Source: Mesaphorura yosii (Eukaryota; Arthropoda; Collembola; Poduromorpha; Tullbergiidae). Taken from it: a DNA stretch of 64,000 nucleotides. The position numbers were made by a program, and so were the translations under genes. Of the stretch, positions 1-64,000 are shown piece by piece (positions within the stretch are counted from its first letter, which is position 1; the number at the start of each line of letters is the position of its first letter). Below the pieces are notes generated by a model. The model ran no database searches. It was not told the origin of the DNA and saw nothing but the letters and a program-made list of their open reading frames with translations. The stretch is from assembly GCA_009869945.1 (NCBI GenBank), contig WIXG01000045.1:248001-312000 (forward strand). Reading direction: 5' to 3'.

Positions 1-717
1 CACAATGTTTCCCGACGTACTTTTTGAATCACAGCTACTTGTTGCTTTACCACCACCAACTTTTGACTGGTGCTGACTATTCTGATTGTCTACATTTAAT
101 TGTGACTGTGATATATTGCTACTAGTTGAGGTATTGGTGGATGCAGACGACTGACTAGCGTGGTAGTAATCTTGCTGTTGGAAACTTGTACTTGTGGCAT
201 TTGAACTATTGGCATTGCTTGAAGAAGTTCCAGAACTGGAAGCAATCGGAACCGTCACGTTTACATTTGACTGTGGCGATCCCGGCGAAGCATCCGACAT
301 TGAATCCTCCTCGTCGCTTTCAAAGCTTGACAGACCGCGTATGGAAAGAGCCTCAGCAATTTTGAGAACATCACTTAAATCTCGTTCATCAATTGAAATT
401 TCGCCACGATACATAAACTCCAACAGAGTTTTCATGTGTGCATGCTTCAAATCGTGAAAAATCAGAATTGGGTGCTTGTCCTCTGGAGCTTGCTGCACAA
501 ACATGGTCTGGAAGTATGGACTGCAAGCCGACAGCACGATTTTATGAGCTTTGAGGAATTTCCCTTCCACAGCGAGTGTGACGTCGACAAGGTTCTCATG
601 TTGCAACAAGTGCTCGAATACGTTGACGAGATTTGTTCGATGGTTATTCCACTTCAACAGAAAATGCTGGCTTTGTTGTTGTTGCTGGTTTTGGGCAGAG
701 GTTGACGGCAGCGTCAT
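1..717 (-). CDS. BTB domain transcription factor (TTK/Lola type), 5' part, runs off the left edge
   Basis: On the minus strand the frame is open from an ATG at 717 to base 1 (239 codons). After a short Gln-rich start, residues about 20-130 form a BTB/POZ domain of the TTK subfamily. Diagnostic pieces are FLLKWNNHRTNL, the VDVTLAVEGK stretch, KAHKIVLSACSPYFQ and LLEFMYRGEI. A Ser/Asn/Thr-rich linker follows, as usual between the BTB domain and C-terminal zinc fingers or a pipsqueak helix, which would lie outside the window. These proteins dimerise through BTB and act as nuclear regulators. Which family member (Lola, Ttk, Bab, Br or other) cannot be told without the C-terminus. The ATG was chosen because the exon upstream has an in-frame stop after splicing. 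Confidence 0.9.
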   Translation of the reverse strand, partial: MTLPSTSAQNQQQQQSQHFLLKWNNHRTNLVNVFEHLLQHENLVDVTLAVEGKFLKAHKIVLSACSPYFQTMFVQQAPEDKHPILIFHDLKHAHMKTLLEFMYRGEISIDERDLSDVLKIAEALSIRGLSSFESDEEDSMSDASPGSPQSNVNVTVPIASSSGTSSSNANSSNATSTSFQQQDYYHASQSSASTNTSTSSNISQSQLNVDNQNSQHQSKVGGGKATSSCDSKSTSGNIV

Positions 718-740
718 TTTGACACGATTTGTCCGGCAAC

Positions 741-2276
741 CTGAAATTGGGCACTTACAATGAGAAATGATCACACTCTATTGAAATTGGGGAAATCGTC
801 GCTTACCTCTTCAAAGTCCCAAGCGTTTAATTCACATCCAGATGAGAGGGTGGTTTTCGTGGATTGTGGCTGAGGCCGTGGCTGTTCTGTGACTTTGACT
901 AACAGTGACACCGGCACACTGAAAGAAAGCACAAAACATTTAATGACCAATTGCTGCCTTTTGCTGCTGTCGTTCACAATTCCAAGCTGAATGTTGAACT
1001 GTTCTGTCTTCAACTCGGAACTCACCACCGCGAGACTTCCACATTTCAACTGTTTCAATACCCGATCGATTTTTGCGTGCATGCGTAACGTAACGTCACT
1101 ACCCTTGTATCTAACAGCCTATCTCTTTCTATGTACATCCTAAGATATTTATGAAGGTTGAGGGCTTTGAGATTAGACCAGAGCAGATGAAAATGTGTTT
1201 GCATGCAGTACACTGCGATGAGCTCGATATTAAATGAGGAAGGGTTGAACACTGTCGTTAAACGTATCGCCAGTTGGTTTCTATTGAAAGTGATACCATA
1301 AGGGTGGTTTGGTTTCATTTTCAGCTTAACGAGTCAACATTGCGCAATGCTCACAAACAGCATGCATAATATTCTCTAATCATTTGTAACCCATTTAACG
1401 AGACTAGAAGTATCAGCCCCATGAATGTACGTACACCTTGGCTTCACGAATGCCAACTGCAATTAGTATGGCATGTCCTGTCTTCCCTCACAAAGCATGG
1501 TGGAGTCCAGCAGGCAGCGAGGGTACAAAAGATAAGTTGAATATCGCACGAGATAAGTATTCCAGCTATTGTTAGTGTTATTAGGATAAATTATGCTCAC
1601 TTATTGCCAATGTGGTTTCTGAAGCTCGACTGCTGGAGAGAATGCGGCATGTGGCAGTAAACCCTTTGGTGGTATTTCGCGATAAGGGTTTCTCTTCTAT
1701 GTATGGTACCAAAGATAAGTACAGCAAATTGCAAACATGTAAGCCACATCACATTGCATCAACCCCTGCTTGCTCTTAAACCCCTTTGGTATTAAGTTTA
1801 AGGTTTTCCTTCTTCGTTCTTAATTAGCATTTCACGCATCACGCTAACAACTTGTAATTGTAATTTGTGCTGTACAGTAATCAGTTTGAAGCTACATGCA
1901 CGGCTGTGGCTTTTATGTTGAGATTGCGAATCAATTTCTAATCGTTACATGCAAGCAGTAGTACCCAGCTTGGCTCGCCCCGTGTAATGATGCCGAACTT
2001 GTAAACAGGATTTTATGACGCTGAATATTAATAAACCTTATTATTGGGCGCAACTCATATTTGTCTTATGGACTACGACTGAAGAGTCGCCGATAGTTTT
2101 ATGAAGCAACAATAGAAATCAACCAACAGTCAATTTATGCCGTGCCAAGGTCTCAAAAATACTGAAAATCGAGTAAACTCGAAAACGGAAGGAATTTGGT
2201 GCCTCCTTACAAACTGATGTTATAATCGCCGTAATGTGCGTTGAAATCGCAGAATTTCATGAAAAGTTTTCTTACC
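741..2276 (-). other. candidate 5' UTR exons and introns of the BTB gene
   Basis: On the minus strand a donor (AGAG|GTAAGC, GT at 806-805) and an acceptor (TTTCAG ending at 741) define a 66-base intron immediately upstream of the BTB start. The exon before it begins at 918 after a CTTTCTTTCAG acceptor, giving a 112-base non-coding exon (918-807). A further consensus donor (TGAAG|GTAAGA, exon end 2276) could close a first exon beyond 2276, leaving an intron of about 1.36 kb. The frame through exon 918-807 is not continuous with the BTB start, so I treat it as UTR. The gene therefore probably starts near or beyond 2.3 kb. Confidence 0.45.
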
Positions 2277-4215
2277 TTCAATACCAAATTCACCGTCAGC
2301 CCTCAACTCGTCCTCTGAAAGCGTCAGTTTAATTCACCCTGGACGCAGAATTAAATTCAGCTGAGTTAACTCCACCCACTAGCCGCGAACAACAACTTTA
2401 ACTTTCTCACAGCGCAATTGTGCCGGCGTTCTTGCCGAATAAAATTTTATTACGAGTCACCCAAAGAAACTATTTCAATCAACTTTAATAGCAGCGCTCG
2501 TAACTACACTTTACGATGGCGATGACGACTTCGTAGCAGTGCAGTACGACGATGAGACAAGGGCAAATGGTGGCAAATAATATTTGGCAAATATTGCAGT
2601 CAGTGCGCCACGTACACGAAGCACTTGCACAGCGCCTGCACAGAGATTAAAGTGGGAGAGGGTGAAAACGAGTCGCCATATTGAAACTTATTGATAAGAA
2701 ATATGTAATAATGTGTATGCACTGCAATACCCCCGACCGACCGACACTAGAACGGGTTCACTTCGAGCTAGGAGACCCGAACACAGCACAGGAGCGAAGC
2801 GAGCGAGCAGCGTTCTTCTATAATGCGAATGCGACGTAGACGAATTCGTGGCTCGTGCCTGTGCACCTTAGAAGAAAACAGAAACTACCCGACTGCTGAG
2901 CTGTTCTACCCGGATCGACAACCCGAGTGCGGCACGGGGCACAAGAATAGAATGAAACCCAAGAACCAAGAACCCTCGTCGTGCACGGGGAGTCGAAGCT
3001 AAAGTACGAATTTGAGCACGAGCCACGTACCAGCACGATGAGAACAATATGCGGTTGTTGTGTATTGCTAAAAACGAGCGAACATGCGAAAACCAGAGCA
3101 GGGCGAGTTTACGATGCTGAACTGAGCGCTGTAGAAGCGAAAGGAGAGCGCGGAACCAGAAGCGAGCTCCGCGTAGTCAAGGGAGAACTTTTCTTTCTTT
3201 CCCGTCGTCTTGTTCTTCGGGGTTCATTCGGTCTCGGGCAACGAGGCAGCGGCAGCAGTTATAAATATAATATAAAACTAAAAAGCAGGTTAACTCGCTC
3301 GTGTTTCGTGTATCGGGCGCAGAATGGAGAAGCGAAATGTGGAACAAGCGGGGAAAAAGAAGCGTGCTAGGTGTCAGGGAGGAACATTTTCCCTCATACA
3401 CTTTTACGGCTTTGAACGGGAAGCCAACAAGTTTTATCCGCACTTGCTGCTTCTAGAATAGACAGTTAAAGATGCTAAAATGAAGTCAGTCACCTTATCT
3501 TGCCCGTTTCGGCTGCCGGCTAGCAGATGGGGGTAAAGTAAGACCGTCTAAGAGACAGTGCATTCCATTGCAGGAAATAATGAGCTCATTCTTAGCCCCG
3601 TACTGCACTGTACCGGAATTTTTGATGGATTTTATGGATGCAGCCTCCTAAAATGCATGCGTAAATGTACATTGACCCTGTGTTCTCAGTAATTTTAACT
3701 TGTGACAACTCTACCAAGTCCGCCTTTGCTCTGCGTTGACGATGACTCTATCAGGAAAGAAACCATGCCTAATTTGAGCATATCATGCAAGTCAATTTGA
3801 ATTGGGAACTTATCTAAATAAAATTTGTTTGGCGGATCGGTCGATAAAGAACATTACGAATGGCAGAATAATACATCGCTCATGCTTATGGCTCATATTT
3901 CAGTGTCCATTTGAAACAGGTTCTAGCCTCGCTACAAGACTCTATGCTTATTCTACGAACTTATTACTTAGCTTGAGCAGAACAAGAAATGAAAGTTATG
4001 AAAGTACTGACTATCGAATAATGAACAATGAAACTAGCATCTAGATGTTTAGATGTTTACTCCGACGAAGTGCTAAAATTATGCAAATCGAATCATTGTT
4101 TATTGCATTGATATTGTCAAGTATTGCATAATGGTAATTGGATAAGTTTGTAAAATTATAAAGTTATTACTTAATTTTGTAGCAGTTTCCATCCGCCACC
4201 AGTTGCCAGGAGAAT
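2277..4215. other. intergenic region; locally GC-rich around 2.7-3.4 kb
   Basis: I found no convincing coding exon here. The stretch from about 2,740 to 3,360 is richer in G+C and CpG than its surroundings and has overlapping ORFs on both strands that match no family I know. This composition would fit a promoter region for the BTB gene, which is transcribed leftward. The rest is AT-rich and shows nothing clear. Confidence 0.4.
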
Positions 4216-4844
4216 TTAACATTTCTTTCCACAGCGGCTAGAGCCATCCTGCAAAGAAAAAGTATTGCGATTGGGACTCTGAGTAATGTCAACTTCTCTC
4301 AAGTGTCCAAGTAACTCAAGTTAAACATTGGCCAATTAAGAACGTACCTCGCGAGTCATTGAGAGAAGCCCAACCTCGCAAGAGTTATCCGATTGTCCAC
4401 CACAGGCTGAGTTGAGCGCAGGAGCGACAGCAGAAGCTGGTGCAGCACATGCGTCAGCTTTAACTGGCTCGGAAGCTCGTTCTTCAACTTTAACCGGTTC
4501 GGGAGTACATTCTTTAATTTCCTCCTTCGGGGCACCCTCGTCCTTGGATGGTAGTGGAGCACAATCACTGCAAAGTAGAAAGAATATGAAAGCCCCGGCA
4601 ACAGTTAACCATTAGCCTCAAACTTCTCATACCTATGAGGGCATGAAAAGGTCGCAGTTGGAGGGACGTCACAGTGTGGAACGAATTGTTTCTCAGGAAC
4701 CGGGCGCTTCGGAGGGCACGCTGGAGGTTCTGAACCACCATAACAGTTCTGAGAAGCAAACAGCAAAGCAGGGTATTGTTGTCTCCTTTTCATTACAATC
4801 AATTTTGCCGTTGAATGTAAAATTTGGCTTACCTTGTCACTCAT
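4216..4844 (-). CDS. small Cys/Pro-rich protein of unknown function, four coding exons
   Basis: The minus-strand exons are 4844-4833 (only 12 coding bases, MSDK), 4748-4633, 4567-4348 and 4248-4216. All junctions have GT...AG and the phases agree, giving 126 residues. The protein starts CYGGSEPPACPPKRP and includes a short CDVPP...CPHR segment. A Lys/Glu/Pro/Ala-rich middle repeats EPVK-type motifs twice, and the tail ends RCGKKC. There is no signal peptide and no membrane segment. I do not recognise the family. The consistent phase over three introns and the evenly spaced cysteines make a real gene likely. Confidence 0.65.
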
Positions 4845-5563
4845 TTTGGCGAGAAGTATCACGACTCCGAAATGTCCGAAGAATCAGAAGAATTACGGGA
4901 CGAAATGGACTGGATCAGCGTTGATGAATTTCAATCAGAAATGGACGCAGATGTGAAGATGCGAGGGACAAAATTCGCTGTCATCCGACTTGAAACTGCT
5001 CAACTCGCGTGATCTACCGGTTTGTGAGTTTGTCTTACAAGTTCCACCAAACTCCGATGCCAAAGTTTCCATATGAAACGAAAATGGCCTAGCCCGAGCA
5101 ATGATTCACCTGATGTCAGCTCAGCGTCGTTTCTGATATTGCAAGAATTGTATCAGTAGCAACTCATCCCGATGTCAGTAGCAGATGTCATTAGAAAGCC
5201 CAGGTCATGGGCTACCCATGGAGTTAAACCCCACTGTCCTGCGTCAACTCGACGGCTCACAGCAGCCGGTCAAAGTTGGCAGTCTCGCTGATGAGAAATA
5301 TGCACGGCGCACAAAATTCTGTAATTCCAACCAATGTGAGAAAGTGGCGAATGGGTGGGTTAAAAACGCACAAGGAGCACAATTACGAGACCGATTTTGT
5401 TAACCTTAATAACACATTAATTAGGGTACACATGTTGCTTTGAATAGAAACCCAATGCAACATACAAAGGAATAAAAATAGATGCACTTCAATGATGATT
5501 GTGCCATATCTTATTTAGTGTTCAAAGGTGTCTTTGATCGCATCTCATTTGTCGAAGCTAATT
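4845..5563. other. intergenic region between two divergent genes
   Basis: This segment separates the leftward Cys-rich gene from the rightward esterase and should contain both promoters. A short acidic plus-strand ORF begins near 4,875 (MSEESEELRDE...) and ends at 5012; it has no splice or family support, so I do not call it. I see nothing else. Confidence 0.4.
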
Positions 5564-7087
5564 ATGGCGTGCTTGCGAGTCAGTTTCTTCTACCTTTTTG
5601 TCATGTCCCTTTTCGACGCAGGTCGGGCACAATTGTTTCCGGGTCTTGGCCCACCACTTTACAAACTGACAAGGCTAAGTAAGTGAGTTTAGACTTCAGC
5701 AGTTCAGGCTTGAAGTGAAGTTCTGCGATTCGGTCACAGCAACCGTCTCATATCTCATCTTTCACAGATGTTGACCCAAACCAAGTCACTGTGTCCGGAT
5801 TTTCCAGCGGAGGTGCTCAAGCAATGCAGTTTCACGTGTCTCATTCCTCAAGATTGCTGGGTGCTGGAATCTTTGCTGGTGGTAAAGTCAATTACTCCTG
5901 TCAAAATTAAGAGCAAGGCTTGAATTCATGAGCTTGTTTTGTTCTTTACTCTACTTAATTAGTTCCATACATGTCTGGCCATGACCGTAATCGCGACGAC
6001 TTCTTTGTGCATGAGCCTGACAAGTTTAATGTGACACAATTAGTGGAATTTGCTGAAGCTTTTGCTGAAATGAACATGTCTGATGACACCAAGTACCTGA
6101 ATGATTCACGAGTGTATGTGTATCATGGAAAAAGAGATTCCACGGTGCATTCGGGTAATGTGCGCAATAGCAATACTTTGAGAATTTAACTTGTATTTGC
6201 CCCCAGAATGCATTATGAATCTGGAATCTGCATTACTTGAAACCAAATAGGATGTGCCGATGTGATTGAGCGATTTTATACCGCGTTTGATGCCAGAGTT
6301 TACTCGGTCTCCAATATTGATTCAGAGCATGGAATGGTAAGAGGAAACCATAATATAATTGAGTCCCCATGAATTTGGTGGGAATTATTATAATCTGCAG
6401 CCCAGTGACAATAGCGGAGGTCCTTGTGGATTCATAAATCTTGCAAACTCCCTTGTTAACAAATGTGACTACAACGGAGTCTACGAAATGTTTAATTATC
6501 TTTACGGAGGAGATTTAGTCAAACCCTCAGGATCGGTTGGAACGGTGAACTTAGACAATGGTCAGTTCTTAAAGTTTGACCAATCTGAATTTTTCCCGTA
6601 CAACAAACCAGCCTTGGCAAGCATGGACACCATTGGCTTCTTGTACATTCCAAGTGGCTGTCACGCCTCGCTCAATGAAACGTGCAAACTGGGACTTGTA
6701 TTTCACGGATGTCTTCAAGACAGGTTGGTCACACACCGGTAGAGTATTTAATCGGGTTTCCAATGGTCCACTCTTTCTGTATTCAGATTCAATTACGGCG
6801 AGAAGTTCTCGAGATCCACTGGCTATTTAGAAACTGCTGAGCTCAACAACATCGTGCTCGTCTTTCCACAAGTTGCACCTTCATTTCTGTCACCTCGCAA
6901 CCCTCAGTCTTGCTGGGATTGGTGGGGCTTCACATCGAAATATTTTGGTAAGAATTTTGCATACCTTTAGCAACATAAATAGCATTACATTTAATTGCTC
7001 CTTCCTTGTTTGCTTGAAGCAACCCGAGATGGAATGCAAGTTCAAGCGATTAAGGCCATGATGGATCGCATTCTTGGGGAGGAGTGA
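5564..7087 (+). CDS. secreted PHB/PHA depolymerase-like serine esterase
   Basis: Seven exons (5564-5678, 5768-5881, 5963-6154, 6251-6336, 6401-6723, 6787-6947, 7020-7087) splice in phase to 352 residues. A signal peptide (MACLRVSFFYLFVMSLFDAGRA) precedes an alpha/beta-hydrolase domain of the poly(3-hydroxybutyrate) depolymerase family. Visible catalytic elements are the lipase box GFSSGG (nucleophile Ser51), HGKRDSTV (Asp135) and SEHGMPSD (His167). The second half has the family's CDYNGVYEMFNYLYGG and LVFHGCLQ blocks, NNIVLVFPQ and a SCWDWWG motif. The family hydrolyses short- or medium-chain polyhydroxyalkanoates outside the cell, though the animal substrate is not known. All triad residues are present, so it should be active. 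The family is mostly bacterial and fungal, but this copy is fully intron-bearing. Confidence 0.9.
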
Positions 7088-7128
7088 ATTTCTTGCTCTC
7101 TGCTTAATATGCTTTATTTAATTAAGGG

Positions 7129-7134
7129 AATAAA
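7129..7134 (+). terminator. poly(A) signal AATAAA of the esterase gene
   Basis: AATAAA lies 41 bases after the esterase stop codon at 7087, on the same strand, as expected for a short 3' UTR. Confidence 0.6.
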
Positions 7135-7714
7135 TAGAAATGCTTCTGGCTTAACTGAGATTTAATTAATTCTTGAGAGAATTCTCCGGTTCGAGAAAAT
7201 CAATCGTAAATCGTAATGACCACTCACACCATAGAATAAGAACAAAGACGATCTACCTCTTTGTTATTCATGGTAAAACAGCGGTTCGAGAAATAGATTC
7301 AAATGCGGATGTACACAGGTGTCAGGTTTAAAGATTTTCTATTGGACACAACACTTAGTTAACGGAGCCGTCACAAGTGGGCTAGAAGGTAAGATTGGAA
7401 TCCTATTATCAGATCACTGCGCCTACATGATCTCCTCCCTCAATACTGATCAGAATAGGCTGGGTTTCGGTTTGTTCGATTTACAGATATCTTGTGCACA
7501 ATGCTTGCCGCTTAAATTTCCTGAAAAACTCGAGTACATTTGGGAAGTTATCAAACAAGCGGAAGGAAGGTAAAACCTATCATTATTAGTATTATTAGTA
7601 GATAGCGTGGATTATTCTGTACAGTATCTGATTACAGATCTGTATCTGTAGTCTACGTAGATATACAGCGCATTTCAGCGTCAATCAGGATGGTCACCGA
7701 ACCCTCGAGCCCGG
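7135..7714. other. intergenic region
   Basis: One plus-strand ORF of about 84 codons (7319-7573) lies here. It has no recognisable domain and no clear splice support. No RNA gene was seen. Confidence 0.35.
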
Positions 7715-8162
7715 ATGGATTGGAATCAATTTTTTCTAGAAGCGAAACAACTGGAGGCAAGATCGAACGGAAAGTGGAAACACATGAAGAAGGCGTTCCT
7801 GGCATGGCTTTCGTCACAAATATATGCGTCAAACCAATTAAATATGGGAGTGAATTATTCCGATTTGAATATCATATTCTGTACCTGTGCTGCATTGGAA
7901 TGTATCCACCTTGGAGGGTCAGCTAATTCCATTTGAAACGATTTGGCCTGATTTATGTAAAGATAAGTCCTCTAGTCTAAATGTGTCGATTTCGCAAGGC
8001 GAGCATCCAGTCCTTCAAAGACCATTTAACTTCCTTCATCCTTGCCACACCGAAGATGTGATTAATAGTTTAGAAACTAGCAATTATCTTATTTCTTGAT
8101 TAAGCATTGTTGCGTCTTACGTGAGCATATCATTACCATTGGATCTATTCAAGGAATCCTGA
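7715..8162 (+). pseudogene. ATG10: ATG10 (autophagy E2-like enzyme) pseudogene
   Basis: Three reading frames read in succession give an ATG10-like protein. Frame 2 from 7715 gives MDWNQFFLEAKQLEARSNGK. Frame 1 then gives a GMAFVTNICVK / LFRFEYHILY part ending near 7883. Frame 0 from about 7884 gives PVLHWNVSTLEGQL, FETIWPDL and EHPVLQRPFNFLHPCHTED. HPC contains the catalytic cysteine of ATG10, the E2-like enzyme that joins ATG12 to ATG5. An in-frame TGA (8097-8099) stands where the family has Trp in its Y-I-T-S-W-L-S-I-V motif, and LSIVASYV...SLPLD continues to a TGA at 8160. No GT-AG intron can account for the two frame changes. Small deletions are also apparent. The copy has no introns, but no poly(A) tract marks a retrocopy. 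Confidence 0.75.
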
Positions 8163-8632
8163 CAGTTATTTCTTAAGCTTAGTTCGCAGGTTGGATATCT
8201 TCCACACGTGTTTTATTTATGATCTCTCAATAAACAAACCAGCATTAATGAAGTAAACAATCCAACCGCTTCACTACTGTAAACACATGCATCTTCTGAA
8301 CATACGAATGAAAGAAATTATTGTGAGTTGGTTGGTCTTTGAGATTCATTGTATGGCTCTGGCGTATAAGGAGGAATGTCATGGACATGAACAAAACTAC
8401 GCTACGAAACGCTTCATTGAATACAAAATGAACTTTATTGCTCTTTGAAAGGGCAATGAGCGTGTGTATTTGTGAATGCAAACGTAAGTTAATGCTTAAC
8501 TGATCAAATTACTGACATCCGCCGGCTTCTTAGAAGAAGCACACGCATTTCTGATTTGCACAACCATTTTTATGAAACCAGTCCATACTATTTAGCTGGA
8601 ATCTTCAGTCACAATGAGTTATTGGGTGAGAG
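8163..8632. other. intergenic region with a plus-strand AATAAA at 8229-8234
   Basis: An AATAAA lies 67 bases past the end of the ATG10 relic and may be its surviving poly(A) signal. The rest, upstream of the next gene, shows nothing I can name. Confidence 0.35.
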
Positions 8633-9826
8633 ATGGTATCCAGCCTAGTCTCCACATTTGCGCTGGTTCTTTTAGTGTCACTCCAGTGCTCTGTGACATA
8701 CTGCGACAATTATCAGAATAGTTCGCTATTTCCGTCCACTAGCTCTAGTTCAGCGCAAAAATCTCTCTTCATCAATAAACATATTCTGGATCCCAGCGAA
8801 GAAAGAAACTGTGACTACATCAAATGGCGGTCCAAAGAGTGGTCAGCATGGCTGGTGCGGACAAATACTCAAGATGGAATCCTCCACGGTAGCTACTACG
8901 GATCAATTCTCAGAGGACGAAATATTTCTGTCATTATTGGCGAGCCGTCACTAGTATTGGGTTCAATACACGAGTCGAATTCCACGGCACAGGTTAGACA
9001 CAGGTCGCTGGTCGATTTCCAACGTGTATTCAAGAATAATGCTGACACATTTTTACAGGATTCTAGCGTTGGAACAAGAGAAGTTCACATGTACGTCAGC
9101 AACAGGAATTTCACCATCTATCATTTTATGAGAGCGCAGGAGAAGCAAAGTCCTGGTGATAATTTTGTAGTGTACGAACTGTACAAAATATGCAGTACGT
9201 CCTTCAACATTGTTAAAACTGTTTTTGGGGAAGATCGAGAGACAGTGCAACTAATTGTACCTGCAGTGGCTGAAGGTTGGGAGAATCAGAAAGAAGATTT
9301 TGTGATTCTGGTGTATTTTACCCTGAAGGAATTTGATAGAATGTCTTTCGAAGCCTTAAAATCGATTGACATGGGTCAGCCGCAATTTTCCTCTGTGTTG
9401 GATGAAGAAGCCTTCCTGAGCACAGCGCGGAATCTTTTGCATAAGTATCCTGAACTTTTCATTGAAGACAAACCCGAGAACATAAAACCAGAGTCTTCGA
9501 CAGCCGATAATGGTGACCTGACCCAGAAACGGCTCGATTTCCAAGAAAGCTGGACTCTAATTACATGTTCCATTTCGGCCGTGAGAAGTGAAGAAGTCAT
9601 CACGAATCTGCATAGACTGAATCATTCAGAAAAATATGTGCTTTTTGAACTAGTCAAGACAGTTGGAAATGTTGCTGGAAGATGGTCAAAACTCGGGCTG
9701 TTAAGTGCGATTGCAAGGAGCCTTTCTAGCACTTCAACGTCTTCAAGCAACGTGGTCTTCGGTTCAATTAATTATGTACTTCTAGAGTGTGCTGCATTAA
9801 CTCTCTTAAGTCTTGTACCGCATTGA
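8633..9826 (+). CDS. secreted, probably GPI-anchored protein of unknown family
   Basis: A single open frame of 397 codons. It begins with a clear signal peptide (MVSSLVSTFALVLLVSLQCS), followed by a Ser-rich linker. It ends with a Ser/Thr-rich stretch and a hydrophobic tail without a cytoplasmic part (INYVLLECAALTLLSLVPH), the pattern of a GPI-attachment signal. Several N-glycosylation sequons are present (NSS, NIS, NST, NFT, NHS). The body has two loosely similar halves, each with aromatic beta-strand-like text (VHMYVSNRNFTIYHF; SWTLITCSISAVR), but I recognise no domain. Bases 8993-9058 look like a 66-base intron (CAG|GTTAGA...TTTTTACAG). Removing it keeps the frame and leaves 375 residues, so the true product may be the shorter one. 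Confidence 0.7.
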   Translation: MVSSLVSTFALVLLVSLQCSVTYCDNYQNSSLFPSTSSSSAQKSLFINKHILDPSEERNCDYIKWRSKEWSAWLVRTNTQDGILHGSYYGSILRGRNISVIIGEPSLVLGSIHESNSTAQVRHRSLVDFQRVFKNNADTFLQDSSVGTREVHMYVSNRNFTIYHFMRAQEKQSPGDNFVVYELYKICSTSFNIVKTVFGEDRETVQLIVPAVAEGWENQKEDFVILVYFTLKEFDRMSFEALKSIDMGQPQFSSVLDEEAFLSTARNLLHKYPELFIEDKPENIKPESSTADNGDLTQKRLDFQESWTLITCSISAVRSEEVITNLHRLNHSEKYVLFELVKTVGNVAGRWSKLGLLSAIARSLSSTSTSSSNVVFGSINYVLLECAALTLLSLVPH

Positions 9827-12090
9827 GCAGGAAATAACTGTTATCAGCATTAAGCGCTAGGATGTCCATTTTGTGAAAATGTTAAAGGCGTTGCAAGCTG
9901 CTGAAGTTGGCAAGGCTTGATTTGGTTTTGATTAGCTCTGATAGTTGTAGTTGTAGTCAAATACGCGCCCAACAATCACGGTTCACGATAATTATTATGA
10001 CATTTGTAAATATAGGTCAATTTAGCCTCTTTTGTTAATCGACAAAGCATTGGGTTCGAAAAGAAGAAAGAAACATGAGCATTGACAGCTGAATAACTTG
10101 CACAACCGTTTTTGTTTCATTTTATTGCAAATGCTTGAACGCAATTAAACTACATTAGTTAAGTTATAGGTACTGGTTCTGTACTTCTGCTCTGCGCTGC
10201 GCTTACTTGAGCTAACCAAGCCATGGTTGTGCTGTGATTGTTTTCTTTTTGCACACACAAAGAAAACAAGTTTCTCTGCGACTTTACGCTGTAATTGTTA
10301 CTGAGTCAGGCATGGCTCAAGTCGAGTACGCATACGCGATTGTTTGTAACTTGTATCAGTTGCGATTAGTCAATTTCTCAATTTCTCAACACTGCACTGC
10401 TGCGGCGCGGCCTAACTTATCACTTAGGGCTGATACTTCATTCATGCACATCATAAAACGTATCTGCTCTGCTCTGAAGTTTGTGCAGCGTACCATCAAT
10501 AATTACGTATTAATTTGTAATATCATCACGGGTGAGATGATAGCAATCGCAATCAGGCAATGCAATGGCAAACCAAGCCGTCCTGCAGTCATTTTTCCTG
10601 TGCGTGCGCGGCCTCTTCTTCTTGGCGCATTTCACTTGGACGGCCATTGAGAAAAGTCACGAATTACCACAACACAATGCAAATGCAATGGGGAAAAGAT
10701 TAAGTGAGGATTTTCATGCTGATTTTTTGTGTTCAACTCTCACATGAGCAGTACATCTGTTTGTTGGTAATTATTCTAATCGGTTTGCAATTGACATTAT
10801 CAGTTTTGCTCGGCCAAGCGCTTCGAAAGGGGATGCTCACATGAAAGCTGTATATGAGGTTCATAACAAAGGCGTTATAACAATGTTTGTCGACTGATTA
10901 TGATCATTACTATTTGTATTTCAGTATCGTTACTGCCACAGAATAAATATGCACGATTGCACAGCCAACTCATTCGAACCCGGGCCGGACTGATACTCTG
11001 AAGAGGTCATTGGCAAATCGCCATACAAGTCATAGGCAATAGCAATAAGTTATATAAATTACGCACACACGATGCCAGGCATCATAACAAAGCCAGCCTG
11101 CCTACAAGCATGCAGTTTAATAGGCACGTACGCGTATTTTTAGCGAATGCAATGGCAATAATGAATCATTGTTGTTTCGGGATTGCAAGTCACTCTCATC
11201 AGTCTGAGAGAGCACGAGAATAGCCGAATTACTTTTGTCAATTGTCGCCGTCACGGCACAACAAAGCACGTCCCAGGACCACAAATATGCATGTCGCATG
11301 TGCGTTTGATTGGATGGATCCCGTTGCTGGCTCTTTTGTTTTGTTGGAGGGTTAACTTTGGTTTGGCTTATTTTATTTTTGGGCAGTGCAATTCCTGTTT
11401 GCACTTAAAAGGAAGTAAATAAGGAACATGCACAGAAGAGCATCATCACAACAGGTCATGAATCTGCAAACCACAGGCCAAGTAGCATAAGTAAAAGGGC
11501 TCGGACTAAACCCAACTCAACGTTATGTTGTCAATGTGTATCGTCTCAGCGTACCCCTTCGCCTTTACATAACCGAACTTTGACTGGCAGATTTGTGTCC
11601 ATTGTGTAATTTTAACGCAACGGAAAACTTCCAAACCACTTCAAGTAACTTGTACTTGGAGTTCCTAGATTCCTACGCGCGCGACGAAGATCATTCCCTA
11701 AAACCTGCTCTGATTGCATGTAAATATGTCGCTAACGCCAGCGACGTAAACAATCAACAAATTACGTTTCGACCAATAATCCTCGCCGCTTGTGGCTTGT
11801 CTGACTAAAAATCTGGTCTAAAAAATCAGGTTTCTGCGGCCCGGCGTTGTCTTTTATGCTTCTGCTTCGATGGGGCCTGCCAGTAATTCACAAAACGGTA
11901 CTGACAGTGCCAAATATTGGTGCCGGACGCGTACGAGCCACACCATTTGCAAAATGTGGACTGGCAAGGCGAGTACGAGCTATATACAAGACAGGCACAG
12001 CATAAAATGATATCAAACGCGAATTTCACATGTGCATAAGATTTTAATCTCTTTCCTCTGCCTTCCCAGCAATGAGCAATACGCCAGAGC

Positions 12091-12125
12091 TATAAAATTA
12101 GGCAGAGTTTAATACCTGCTTCATT
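12091..12125 (+). promoter_or_regulatory. candidate core promoter: TATAAAA plus initiator TCATT
   Basis: TATAAAA at 12091-12097 is followed by TCATT at 12121-12125. This places a start-site A at 12123, 32 bases after the first T of the TATA box, which is canonical arthropod spacing. A 40-codon ORF starts at 12164. The promoter could serve that small ORF or an upstream non-coding exon of LRP2. Confidence 0.4.
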
Positions 12126-12163
12126 GTTACCATCATCAGTACATCAACATCAATACGCACACA

Positions 12164-12286
12164 ATGAGGATCATTGAAACGTACAGCAGCATCAAACGCC
12201 GCTTTACTATAAGCACACGGGTGCAAAAATGTTTCGTGAAAGGGTTGGCATTTGGGGTTTGTTGTTTGGTGTTAATAATATATTAA
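12164..12286 (+). CDS. possible small ORF downstream of the TATA/initiator
   Basis: A 40-residue ORF begins MRIIETYSSIKRRF and ends in a hydrophobic stretch (GLAFGVCCLVLIIY) before TAA. It sits about 40 bases after the predicted start site. There is no similarity I recognise and no clear donor in the ORF. It may be a small membrane peptide, the start of a gene with an unseen exon, or chance. Confidence 0.2.
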   Translation: MRIIETYSSIKRRFTISTRVQKCFVKGLAFGVCCLVLIIY

Positions 12287-13426
12287 TAATATTTGGTTTT
12301 GCTGCTGGCTGGTTGACTGCAATGCATCGGCACGAACGACCGGCATTGCGATCTGTATCATCTGAATGAAGAAGCGAATAGCGAGAATGCACGAAGAAGG
12401 CTTATAATTTATAAACTCAGGCTCACCGATGATGCTGCTGGTACAACAACCAGCGCTCACTGTTGATGTCGATGCTGCATTATTATAAAACCAACTTGAC
12501 TAGTTAGCTCGGCTCGTCTCCTCCGCCGTAGTCAGGAATAAGTTGTACGAGTCCGTCGGTGCCTGGTACGGCCACTCACCTGTCTCTGCCTGTGCTGTTC
12601 ACCAGCTTGGATTTGGATTGTTGTACTCACAATACAGCCAGCAGGGCTCAGCCAGGACTTATGAGCATTGTTTAGCTTACGTGCACATTTTTATGTACGC
12701 ACAACAATAGCAGTGCAGGCAATACCTCGTAAACCACGAGAGAACTAGTTGGTCTTGGGTTTTTTTGTCGTGCTCGTGTAAATTCTTGTTCATGCCAAGA
12801 AGCAATCATATTGAGAAAAAATAAGAAACTGACAACATCTTTAATCTTTGACAGTGTTGTTAGTTAGTTTGGCTAAGCTCCATTGGCTGCATGCACCAGA
12901 CACGTAGTTAAGCGACTGCTACTTGCTTGCTGCAGCCAGCAACTTCCAGAGCTATCGGTCATTCCGACCATTTAATTACTACGCCTCAAATCGTACAGGC
13001 GACACGTTTTGCTCTGTCCGGCTGTACGGAAAAAGTGCCTTCAATCGTGTTATTTGTAGTTAAGATACAAATTCCATACGTTTTGATTGTATCCACGAGT
13101 TCAGTGTCAATATTTTTCCGAAATTTGTTAAAGGAATTTGCAAGCCAAGCATCAGTTTGCACAGAAGATCGTTTGTCTTTCTTGGCCAGCCGGGGCCAGG
13201 CTGCGCAATGCTGTGAGGCCAGACATTGTCAATAACCCATTATCAAGAATGAATGAAGTGTAAAATTTAAAGTGCAGTCGTGTGGTTAAACTTGTACAGC
13301 GTAAAGAGTGCATTTCCAAGCTCAAGTGTAGTGAAGCTCAAATTACATTTCAGAACACAACGCATTGACTCATGTTGACAATATTGTGAAACCAGACACT
13401 GCTGACACGCGCAAGTGAATTCCATC

Positions 13427-13733
13427 ATGGTCAAGTTCACTAAAAACAAAAATGACAAGCGCCAGGGTCACGCTGCAAAAACCGACGCAATTGCCAATCT
13501 TATCGATCATTTCTTAAATGGTTCCACGTCCTCGTCGCCATGCGGAGTCAAACCCAAGTACTTCCGTGGCACGATGGGCAGCAGACGAGCAGCCATCCTA
13601 GCTTCTATTCGTAACAGTATTCCTACAATTACTGTACCTTCAGCAACAATCACACATCTAGTCACTGTCTGTCTAATATACTGCTTCGTGTCCAATTTTG
13701 TCTCGTTTGCACCCGTGCAGGGAGAATCAACAG
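13427..13733 (+). other. LRP2: LRP2 coding exon 1 with internal signal peptide
   Basis: An in-frame TGA at 13403 fixes the ATG at 13427. The exon encodes 102 codons plus one base. About 75 mostly basic and polar residues precede a hydrophobic stretch ([19 protein letters not shown]) and APVQGES, a long n-region before the signal sequence. The donor is ACAG|GTGAGT. The phase-1 end joins the exon at 18841 to read E-T-I-T-C, the first LDLa cysteine. Confidence 0.75.
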
Positions 13734-16700
13734 GTGAGTCGCGCAATGAACCGCCAACCCAACCATGTGCTGTGCTTGTATTCGTATGCAAATCGATCAA
13801 TTAGCATCCTTAGCATGCAAATAATAATGAGGGTTTTTGTTTCTAGTTTCAGGTAAGACGGCTGTCATTGACATTGGTGCCACTGTCACGATTGGACAAA
13901 ATGCGTGACCCACGGTCTCTGTTACGGCCGCAATTTACTCTACAACAATATGATATTATTTTGACGTCTGACCGCCTTCGATTTGTTCCAGGATTAGGTG
14001 TAGCCTTTCTTTCTCATTGCCTGCTCGAATATTTTTGAACCTAAAAACAAAGTACTTACAAAATACTGCATGTTCTCATAAATTAGGGTACTATTGTACC
14101 GTCGCCGTGCTTGTTGTCGCGCATTGCATAGCGAGCTAAGACGTTCAGGCATTGCTGCAGACAGGTGAAAATACCGTGGAATTTAAAAGAGATAACTGCA
14201 GCGGTAATGGCAATACCCTTTAAGTGCATGTACTCATGTTTCCTGCATACACACCAAGTTTAATGCTCTGAAATCCCATTGGAAATTGCACTCGATCATA
14301 CTTAACTTAAACGTATGCACAAACTTTCAAGTGGTTCGAATTCAGAAAAGAGAGTCAAGTCTCTCGAGAAGAGTATCAACATCAGCCGGCGAAGTGAACG
14401 GCTTCAGTCAATCTCCGTACGCGTATTCGTATTTGCGGAAGGACATACACAGCAATGCTTGTCATTTATACGATGTGCCTTTTCCCGAACAAATCCTCAT
14501 GCGCATATGCATACGCATATATGCACAAAATGTAATGCACGTGGAAGGCAAAGGCAGGTAGCAAATGGTATGATAAATGCTTTCTCAAACTTCAAATTCA
14601 ATTATAGAATACGGAGTTTACAGTTTCTCATTAATCCCAAATACCAAACCGCAACAGTTCGGTACACATTGCCTCAAGATATCAAATATCAACGTGCAAT
14701 GCTTTTTGTATACTTAAATGCACAATGCATGCTCACGCACACTACTAAATTGCATCTCTCATCTCGGTTACGAATGACTGCTCTCAATTTAATCAATATT
14801 TTCGAGCCATTTATCCCATGCAACATGCAAAATGCATTTCAGGCATAGCGATACGGAAAAATCAATCATTTCTCAAATGCTGTACAAAAAAGCGTTAAAA
14901 ATTATGTTAACTGAGCCGTACGAATCCGTTTTTATGATTGACACTCATTCTCCAGTTTCACCTTGAAATCTCACTCAGCAGCGTTTCGAAATCGAAATTC
15001 CTGTGCGAGATGAGCATGAGAACTTTAGCCGGCTCTCGCTCATGCGCGCTGTTGAGCCAAACTCTCACGTTGTGATTCTTATCGCCGTGTTAATTGTGAT
15101 TGTTATGAGAAAATTTTCCTATCCGTGAATTCATAAACGATGTCATTATCAATGGCGATGGCACGCTGCAGCTGGCGAAGGAAATTATAATGAACTTGTT
15201 CTAGTCTAGTCTATGGTTTGTTGGATTTGCGCGGTTGCTGCCGCTGTTCATTGCTTGCATTGTTACATTAATCCATGATTAATAGCATCCTCAAGGCGTA
15301 TCGCGTTACTATTCTTGGCTTGGCTGCCTGTTGCTTCCCTTATTCGAAAAAGAATAGTGGACGCGTGCAAGTGCACGAGAAAGAGCAGGACAAAAGAAAT
15401 GTAGTGCAATTTTATGTTTCTTCATGCCACGAAAGACGAAATGCGCAAGAGACTGCGAGCCACCACGTACGCTTTTGTTATACATGATTTGCCCCACACG
15501 TTTCGCATTTACCCTATAAACTTGACCTTAAAAGTTTAATTTTTATAGTGCCAGCTTTCTTTTGGTGTTATTATTGCAATTTTACAGACTACGATTGTGT
15601 GTGGCAGAAGATGGTTCCTGAATGGTTAGTATGTGGTTCGTCTTTCCATTTCATACCGTCAACGCAGGCTCAGGTTAATGCCAATTCACATTAGTGGAAT
15701 CAACTTTGTGCGTCAATGTGCATGCAATTGAAGCTTACGAATGTGCATATCCATATTAAGTTGTGAATTAAAAGAAAGTTGATAAGAACCGGCATGGACA
15801 AGCTGAAAGCGAAGGATTCTAAAATAAATGAGCGTATGGATGATAAAAATAACAGGCACGACTTAAAATACACCTGAATTCATTTGTCATTTACGCACAT
15901 TCGTCTAAAACGAAACTCAATTTATTAATCCACATTTTAACTGAGTTAAGAAACGCTAATTTTGACAGAACTTGAAAAATCCAAGTGGCACCTGCCCCGT
16001 AGTTCCATTTTATGAACTCGGCGTATTCAGACATTCGATCGGATGCATCATTCAGAATCATTCTGGACGACAGAGTTCATTGCAATCATCTCGTATAGTT
16101 TTAATTCGCGTCATGTCGCCGCATAAAATTAAAAATTAGCATTTCTTCGTCGTGCAGTGGTGCCTAGCACAAACAAGTACTGAGCTGTACAAGTTTAATT
16201 GGTACGAGTACGAGTTGTGATGTCAGAGATTCCAGCAAGAGCAACCTCTTCTGTGTGTTATTTACCCACGTCTTTAAATAAACAAAAACTGCTAAATTCG
16301 CATTAAGAATTGCGATTGTATTGTTTTCTGTAGTACATTGCGGCATATTCCATACAAGCAGTCTGTTGTCAATCCTGGACGGTTTATATAAATAATTAGT
16401 ACGCTGATAGGATCAGAAGCCTCTCTGCCCTTGCCTCCAGCATTCATTCATGAAGTACCTACCAGACACTAAATGCAATACATTGCCCTTCGCTGTCCTG
16501 TCCTGCTCCCGCGGTGTATATTCGTCAAATTCTTAATTCTTCCCAGCCTGCCAGTTCATGTGCACATTTGGCACTTGGTTGAATTGTCCATTGTGAATAA
16601 CATTTCGTAGAACTTGTTCTGTCTCAGTCTCAAGTCGAATTACTTGAGGCTCTGTCTTTGCTATGCTAGCCACCTCCAACAACATACGCGTTGAAACTTG

Positions 16701-19700
16701 GCTTAGTTTTTTGCTCAACTCGTTTTTGCTAATGGTACATCGTGTATTTCTGTATCTCGACTCGCAAACCACTTATTATTATTATCGTTGCCCGTCATCA
16801 TCTTCTCTCGTCTCTTTCACATGTGTTAAGACAACAATGGAAAAAGTATAATGTTATTCATCCCTATTGTCTGCTCACTGTACTAAATCTGCACTGCATT
16901 GTTGCAATTCTCAATTCTATGAATCTGCTTCAGTGCAGCTCAATGCATGCAAATGTAGTGCAGCATGAATTCAGATAAGAAGATGGGCAAGGCAAGACGC
17001 AAGGCAGCTTTACCGGCTGGCTGATGCTGCCTGAACTAGAATGCTTTATTTGGCAATGGGTCCAGTCATAAAAATGTGCATTTTAATTTGCGAACGAATT
17101 AACCACTCGGGCAGGTCTGGCAATATCCGCATCTTCTTCCACGCAAAGGATAGAAGGTGTGAAATGTATGTACGCATAATAATTGAGGTTAATAGCTTGT
17201 TAGATGGTGCACACGTAGCAGCTTGCTCTGAGTTCAAGCCCAGACGCACGAAACTCTGATTAAGTATACCCTAGCCAGGACAGGCAATAACAATTACAAA
17301 AATTCGAAGACATCAGTGGAAATTTTTGTGTGTGCAGTTGAAGCTGACCATTATTAATTCACGAACATAAATATTGGTCTTAACGAAGGAAGGAGTAGCC
17401 TGTACCATAAAAAACCATTCATTCGCACGATCCCACTTCTCTTCATGATGCGCGTTGACTTGCGTCGTTTTCTTTTCTAGCAAACCTAGGCCATACGGGA
17501 TACGGCCATGCTACACGTATGCGTGTAATGCTCATTGTAACCAGTGCAGTGAATTTTGTAATGATTACTTCTAATTACGTTGTACATGCCACGGCCATCA
17601 TCTTCATCATCATCTTGCACTTTCTAAAATATGTGTCATTTGGAGAAAAAAAGTTTCTTGTGCTCCTCGCACTAACAGCACAATTATGAGAAGAACTAGA
17701 AATAGTTGCATGTTATGCACTTAGAACCAGGCCAAATACGTCGACACTCTTGCACTCTTTTAGGTATTTGCATTCTTCAGTTGGTCCAATTAATTTTATG
17801 TCAAACTTTTATTTTCTGTGTCTGCTCGTGTTGCAAACGCTGAGCCGATCAACCAAATGTTGAATCATCCGCAGTCACGCCTGAGTCACAAAAGGAAACT
17901 GAGATGAAAAGCTGCCGTAATTAAATTTTTATTGAGGACTGTCATTCGTCATAAAGGCAGATTCTGCCGAAGAGAGACTCATTCCAGCAGACGTCAAGCA
18001 GAGCGACAGGGAAACTATTTAATGACTCCGTGAAGTTCCCATTTCACTTTGCTTTATGATTTGACAGCGGTGCGGTGACACATTTTGACTTTACTCCGCT
18101 TTCAGTCACACTCGCACGTTTCTATTTTGGGATCGCACGTTCAAATAGTTCAATAGTCCAATCCATTAGCTCAGCTCAATAATCGACGACGAAAATTGAT
18201 GATGCTGCTGGTTTGAATGAAATGCATGTAGACTTCCTTACACAACCAAATTCGTTCGATTTGTTTGGCTTATTAATCTGTGCACGTCGCGTTTCTGAAT
18301 CCATGAAAGAATCCCTCTGCCAAAATCCCTCCGTCAGAATCCCTGCGACAGAATCACTCTACGACAAAATCCCTCCACGACGAAATCCCTCAAATACTTA
18401 GTAAAGAATAAGGCTTCAGATGAACATGGTTATGGTTTGTCACGATTTCGAATTAAGAACCCTCAAAGCCGAGTTCAGTTATCATCATTGGACTCACTGT
18501 TCAGCTTAAAGAATTAAACATTTCTGAACCTTTACTTTAAAATACGGTCTGTTTCAATTACAATTTAGACAAATTTGATGTAAATGTCCAGTAGCCGAGT
18601 TCAGAAGCACTTCCTTACGTGTTTTTCCTCCTACCCTTGAAGCCGTCTCGTTCGGTGGGATTTTGTCGCGGAGAGATTCTGTCGCAGGGATTGTGTCGCG
18701 CTACGGCCTCTCTCGACTGCGTCGTGCGTATCATGCACATGTCAAAATCTCTTGACAAGACATACAAAGGACATTCCAAAATGTCAAAGATTGATGATGT
18801 ATTAATTTGCGATTTTTTGTTCCCTTTTCGCATTTCGCAGAAACAATCACATGCTCATCAGATCAGTTCAAATGTGCAAACAATTCCAAATGCATTCCCA
18901 AACGGTGGGTTTGCGACTTCCATGCTGACTGCTTGGATGCGTCGGATGAGCTGGGCGACTGTCGTAAGATCCTATTGCCATTGCTATGTAGAGATTACTT
19001 TGTCAAGCAAATCATCTGTTTTATCTATAACGTCTTGCGTAATTGTTGCAGCTCCTCCTGAATGCGAAGTTGGTCAGTTCAAATGCAGTAAATACAAATG
19101 GAATTCGACCTACTGCCTTCCGCCGTACTATCGGTGTGACAAGGTACAGCCGACTGCGCAGATGTGGATGCCAGATGATTAACAGGGTCAAATGTTTCAT
19201 AAACGCAATTTGCTTGAATTCTAATTACAGGAAAAGGACTGTGAAGACGGAGCAGACGAAAATGGATGCCGTAAGTGCATGCAAAAATGTTACGTGCTTG
19301 CTAGAAACTATTCTTTCATCAGCTGCCTTGTTACTATTTCCAGAGTATCGAACTTGCCATGATGAAGATTTCAAGTGTGGCAACGGACTGTGCATACAGA
19401 ACACCAAGAAATGCGATGGGTAAGTTAGCAGGTCTCATACTAGCGAAAATTTGATGCTACCGTCTGTGTCAACTACTGCTTGAACTTTCTCATGTCTCAG
19501 ATACTTTGACTGTCGCGACCGCTCCGACGAAGCAAATTGCCCTGGAAGGTAAGACAAATCGCAGAGTGTACCTATCAACATTGTCGGGCTTACTCAGGCA
19601 TTTGTGAATGAATTACAGAAACATGTCGTGCACTCATGACCAATTCGCTTGCAACAACACACTGAAGTGCGTGGACAAGACTCATGCCAAATGCAATCAT

Positions 19701-22700
19701 CGAGACGATTGTGGAGGTACGTTTACTGAAAGCATCGTGCCAAATATTTGCATTACTTCATTGCTTGCATACTTACAAGTTTTCTCGTCTTTTCAGATAA
19801 TTCTGATGAGGAAGGATGTTCATTTGCTCCATGCACGAAGGACCAATTTCGGTGCAAGAATCAATTTTGCATTCCGACACGGTAAATACAAGCGAATGAA
19901 AACGAATGACTTCTCAATCATAATTAATAATAGTCGAACTTCTATTTTGAATGTCCACGAATTTAGGTGGCGATGTGATGGTAAGCGCTTCACAACTTCC
20001 GATAATACTTATTAAAACTTCAGGAATTCTAATTATGTTAATTTTGAAAAATTAGGCCGACCAGACTGCAGGGATCAATCAGAGTAAGCTTCATCTGCAA
20101 TCTCAACCTTAATGCAATACTCAATTAATTGTACTGGTTTCATTATAGTGAGGAAAATTGCACTGTCGTGAAATGTCCGGGAGATCGATTCCATTGTCCG
20201 AAGGGAAATGCCGACGGAACGCCAAAATGCATCGAGAAGAATTTAGTGTGCGATGGAAAGCAAGATTGCACAGATAACGCAGATGAAGGCAGCGCCTGCT
20301 GTAAGAATGAATTTTGCAGGTCAGGCCTGATTGCTCATAAATAACCAATCTCTTCTGTTCAATAGCTACGACGGCTTGTGCTGCACTGGACTGCGACTTT
20401 AAATGCCACCCCAGTTTGGATGGCGGGTCATGTACCTGTGATACTGGCTACGTAGTTGGAAATGATTCTCGCAGTTGTATCGGTACGAAGCACAACACTT
20501 GCTTGTCACGAATGCTCCAAATGCTGATCTCATATTCGTCTCTAAATATGCAGATAAGGACGAGTGCTCTGATTGGGGATTTTGCGACCAGTTTTGTCTC
20601 AACAAGAAAGGAGGGTTTGACTGCAGCTGTGCCACTGGATACAAGTTGGTTGACAATCGCTGCGTCGCTGGAGATGGGAATGTCAAAATCTATTTCGTGC
20701 ATCATACAAATATATACAAGATGGATTCCAAAGGCTCCTCTGTTGAGGTGATTAGCGTTTATGCACCTTGTTAAGCACTTCTGAACGGAGCTTCACTTAT
20801 TTTATGACCTGTTTGCATTCCAGTTACTGGTGAACACGACTTCCGGTTCCGGTCTCGACTACTACTACAAGAAGAAGCTGCTGATTTGGTCAGATTTGGA
20901 AACAAGAAAAGTGTACGTCTTGAACGATAAGAATCACTCCGTCGACATTAATGGAGGGCAAGCATGGCAGCCGGTTGCAGTCGCGGTCGACTGGATCGGA
21001 GAAAATCTGTACGTTGCAGACAACATTGGACAGAAGATTGACCTGTTTGACCTAAGCGGAACACACCAAGCCATCGTGTTGGGTCACAACCTGACCGCAC
21101 CAAGTGACATCGCTCTTGATCCAACACGCGGGTATGAATCCCTTGCTCGTAACGCCATGACTGAAGTCATTTCACGGATTTTCTTGTTTTTAGACTTATG
21201 TTCATCGCCGACACGACTCGTCTCCTCCGCACATCGATGGGCGGCACGCAATTGCTTCTGCTTGTGAACGAAGTCGTATATCGAGCATCTGGCATAACCC
21301 TGGATTTGATTGCGCAGCGTGTTTATTGGTGCGATAGTCTCCTCGATTACATTGAAACAGTCGATTATGAGGGCAAGAATCGTTTTCCTGTTGTGCGAGG
21401 TATGATATTTTATTCAATTGATGCAGAATGCGTGTAGAATTTCAGAGTGGTTAAAATAAATGCTCTCTCTTTGCAGGTCCAACCAAAGTTCCTTCGCCTT
21501 CTCGTCTATCTTCTTTCGAAACTAAAATTTTCTTCACTGACGGAACTAAAGAAGGAGTTTTGTCTGTGGACAAGTTTAATGGAGGCATGAATATGAAGAC
21601 TTTGTATCAAAATCGGTCTGTTGTTCGTGAACCACGAGGAATTCGAGCCATTCACTCATTACTCCAGCCGCATGTTCCCTCTCCGTAAGCAATTTTTCAC
21701 AATTAGAAGCAGAACCCTAGAGATGAGTTAATACGAATCTTTGATCGATTAAAATGATTCATACTCTAGTTGTGGTCACAATAACGGAGGCTGTGATCAA
21801 CTCTGCGTCCTGACTCAAGAAAATGGTGCTGTTGGCTTCGTATGTGCTTGCCGAATTGGATGGCAACTGAATGAAGATAGGAAAACTTGCAACCGTAAGT
21901 AATGAACTCTGCAGTCATACCGGCGAATTTTCAATCTGAACTGAGTCTCAATTCCGGCTCCGGTTACAGGGGCCTACGAGTTTTTGGTGTATACGCAACA
22001 TAAGTTCGTCAAGGCTCAAGTGCTGGACCCAGTGAGTGAGAACTTCAATGACGCCATTCTTCCAGTCGTGAGCAGAAGCGCCAGATTTGTTGGGTTGGAC
22101 TACGATTCAATGGATAACTACATTTACTACTCTGACGGTAGGTCCAAATCATTCAAAAATTATTTACTATTCAAGATGACATTGACCAATTCCCTACCTC
22201 CTGTAGTCTTACAAGATGTAATCTACCGAGTGTCAAACAATGGAACCAACAAGGAGATCGTGCTTGCTGCACAAAATGAAGGCGTTGAGGGGTTGGCGTT
22301 GGATTGGGCCTCCAAGAACCTGTACTACATTGACTCGAAAGAAGGAACGCTTTCCGTCCTATCAACTCGCAACACAACAATACGGAAGGTGTTGCTGAAA
22401 AATTTGAAGCGTCCACGTGCAATTGTGGTGCATCCGAACCGCGGTTACGTGTTCTACTCTGAATGGTGAGGAAATACAATAAAAGTTAATTTTCGCTTCT
22501 CTAATTCTCCGAAAATTTCAGGGATCGCCCAGCAAATATTTCTCGTGCCAATTCAGATGGTTCGAACGTAATTGCATTCAAGAATTTGTTGCTCGGCTGG
22601 CCCAACGGGCTTAGCATTGACTTTGAGAAGGTACGTCAGTGGTCTACTTACTCACGATCGTGAAATAAACCATGCGTCAATTGTGATTGTTCATTCACAG

Positions 22701-25700
22701 GATCGCCTGTATTGGTGTGATGCTCTGCTCGATCACATTCAACATTCCGACCTCGACGGAGGCGATGTGAAAACAATAAATTCACGGCTAATTCGGCATC
22801 CATTCTCATTGGTGGTTCACGCTCAGTACGTTTACATTTCGGATTGGAGACTTGATGCAATATTCAGAATTAAGAAGGACACCGGTGGCGATGAGCAAGT
22901 TGTAACGAAGATTGACGACACAAATCGGCTTTATGGTGTGAAAGTGTTCTCCAGGCAGAATCAAAAGATGGATCGAACTCATGTTTGCAGGTAGTTTATA
23001 AATATGGCGCGATATAATGTAGTAATGTAGTGCTGAAATTAAAGGATGTAATTTTGACATTTTGATAGCTTGAACAATGGTGGCTGCTCCAAACTTTGCT
23101 TCCCTGTTCCAACAAAGACCAAAGCAATTGAGGCCAAATGTGATTGTCCACAAGGCGAGAAGCTTGATAAGGATATGAAGTCTTGCATTCCGGATCCGAA
23201 TGCTGAACCTGTGAAAGCATGCGCAAATAGCTGGCATTTCACTTGGTAAATGCTAAGCCAATTGCTAGTCTTAAGCATGTGTTTCTTGTGTTTAACAATT
23301 TTCCTTCCCCAGTGATAACCAGAGGTGTATTCCTCAGAGCTGGGTCTGCGACGGCGATGACGACTGCCTGGATAATTCCGGTAAGAACTCAGTCAATTTG
23401 CCGACTTGATCCTTTTCAATGTGGTTAATTAATTTCGCATTTATTTCTACCGATAACCCTTTACCAGATGAGCTTCAAAATTGCACAAGTAAGCAACTCG
23501 TGGAAATACAACCAACGAGATCAAACTTCTGACTTTTGCTTGTACATTTGCGTTATTTGCATAGAGCCGACCTGCAGTTCGTCAGAGTTTCAATGTAAAT
23601 CCGGACGATGTGTGCCATCCACGTTTAAATGTGACAATGATAACGACTGTGGGGATTTCAGCGATGAGTTGGGTTGCGTCAACGTAACCTGCGAATCGAG
23701 CCAGTTCCAGTGTGAGGTAAAGCAAATTTACCAAAATCCACTTTCCCAAGCACCATTAAACTAAAGTACCATGTGTGACGGAATTTGTTTCAGAATGGAC
23801 GGTGCATTCCTCTTACGTGGAAGTGTGACAGCGGTGAGTAACATTTGACAAACTATTACTTTTCATAACTTCTTCAACAATAATATTTATTTTTTTTGTA
23901 CAGAGAATGATTGCGGTGGTAAGAAACCCTACTTTCAAATTTTAGTTCGTGTATCCACTCATTAAAATTGGTTTAGATGGATCCGACGAGGGTGACTTTT
24001 GTGCGGAGAAAACATGCGCGTACTTCCAGGTACGTTTAAGTTCTTATGTGTTTCTCATACCGGTGAGAAAACTGTTTAGCAGCTCTGTACTTTCTTTAAT
24101 TTCAGTTTACGTGTCCGAGATCTGGCCATTGCATTCCGCAAAGTAAGTAATTTATACCATGTGATTTAGTTAAAATTTAGGGACCATATATTAAATCTAT
24201 TTTGTTTTTTGTTTTTCAGCTTGGGTGAGTCAATTTTAGGCAATAGTGCACTTCTAGTCTCTTGCGTCATAAGCTAATGTTTAATTTGATATTTTTCGTC
24301 ACAATTTTAGGTGTGTGATGGAGGTGAGTAAAATACCCATTGATGGTATTATTATGGCACAATTTAATTTTCACATTTAATACTTGCCTTCCTTTTCTTT
24401 ACAGATAATGATTGCTTCGACTCAGGTAAGACGCTCGGCAATGCCTTTTTTAAGCTATGGACCGTGCTTCATGTGTTTATTGCTAAAATGTAATTCTAAA
24501 TATCTCTTCAATAACGCAGCCGATGAAGTTGGATGCCCACCCGTTAGTTGCAGAGAGAACCAGTTTAAGTGCTCCAACTTCAAACAATGTGTGCATGAAA
24601 GTTATAAATGTGATGGAATTCCAGATTGCGAAGATGGTAAGCGAAGCTATGAGATGAATTAATCCAATAAAATGCAGGCTCCTATTTCGTTTAACGTAAT
24701 TAGGAAGTGACGAAGTTGGATGCCCTGAAGTGAAAACAAACGAATGCAACCCTGACAAACAGTTCAGGTAAATCAAGATGAACATCCATTAATAAATCCT
24801 TCACTATTTACGGTGTTAATTTGCATGTTTTACTTTGCCTTTCAGGTGTATAAGTTCAGGAACTTGCATTCCCAAAGAATGGGCTTGTGACGGTATGTTT
24901 TTAACTTTGCGCTTAAGAAAAATGAAACATTTCGTAAATTGTGATTATTTCAATATCAGGAAGCAATGATTGCGAAGATAAGAGTGATGAGCCACCGAAT
25001 TGTCACGCGAAACCGTGCACCGCAGGCTACTTCAAGTGTAATAACAACAAATGCGTGCATAACACATACATTTGTGACAACTACGGTAAGTTGATAATGA
25101 ATGGTTGCTGGTTGCCGATGGTCGAAGTGAAAGAAGTGTTATAAAATTTCACTTGTATTTTGTCCCGGAAAGATGATTGCGGAGACAATTCGGACGAAAG
25201 TGACATTCACGCTTGCAAGAAGAACTTCAAATGTGACGCACACGAGTACAAATGTGCTGACATTGAGAAGTGTGTTAACATCACCAGCGTCTGCAACGGA
25301 GTCAACGATTGTTCAAATAACGCTGACGAGGGACCAAGTTGTGATCTGAATGAATGCATTGCCATTGCAAACACATGTGTCAATTGTAAACAAACTCCGA
25401 CAGGCCCATTCTGTAAGACTAATTACAAATACACTGTACTACATTATTGCACCACATTCTTCAACTAGATTGTAACTAATCTTTAGGCATTTGCCCACCC
25501 GGCGAAATCATCAACGGTTCAACCTGTGTTGACTTCAACGAATGCGACCTGGACAAATGCAGTCAGACATGCGTGAACACAAAGGGGTCGTATCATTGTA
25601 CTTGCGTTGATGGATACGTGCTGGAACCAGACAAGCATCGTTGCAAAGCGGTCAATCATACATCTGCCTTCCTCATCATCAGCAATCGCCGATCAATCTT

Positions 25701-28700
25701 AACATCTGATCTTGCTGAAAAGAGCTTGGATCGTGTGCCGGTGCAAGTTGAGAATGTCGTGGCTACAGTTTCCGATATGAACACTGGCACTCTGTACTGG
25801 TCCGATATGAAAACAAAGAAAATTATGAGACTACCAGAAGGCGGAGTGGAAGCGTCTGAAGTGATTGGAAGTGGCTTGGATCTAGTGGAAGGGCTTGCAT
25901 TTGATTGGGTTGCAAAGAATATCTACTGGGTGGACTCACGCCTGCATACGCTAGAAGTTTGCAAGGAGAATGGTTCGAACCGTGTCATTCTTTTGAACCA
26001 AAATATAACTCAACCACGTGGAATTGTTTTGGATCCAAGTCCAGGGTAAGTTTTCGGACGTTACTTGCATTACTCGGATTCAAGGTAAAGGCTTGCATGC
26101 ACTCATGAATTTATCTCACTTCACAGAGCTCGATTTCTTTTCTGGACCGACTGGGGTGATAATCCACGAGTTGAACGTCTTGACATGGATGGGTTGAACC
26201 GGACTTCAGTCATAACCACCAAGATTTACTGGCCAAACGGGTTGACCCTAGATTTGCCCAACAAGCGAATTTACTTTGCTGACAGCAAGCTAGACTTCAT
26301 TGACATGGCTGATTACAATGGGCAGAACCGTAAACAAGTTTTGGCCGGAAGTCACTATTTGCTCCACCCGCACAGTTTAACACTGTACGTCGAACGCTTT
26401 CACTGTACCTGCGTCTGCAGTGTAAGTGAAATGAGATTTTTTATGAATTTCAGGTTTGAGGATACAGTTTACTGGACCGACCGACAGCTTAATCGAGTTT
26501 TGAGTTGCCACAAATTCGGAGGAGTGAATCAAACTGTTGTGAACCATTTAATCAGTCAACCATTGAGCGTAAGTGTCCACCACAAATCCCTGCAGCCATT
26601 TTACAAGAATCCCTGCGACGGTACCACTTGCGAGCACATTTGCTTGCTCAGCAAAAATCAAGCTGGGTATGCGTGCGCGTGCCGCCCAGGCTATCGTTTG
26701 GACTCCAAGACTCGATGTGTAGAAGAGGAAACTCCGTACCTGATGGTTCTGAAGGGCAACCAAATCATTGACATTCCAATCGGGTCAGAAAGTTCTGCTG
26801 GACTTTTGAGTGCCATTGTTGGAGTTGATAATGGAAGAGTCCTGGATTACGACCGAAAGAAAGGAGATCTGTTTTGGATTCAGGGATCTGGTGATAATGT
26901 AAGGACAGCTCATATAAATGTGATAATGATTGAGCGTAACTCACGCGTTGCTCACTTGCAGGGCACTCTATACAAATACACCCTGAGCACATCAAACAAA
27001 ACAACGCTTTTGGATCCCGCGGACACAGGCATCATTGGCTCGCCTTACACGCTAGCATTTGACTGGCTAGGAAGAAATCTCTACGTTGGAAACAAAGAAG
27101 CATCAAATATCGAAATCATAAAAGTTGACGGCAAAACACAGTATCGCACAATTCTCTTGAATAACAACGGAAGTGAACTCGGTGTGAGTCGTCCTGAAGC
27201 CATTGTCTTAGAGCCGAGCATGGGGTAAGGTCCTACGCTTTGCAGCCTGGGCTAAACCTAGTTTTTAATGCGAAATTCTCCTGTAGAATGATGTACTGGT
27301 TGGATGAGGGCGGATCGGGAGTCCCAGCTAAGCTTGGCAAAGCCAACATGGACGGCAGCGAGTCCTCAATTCTTGTTCGTGATTTGATCAAACCTACAAG
27401 TCTCACAATTGATCTGGACCGGCGTATTTTGTATTTTGCAGCAGACTCAATGGTGATTCAATCTCAACTTGAACCAGTGAGGGACCTCTAAGTATTACTT
27501 CCTCATTTTTTGTAGATTGAATCCGTATCCACCAGCGGAGGCAATCGGCAGACAGTCATTGCTGAACAAAGCGCGTCAATCAAGTCGATATCCGTGTTTG
27601 AGTCTCGACTGTACTACTTGGACAACATTTACGAAAAACTAACGCGTGTCGATTTCAATGGCGAAAATCCAAAGTACATCTTGGAAAATGAGCAAGATTT
27701 ACGCTACATGACAATTTTTCGCAAACGCTCAGCCAATCATGTCTGTTCGACGAATAACGGTGGTTGTGAACACATTTGCATTCCCAGTGATAACAAAAAC
27801 AGAAAATGCAAGTGCGGGATTGGATATAAAGTCAACGGCGAGAACGCCAATGGGTGCTCGCCATTCAGATCGTTCTTAATTGTCGCCCAAAGTGACAAGG
27901 TTCGTGGCTTCAGTGAAGACGGAGACGAAGCCCTGCTCCCGATTTCTGGTCCAACGCATTCCATTCTTCATGTCACATCTCACATTAGCGAAAATTACAT
28001 TTACTACATTGACACGTTCAAACCATCGCACAATGGGATTTATCGAGTTCGACCAAACGGATCTGACCACAGTCCTGTTATCACGACTGGAATCGGCACT
28101 AACGGCATTCGTGGACTGGCAATTGACTACTCTGCAAATCAATTGTATTTTACAAATTCATTCCCGCACGAAACATACCTGGAAGTCGCAAAATTGGACG
28201 GCTCTTTCCGCAAGATCCTAGTCAAGAAACCCACTGATTCACCGCGTGAAATCGCAGTAAATCCCACCAAGAGGCTTCTGTACTGGATTGAATCTGGACA
28301 ATATCCACGAATAGGAAAAGCTTACTTGGACGGCAGTAATTGGACTGCAATCATAACCAGTGGCATTGTGAGTCCAAAGGATTTGACAATCGATATCCTC
28401 ACAAATGATCTGTATTGGACTGACACGCAACTGGATACAATCCAAAAAGTCAACTGGAATGGTGGTGGCCGAGTTGTTGTCCGAAGGAACCTCCCAAGCC
28501 CGATTGGGTTGACAATATTCAAGGACAGCGTGTATTGGGTTGACAAGAATCTGGCTGGAGTTTTTGAAGTAAGAATATACCAGTCATTCGAACAGTAAAC
28601 TGATAATGTATACCTGTATAATGGACTTTGTATCATTTTCGGAATAGGCACCGAAGTATGACTCCAACGTGACAAAAGCCAAGTCAATTCGCTCAAACTT

Positions 28701-31700
28701 GCCAAACCTGCGATCAATTCACTACTATGATATTAATCAGCAACCGGAAACGCCTTCGCCTTGCAAAACGGCGTACTGCGAGCAACTTTGTTTTGCCCTT
28801 CCGATTTCAGACAACTCGTACGTTTGTGATTGTGCAAGTGGTAAAAAGCAGGGTTCTAGATGCGTCGATTTGGATGAATATTTGGTATTCGCTACAAGAT
28901 CCGAGATTCGCAGCGCTCATCTCGACCCAGCAAATAATCAGCTCCCATTTGCTCCCATTACAAATCTGACTAACGTAGTTGGATTGGACTTCGATTGGAG
29001 AGAAAAGAAGTTCTTGTTCACCCAAATACGTCCTGATGCAGAGATTGGGTGGTTCAGTGTGTCGAATCCAACCAGGGCAGGGTTGAATGTCGTGCTGAAC
29101 CGAACTGTCAATCCTGAAGGAATTGCTTATGACTGGATTCATGATAAGGTGATTAGCATTTCTTTACTTGAAACTGTAACTTGCAGTAGCGTTGCGATTT
29201 GTTCTAATTTCAAACTGCAAGGAATACTATTCTCTAAGACGCGCTTTTGGGCTGAATTTTCCTCAATACTGTAAACTGATTTGGGGCCGAACTCTTCTAA
29301 ATCATAAAGCTTAGACTCTGGGCTACCAAATGGTAAAGTTTCAGGGAATTGTTATGTTTTGAACCCAAGTTATGCTCGTTTCAAAATGCAGCATTTTCCT
29401 TAAGAAGTCATTGGAGCGCTAGCATTGTCTGTTCATGGAGCTCAAGTGTAAAGCTCAGATCCCAGATCATGGCACACAAGTTGAACCAAAATCAGCGAGT
29501 TTTTATTCCTAGATATGAAATAATTCATGTTTAGGTACAGAAACTCGAGCATGTGGCCAAGTTGTCATACATTAATCGTCGGTTACTGACGCAGTTAGTT
29601 GTGTTGATTTTAGTCTAATTGCTGCACGGATTGTGGTTGTTTAGCGCTTGTCTTGTGCACATTGCACGCGCCAATAGCGCGTTTTACGTTGCGCCGAGAT
29701 AGGCCAACCTACTGATAACTTGACAATTCACAACCTCACTTGAAGAAAATGTGACCAAACTAATTGGCTCAGGAATTAGCATTAATTTTAAGGAGAAAAA
29801 GCCCAAAAAGCTCGTCTTAGATAGTGTTCTTTAAAAATTAGATATACTGGACCGACTCAGCAAATTCGTCCATTTACGCCATGAATATCGATGGTTCCAA
29901 TCTTGTCATGATTTCTCACGTGGACCGTCCCCGAGGTAAGCGATAATCGCAAGTTTTCGCGAGTTATGTCCAGCAATTTCTTGATTTCGATTTGTGCGGT
30001 TTCAGCTATCGTGGTACACCCTTGCAAAGGGCAGTTGTTTTACACCGATTGGGGACTCTTTGGAACTTCTGGAAGAATATTCCGTTCAACAATGGCAGGA
30101 ACATATAAAGAGGCTATTATAAAATCTCAAATTACACAACCGTCCGGATTGGCGATTGATTATGACGAAAACATGTTGTATTGGACCGATGCTGTTCGAG
30201 AAAAGATTGAACGCTCTGATTTGGACGGCAACAATCGGGAAACATTGGTCACAGCGACCATCTACCCATTCGCCATCATTGTCTTCAAGGACTACATATA
30301 TTGGACTGACTTGCAGCTGAAAGGAGTCTACCGTGCAAACAAACACACCGGAGGCGGAATGACCGAAATTGTGAAGCGTCTAGACGAGAGTCCAAGGGAT
30401 ATTCAAGTCTTTAGTTTGGACAGGCAAAAGTGCGAACTTAACGTCTGCGAAGTGCGCAACGGTGGATGTGTCGACGGCTCATGCCACCCGTCTCTTAATG
30501 GCACAGTTGAATGCAAATGCAATGACACGTTTAAATTGGTGAATGATGGCAAGATGTGCGTGACCAGAAATGTTACATGTGACGGCTTCAAATTCGCATG
30601 TACGTACAACTTTACCTCTTGAGTCATAGAATGTGTTGAAATTTTTTCGATTTCGTGTAACTTCTTTAGGCGCAAATGGAAAATGTATCTCGAGACTATG
30701 GGCTTGTGACGGTAACTTTAAATACCTAAACGCAGCCAGAATGTGCTAAGACCAAATCTAAATCTCATACTTTCTCATACAGGTGAATCGGACTGCGCCG
30801 ACGGCAGTGACGAAGCTGTGAACTATTGCAGTACGTATAGTCAACACAACGCATCGATTAATGCCACCATAATCTTAATTGCTAATTGACCTTTTCGCAA
30901 TTTCAGCATACCATACTTGTGGAACAAATGAGTACAGATGCCGCAATGGACGATGCATATTTAAAACTTGGCGATGCGACCACGGTATGTACTTCTTTAC
31001 ATGGTTGTCGTATGCCATTCTTCTGCATGTAATTCAATCCGCTGACGAGATTTTTATTTTATATTTCAGAAAATGACTGTTCAGGTAAGAGTATAACTTC
31101 AAAGTGGAAATTCTAGCATAAAAGGCCGGGTAATTAATGATTTGCTTCTTTTCTGTTTGTACAGATAACTCAGGTAAACCATTGCGATAGACTCATGCCC
31201 TAATGAAGTCACATTTTACATGCTTTTTGACACAAAATATGAACATTCCCTTCCTAATTTCAAATAGACGAAGAAAACTGTGAGTATCCTAAATGTGCGG
31301 ACGGTGAGTTCACCTGTTCCAACCAGAGGTGCATTTCGATGTCTCAAGTTTGTAACGGAGTAAACGATTGCAAGGACAATAAAACGTCCGACGAAAATAG
31401 TGCAAACTGCAACTCCACAAACTTCACCTGTCCAACTAATCACTTGAAATGTGAAAATACAAACATATGCGTTGAGCCGTTCTGGCTTTGCGATGGTAAG
31501 AACTAAACTCAATTCTGTACTTGTATGTAACTTTATGCCAGCACCAGCAATAATAATTTCATTGTTTCTTTTTCAGGTGACAATGATTGTGGTAAGACCG
31601 CTTTTCAATCTCCCTTTTCAGGTTCTTGTCCTGGGCATGGGTCATATCATGAATTAATTTCAAATTAATTTAGGTGACAATTCCGATGAGAATCCACTGC

Positions 31701-34700
31701 ATTGCAGTAAGCGATCATGCCCGGCAAACAGCTTCCGTTGTCCAAATCATCGCTGCATTCCAGGTATATATCTACTAATACTAAAATCATTCGTTCTCCT
31801 CAACATTCGTGTAATCTTTTTTTCTTTGTTTACTAGCTACATGGCATTGCGATGGTAAGTAACGTGGATAAATTTTTCTTGCCATTTTTGGCACATGCTA
31901 ATTGATTGTTTCTCATCAGGTGACGATGATTGTGGAGACGGTGCGGATGAGCCAGCAGATTACTGCAAGAGTGAAGGAAAGACTTGCTTCGGAGATCTCT
32001 ACACTTGTAAAAACGGCAACTGTATTCCGAGAATGTACATCTGCGACGGTGACAATGATTGCGTCGATAACTCAGACGAGGACGAGGCTATTCATATGTG
32101 TAAGTTCACAAAAGTTTGCATAATCAGGGAACGCGATGCTCATCTTCGTTTGCGGATCGCTAGGTTCCAACCGAAAGTGCGATAACGCGACGGAGTTCTA
32201 CTGTCCGGAGAATAAGGCGTGGTCGCGATCGGTATGCATCCCGAGGAAGTGGGTGTGCGATGGAGGTAACTTAGGCACTAGCATGATTTACTGCAGTGAG
32301 TTAATTCTTTTGTATCACTTACGTGTGTATTTGTTTTTCATTTAGATCCTGGTAAGCTGGCTCACGGATTGTCCTTTCAGACCAAACCTCAAATCGTCCC
32401 GCTCATGATATGCTGATTTTTCATAATTTTAGATTGTGTTGACGGAAGCGATGAAAGTTCGACTCTGAATCATTGCGCACCACCTGAACCGTGCCAGGAA
32501 GATCAATTCCAATGCAAGGTTAGTGCGTATCTTCGATATGAATTGTCAGCATTTCAGAAACTAATATCCTTTCTTTGCATCAGAACTTAAGATGTATAAA
32601 TGCACAATGGAAATGTGACCACGGTAGGTGCTTGTGACAGAATTAAATGTATTTCCACGTTTTACGTTTGATTGCCACTGTCTAATCAATTCTTTTTGTA
32701 TTTCAGATAATGATTGCGGTAAGCCAAAAGAATGCTGAGGCGAGGAAGACCAGTCACGGTTCACGAACGCGCGAATTTTTCTACATTTTTCGTCTTGCTT
32801 GCAGGTGACGGCAGTGATGAAGGAAAATTCTGCAATTATCCAACCTGCGCTCCGACTGATTTTACTTGCCATAACTTCAAATGCTTGAAATCAAGCTTTA
32901 GATGCGATGGAGAAGGTAAAAAATTACGTTGACTCATACAGGCGAAAATTCTCTCTTCTCGTGTTTCATACCGGCGAATCCTTGTCTTTCAGATGATTGT
33001 GGAGAATATTCGGACGAATTGAACTGCCCGGGTAAGTACCACTTGTCTCCATTCGTGAACTCTTCCACATACTAACACTCTGTGTTTTTAATCATTACAG
33101 CAAAGAACAGTACGGATTGTCCGAAAGGTCAGTTCCAATGCAATGACAAGACTTGCATCGACGAAAAGCTGGTCTGCAACAAGGTATCAGATTGCCCCGA
33201 CGAGTCGGATGAGTCGCTGCACTGCAACGTAAACGAGTGTGCAGATGTGAAACTCAACCAATGTGCACACCGATGCGTTGACACTCCGATTTCGTTCCAT
33301 TGTGAATGCGAGCCTGGCTACAAGTAGGAACTAATTTTCTACCAGCAGATGTCAACAGCAAACGATTAAACTCCGAATCCTAACCGTATGCTTTAACTTT
33401 AGGTTACTGAAAGACAAACGAGCTTGTGAGGATATAGACGAATGTTCAGAGACGCCGGAAGTGTGCTCGCAACAGTGCCATAACATCCCTGGGTCTTACA
33501 CTTGTAAATGTGACGAACAATACTTCGAGAAGGTTGGAAATCGTTGCAAACGCCGGGATAACATCGAACCGTACATGATATTCACGAATAAGTACTACAT
33601 CAGAAACATGAGTTTGGACGGCACAAAATACAACGTGGTTCACCAAGATTTGCGAAACGTCGTAGCCTTAGATTTCGATCTCGCCGAGCAAGCTATTTAC
33701 TTTGCTGACGTGACTGGGAAAACCATCTTCAAATCTGTCGAAGGCGAAATTCCAAAACCAGTTATAAGGCACGAAAGTCATGGTCTTGAAGGTATCAGCG
33801 TTGACTGGGTAGGCAGGAAACTGTACTGGTTGGACAGACATTCAAAATCTCTCGAAGTTAGGTAAGATATATTTGTAATCCTGGAGTAACTTTAACTTGC
33901 GCAACAATTGCTGGCGCACTTGAACATATGAATTTATTTTACAATTTTAAGTGGTAATTTGGTAATGTCTTCCGGGACATGAAATTTTCCATAATGATCA
34001 TTCTTCTTACCATGTTCGAGCTTGCAATCTTCCACTGTGCATAAGATTGGGTGATTTCTTCTCGGCTGCTGTGAAAATGCCTTGCGACTTCATGTACAAT
34101 TCTCATCCCCGATCTGCACTCATTCACAATTGTGTTACTGTTCCTATTGATATGATCATGTGCGATGCCCAAACGCATCACTCCGTAAACGGTTCTCTTC
34201 CCCTCAAACTTGTGTCGACATTGTATTTACTTAACGCTGCAGTTTATTCGTTACTAAATACTTCCCTGCAAGCTCCTGCGCGATTAAGGAAGTCTAACTG
34301 CATCGTGGCGATCCTTAGATCCTGATCTAATAATTTATTGCTCTCGCGACTTTTCTTATGCACAAATGGAGGACAAGTTGAGAATTAAATAGTGCCCAGA
34401 ATACAATGGTTCAGTAGATGAGGAGATTTGTTTTCTTTTTCTGATAAGACTTCGTGTGGTGCAAGAATCTGATTCTGATTCAAATTACAAATCCGACGCG
34501 GAAAAAATGTAATTATAGAAATGTAATTATTGGAATGCGAATTTTAGCGAACTGAACGGAACCAATCGTCGTACGCTGAAGACGTCTATTTCGGATCCAC
34601 GAGGTTAGTATTTCTGGCTCAATAAATAAATACTCATACCTAGTAATTGATTTTACAATGGACAATGATTTTACGTTCGACAGCTATTGTTGTGTACCCA

Positions 34701-37700
34701 CCAAAGGCTTTGCTATTTTACACATCATGGCACCTCCAAGCGTACATTGGAAAGATGAATATGGACGGATCAAACTTCTCTATGCTTCTCAACTGGGAGC
34801 ACGGAGTGGCTTGGCCAAATGCGTTGACCATTGACTATCAGAGCGAGAGACTTTACTTTGCCGATGCTCACCTCGATTACATTGACTTCATTAACTTTGA
34901 CGGGTAAGCTAAATTTAAGCCTTCCACGGTGGAACTTCTGATTTTAAAATTCCTGAATTTCTTAGAACAAATCGACACACTGTCATCAAGGGCGTGCATG
35001 CACCTCACGTTTTCGCATTGAGCTTATTCGGCGATCAGCTCTTTTACACAGACTGGAACCTCAAAGGAATTATCGCTACAAACAAGTTTAATGGAAGTAA
35101 TTGGACAGTCGTGCGAAACACCACCCACAGACCATACGATCTTCACGTTGTCCATCCTCTCCGACAAATTCAAACGCCAAATCCATGTGCACTCAATAAT
35201 GGTGGTTGCAGCCATCTTTGCCTGCTCTCGTCTCAGGCGGACGGAACTCTAACTCGCACCTGCCAGTGCCCAAACCAATTTATACTTATCAATAACATGA
35301 CTTGTATTGCCAACTGCACGAAAGGACAACATCGATGTGGCTCAGGGGATGATAAGTGCGTTCCGCATTACTGGAAATGTGATGTAAGTGTAATTTTAGA
35401 GATTTTATATTACTTTCTGATTTCGATATTTTATTAACCTCAATTAAAATGCGAAATAGGGCGAAAAGGACTGCTTGGATGGCAGGTAAATACACAGGGC
35501 AATTAAGGCATTATGAGGAATTTCATATTCCAATTCTTTAACCATGCAATTCATCAATTCACAGTGACGAAATCAACTGCCCTGAGAGAAAATGCAAGAT
35601 TGGCCAGTTTCAATGTGATAACATGAACTGCACGAGCCCAACGGTCATCTGTGACTCCTTCAATGACTGCGGCGATGGTTCCGATGAGAAACTTTGTAGC
35701 GAAGCCTGTGGTGAAAACGAGTTCAAGTGCGTTCGGAGTGGAAAATGTATCCTCAATTGTAAGTAAACACTTCTTGTTTCCTATTTCACGAATTCTGAAA
35801 TACTCCTATTGAGGTTACGTACTAAAAATTTCTATTGAAATATTTTTTGCAGCTTGGAAATGCGATGGTAAGTGCTGCGTAATTTTCTCTTCTATGCAAC
35901 GAACGACACATTACCGAATTTTTGTTTGTGATCAGGCGACGCGGATTGCAGTGACGGTTCGGACGAAGACAAAGCCATATGTCGTAAGTAGCGAATAGCA
36001 TATGCAATGGCTTATACTACTACAAACAATTAAAACTGAGATCGTTTTTATATCAGATAATCGCGCTTGTGATGACAAGACTGAATTCAGTTGCAAGAAT
36101 GGTCGTTGTATTCCAAAGCTTTGGTACTGCGACTTTGGTAAGGCATTTCCGCATTTCGCATTCAGCGTCTTTTTAAATCTTGTGTACCATTTAACGAATT
36201 GCAAATCCTTTTCTTTTTACAGACAATGATTGCGGTAAGTGCCAACAGAATTCTCAGCATCTTGCTTCATTTTGCACTAAACACGACGCGTAATGTAATA
36301 CTTTGATTTCATATCTTAGGTGACGACAGCGATGAACCGGCATTGATTTGCGTGAACCGGAACTGTACTCAAGGATGGCGTCGTTGTCCAAGTATTGGAA
36401 ATACTCAGGGATACTACAGGTGTATCCCAGACTGGCTTTTCTGTGATGGAAAGCCAGATTGTAGAGACGCGGTAAGACCGGATGGTGGATAGAAACCCTG
36501 CGGATGTAGAACTATTTCCAATCAAATGCATTGACTCTTTTAGGGTGACGAACGACTGGAGTCGTGCGCCAAATGTGATCCCGAAAGAGAATTTACGTAA
36601 GTCGAATTTTTAAAGCGATACTTAGATAGCGATGAAAACTGCTAAAAACTTCTGCCTTTTAAATGTACAGGTGCCGAAACTCGCGATGTGTTCCAAAGTA
36701 AGTAGCATAAATTGATTTTGTTGATTAACCTTAAACATGAACCACTTTGCTAATCCATTTATTTTTCTCCTAAAGACGCTGGCTCTGTGACTTTGGTGAG
36801 TAAAGTTTTTAATATGCTAGAATTAGTGTTGTGAATAATGCATTAATTTCGATTTATTATTATTTTCTTACAGAGAACGATTGTGGTGGTTAGTGTCAAA
36901 TGTTAACATTACGCATTATAGCATTGCGCAAGCAGTTAATAATTTCCTGGATTTCAATTTAGATAACTCCGACGAAGCTGCACAAGTTTGCCCTCAAGGT
37001 TATCGTGAATGTTCCGAGTCCGAGTTCCGCTGCAGCAATGGCAAGTGTTTGCCGAAAAGATGGAGATGTGATCACGGTAATGCTCACAACTCGCAAAAAT
37101 ATATACTATCGTCCCTTTTATAACACGTTTTATTCTTGTGCTTTAGATGATGATTGTGGAGATGGAAGCGACGAACTGAACTGCTCAAATCATGTCTGTC
37201 GAAATGGAACATTCCAATGTACTAGTGGCCATTGTATCGCGGCACATTTCCGTTGTGATGTGAGCACACCTGTTGCACATCAACCTTTAGGGGATCCTAG
37301 GCAAAATTAATCATTTATTTTTAATTATCAGGGTGATCGAGATTGTCATGATCTGTCGGACGAAATTGGTTGCCCTCCACGATATCCAGACGGAAAATAT
37401 TGTCCAAAAGAAAAGTTCGAGTGCGACAATCACATTTGCGTCAGCCACTCTGATTTGTGCGATGGGACGGACGATTGTCTTGATGGATCCGATGAAAAAG
37501 AAGAGATTTGCCGTGAGTACTAGCACCCATTTTTACTACAACATAAAAGAAACACATCTTAATTTCACGTTTCACTTTGTGTAGGCGATTTCACTTGTGA
37601 CAAGGTCCACAGATTCCAGTGCGCCAATAACAAGTGTGTTCCCAGATATCAACTCTGTGATGGAAGGGACAACTGCGGTGACGGATCTGATGAAAACAAT

Positions 37701-39985
37701 ATGACCATCTGTGCTCCAAGACAAAGACCATGTTCATTGATAAGGTAAGGTTTGATGATTACGTGGGTAACTGCCAGGATTCTTATTTATTTCGTGTCTT
37801 GTGCTTCAGGGAATATCGTTGTGCAAACAAAAGGTGTGTGGACAAGGAGAAGGTGTGTGACTTAGCGGACGATTGCGGTGATCAGGTGAGGCATTAGACT
37901 TTGTGCTGAACAAACCCAGACCGTTACTTTTATTCATGAAATAATACATGCTTGTATTTCATTCCAGAGCGACGAACTTGGATGTCACGAAAAATTGCAC
38001 TGCGCATCGGAGCAAAATGGCGGTTGCGACCACCGTTGCCTAAACCTGACCACTGGCGCCGGCTACATTTGCACTTGCAATCCAGGCTACATCACCAGTC
38101 GGACAAACCCTAAGCGTTGCGATGATATTGACGAATGCACGACACAACACAACTGCAGCCAACTTTGTTCAAACTTGAAGGGAACATACAATTGCTCATG
38201 CCTCGAAGGATTCCACAGCGGCTCAGAGTTTGGCGTTTGTCGTGCCATTGACCCGTCTTCGTTAATCATTATGATTAGCAATGGCGCAGAAATTCGTGGA
38301 CTCGGTTTCCGAAAGAATATCGACATAATCAGGAATGAAGCAAGAATTGAAGCGCTTGATTACGATGTCTTCAATAAGTACCTGTACTACGTGGACAGCT
38401 CAAAGAAAACAATGAAACGAAGTTTGATACCTGGCTATGGCGGAGCAAACATCGGCTACGGCCAAGACCTCGAAGTAAAATCTAACGGGAAGTTTACGAG
38501 CTTGGCGGTGGATTGGATTGCCAGCAACATTTACTGGACTGAAGTTGAACAGAAGAACTCGAACAAACCCAAAGGACGCGTTATGGTCAGCACAGCTGAC
38601 GGGAGGTATAGACGAAGCATTATTGGATCCGGTTTGGAGCAGCCGTCAAGCATTGTGGTGGACAGTGCCAATGGCCTCCTCGTGCTGGCGGACGCCGGAT
38701 CCAACCCGAAGATAGATTCGAGTTGGATGGACGGATCGAAGCGTTGGACAATCGTTTCTGAGAATTTAGGACAACCCACAGGCCTCGCCATCGACTACAA
38801 TAACAATAATCGAATCTACTTTGTCGATTTCAAATACGGCCGCATTGAAAGTATCAGCTCCAAAGGAACGGACAGAATAACCATTTTACAAGGCGACAAT
38901 CTGCGCCATCCAATTGCGTTGGATGTGTTTGAAACAAATGTGTACTGGATTAATCGACAATCTGGCGACTTGCTACGCCAAGACAAGTTCGGACGGGGCG
39001 TGAGCGTCACACTCGATAGAGACTTGGTCAATCCTACAGGAGTTAAAGGTAAATTTTGCTTTGCCACAATTACTGTTGTATTCGGCAAAGGAATTGGTAT
39101 ATTACACGTTAATTTTCTGATATTTCAGTCTTCCATCCACTCAAATACAACACGAGTGTTTCAAATCCCTGCAAGAAATCACCATGCACCCATTTATGTC
39201 TACTTTTGCCAAATTCCGGATACCGATGCGTGTGCCCGGATAACTACGCCTTCCGCAGCGGCTCCGCCACGACGTGCGATGCTCGTAAGTGATCCTCATA
39301 AAGATGTGTTTTAATGGCAAGATGAAATTATCTACACCACAATTTTACAGCTTTTGAGCGAGAAAAGGCGTTGCCAGAATCCTGTCATTGTGAGAACGGT
39401 GGATATTGCAAACTGGTTGCCGACGGCATTGAATGCGTGTGTCCACCTGACTATTCTGGACAGACGTGCACCCAGCACGTGCAGATGAAGAGAATTGACG
39501 GATCCTCATCGGTGTCCACAGCGAGCTATGCCATTCCAATTGTGTTAATTTTAGTATTAGCACTGGGAGGCACTGCTTTCTACGTGTTCTTGAAGAAGAA
39601 GGATTTTGTTGGGAAATCAGTAAGCCCATCCGTGTCTTTCAGACAAGGGTCCAATGTGACCTTTGGTGTAAGTATTTCATTTCATAGAACAAGTACGCAA
39701 GTGTTGAGCGAATATTAACCGTGCCTCGCAATTGTTGAACAGGAGGGAGGAATGTCAGCAGCCGATACAAAAATCGACCTGAAGACACGAGATTTCTCGA
39801 ACCCCATGTATGATGCCTCAACTAGTGATGCAGCCCCCATGCCAAGCAGCTCAAGTCATATTGCAATATTGCCCACAACAGTAATTCAAAGCTCAAGCCC
39901 ACAAATTACAATCAAGCAATTTGATCCAAATTCCGAAGATTCTGGTAAAGATACTCAAACGCTGGTGAACGAAGCAGATTGCTGA
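13427..39985 (+). CDS. LRP2: LRP2/megalin: giant endocytic LDL-receptor family protein
   Basis: One multi-exon gene. Coding exon 1 (13427-13733) joins in phase 1 across a 5.1-kb intron to 18841. The order of modules is 6 LDLa, EGFs and 2 YWTD propellers, 8 LDLa, EGFs and 4 propellers, 10 LDLa, EGFs and 1 propeller, 11 LDLa, EGFs and 1 propeller, EGF-like modules, one transmembrane helix and a tail with FSNPMYD (an NPxY endocytosis signal). The 8/10/11 blocks are shared with LRP1, but LRP1 has only 2 modules in its first block and more EGFs near the membrane, so LRP2 is the better call. Megalin is an apical scavenger receptor for many ligands in epithelia; the insect homologue is mgl. I estimate about 4,500 residues. 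The stop TGA is at 39983. Confidence 0.93.
13847..13852 (+). other. candidate recursive splice (ratchet) site or 6-nt microexon
   Basis: The sequence TTTTTGTTTCTAG, TTTCAG, GTAAGA occurs inside intron 1. The AG|GT at 13852/13853 is a textbook zero-length ratchet point. Alternatively, TTTCAG is a 6-base exon between the first AG and the GTAAGA; inserted in phase 1 it would add Val-Ser without changing the frame. Confidence 0.35.
18308..18702. repeat. fold-back element with tandem 14-16-bp units in inverted orientation
   Basis: At 18308-18391 about six degenerate copies of an AATCCCTCCGACA-type unit occur in tandem. At 18654-18702 three copies of the reverse complement (GGGATTTTGTCGCGGAGA type) occur, about 260 bases away. 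The two arrays could pair. This looks like a fold-back or MITE-like element with subterminal repeats inside LRP2 intron 1, about 140 bases before exon 2. Confidence 0.6.
18841..20300 (+). other. LRP2: LRP2 ligand-binding block I: six LDLa modules
   Basis: Six modules can be read after splicing, beginning at [40 protein letters not shown] and C-P-G-D-R-F-H-C. Each ends in the calcium-binding DCxDxSDE motif or a variant. Vertebrate megalin has seven here, so one may be lost or missed. Modules are split by introns of 50-90 bases. Confidence 0.85.
20366..23212 (+). other. LRP2: LRP2 EGF modules and YWTD propellers 1-2
   Basis: An EGF-like module and a calcium-binding EGF ([15 protein letters not shown]) precede two six-bladed propellers, recognised by variants of the YWTD motif (LIWSD, LYVAD, VYWCD, LYWCD) and blade text such as IALDPTRG and IVVHPNRG. 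They are separated by an EGF starting [12 protein letters not shown] and followed by one starting CSLNNGGC. Propellers govern pH-dependent ligand release in this family. Confidence 0.85.
23219..25353 (+). other. LRP2: LRP2 ligand-binding block II: eight LDLa modules
   Basis: Eight LDLa modules are read, with at least ten internal introns. Module 3 contains a 15-base exon (23904-23918, ENDCGG). Module 4 contains exons of 5 (24220-24224), 13 (24311-24323) and 21 bases (24405-24425). All keep phase and restore the canonical Cys and SDE spacing. Confidence 0.85.
25354..30582 (+). other. LRP2: LRP2 EGF modules and YWTD propellers 3-6
   Basis: Two EGF modules (the second reading [12 protein letters not shown]) are followed by four propellers in long exons, each ended by an EGF. 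Blade signatures include [28 protein letters not shown]-like text, LYWTDTQ and IYWTDLQ. One larger intron of about 0.69 kb (29149-29842) splits propeller 6; the frame resumes [10 protein letters not shown]. Confidence 0.85.
30583..33228 (+). other. LRP2: LRP2 ligand-binding block III: ten LDLa modules
   Basis: Ten modules are read, from TCDGFKFAC to DCPKGQFQC. Several calcium-cage motifs sit on their own microexons: 31070-31084 (15 nt), 31165-31173 (9 nt, D-N-S), 31577-31591 (15 nt), 31837-31854 (18 nt) and 32707-32718 (12 nt). Confidence 0.85.
33229..35310 (+). other. LRP2: LRP2 EGF pair, propeller 7 and EGF
   Basis: Two calcium-binding EGFs ([27 protein letters not shown]) lead into a propeller ([37 protein letters not shown]) and an EGF starting [13 protein letters not shown] 0.68-kb intron (33863-34546) interrupts it. 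Confidence 0.85.
35311..37985 (+). other. LRP2: LRP2 ligand-binding block IV: eleven LDLa modules
   Basis: Eleven modules are read, from NCTKGQHRC to PCSLIREYRC, with microexons at 35853-35867 (15 nt), 36223-36234 (12 nt) and 36874-36888 (15 nt). The last modules (37.1-37.9 kb) lie on longer exons. Confidence 0.85.
37990..39985 (+). other. LRP2: LRP2 terminal EGFs, propeller 8, transmembrane helix and tail
   Basis: Two EGFs ([24 protein letters not shown]), a propeller to about 39,140 and two EGF-like modules (the second beginning CHCENGGYC) precede a transmembrane helix ([20 protein letters not shown], about 39531-39590). The cytoplasmic tail has one NPxY signal, FSNPMYD, in the last exon (39743-39985). 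I see no second NPxY. Confidence 0.88.
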
Positions 39986-40558
39986 CTCTAAATCACCAGA
40001 GACTCCATCGTTCATAGATGGTACTTAAAGCAGACAATCAATCGTATTTATAAGAAACTCAGCTGCTACTCTAATCATTCACTTTCACAATGTGCCAGAA
40101 CAAGAAAACCTTTCATTGTGTGAAAGTGAGAGTATCTGTGCTGCCTGATAGTTTGAATGTGAGTGCATAACTTTGTTTTTAAATCAGTGACTTAATTTTA
40201 ACTTCGAAATTGTTAATCTGAAACTGTATTACTAGAATTTAAGTAAAATGTTCAACAATGCGTAATTACTTAAACGATAAGACTCAAGCTTACATTTAAT
40301 GTACATTTTTGTATAGTTCCGTTTTAATCTTAATCTTAAGTAAGGGACACAAAGCAGCAAAGTGATAATTATTGCGTTCTTACGACTCGGTAATTTATAA
40401 TCATTTTAGCCATTCATAATTCGCGACAAATACGATATTTTTATTCTTAAAAAAATGGACCTGATGACAATATTTTAGAATGTAATCTAAGAATAATTTG
40501 TCAGAATAAACGCGTTGCCAAATCCACTTAAACCTCAGTGCTCAGTTCCAACTTGGCA
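39986..40558. other. overlapping convergent 3' ends of LRP2 and the RING gene
   Basis: The LRP2 3' UTR runs to a plus-strand AATAAA at 40505-40510. A minus-strand AATAAA at 40445-40440 fits the RING gene, whose stop is at 40559. The two transcripts would overlap tail to tail by roughly 70-100 bases. Confidence 0.5.
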
Positions 40559-41443
40559 TTAAATTGTGCAGTTGCTATCACTCCCGAAGAAAATTATGCT
40601 CGCGGCCGAAACAGCAATCGCGAGCACAAAGTCAACATAACCGCTCAGCTCCATAAGACGATCGTACACACTTGGCTTGAGTTTGGTCCGATCTTTATCA
40701 CCGCCGCGGTCTGCTTTTGGGATGGGATCGCTAAAGTCCACATCCAAGTCCACAATGTCTCCGCGTTTCTCAAACTCTTGAGTGCAGTACGGACAGGACG
40801 GTAGAAGACTGTAAAAGCAACCAACATAGATTATGAAATGAATAACGAACTGTAGCTGTAGCCATCATTGTACTTACTTCTGTCTAAACCGAGCCTGAAA
40901 CCATTTATTTAAACACTGGCGATGAAAAAGATGTCCGCAGGAGGTAGCAACCAATTTCTCATTCTCCTGTCCCCAGCAGCCGTATTTCCTCTTTGGCTTA
41001 GTAATCGCTCCGGTATTGCTGTTTGTCGGGGAAATAAATCAGGATAGAATAGTGGGAAATAGTGGACTTCTGCGGCTGATTGACTTGCACTCGAGACCAG
41101 TGTTTTTAACTTAATTCGACCATGCTGAATCTGAATTTGGTGAAATTTTTTTTACGGAAATGCTTCCACCCAAAGGCCTGTAACTTTGGGTGGAAGCGTT
41201 TCCGTAAAAAAAATTTCACTAGATTCGGATTCAGCATGGTCGAATTAGGTTAGAAAACACCATTTCAAGATAAAAATCGAAATGCACTACAGCCGAATAG
41301 TATAGGTTTAGTGAGATCAGATGAATTTATGGTATCGGCATTGGATGGGCTTACCTGAGCAATTCAGAATTCGTAGTAATTAGTTCATGTTTGCCCTTGG
41401 GCTGCTCCAATGTGTTTGAGCAAATTGCACATTCGAAACTCAT
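40559..41443 (-). CDS. small RING-H2 protein with C-terminal membrane segment
   Basis: Three exons (41443-41355, 41018-40878, 40808-40559) give 159 residues. The RING ligands are CAIC at the N-terminus, then SCGHLFHRQCLNKWF and SCPYC, a C3H2C3 pattern. The spacing between the first CxxC and the CGH part is unusually long, about 55 residues. After a charged linker a hydrophobic helix (VDFVLAIAVSAASIIFF) lies close to the C-terminus, suggesting a tail-anchored membrane E3 ubiquitin ligase. I cannot assign an orthologue. The 336-base first intron contains the large hairpin. Confidence 0.8.
41100..41260 (+). repeat. 76-bp inverted repeat (hairpin) with 8-base loop
   Basis: Arm 41100-41175 pairs with arm 41184-41260 around the loop GCCTGTAA. 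The arms differ at only five positions plus one base of length. All five differences are transitions that give G:U pairs in plus-strand RNA. It lies in intron 1 of the RING gene, antisense to that gene. It could be a short inverted-repeat transposon or a hairpin RNA (miRNA or hpRNA) source. Confidence 0.85.
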
Positions 41444-42052
41444 CTTGGCGATTTTGTTATGACTGATGATAAGGCTTCAGGCCAAGCACTAATTTTGATT
41501 CCAATTCCGACTCCCGCCCTGAGCGCCTGGGCACACGGTTCCTCGACCAAGAAATGTGAGGAGAGCTTACCAACGACAGTACCGCGCAGCTAATTACTCC
41601 TCTGGTAACGATAACTCGCTGGGCGTTCCCTTGTTTACAAGTTAAATGAAACGTGCTACTATGTGATATTACAAAAGAGGCAACGTTTCGAAATGCACGC
41701 CACCAGTTACTGCTCGCTTTGAACTCGTCCTCTCTCCATTCGCTTATACACGTCATACATTCAAGGTGCGTTTAAAAATGTCAACATAAGATGAAGGATG
41801 ACGAAAGGCACTCAAAATGCGTTTAAATTATTTAAATGTCAACAACGAAAGAGAATGCTGAAGTTGCACACGTAATTATTGAATTGAAATGCATGGGTCG
41901 TACTCGCCTTCATTCTTAAAGGAGGACAGGCCCTGAAAATGAATATGAATCTTCAAACGATGAGGAAGTCAACTCGCATTCGCCATTGAACATTCTTACT
42001 CGAAGGTCTCTTGTCTGACTTCCTCCAAAAAGGGCACTAGAAACGCGTCAAA
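41444..42052. other. intergenic region between divergent RING and lectin genes
   Basis: This must hold both promoters. I saw no exon and no clear TATA box. Confidence 0.4.
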
Positions 42053-42695
42053 ATGGACGCGAAGTTCATCTGCCTCGTACTTTTTTGTGTTTACGTTTCA
42101 TTGGCCAGTGCCAGGTTGGAACCTGTCAAAATTGTTAACAATGGAGTATACAAACTGGAGATTCAAAGCGAGGACAAGGTTCGTGATCTTATCTTGTCGC
42201 AAGGCTTTTATCATTGACTGCAAGTAGAATTTCTTTTCAAGTTTCTCACTGGTACGGACAATGGTCAGACACGATCCGTGTGGAGAAATCGTCCAGAACA
42301 GAAATGGCGGTTTACTGAAACTCAAGGTAAATAGATACTCACAGTGCTGGCAAACTTGTCCTTCCCTATATTTGCGTGTGCTTGTAACATTTCTGATTGA
42401 TAGATCCAAGAAGCGGCGACAGAGCATGGACAATTAGCCCAATTAACAATGTTGGAGGTTTGAAAACTCTCTGGAAAATATCGTACGTAGGCCATGGGAA
42501 GTTCCGTTTCACAAGTTTTGAGAGCGGCATGTGTCTTCGTGGTTCAGGGTGAGTGAGAATTAGAAAAGTCAATCGGAGCATTGTGTCACTCGTGCTTAGC
42601 GAACGTTGTTTCACAGGGCGAGCGCAGTGCGTGAGGCCAAATGCGAGAAGGATGACCCAGGTCAACGCTGGCTTGTGTTAGAAACATCGGAATAG
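42053..42695 (+). CDS. small secreted beta-trefoil (ricin-B-like) lectin
   Basis: Four exons (42053-42178, 42242-42326, 42404-42548, 42617-42695) give 144 residues. A signal peptide (MDAKFICLVLFCVYVSLASA) is followed by a single domain with QxW-type motifs: EQKWRFTETQD, DRAWTISPI and GQRWLVLE at the end, with MCLRG and AKCEKDD between them. This is the pattern of ricin-B beta-trefoil repeats, which bind sugars. It lies tail to tail with the GH30 gene, consistent with (but not proving) a role in polysaccharide handling. The domain call rests on motif spacing only. Confidence 0.75.
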
Positions 42696-42733
42696 ATGGT
42701 CGCTACTCACAATGTCTTCCTTTTTCTCGGGAA

Positions 42734-42780
42734 TTTATTACAAAGCCAGTAGTCTTTTTCTTCACAATCCAAACAATAAA
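42734..42780. terminator. opposed poly(A) signals of the lectin and GH30 genes
   Basis: A plus-strand AATAAA at 42775-42780 suits the lectin (stop 42695). A minus-strand AATAAA at 42739-42734 suits GH30 (stop 42803). Each lies beyond the other, so the two 3' UTRs overlap. Confidence 0.5.
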
Positions 42781-42802
42781 ATCTGTCACACAGATACAGG
42801 AA

Positions 42803-44301
42803 TTATAGCTTGATGCAACTACAAACTGAAAATGGTGGCAGCCTGTTCCTGTTTTCATCACAATCCAAATCATGTTCTTCAGTCGTACAACAAAATCGGA
42901 AAACAGGCGCACATTTGATGTCAGCACTGATAGGAAACTCTTTATCCTTTGCCTTGTTCATGTAAATCAAGTTATCATTAAACCCGATACATTTTACATC
43001 CATGCCCGAGCCTTCTGTCGTCATCGGATATCTTTTGACATTTGTTAGCCCATCTTTCGTGGCATTCGTAAAAAGATTGTACACGAAGTACTTCTTTGGA
43101 AAATAGAGTTCTGTTGTCATAGTTGTGTTCAATCCGGGCGTATTTTTGTGGCCGCGTCCCCAAATTAGGCTTTCACCTGACGGTCCATTTGTAAACGCGA
43201 ACCAGTAGTAATAGCGCTGAACGCAGGTGGTGCCAACAAAGTTGATGATGTGATTGGCTAAGTCGAGCGCTTCTTGCATTTGTGTAAATTCGGCGTCCAG
43301 GTACGTACTGGAGACTTCAGTCATCCAAACGGGCTTGAGGACGGGAGCAGAGTCGCAAGTTTGAGATTCGACAATTGGTTCGTGCACGGTGTGATCGTAG
43401 TACGCCTTGCCGAAGTTGTGGACGTTTTGCCCGTTACCGCGAACGCCGCCAAAGCCCAAATTGAGGTTAAGCAAGTAGCCATGCGTTCCAAGTATCTCAC
43501 ACGCCTTCTCACAGTCGGAATTCCCTCTACTCAGAAACTGTTTCGAGATTGACATGTACGAATTTTCTGGGCACAGCGAGATCAGAGGATCATTGAACGT
43601 TGAAATCAGACGGCAAAGTTGAGTTGCGGTCATATCGCAATGGTTCCACGTGGCGAAAATGTTTTCTGGTTCGTTCACGGGGCTGATTTGTTCGAAACTG
43701 ATACCGAACTTGACACTAATAATTTGCGTGGCATTCTTAATAAAGTGGTAGTAAGCTCGTTCGTACTCTTGTAAGAGCTGCGGTTTGGCTGGGCTTTTCA
43801 TGTACAATGGCGGTGACCAAATCGACGCGATGAACGATGTGCCTGGATAGCGGCTTTTATTGGAGATGAGAGAATGGACTTTAATCCAACTGCAAATTGC
43901 TGCTGGGGAAGAACGCGTGCAGGAAATGTCGTAGACGTCCTCCGAAGGTGAGAATTCCGGCTCGATTGATGTTCGAAAGAATCTGCAGTTGGAATCACGA
44001 ATATTTTACATTTATCCACTGCAACATGTAATACAGACTGTAGACCACGGACGTACCTCAGATTAAGATCGAAGTACAATTTGTCCAAGACCTCTTCCAC
44101 CAGCAAGTTATTATTCATCGCACGCAAATGGTTGACTGAACCTAAGTAGACGCCAAAGCCTTGAAACTGATTTGGACACGAATTTTCTTGATGGCTACGA
44201 GCGCCGTTAAAAACTTGACAAAACAAGCAAATGATTGATGAGAGTATCAAAGTTAATTTTTGAGCGTCTGGTGCGTTGGTTTTGGCAAATTGGAAATGCA
44301 T
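42803..44301 (-). CDS. secreted glycoside hydrolase family 30 enzyme
   Basis: Two exons (44301-44057 and 43982-42803) give 474 residues. A hydrophobic signal segment (KLTLILSSIICLFCQVF) follows about 15 residues; an in-frame ATG further upstream (44502) would bury it, so I start at 44301. The GH30 TIM barrel shows NQFQGFGVYLG, WSPPLYMK, the acid/base Glu186 in SPVNEPEN and the nucleophile Glu304 in VWMTEVSS. The ATWNHCDMT text after NEPE recalls the xylanase/galactanase-type GH30 subfamilies rather than animal glucocerebrosidase, so plant or fungal polysaccharide is the likely substrate. Both catalytic residues are present. The gene lies next to GH125 on the same strand. Confidence 0.85.
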
Positions 44302-44563
44302 TTTGTCATCGGAAAAACTCAGATATGATTTATGAATGATGTTCTTGTGTTTTGTGCAGTTGTAAAGGAAGAAATTCGCTTTGCTGGAATACCACTTTGA
44401 TTTTAATAGGTGAGTGGTAACGGCGATTCGCTTCAGAAAGCGGTTGCCATTCAATGCTTGGTGGAATGTGTCGGTGCCACTGCCATTATGGCCTTTATGC
44501 AAGCAGTCTGCACGCGATTCCGGTTTAAATGAAACAACAACGGCAACCTCAATTAAGGTCGGA

Positions 44564-44767
44564 ATGCGATTGTTAATTATTCTTTTTTATTTGATCAAAG
44601 GTGATGCTTTTGGTGAGTTCGGTTTGGATAGTTTCAATTTCAATCACAAAACAATTCAAAACGCTCCATTGGCTTTATTCAAAATTGCACAACAAAATGA
44701 TTTCGTAAAAACAGTTGGGACAGATGTGATTACTTTGTTCAATCGATTTCAACATCAGCCGTTATAA
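44564..44767 (+). CDS. possible tiny secreted protein
   Basis: A 67-residue ORF begins MRLLIILFYLIKGDAFGEFG, a good signal peptide, and continues with a short polar/hydrophobic mature part without cysteines, ending QHQPL. It fits between the GH30 and GH125 genes on the opposite strand. There is no family match and no splicing evidence, so it may be chance. Confidence 0.35.
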   Translation: MRLLIILFYLIKGDAFGEFGLDSFNFNHKTIQNAPLALFKIAQQNDFVKTVGTDVITLFNRFQHQPL

Positions 44768-44781
44768 TCATTATCAACGAA

Positions 44782-46568
44782 TTAATCCCATACGGTTTCC
44801 CTCAAGATGTGCGGGTACTGCCTTGCCAGATGAAGTATCAAATCACCAAACACAGTATTCGCCCACGCAAACCAGGCCCTTGAAAAATCGTTGGGATTAT
44901 TGACATTGTACGACTCGTGCATAAATCCGGTTCCAGCCGTCGAATTGCGCAGCAGACCCAGTAGATGCACAATTTCGCTTTCGCTGGTGGCGGTCATCGC
45001 CTGCATAGCTTGCGCCATGTGCCAGGGCCTTTGCAGGCCGGTGTGTGGTGAACCCACGCCAGGGTAAGGACCTTCGGCGAACCACGGGTTCCATTCCGAG
45101 GAAAGGATGTATCTGCGCGTGTTCAAGTAGATCGGGTCGTATCTCGACACGAAGCCGAATTTGGGAAGGGAGAGAAGTGATGGGAAATTTGCGTCGTCCA
45201 TGAGCACATGAGATCCGTAGCAATCCACTTCAAAGGCGTACACTTGACCGAATTCTGGATGCTGCACAATCGCATGTTTTGTAATCGCTTCTCGCACTTC
45301 TGATGCGAGCGTCTTGATTTCTGTGGAGAGTTCAGGCCAGACAAAGTTTTCGTCCAACACCTTCGACACTCCTTCCAGACTAATCACAAACATTGCATTA
45401 GATGGTATTAAGTACTGAAATATGGTAGAGTCGTCCGAGGGCCTGAAGAATGAACGAATAAGACCGCAGCGTTTGGCCGGATTACCGATGCCGTACAAAT
45501 TGGTGGTTTCGGACTGCGTTAGTGTTGGACGAGAGAATTTGAACGGTGGAAATGGAAGAACTTCAATGCTGCCGCCCTGTTGAGCCTTGAGTGTTTGCAG
45601 GATGATTTCCACGGCGGACTTCCAGTGTTGGTTGTACAAGAATGCGGCATCGCCCGTTTGCTCGTAGTAGTACTTAGACAGGTACAAGAATGAAGCCAAA
45701 CTATCCAGCTCGTATTTGGCCTCAAAGACTTCGTCCTTCTCGTAAATTGGGTACACGATGTCGCCCTTGGAAGCGTCTGATTCGTTCAGGTTGATTCCAG
45801 AGTCCCAATGCTTGAGCGGGAAGAAAGCGTTTCCCCAAGGGTACAGCTCGATCATTTCCGCCTGCGTATTTATCACACCCAGAACCAGCTCTCGAAGCTC
45901 GGGGTCGTCTCTGGCGTAAGGAACGTATGGATTCACTTGGTAAGTCGAATCTCTCAGCCACATGGCCAAAATATCTAAACGAGAATTAAGGTGAGTGAAG
46001 GCAAAGTTTTCGGATCCCACTGAGCTGTAATACGAACCCGTACCTCCAGTAACGATGTATGTGTATGGCAGTGTCAGATTATAAACTGGCTCAGTAATAT
46101 TTTTCCTGAAGTAGACGGTCGTGTCTAGAATTAAACACAGACATGGCGCATTGTTCATCAGTTCAGCAATTATTTCATGACTGAGCTGCGTACCGAGTGT
46201 GCTTGGCAGACAGTTGGTGAATATTTGCCTGAGCGTATCATCGCGAATCATGCTACCAACGTCTTCAATCACATCCTCGATCGTTGTGCTGTTGTACAGG
46301 CGGTCAGCTGGGTCAGGGCGAGCGGCTGGAACTTCAGACTCCAGCGGAGAAGCGAAACGACGACTTTGAGATACACTTTGAGACAGGGCGGCTGTTGAAT
46401 TAGAAAATCAAGGTTCAGTGAATTTCAAGGGATTTTGGATGGAAGTTACATGTAATGAGTGCACGCACCGGACGCAGCGTGGATAGGCTGAAGGGCTCCC
46501 TTTTCTATGCAACCCGATCCAAAGATGCAGCTCAAGTAAAGAGCAAATTTTGAGAAATTCGACCACAT
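44782..46568 (-). CDS. glycoside hydrolase family 125 (Mug157-type exo-alpha-1,6-mannosidase)
   Basis: Two exons (46568-46469 and 46391-44782) give 569 residues. A signal peptide (MWSNFSKFALYLSCIFGSGC) precedes a domain with the GH125/DUF1237 hallmarks: TGGTGSYYSS, AMWLRDSTYQVNPYV, KYELDSLASFLYL, RSFFRPSDDSTIFQYLIPSN, MDDANFPSLLSLP and GLQRPWHMAQAM. Known members remove alpha-1,6-linked mannose, for example from fungal mannan or N-glycans. The family is mainly fungal and bacterial. Length and motif order look complete. With GH30 next to it, this suggests extracellular digestion of fungal wall or plant material. Confidence 0.9.
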
Positions 46569-47363
46569 TTTGCAAAAAAAAATCGGTCTTTACGCGAATC
46601 TCAAACTTGCCTTGAACTTGAATCAATTCAAATTACGCATAAAGTGAGCACTGGCACTGCATTTTTTTGCGAACTCGAGGGGCCTGAACCCTAAAATTCA
46701 ATGGGTATCAAAGTACGAATTTGCTCCCGTTTCAAGTGTCACTTACGAACTAATCAATTGCTCGCTAGTAACGAGGAACAGCAAGTCAAGTATTTACCAC
46801 ACGGACGAACTTTTGTCCCACACCCACACTACATTTCGTGATTGACATAAATTAAGTGCTTGAAAAGCAAGTTGATTGTTCAGTCTGATAAAATGGTAAA
46901 AAGTTTCCAGCATCGTGTGGCCTGTGGCATGCATGTGGGTTATGCAATGCTTTACCAGCAGATCAATATAGCCATTGTACATAAGTTCACTCATTACGGC
47001 CATTAAGTTCACTCATGCGAAGGATACAGCGTTGATTATGGAAGATTTTATGTTAAGCAGCTCGCTCGCAACTTGGAATGAATTGTAGTTGTCCAGCTCG
47101 AGCACGCAACCTTAACCCAGATTATAGACACGCATCAATATCGATGTCTTCGACGTTCAACACAGAATAGCAGGAGTTGAGTTGTTTATTCCGTTCCATT
47201 AATAAAAATCGAGGAATCAACATGAGCAAACACAAATATCAAGATTATGTCAGAAGTCATAACTCACAGCCACGTTCATTATGTATTATGGGCTGCAATT
47301 ACTTTAAAATGCTGTGTTACAGTTACACGATATTGCGAGGCGAGGAGACTTGGCTGATCGAGC
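46569..47363. other. intergenic region
   Basis: AT-rich DNA between the GH125 start and the cadherin stop. Only short ORFs are present and I see no structured element. Confidence 0.4.
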
Positions 47364-50300
47364 TTACATGAAAGTGTCATCGCTCTCTCCCAAATTCATC
47401 AATGGATTCCTCCGCGTGACTGCCGCTAACGGATTTGGCATATCATCCGTTGCTCTTGCACTGGCTTGTCCGGGGTACGAGTAGTCGTCGTCCATTATCT
47501 GATCTGACGACTGGCCATCAGAGACGTAGTTTCTATTTGACGCCTCATTTTTACCATCGAAGTACTCCTCGTCCTCTGCCCCAATGAGCACAGATCCTCC
47601 ACTGCCGACACTGTGTAGAAAACATTTATGATCAAGTCACACTGATTTCAAGCTCTGGTGTGCCTGAACTCCAAATTCTGAGCTGATTACCTCTCTTGAT
47701 CGAAGTTGGGATATCCTCCTTCGCTCGTCCAGATTGGATTCGAGCCCTGGACGGCGAATTGATTTGTGGTCGGCAGCATATTGTCGACGGCGCCTGCACG
47801 GTTTAGCCCCGATTGCTGAGATCCAAAGGTGGATGCGGTCAAAGCTCGCACTCTCCTCGACAGACTATTAAGTGAAATATGGAAGAAAGCCATTTTACAT
47901 TGAGGTACGGGTTAGCAAGATCTCTGGCACGTTACCTGCGGTTGTTGAACCAACACGTGATTCCAAGAATTATAAGGCTCACGGCGACGACCGAAAGGAC
48001 AGCTATCAGTACGTAAATGACGACCTTGTCGGTACTCAACGGGTCCCTGTTGTACTGATCTTCGCCGAACGCATACAGATTGTATCCAAGTTGCTCTAAA
48101 CTTTCTTGCAACGCGGTCATTTTCTCAATGTTGGTGCGTTCGCTAAAAAGAGAAGGAACCAATGAACATCGCTCGACTTTCTGCCTGTGGAAAGGTTTCA
48201 CCTGGTGATTATCGTGGAAACAACTGGCTCACTGGCCTCTGAGTTGATAAAGTGAGTCTGGATAATAGTACGCCCAATGGGGTTTTGAATGGGGTAGCCG
48301 TTCTCATCCACCGCAACCACAACTCGTTCAACGTTGCACTGATACTCGAAAATCTCAGTCAACACATGCGCCAACTGCAGACAAACCGTAAAGAGTGAAT
48401 TATGACACAACGAGTGCCAGACACCAACATGAGAATAGAAGTTAAAGCTGTACCTCATTTCTTCTCTCCAGAGGGTCGAAAATCTCCGGCGGATTGCTAA
48501 ATCTGAACTGGACACTGTGATCCTCCGTAACTAAATAAATCTTGACCTGCACGCTTGTGGAATGCGGCACTGGTGATTGAAAATACAGTTATACCAACGA
48601 ACACGCAAAATGTAGGGTACTGCGTATCTTTTTTATTATTCTAACCTGGTGCTGAATCATCTGCAGTTATCTCGAATGTGTAGTATCCTCTCATTCCAGC
48701 CTGGGGCTGGAACAGATTATCCAATTTTCCCGTAACTCTGTCCAACATGAAGGGCGGCTCTGCCACAGGCAAAGAAGGGTCGGACGCTTCGAATGCGGAA
48801 GAAAGGCGGTATGTGACCGGGTCATTCATGTCCTTGTCAATTGCCAACACGGTTAAATTGAGCGATCCGATCCCGGCGTCGACTTTGATGCCGCCGGAAA
48901 TGATGCCATTTTCATTTGTTTCGAATATGGGCCACTGCATAATCATAAATGAGCCACTGTCCTAATAAGTTCAGGTATTTATAGTTTGAATTTAATTACC
49001 TCGTCGTTTTCGTCCAGGACATCTACTGTGACGTTTAATTTGCTGACAGGCGGAGGCACAGGCGGACCGACGGTACAGGAAAAGGTAGGCGGACATTCTT
49101 GAGCATTGATCGCGCATATTTGAAGTTCATATTTGTCAATGGCTTCACGGTCGAGTTCCTTTCCATCTTGTAGAGTCAAAACGTTCTCCTTGACGTCTAG
49201 CTTGAACTCGTTCAGGTCATCTCCTTCTGTGGTGGTGCCAAATTGACTTTACTCTTTACTCTCAACATCTACCAACCTTTTTAGAAAGAGCAAAGTTTAC
49301 CTCCAATGTAATAGCAAATGGTCTCATTGAATACGTTCAAGCCATCATCTATGTCTTCGTCAGTCGCTTTCGGAAGCTGTCGTCCGAGAGAAGGGTCGTT
49401 TTCTAGAGGAAGAGTCAATCTGAGTAGAGTTGTAAGATTTCTCTCACTATTGTCTCTCTACATTGGCTATGTAATCTAGCGCTACCTTTATGGTCAATCT
49501 GAGGTGGTGCACTTGCAAAGACTGGAGGTGTGTTGACAATAGGGACAAGCTTGATAAGAAGTGTAGCATTCGTGCGTAAAGGTGGACTGCCATCATCCGA
49601 CGCTTGGACTGTTATCTAGGGTAATGAAGGGTTAATGTAGAATAATCTCGACGGACGAATATAAATAGATGAGATTAACTTACGTTAAAGTCAGTACCGA
49701 TGCGATTCACCAACGATTGACTGACCGTGATAACGCCTGCGGTTCTCTCTATGTTGAAATACTCAACCGAATCATCTGTCGTGTCTGCAATTAAAACACG
49801 ACAGTTAAAAGCGTTCCGGGAAAGGGTGAAATCTCGCAATTGAACCAACCTTGTCGAACTAAACTGTAGGTTACAATACCGTTCCCAGTCCCTGGATCAT
49901 CTGCGTCAGTGGCATTGCATGCAGGGACATACTCTGGTTCACCGACACTGGTGTAGTACTGTAATGCTGCCGTAACCGGCAAACCCTGAGTACATAAGAA
50001 TTCAATTATATTACAATAGGCCAATAGGAAATGCAGCAAGTCAACGAGGTGTAAGACTTCGACCGTCGCATCGAATGCACTCACCCGAGAAATGAAGATT
50101 ACTGGCTGGTCTTCTTCTGGAAAGGCAAAAATGGGCGCATGCTGATTTACATCAAGTATGTTCAGTTCGAATGTTTGATTCGTCGAAAGGGAAGGTGTGC
50201 CATGGTCCATCGCCTGCAATTATTTCGATTTCAATCTATTTCCATCCCTTCGCATCACCAGTATTCTTGTATTCATTTCATCATTGCTTGAAAGAATCGT

Positions 50301-53300
50301 GGAGTTTCTTACCAAAATATTTAGTTTATACACGCCGTATTTGTCAACAAAGTCGACGGTGGCGTTAATCCGAACCCCTGTGGGATCAAGGCTATTTTCC
50401 GGGAAATTTTCAATTATGAACATTGATTTTGGGTCTTCCACATTTGGATTGCTACAAGTCACGTCCAAGAGATCGAAGCTGAGTGTTCTGTTTTCGCCAA
50501 GATCGAGATCCCATGCACTAATGACTCCGAAAGATGTACCTGCGGTGGCCAACGTTTCTTCTTTGTCTTCTAGCCTAGCATTTGGATCGAATATCGGGGC
50601 ATTGTCGTTGACGTCCAGCAGTTTAATCGTTATTTGATGATCCTGCCACAAACTCCCCACTAGAATAGAATATTAAATTGTGAGTTGTTTACAGTATCAA
50701 ATCGTAAACGTGTAAAAAAACGTGTACCTGTTGTGGCCGGCCTGTAGTAGTCAATTGCTCTAATCAGCAAGCTGTAACTCTCTTGCTCTTCTCTGTCCAG
50801 CTCATCTCTGACAAATAGCCTGCCCGACTCGAGGTGTATTTCAAACTTTTCAGTGCCATCTCCTCCATTGTGGGTCAAATCAAGCAGAAAGCTCACGGTT
50901 CCATAAAGACCTGGTAAAGGCAGGTCAGAAGTCAATGGTCATAAGTTTGGGATTGTACACTGGAAGTTTCCCACTTACCAATGTCTCTATCAGAGGCTGC
51001 AAAGGTATATACAGTATATCCGGGCCCGTCGAAACTGGCATCTTCAAACACTTCAAAATTTGTTTCGTTTCTCGTAAATACGGGCTTGTTGTCATTAATG
51101 TCTTCGACGGTTATGTTGACCTAAAATGAATGAATGATCATTCATTAGTACGCAGTGTAATCAGGCCATTATTCGTTCTTGTGTGTTCATTACAAGCAGT
51201 GATGTGCTGTGCTCTCCATCAGAAATAATTAACGTATATCCGAGCCAATCTGTATCCATCTCTCCAGGGATGATGTTTGAAGCTTCGCGATCTATGGGCA
51301 CATCTTTCCTTCGGCTTAGAATTGCCCTGTTTCGACTATCTTGTGTATCGTTTAGCTCGACAAGGTCTGCCATGAGAGGATGCACCGGCCTAATATCAAA
51401 CATCAAATATTTATGTTCTTCACTTTCTCTTTTATGCATGGTGATTATTAATGGCTGAGGACTGAAGTGTCGGGCATTACTCGATATAATAAATCAATGT
51501 TGTGTCACTAATGTCAGGATCGAAAGCACGAAATGTTCTGATTTCGCGTTCCGCGTTACTTGAATTGTCGGACTCCGGAGGCGTGAAAGTTGACTCCCTG
51601 TAGGTGAGTTCTGGGTCGGTTTCTTCGAACATGGGAGGATTATCTGAAGGAAATTGGCCGCATTTAGGTTAAATCTTAGCCCGCGGCAATAAGACCTTTT
51701 AGTAATTTGAAGAGTTTACCGTTTATGTCGAGGATGGTTAGAGAGAAAAGGACGAAGTGACTTTTCTTGTCCTCAAAACTGGGATCTGTATTTTCATCCG
51801 TTGCAGTTAATTTGAAGTCGATTCGATCGACTATCTCACGGTCCACCATATTTGGCTTCGCAATAACTTTCAAGTCGTAGCTGACTCCATTCGCAGGACT
51901 TTCCGGACTTTCTTCGTAACTGACTGTAAACCACCTGAACAATATACAAACATCATCAGAGATGGGGCCGCTGGAAAAGGTGCAAAATATAGCTGCAAGA
52001 CTCACTCGTCGAGATTAACCTCCTCGTCATCTATTTCTACTTTCGTCAAAATTTCCAGGTCTATTGTGAGGGCAGCATCTGTGTCAACGTCTGCTATTGT
52101 GGCAGTTGTTCCATTGAAAATGTCAATTTCGTCCGTGGAATTTTCATTGATTGGGTTGACGGGTGGAACATAAATTGTGGGACTCTCGTCATTCACATCC
52201 AAGATTTTCAGTCGCAACGTAAATGTAATTGATCTTTGTATGTTTGGTGGACCCTCGCACAACATATCGCAAACTTGAATAATGTGAATCTGCTCCTCAA
52301 CTCTCTCAAAGTCAAACGCGTTGGCACGGCTCACAGTGATTACGCCCGTCTCGTTGTTCAACGTTAAGTGCGTTGGTGGATTACGATTATTCCACTTGTA
52401 TCTGAATAGTGAAATACATTTTCATAAAGCGTTGATAGACCAGTTCAATTATTTTTCTTTCATCACACCTTAAGCTGTCAGTTCCAAAACTATTTTCATC
52501 GTCGTAATCGTCGTCAACAGCATGCAAAGCGCTCACTACCACGAATCCAAGTTCCGCGTCTTCTCGAACTTCCACTTCTAGCACACCATCAACGTCGGGG
52601 TTTCCAGGTCCCTCTTCGAACCTCGGTTCATTATCGTTAACGTTCTCGACCTTAAAATTCATCGAGTCACCTTTAAGTTCATGAACCCAGTATGGAGTTC
52701 ACACGTATCACTTACGTTAAGAATGATGTTTGCAGTTGCAAAGTACTCTGCATTGCTGGAGTCCACAATTTTCACCTGAAATCATTAATGAACGTCACAA
52801 AAATATGCTTGCAAGGGACAAAAATGATTGAATGGGTGTACCACTATATGAATATTCTCCTGTCTCCAGAACATGTCTTCATAGTCGATTCTGTTCCTAT
52901 CAGTTATCGCAACTGCAAACACAGAATTATTGCCCGAACCACTACCCGGTGAAGCAAGAAGGGCACCCGTGATTTGCTCTTCCGAGTTTTGAAGAGCCGC
53001 AGAGTATTGATTATTGGCTGGACTCTACACATGTAACAGAGCTTGATAATGATCACTTTTAAAAGCTTTCCGTTTCGCGTCTTACAAAGTCATTGTCACT
53101 GATGGTAAAATTTTGTCTAATTATTCCATCCAGTCCCTCCAGTGGGAGCTCTGATGTGACAGAATATCCTTCCGGGATACGTACATTGAATGATCTTTCG
53201 CCGCTGCCATCGTCAAATCTTGGCTAAAGTGACATCAAGAGTGAACTAGTAAGTAGGGGCTTCCGACCGAAGATCGGACTGATTTCGTCTTTACCGGATT

Positions 53301-54988
53301 ATCGTTGATATCGACAATGGTCAGAAATACTGAATACATGATGAATTCGTGCGGAGGTAATACTTCGGTCGCAATTACGTCGAACTGAAAGAATGACGTA
53401 TCCAGCACATCTGCATCAATTACTGCTGAAACGCTTAGCAGCCCCGTGTCTTTGTCAATTGTGAAAAACGGCTCATGATCAAAGTTTTCTGGAACTAAAA
53501 CCACGTGGTTGAAAAGGATCGTATTGTCTGAACGTACTGAACTATTGAATTAGGTGGTAGCACGACTTACTTCCGCTGATCGAGTATTCGATTGGGCTGT
53601 TCACTCCGCGGTCCTGGTCAACGGCTTCATATTGAAAACTATCGTACTCCTGCAATGCAAACGTGGATTATATGGAGAAGACTGCACGACATGCGTAGAA
53701 TTTGAACAGACTTTCACTCACCTCAATCGTTCCATTCTCCTCCACAGAAATACTTGCTACAAGATTGATCCATCTTGGAGGCTGGTCTGGCATATCGTCC
53801 ACAGATACTAATGTCATTGGGCATTCTGTCTTGTGTATCCGATTTGAATCCTAATGGCCAAAATGGAAAGAGACAACAATTGCAGCACTGGAAGCAACAC
53901 TATACCCTTGTGGAATTTACATGGACTGTAGAACTTTCTTGGACTTACCTCCACCGAAATAATGATTCGATGACTAGTCCTTACTTCGTAATCCAAAGTC
54001 GCCCCAGGCTTTAGGGAAAAAACACCCGATACGGAATTAACTTGAAATAAGCTTAAGAGTTGGTCGGGTAAGTCAAGATCCTGAATAAATCCAAACACAC
54101 TTTATCACAAAATATCATAAGGGAATTGTAGTCTGATTTGTATTAATTAAACTACCTGCAGACTAAATCTTAGCTGTCCGGCATCGATTGCGTCACGATC
54201 AGTTGCTTCGTATTTATAAATGATGTCGTGTTCCTGAGAAATCGTATAAGAAAATCAGAAATCGCGATCAGGAAATGACGTCGAGGGACATTCACACGTC
54301 CCTAACGTCACTCGGCTGAGTTTTCTTTACCTCATTCTCCGGGATCGTAAAATTAAGTCCCCCGGCACAATTCGTGATTGTCGGTGGATTGTCATTGATG
54401 TCCACCACTTGAATGTAAAAAAGACCGAGTCCTGGCAATGGTGGGTTCAGGCGGACGGTGTATGTCGGGAGCGTTGCGATTTCTTCAAAGTCAAACTCAG
54501 TTTGAATTTGAACCAAATATTTCCCATCGACTTCGGTTATCACAATGACGGGTAAGGGAGATCCGGTTGGACCTCCTCCAACATTGCTAACAATTGGGGC
54601 AGTCGGTCCTGCAACGCATCTTGATGAAAATGTGCTCCACACGTGTTTCTTATGCTTTTATTCGTCTAACCTGTGTACTTAATTTCGGCCACTAATAAAT
54701 CGACCTGGTTTCTCTCGTCAATTCGGATCGTAAACTCCCCAGGGCTAACCTCAACGCCGTCAGGCGGGTCTGTTTCTTTTGGTTGCAGGAACTGGTCCTC
54801 GTACTGACCTAATTAGAGGTAAATCGGAATAAAGCGACATAACTCACGCAAGGCTCAAGAATCGAAGCCTGGGTCGTGGCTTAAGTTCGAAACTTTTATG
54901 TTGGCTCCAGCCAAGTTTCTAAATTACCTTTGCAAGATGAGGTCCATGTGAGCAAAACGAACGCGCACAGCCAAAGTATCTTCTTCAT
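47364..54988 (-). CDS. classical-type arthropod cadherin, about 12 EC repeats, similar to midgut Bt-receptor cadherins
   Basis: The gene starts at an ATG at 54988 (MKKILWLCAFVLLTWTSSC, signal peptide) and runs over more than 20 exons to TAA at 47364. About eleven inter-repeat linkers are visible, such as VDINDNPPTITN, VDINDNPPRFDDG, VENVNDNEPRF, LDVNDESPTIYV, VEDINDNKPVF, LDVNDNAPIFDP and VLDENDEWPIF, giving about 12 EC repeats. A membrane-proximal domain follows (VKIYLVTEDHSVQFRF, then VLTEIFEYQCNVERVVVAVD), then a transmembrane helix (VVIYVLIAVLSVVAVSLIILG) and a short tail ending GESDDTFM. That membrane-proximal domain is typical of the lepidopteran Cry1A-receptor cadherin and insect Cad87A/Cad88C-type proteins. 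It should mediate calcium-dependent contact at apical epithelial membranes. Confidence 0.85.
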
Positions 54989-56390
54989 CTTGAACCGCTC
55001 GACAAAACGTGCACCGGAGTAATTTCGACTTCAGTGAAATGAAAGAATTCGAACTGTATGAATTTTCACGACAATTCCTTTAAGGTTCCGGAGCTTTACC
55101 TGACCGACCAGAACGATATAGAAGGAGCAATTAAACATTTTCTCATCAAGTATGACAGATGGATTCGTCCCGATGATAAGCCGCAATGACATGCGTCCGT
55201 GGTTTGTTATCTTCTTCTGTGCTCACTGATAACTTAACTGCTGAATGTTCGTTTGGCAGTCGATACACGGCTTTGTTCAATTGCAATTGTGTTGATTATG
55301 ATAAGCCTTTTAAATTCCTTTTGTGCAATCAGGCCAATCCAACAATTACAATCGTCCGGCGTATGAGAAAATTACGCAGCCTTTATTAATAGAGTCTGGC
55401 TCATGATGGGCTGGCACTTGTCATTTTTCACTTCCAATTTATATCAGATTAGCATTTTCATACAGCACTTTCGATCACACATGCCAAGGGCAAAATCCAT
55501 GGTGCTCATGGTTGGGGGTTGACATTGACCATTGGCTGGTGAAATCAGCGTTTATTAGAACTCTTGTAAAAACCTATTCAAACACACTTGAAAGCATTTA
55601 TAATTCGTAATTATGATGTTCAGTTGGCTTGAGTCAGATCTGACTCGTAGCAAATGAAATGAAGAGAAAACGACGTATCAAAAATGAGCGACTGGAATGA
55701 CGCAAATCCTTCGGTGTAATTAAACTGTTAATATTCTGGACATTCTCGGTGCTGTAATATGCCCACGAATAGCAATAGCCATTCAACATTTTTAAAGACT
55801 CGTGACAAGTAAGGGCTTGGGGGCGCTTACGAAGTTTTCTAAGAGCGAAACAAATCGTCTTGTATATTTGACGGGAAAGACTCAAATAAGCAAATAAAAC
55901 TTGTATTTCTCACAAAGTTACACTAATTTCTTCTATCCTTTCGAACAAAGTGATGTACGATGATACCGGAATTGTATTGGTTGTACACTGACCATTTGTG
56001 GAATAATGCGTCCGCGTTTATTAAGCCTCTGTAAAAGCTTGTTCAAAAACACTTGATACTTGTAATTAGTACATATCATAGCTGACGACGGCAAATGAAT
56101 GGACTAAGAGAAAACACGCTTCTATTTCTATGAATGATCTGTGCGACTTAAATGACGCAAATCGTTCGGAGTACTGTACCAATGACGAACTATTGCAAGG
56201 TGAACTTCAACCAGATTTTGCGCCCAACGTTTCCCTACAGAAGAAACTGTAATCATGTGTAACGATACGCCAGGCAACTTTTATGATCTCCAGACCCGCG
56301 ACTGATCCTGGAAATGTAGTCAGATTGGCGTGTGGCGCTCTATCCACAGTTCTATAGAAATAAATCAAACCGCTCTACGTCGTGTTTATT
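54989..56390. repeat. intergenic region with a diverged direct duplication
   Basis: About 190 bases at 55525-55715 resemble 55975-56185: both have CATTGACCATT / CACTGACCATT, GCGTTTATTA, CTTGTAAAAACCTATTCAAA-like text, GCAAATGAA, AAGAGAAAAC and ATGACGCAAATC in the same order. The offset is about 450 bases. No coding exon is convincing in this interval. Confidence 0.5.
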
Positions 56391-56821
56391 AGCTCTCAAA
56401 AATCGACTCAGATTCGAATGTTTTGTCTTGCGAGGTGGAGAATTCGCAGCCTCCATTTTGTGATGTCTGCTCTTGTGAAAACTCATGTCCGAAACATGGA
56501 ATCTTCAAAATTAGCGACAGGGAAGCTCCATATGACGAAACTGTATCAAAATCAAAAACTTTTGGTATGTCCACTCATTCGCTTCATCTTAAAACCCACA
56601 CTTCGTACTGTAATGTACACAGCTCATCTTGCCCGAATACAAAATACGACATCCGCGGTGGACTCCTGTCATCCACTGGTATCAGCAATAACGATGACAG
56701 GGATCGACCGCTTGAACCGAAAAATGGGAAGTTCCGTTCGGCCAGAGAAGGACAATGCAATTTTGCTGAAGCAACTTCAAGTAATTTACAGCGGGAGGGT
56801 AAAAATAAGTTTTATAACTAG
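56391..56821 (+). CDS. possible 5' coding exon of the cyclophilin-like gene
   Basis: An open frame reads VLSCEVENSQPPFCDVCSC and continues Ser/Asn/Asp-rich to a stop at 56821. It has no known domain. A phase-1 donor (TTTTG|GTATGT, exon end 56564) matches the phase-1 acceptor TTTTGCAAG before 57098, which would fuse it to the cyclophilin-like frame. A second phase-1 donor lies near 56803. A competing exon (near 56,910-57,003, ending ATATT|GTAAGT) would put a stop in that frame. The exon is therefore tentative. Confidence 0.3.
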
Positions 56822-57111
56822 GCTATTGCTCCTTGAATTTTCCAAATCATAGTAGACCTTCGATTTATTTTACCTTCACAAAGCTTGGTAACTGACAAGC
56901 TTAACATTATGCCGGGAAAAATCTATCAATTTCAAAATAGAGGACGCAGCGCACAAATTTTCAAGCAGATTTATGTAGACACATTTCGGCAGCTACAGAA
57001 TATTGTAAGTGTAAAACAAATTGCTTGCTTTGTTTGACTTGTACTGTGGCAGTCATAAGACGTTAAAACCTTCATGTCTAATTCATTATTTTGCAAGAAA
57101 TCGTTCGTATC

Positions 57112-58131
57112 ATGTGCCGAAGGCGCAAAATGGTACAAGCGGCAGCTGAAGAGAAGAAGCTGGTCATGGAAGAGATTTCGAAATTTCCGCTGTATTGGAA
57201 GAAGCTTCCATCAAACGCCGAGATTACGGCTGAAGCGAGAAGCTTCCAGAACCCACGACCAATTGTGCACCTCGCCATCGAACTTGATGGGCTGATCACT
57301 GATCGTATTTTTATTGAGCTGTATGCAGACATTTGTCCGACTACGTGTGAACATTTTTGCTTGCTCTGCATGCGCAATAAGCCACCAAGTTACAAAGGAA
57401 ATGGAATAGCCAGGATATATCCTGGTGCGTTTTGGAGATGCGAAAACGAAATGAGATCTGCTTTTGGTAAACCATTCGACCAGGAAAACTTTAAATACGA
57501 ATTTGCATTTCTTTCTCAAATAAAAGAAGTGTACTTTCGGCAGAGCAGAGTGAAGCACGATGCCGCCGGAATTGTTTCGATGTCTTCGGGACCAAAGAGT
57601 ACAGGGGCTGAGTTCGCGATTTGTGCTAGACCGCTTTCGATTTGGAACGGAAAGTATGTAGCATTTGGCAAAGTTATTTGGGGTCTTGGTTACTTAAACT
57701 TCGTGATCAACGGCGGGCTTGACATTTACTTTACTTTTCAAGGCTGTGGCCACGCCCATCGGATGTATGTAATGCAAGCGGAAGATCCAAGCGACCCGAT
57801 GGGGGAAACTGGGGTTCACCTATTGAGTAAACTGAGCAATTTCCAGTCTTGCTGCTGCTACACCCAGGTTCATTCATTCTCTGATTGCAGGTTAATGAAT
57901 GAATTCGGAACCGAAAGTAGAACTGATGGAACCGTCTTGCAACATGGAAATGAACAGCTTTACTTTTCGTTTTCGAGAATGGCGTGCATTTGGATTGCTA
58001 GAATTGTGAACGCTACGTACGTTGATCCGTCCGATTTCGTCCTGTTGCGAAGACCGGAAGCAGAGTGGGAATGTCGCGGGATGAATGATCGTTTGTGCAT
58101 GAGTGAAGGTCCGTACTTCATACACAACTGA
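57112..58131 (+). CDS. cyclophilin-like domain protein, ORF running on into GH43 sequence
   Basis: A 339-residue ORF from the ATG at 57112; an upstream exon may extend it. Residues about 45-200 form a cyclophilin (PPIase) fold: IELYADICPTTCEHFCLLC, the RIYPGAFW block, AAGIVSMSSGP, GAEFAICA and KYVAFGKVIWG. The Arg of the active site is kept, but the positions equal to human CypA Phe60, Gln63, Asn102, Phe113 and His126 look changed, so it is probably inactive as an isomerase. From about residue 202 (57715 on), the text switches to GH43 glycosidase (GLDIYFTFQGCGHAHRMYVM, TDGTVLQHG, VLLRRPEAEWEC, SEGPYFIH) and ends at TGA 58129. Either a chimeric gene or a cyclophilin gene reading into a pseudogene. 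Confidence 0.6.
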   Translation: MCRRRKMVQAAAEEKKLVMEEISKFPLYWKKLPSNAEITAEARSFQNPRPIVHLAIELDGLITDRIFIELYADICPTTCEHFCLLCMRNKPPSYKGNGIARIYPGAFWRCENEMRSAFGKPFDQENFKYEFAFLSQIKEVYFRQSRVKHDAAGIVSMSSGPKSTGAEFAICARPLSIWNGKYVAFGKVIWGLGYLNFVINGGLDIYFTFQGCGHAHRMYVMQAEDPSDPMGETGVHLLSKLSNFQSCCCYTQVHSFSDCRLMNEFGTESRTDGTVLQHGNEQLYFSFSRMACIWIARIVNATYVDPSDFVLLRRPEAEWECRGMNDRLCMSEGPYFIHN

Positions 58132-58579
58132 CCGAGGAGTGTCGTTCCTGATATTTTCAGCCTCGGAAACTATGAGTCCACGCTACTGTCTTGAAATGAT
58201 GAGCATTGATAGCGACAAGGACCCGATGAACACTACCAACTGGTGGCGCGGACCCGGTGTTTTGGCGGAATGACGAGGAAGATGTTTACTGTACCGGACA
58301 CGCAGCTTTCACTGTTTAGTCAGGTAACACTCCACAGACGCTGAAAACTGTGGGTTTAACATTATGCTTATTTGGAAGTCTGTTCTATTCCCAGATGGCA
58401 CTGAAACTAAGATGCCATATCCCGCTACGAATAGCGCTACCCAAATCGTTGGAAATAGGATAGCGCGCATTGACAAGATTGACTGGGATCAGAACGGGAT
58501 TCCTGTATTCCCAAGACCACATGGTTATAAAACCCTAGTTCCTGTACCCAGTGGTCAGGGACCTCAAGATGCTTATTAA
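57712..58579 (+). pseudogene. decayed GH43 glycosidase (arabinofuranosidase-like), N-terminal part missing
   Basis: The C-terminal two-thirds of a GH43 enzyme can be followed through several lesions. The first frame has HAHRMYVMQAEDPSDPMG through SEGPYFIH, then a frameshift near 58113. Next come TDRGVSFLIFSASETMSP and YCLEMM...NWWRGPG, with a second frameshift at about 58254. VFWRNDEEDVYCTGHAAFT follows and meets an in-frame TAG at 58317. A 71-base intron (58324-58394) is still recognisable, then SDGTET...VGNRIARIDKIDW to the stop at 58579. The usual W-x-x-Y-H-A motif is altered. The retained intron shows that it derives from an ordinary gene and not from a retrocopy. Confidence 0.7.
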
Positions 58580-59077
58580 ATACAGGCGAATATTTTCGTC
58601 CTGAGACCCAAGCTACATTGATGGCGTTGCTGGCTTAAATCCGTTGTTCTTCTCTGGTCCTGGTCCTTCAGGTTTCTCCTATTACAATTTGCTGTAAAGT
58701 CGACACCTGAGTGCCAGAATGTAGACGTGTCCGCGTTTGACCGGATTTCTAATTGCATAACACGTGTCGAAACTGTTCGGGTTAAATCAATCGTGTCGTG
58801 TGAGCGTGGAATTCCCATAACGGTATTTGCCGCGGGCCCACACAAACACTTTACGCTCAATTTACGGGAAGTTATCATGAACAGCATGAGGTCATGAATT
58901 GCGCTTTGTTAACATCACAGTTGCGTTGAAACGATATACGAAACGTGATATGACATACTATCTCGACCACTTGTCCGCAAACAATAATTTAAAATAGACA
59001 ACGTTGATGGAAGCGTATTTGCTCCATCAATCATTCAGTCAACTCCTGATGGATTGCTTGCATGCTTACATTTTTCT
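58580..59077. other. intergenic region
   Basis: No coding exon or RNA gene seen between the GH43 remnant and the SLC5 promoter. Confidence 0.4.
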
Positions 59078-59084
59078 TATAAAA
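59078..59084 (+). promoter_or_regulatory. TATA box of the first SLC5 gene
   Basis: TATAAAAGG lies 110 bases before the start codon at 59194 on the same strand, placing a transcription start near 59,108 and a short 5' UTR. Confidence 0.55.
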
Positions 59085-59193
59085 GGCGGTAGCTTGCACA
59101 CATCGAATCCGGTGGTGCGGTGATAAACTGACTGAACTTCACTGAAGTCGTGAAGTACGTTCGAATCAGGCAAGGCCCTTCGCCTTTGGTGAC

Positions 59194-62048
59194 ATGGCAA
59201 GTTACACTTCTGAAGCGAGGAAAGTGCTCGAAGGCACTATATTCGACGAAGACTACGCAGATCGCTTCACATGGCCCGAGTATCTTGTATTTGCTGCACT
59301 TTTGTCAGTGTCACTTGGAATCGGAATATTCTATGGATGCTTTGGCCAGAAAAACAAGTCGAACGAAGAGTTCTTGATGGCAGGGCGATCAATGCCGATT
59401 TTTCCGGTCACACTTTCACTTCTTTGCAGGTACAAGAAACTTACGACTTATGACACCTGTTTCATATTCCAGTGGTGAAGGAGTTATGATTAATCTTTCT
59501 CCTGCTTGTCGGGACTTCTTATTTTCAGCTTTGTGTCGGCAGTGACACTTTTAGGTACTCGCGAAATAGTTCCAAACGCTACGGTGTTTAATGTAACGAA
59601 TACAGTAAAGCATTTTAATTTTGACTTTCTCCTATTTAGGAAATCCCGTCGAGGTTTACTTTTATGGGTACGTAACCTGCGTTAATCATGGATCCCTCTT
59701 GGCACAAAAGTCTCTTAATTTGAATAATTCTAAATCCGAAGACTTCAGTACTGGATGATTGTTATTTCGTTTGTGTGGATGACTCTTGCACTGACGTTTA
59801 TCTACATTCCAGTTTACTGCAACCTTCGACTCACTTCTGCTTTTGAGGTTATCAGTGGATTTACACTCACAGACATGCACATCATCAGACCGCGACAATG
59901 AAATGTATTTGAACCTTTACTTCTTTTCAGTATTTCGAGATGAGATTTGACAAGAAACTGAGACGAGTAATTTCGCTTTCTCAAATTATTCATGCGGTAA
60001 GAATTTTGGCTCATGTAAGTTCGTCTCAAATGAGAACTTTTGATTAAATGCAGTTACTATACATGCCGTTGACAGTGTGGGGTCCAGCAATTGCACTGGA
60101 GGAAGGTAATCACTGAATTTAGAAGTGGTTATAAATCGTTCAATGTTCGATTTTTATCCAGTCGCAGGAATAAATGCTCGACTGACCAGTGCCATCATTT
60201 TTCTCGTATGCATCGCTTATTCTTCATTGGTGAGTGCGACGTTGCAATTAATTTTGGCCGGCAGACTCATTTGAATGGAATTGAATCAATGGCTTCTTAA
60301 CAGGGAGGCCTGAAAGCTGTCTTGTGGACCGATGCAGTTCAGGCATTCGTCATGCTAGCGTCTCTTATATCGGTTATCATAATCGGCGTGAATGAAGTCG
60401 GAGGAGTTGACGTCGTCTGGCAAAGAGCGCAGGACACTGACAGAACTCGAGTTCTCAACTTTGACACTGACCTAAGAACAAGGCACACGTTTTGGACCGG
60501 CTTCATTGCCGCCTACTTTAATTGGATGCCTTTGTTTGCCGCAACTCAAGCACAGATTCAAAGATATTTATCTGTCCCTTCTCTCAAGCATGCGAGACAG
60601 TAATTGGTCCAAAATTTAGATTTTACAAGACTCGTACAGGAGGGGCAATATTAATTGTATTTTCGACCTTTCAGAGTTGTGTGGATTAATTTGGTTGGTC
60701 TTACCACGATTGTCTCACTCTGCTCATTCATTGGTTAGTGAAATTTCAGTTGCAAAATCACAAGTTCCCGGCTATTGTAAAGTGTGACATTGACATCGAC
60801 GGCCTCTTTTGCACAGGTTTAATAGTTTACGCTAAGTACTTTGAATGCGACCCAATCACTCTGGGGGTACGTCAGAAATTCGGAAATTATGAAGTTTACA
60901 GTGACGCGTTGATTAAAATGCATCTGTTCTCAGAAAATTTCAACCTCAGATCAACTTGTCCCGCTTTTCGTTATGGACGTTATTGGAGACATCCCTGTCT
61001 TGCCAGGTAATCTTACGTTACGGGTTAGAATTTACGCTTCCTGGTAGAAATGAACATATGTTTTCTGTGTAGGTCTATTCGTGGCTGGGCTCACGGCAGG
61101 ATCGTTGAGGTGAGACATCGTTGGCGCGTATGCCCATAGCAACTCAATTCATAAATATTTGCTATATTTTTGTAGCTCTGTCTCAAGTTCGCTAAATGCA
61201 TTGGCAGCGATCGCTACAGAAGATTTTGTAAAACTCTACCGACCGAATCTGTCCGACACAAAACTGGGAGTCGTTTCGAAAGCCATCAGCACAGTCGGCG
61301 GACTGATTGCCTTTGGTTTAGTATTTGTGATTTCGGCAGTTGGGAATATTTTGCCATTTGCTTCACTTTTGCACGGAACTTTCCTCGGACCAATCTTGGG
61401 TTGCTTTACACTTGGCATGTTTTTCCCATGGACTAACTGGATCGTAAGTCGAATGTGTTCTCTGATCCCCAGTCTTCAGAAAGGTCGAAATCTGAAATGC
61501 AATGCCCCTATGAATTTCAGGGAGTGATTCTCAGTCTTGCTCCTTCCGTCGGACTCACATTGTTTATCGGGATTGGTTCGATATTGGCCGGAAATGACAA
61601 AAAGCTGCCAAATCAAAGGTTATTTCTTGACCAGAGTGGTTGTTATTTGGATTCCAATGTGACATCAACGGTAGCGACCTTATTAATTGATTCGCGTGCC
61701 AATACTGCTTGGAAGGACGAAGAATGGAGTCCAATCATCAAGCTTTTCTCTCTATCGTACCAGTGGCAGCCCGTCATTCCTTGTGTGAGCGTTGTGGTAC
61801 TCGGCCTTTTGTTCAGCTTGATAGTGGCACAGTTTAAGAAGTTTCCACCAGTGAAGGCTAAGTACATGAGCCCACCACTGCTTTCATTATGGAAGCTGGT
61901 TTTGAATGAGAAGACATTGGCGAGGTTCATCGATTTAGATGACGATGACCCTGTAACTGAGAAAGATGAAAGGTCACATATACCAGATACCTCTCTACCT
62001 GTACCTACATACAAGTCAATGAATTTTGATAACAACGTAGATAATTAG
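59194..62048 (+). CDS. sodium/solute symporter, SLC5 family (monocarboxylate/multivitamin-like), copy 1
   Basis: Fourteen exons splice in phase (59194-59429, 59529-59554, 59640-59667, 59742-59847, 59931-59996, 60054-60105, 60162-60229, 60304-60599, 60675-60733, 60817-60866, 60934-61006, 61073-61109, 61176-61443, 61521-62048) to 630 residues, the normal family length. Family motifs include FLMAGRSMPIFPVTLSLLCS, LLGNPVEVYFYG, LRLTSAFEYFE, YSSLGGLKAVLWTDAVQAF, DQLVPLFVMDVIGDIPVLPG and LFVAGLTAGSLSSVSSSLNA. About 13 membrane helices are expected. The arthropod members closest by motif are annotated as sodium-coupled monocarboxylate transporters, but the substrate is not determined by sequence. 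A tandem paralogue follows. Confidence 0.9.
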
Positions 62049-62928
62049 TTACGGTGGTGGTTTACGCGCTGTCCATGGACGCATGCAAGCAGACGTACAT
62101 TTGATATGTTATCTGGCAACTCAGTAAAGTACTGTCTGCTTGATGTGTTTGAATTTGGAATTGGTACCTGATTGCATTTGCCTAGTTTCAACCATCCAGT
62201 ATGACCAACTCGGTTCGACCTTGACCGTCAATTCGCTAAACTGGCGTTATGAACGTTTACTACCAATAAATATTCATGTTGCATTCCATCTTTCCATCAA
62301 AAGAGCGAAACATTTACAACATTTTTCCCGTCACATTAAAACATGAATGATGAACATTATTCATGACCTTAAGCAGTGGAATTGGAAGGTTCGAGGCACA
62401 ATTGGTTGCAGCTTTTACGCCTCCAAATTGTCCAAATCCAATTTAATCTTGCATTTCTGCACATTTCAACAGTGAGCTTATGATTTTGCCATGTACAATA
62501 GAATAAAAATACACCAAGTAGCTGAGCATGTAAGTAGTTGACGAACGTCATGCAATGCTTAATATCGATCCCCACTTCAGTTTCGAGTGGATGCTCGAGC
62601 TTTGTTTCAACTGGAAGTTTTGATGCTCATGTTACGCTATCGATGAATTACTAACAAACTTCAGATTGATTGATATTCAAATTGCATAATCAAAATATTT
62701 AATCAATTCGTCAGTAAAGCATGCATCTTTCGCATGCCGTGTACTCTGTTTCGAGTGTTGGAGTCGGCCACGCTTTTCCTGATAAAATGAAATTCCAAGC
62801 ATCGTCTGGCCTGTCAGAGCCTATTCGTGTGGCTGCGCACGCATGCCAGTTTTTAATCATGAACTTTAAGGTTGCAGTAATGAGGAACTGTTAGCAGGAG
62901 AAATTGACTTGTTTCGGTCATCACCGTC
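62049..62928. other. intergenic region between the tandem SLC5 genes
   Basis: No exon or structured element recognised. It holds the 3' UTR of copy 1 and the promoter of copy 2; I saw no TATA box like that of copy 1. Confidence 0.4.
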
Positions 62929-64000
62929 ATGGATCCAGAATTCGAAGGAACCATTTTTGCGCCTCATTACCCGGACCGTTTCACATGGACCGAGTATGGC
63001 GTGTTCGCCGCCCTTCTTGCGGTTTCGATGGGAATCGGAGTTTATTACGGTTGCGTCGGCAAGAAAAATGCAACGAACGAAGACTTCTTGATGGCCGGAC
63101 GGTCAATGCCCATCTTTCCAGTGTCGCTGTCGTTGCTGTGCTCGTAAGTTTCACTTTACCTTCGCTGTCCATTAGTCTATTATGATACGATCACGATTTG
63201 CTACAATAATCAACTTGGCTTTAGATTCATTTCTGCAATCACTTTCTTGGGAAATCCAGTTGAGGTCTACTTCTACGGGTAATTTTTCTTTCTCATGGCC
63301 TAAGTAATCAACCATTCGCTTCAGTTTTCTGAGATCTTAGATGATTTTTGCAGAGTGCAGTACATTTTCCTGAACCTCTCTTTTCTTTGGATGAGCTTGG
63401 CGTTAGCATTCCTTTATGTGCCCGTGTATTACAATCTCCGAATAACTTCGGCGTTCGAGGTACGACTTGTCAAGTATTCACACATATGCACACGATGATT
63501 TTATAATGTCCTTCAATATGTTTCAGTACTTTGAGAAGAGATTCGATAGTCGAATCCGAATGTTGTTTTCGGTTGGCCAAGTTTTTCATTCGGTAAATCC
63601 CAAACCCTTCGCGTCTTCCTTTTGTGAATAAAACTGCATCCTCGTTTCCGACCTTTTCCTTAGCTTTTGTACATGCCAACGACCGTATACGGACCAGCCA
63701 TTGCTCTAGAAGAAGGTAAAAGTCGTAGAAGGGTTGATTATACTGTTGTATTTAATGTTTCGCATATTATTTCGCATGTTCGCTCTTAGTGGCAGGAATT
63801 AATGGCATGATTTCGTCCGCCATTATATTCTTCGTGTGTATTGGATATTCCTCGCTGGTAAGATGTCTTGAGTCAGGTCTGGAACCATTTTGCTTTGTTT
63901 CTAATATTTGCTGCGTGTTTTGTTACAAGGGCGGGCTGAAAGCCGTTCTTTGGACCGACGCACTGCAAGCTTTCGTAATGTTTGGATCGCTCTTTTCCAT
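62929..64000 (+). CDS. sodium/solute symporter, SLC5 family, copy 2, cut by the right edge
   Basis: Seven exons are visible (62929-63143, 63225-63278, 63354-63459, 63527-63592, 63664-63715, 63790-63857, 63930 to the window end), all in phase. They give the first half of a protein close to copy 1: FTWTEYGVFAALLAVSMGIG, FLMAGRSMPIFPVSLSLLCS, FLGNPVEVYFYGVQY, LRITSAFEYFE, PTTVYGPAIALEEVAGING and GGLKAVLWTDALQAF. Intron positions match copy 1 except that its second and third exons (26 + 28 nt) are one 54-nt exon here. A tandem duplicate, apparently intact as far as seen. Confidence 0.9.

Follow-up and report, generated by a model that had tools for sequence, protein, structure and literature searches.

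A broken ATG10 gene in the springtail Mesaphorura yosii, probably the original of an intact copy elsewhere in the genome

Introduction

Does a dead ATG10 gene mean that an animal has lost the E2 enzyme of ATG12-ATG5 conjugation? The question is raised by a broken ATG10 sequence in the springtail Mesaphorura yosii, situated in a stretch of 64,000 nucleotides that we call the window (C45:248001-312000, in an assembly of 93 Mb and 1127 contigs). In Apicomplexa and in Komagataella phaffii, according to the account given in PMC11764061, ATG10 has been lost and ATG12 and ATG5 form a non-covalent complex, and the springtail resembles these organisms in the starting lead, which here is a dead ATG10 sequence (PMC11764061). 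A preliminary description of the window proposed that this animal may have taken the same route, unless another copy of the gene existed, in which case the window would carry a duplicate or a retrocopy. Our literature search brought up no paper on a springtail ATG10, the match concerning a planarian.

Results

A profile search of the assembly with PF03987 gave a match at C45:255872-256138 (7872-8138 of the window; E 2.4e-15) with one TGA inside, and the protein of the intact copy described below retrieved the same locus as three pieces, corresponding to its residues 3-31 (E 1.1e-11), 29-74 (1.4e-17) and 65-166 (6.0e-56), so that the ATG10-like sequence which the preliminary description had placed here is well founded. 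The last of these pieces contains two TGA codons, the second of which (7866-7868) adjoins a 19-nt gap. Four lesions distinguish the window copy from the intact one (Table 1). The two frameshifts, of 7 and 19 nt, and the replacement of a conserved Trp by TGA had been recognised before and were confirmed by the comparison with the intact copy, while the 2-nt gap behind the first ATG had been overlooked because the earlier reading began at the second ATG; of the two frameshifts, the 7-nt gap falls a little outside the range 7,790-7,890 named there.

For three of the four lesions the direction of change can be read from related proteins. At the 7-nt site the two closest relatives agree in length with the intact copy, the 19-nt stretch is present in all ten ATG10 relatives, and the Trp of the ISWLSIV motif is kept in nine of the ten, the tenth (one of the two closest) stopping short of the motif. 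Since the relatives share the state of the intact copy, these three lesions are losses derived in the window. Where exactly the 19-nt gap falls is uncertain, since what is missing is one unit of an imperfect repeat. Judged from the sequence, the window ATG10 is a real pseudogene, and both this status and the ATG10 identity given in the preliminary description are supported. Splicing around the lesions was considered and rejected by reasoning, as the TGA interrupts a conserved motif and no part of the sequence is better conserved than the stretch hit by the 19-nt gap.

Table 1. Features of the ATG10 pseudogene, the neighbouring esterase gene and the DNA shared with contig C97 (coordinates of the window)
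Feature	Position	Strand	Description
PHB-depolymerase/feruloyl-esterase-like gene	about 5566-7087	+	signal-peptide-like start (by eye)
Esterase preceding exons	6359-6947 (to 6723; 6787-6947)	+	show that the window holds the parent gene of the last exon
5' shared block	6955-7434	+	480 nt, 92% to C97:5502-5983; part of the esterase last intron, last exon, 3' region, intergenic DNA
Esterase last exon	7020-7087	+	in place in the window, orphaned on C97
Unshared middle	7435-7646	+	212 nt, differs from C97; first half is a short dispersed repeat
3' shared block	7647-8214	+	568 nt, 90% (gaps counted) to C97:6521-7117; ATG10 and near flanks
ATG10 pseudogene, coding remnant	7690-8162	+	first ATG 7690, second ATG 7715
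2-nt absence relative to intact copy	7692-7693	+	right behind first ATG; unpolarised with the relatives' proteins
7-nt absence	7774-7775	+	frameshift; the 7-nt tandem of the intact copy has one unit more
19-nt absence	about 7868-7869	+	one imperfect direct repeat unit; frameshift in the most conserved stretch
TGA for Trp codon, ISWLSIV motif	8097-8099	+	comparison with intact copy and relatives

A search for ATG10 across the whole assembly, put forward in the preliminary description as a check on the loss, turned up an intact copy on another contig (C97) and so speaks against it. There, positions 6564-7064 form a single stop-free frame of 166 aa, whose protein scores 99.9 bits with PF03987 (cut-off 24.4) and carries the HPC active-site motif as LHPCHTED and the ISWLS-type motif as YLISWLSIV. 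The protein search with this sequence gave ten relatives, two of which are named ATG10 by their sources (Glandiceps talaboti and Ruditapes philippinarum), and two others are 48% and 54% identical to it; a PDB sequence search gave no matches. PF03987 was found at four places in the assembly, two of them exons of one gene on contig C8, the others C97 and the window, and the intact protein, used as a query with E values up to 10 allowed, retrieved the full-length C97 copy and the three window pieces. Two ATG10 loci were found in this way, by a search that scored the best candidates only and that a strongly decayed third copy might escape.

The C8 gene is ATG3, as its reading frames and many ATG3-named relatives among the best 120 of 2205 indicate. 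Among the same best 120, the species-named relatives are headed by the springtails Orchesella dallaii (71%) and then Folsomia candida (65%), with Allacma fusca (63%) ranked below some insects, and two other proteins are nearer (86% and 76%). In BLASTP the C97 protein is closer to the ATG10 of G. talaboti (46% over 112 aa, E 2e-31) than to the ATG3 of its own genome (22% over 105 aa, E 9e-6), whereas the ranking by fold points the other way: in the search with its structure model (mean pLDDT 87), ranks 1-8 were taken by ATG3 chains and the Atg10 chain 4ebr came ninth. The modelled fold places the protein in the ATG3/ATG10 E2 class without telling one from the other; that distinction comes from the sequence.

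Genes for the other parts of the ATG12 system are present as well. The ATG12 frame on C215 has TVAWG as its last residues before the stop, and the C-terminal Gly, which the preliminary description had wished to see checked, is thus kept; a non-covalent ATG12-ATG5 system would be expected to go with an ATG12 lacking this residue. ATG5, on C68, has the three ATG5 Pfam domains and reads THFMSTVKEADALKH, with the KEADALK stretch kept, where we take the acceptor lysine to be located. The N-terminal domain of ATG7 has two matches on C191, one with an internal stop that is perhaps an intron edge, ATG16 has two matches above the cut-off on C526, one with three internal stops, possibly introns, and the ATG3 gene lies on C8. 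A loss of ATG10 with recourse to a non-covalent complex would suit the dead window copy and the precedents named above, but it is contradicted by the intact C97 frame, by the C-terminal Gly of ATG12 and by the lysine stretch of ATG5, and we regard it as extremely improbable. There is no sign of a non-covalent system among the sequences of the pathway genes found, and most likely the ATG12-ATG5 pathway is not lost.

How the two copies are related is suggested by the DNA around them. They have in common two blocks separated by a middle part that differs (Table 1). On C97 this middle (5984-6520) measures 537 nt and opens with 117 nt that recur, at 98% identity, at C97:10757-10873, towards the aconitase gene. 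On its minus strand the same C97 interval also has a frame that weakly resembles a Tc3-type transposase and stays under the Pfam cut-off, and the dispersed repeat of the window (7418-7533) has six other matches on five other contigs (72-81%). The copies diverge by 7.3% in the 5' block (35 of 479) and by 28 substitutions in the 3' block. When the 64-kb window was compared with C97:1-80000 (of 228,418), nothing alike was found beyond the two blocks at the settings used; since the flanks are unshared within these 80 kb of C97, the copies are not an uncollapsed allele. That the pair could be an assembly error or a haplotig is hardly credible: against it stand these unrelated flanks, the 28 substitutions, gaps of 2, 7 and 19 nt that are unlike homopolymer errors, and the lack of an N run at either junction in C97:1-10000.

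Both ATG10 copies are intronless, and in each the similarity stops near an AATAAA-type signal. These two features could be brought in favour of a retrocopy, with the C97 gene arising from reverse-transcribed read-through RNA; however, the 480-nt block shares an unspliced intron and intergenic DNA, and a poly(A) tract is absent at the C97 end, which makes this origin very unlikely. A copy made at the DNA level is likelier because intron and intergenic DNA are common to both loci.

The direction of copying may be read from the esterase gene upstream of the window ATG10. Its last three exons join through two GT-AG introns and end in ATRDGMQVQAIKAMMDRILGEE, and the gene is likely complete, with approximate 5' exon junctions. 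The name rests on relatives called 'Feruloyl esterase' and 'poly(3-hydroxybutyrate) depolymerase' by their sources, and on motifs seen by eye; the protein search gave only six relatives, both species-named ones being Orchesella. Against Pfam the gene model had no match above the cut-off and four below it, three of them to alpha/beta-hydrolase families, and a search for PF10503 had no match in the genome.

The start of the 5' shared block falls within the last intron of this gene, 7 nt past the intron's beginning. Of the esterase exons, the last one alone was seen on C97, with an M3 peptidase gene upstream of it and the aconitase gene downstream of ATG10. A Gly-x-Gln ending is present in four of the six esterase relatives (two Orchesella gene models end or diverge earlier), and the orphan exon on C97 differs at four amino acids, having lost among them the Gly that is kept in the window and in those four. 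A search with the last 197 residues of the esterase gave 36 matches on 22 contigs, three of them the window gene itself and none on C97, although a single short exon escapes a search of this kind, as the orphan exon there did.

Since the shared DNA starts within an esterase intron and C97 bears just the orphaned last exon, ATG10 probably had its ancestral location in the window, with the direction read from one genome. The opposite course, in which C97 held the original and the window received a copy dead or dying since its arrival, would agree with the intact state of the C97 gene, and what looks like an orphan exon would also be left on C97 if the body of the esterase gene had been deleted there later. 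We consider it unlikely, for the earlier esterase exons are in the window and, within the reach of the search just described, not on C97, an insertion exactly supplying the last exon of a gene is improbable, and it is the orphan exon in which the conserved Gly is changed. The preliminary description was right about a duplicate, though the broken copy looks to be the original and the intact one the derived, and its other choice, a retrocopy, is unlikely in view of the shared intron and intergenic DNA.

Substitutions between the copies were compared over 470 aligned coding sites. The 21 differences comprise 10 synonymous ones (about 102 sites) and 11 others including the stop (about 368 sites), which gives a nonsynonymous/synonymous ratio of about 0.3. 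These counts reject a model in which both copies were free (p 0.007) and one in which both were held at 0.1 (p 0.011); with one copy free and the other held, p is 0.09 to 0.15. In a weak test with small numbers, the substitutions fit constraint on one copy and release of the other, perhaps with a time during which both were functional. Compared with the ten relatives, four of the 11 differences look derived in the window (residues 8, 78, 134 and 146) and two more lean likewise (89 and 100), while 48, 55 and 140 are unpolarised. Residue 82 looks derived on C97, with the window residue in four relatives and the C97 residue in none, and residue 43 leans the same way, with the window residue in one relative and the C97 residue in none. 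As residue 82, and perhaps 43, appear derived there, the C97 copy has not stayed unchanged.

Discussion

We propose, with considerable confidence, that ATG10 was duplicated at the DNA level to C97, that the C97 copy was kept and that the original in the window decayed. A segment of at least about 1.26 kb, comprising the late part of the esterase gene and the whole of ATG10, would have been copied from the window locus to a new place, with the M3 peptidase gene on one side and the aconitase gene on the other. The copy there would have retained the intact ATG10 frame, presumably yielding a working E2 for ATG12-ATG5, and the window original, made redundant, would have gathered slippage-type deletions and a nonsense codon. 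We infer the direction of copying as well as the expression and activity of the C97 gene. One point against this proposal is the DNA upstream of the C97 ATG10, which differs from that at the original place; it would be conceivable that the gene, having exchanged its former upstream DNA for filler, is poorly expressed or expressed in few tissues and that the covalent ATG12-ATG5 step is weakening, but to this we assign a very small likelihood.

Similar histories have been described elsewhere. The human pair DPY19L2 and DPY19L2P1, as presented in PMC1475853, has a pseudogenised ancestral copy and an active relocated descendant, and the springtail case would be alike in that the ancestral copy is dead and a descendant at a new locus is kept, the latter known by its activity there and by its intact frame here (PMC1475853). 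The two differ in scale and support: low-copy repeats and mouse synteny in the human case, a segment of about 1.2 kb in a single genome in ours (PMC1475853). Alternate retention, with the ancestral copy dying and the descendant living, is reported for Cenp-C of the Drosophila montium group (PMC12724597). In the springtail the orphaned esterase exon points towards such a pattern, with a dead copy at the ancestral place and a live one at the new; the Cenp-C history was tracked across 23 species, while that of the springtail ATG10 comes from one genome (PMC12724597). In contrast to Apicomplexa and Komagataella phaffii, as they are described in PMC11764061, an intact ATG10 and the terminal Gly of ATG12 are present here.

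The find is, as far as the loci compared tell, an ordinary duplication after which one copy decayed. What might have been reported as the loss of ATG10 in an animal is thereby withdrawn, and the case offers a small, readable instance of a single-copy gene changing its genomic place, with the direction of travel recorded in an orphan exon. It also calls for caution, as a dead gene at an old place does not prove that the function is lost.

Some minor observations concern the surroundings. The esterase gene may possibly belong to an expanded, perhaps laterally acquired family. Further along the plus strand, at 8633-9823, the window has an unbroken frame of 397 aa, which to the eye starts like a signal peptide and for which a Pfam search at E 0.1 gave nothing. 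Finally, an 88-nt stretch at the end of the 3' shared block (8127-8214) is free of substitutions between the copies, with one 1-nt gap, an identity whose chance would be about 0.001 had the stretch been named beforehand, though it was picked afterwards; gene conversion or a conserved 3' element could possibly account for it.
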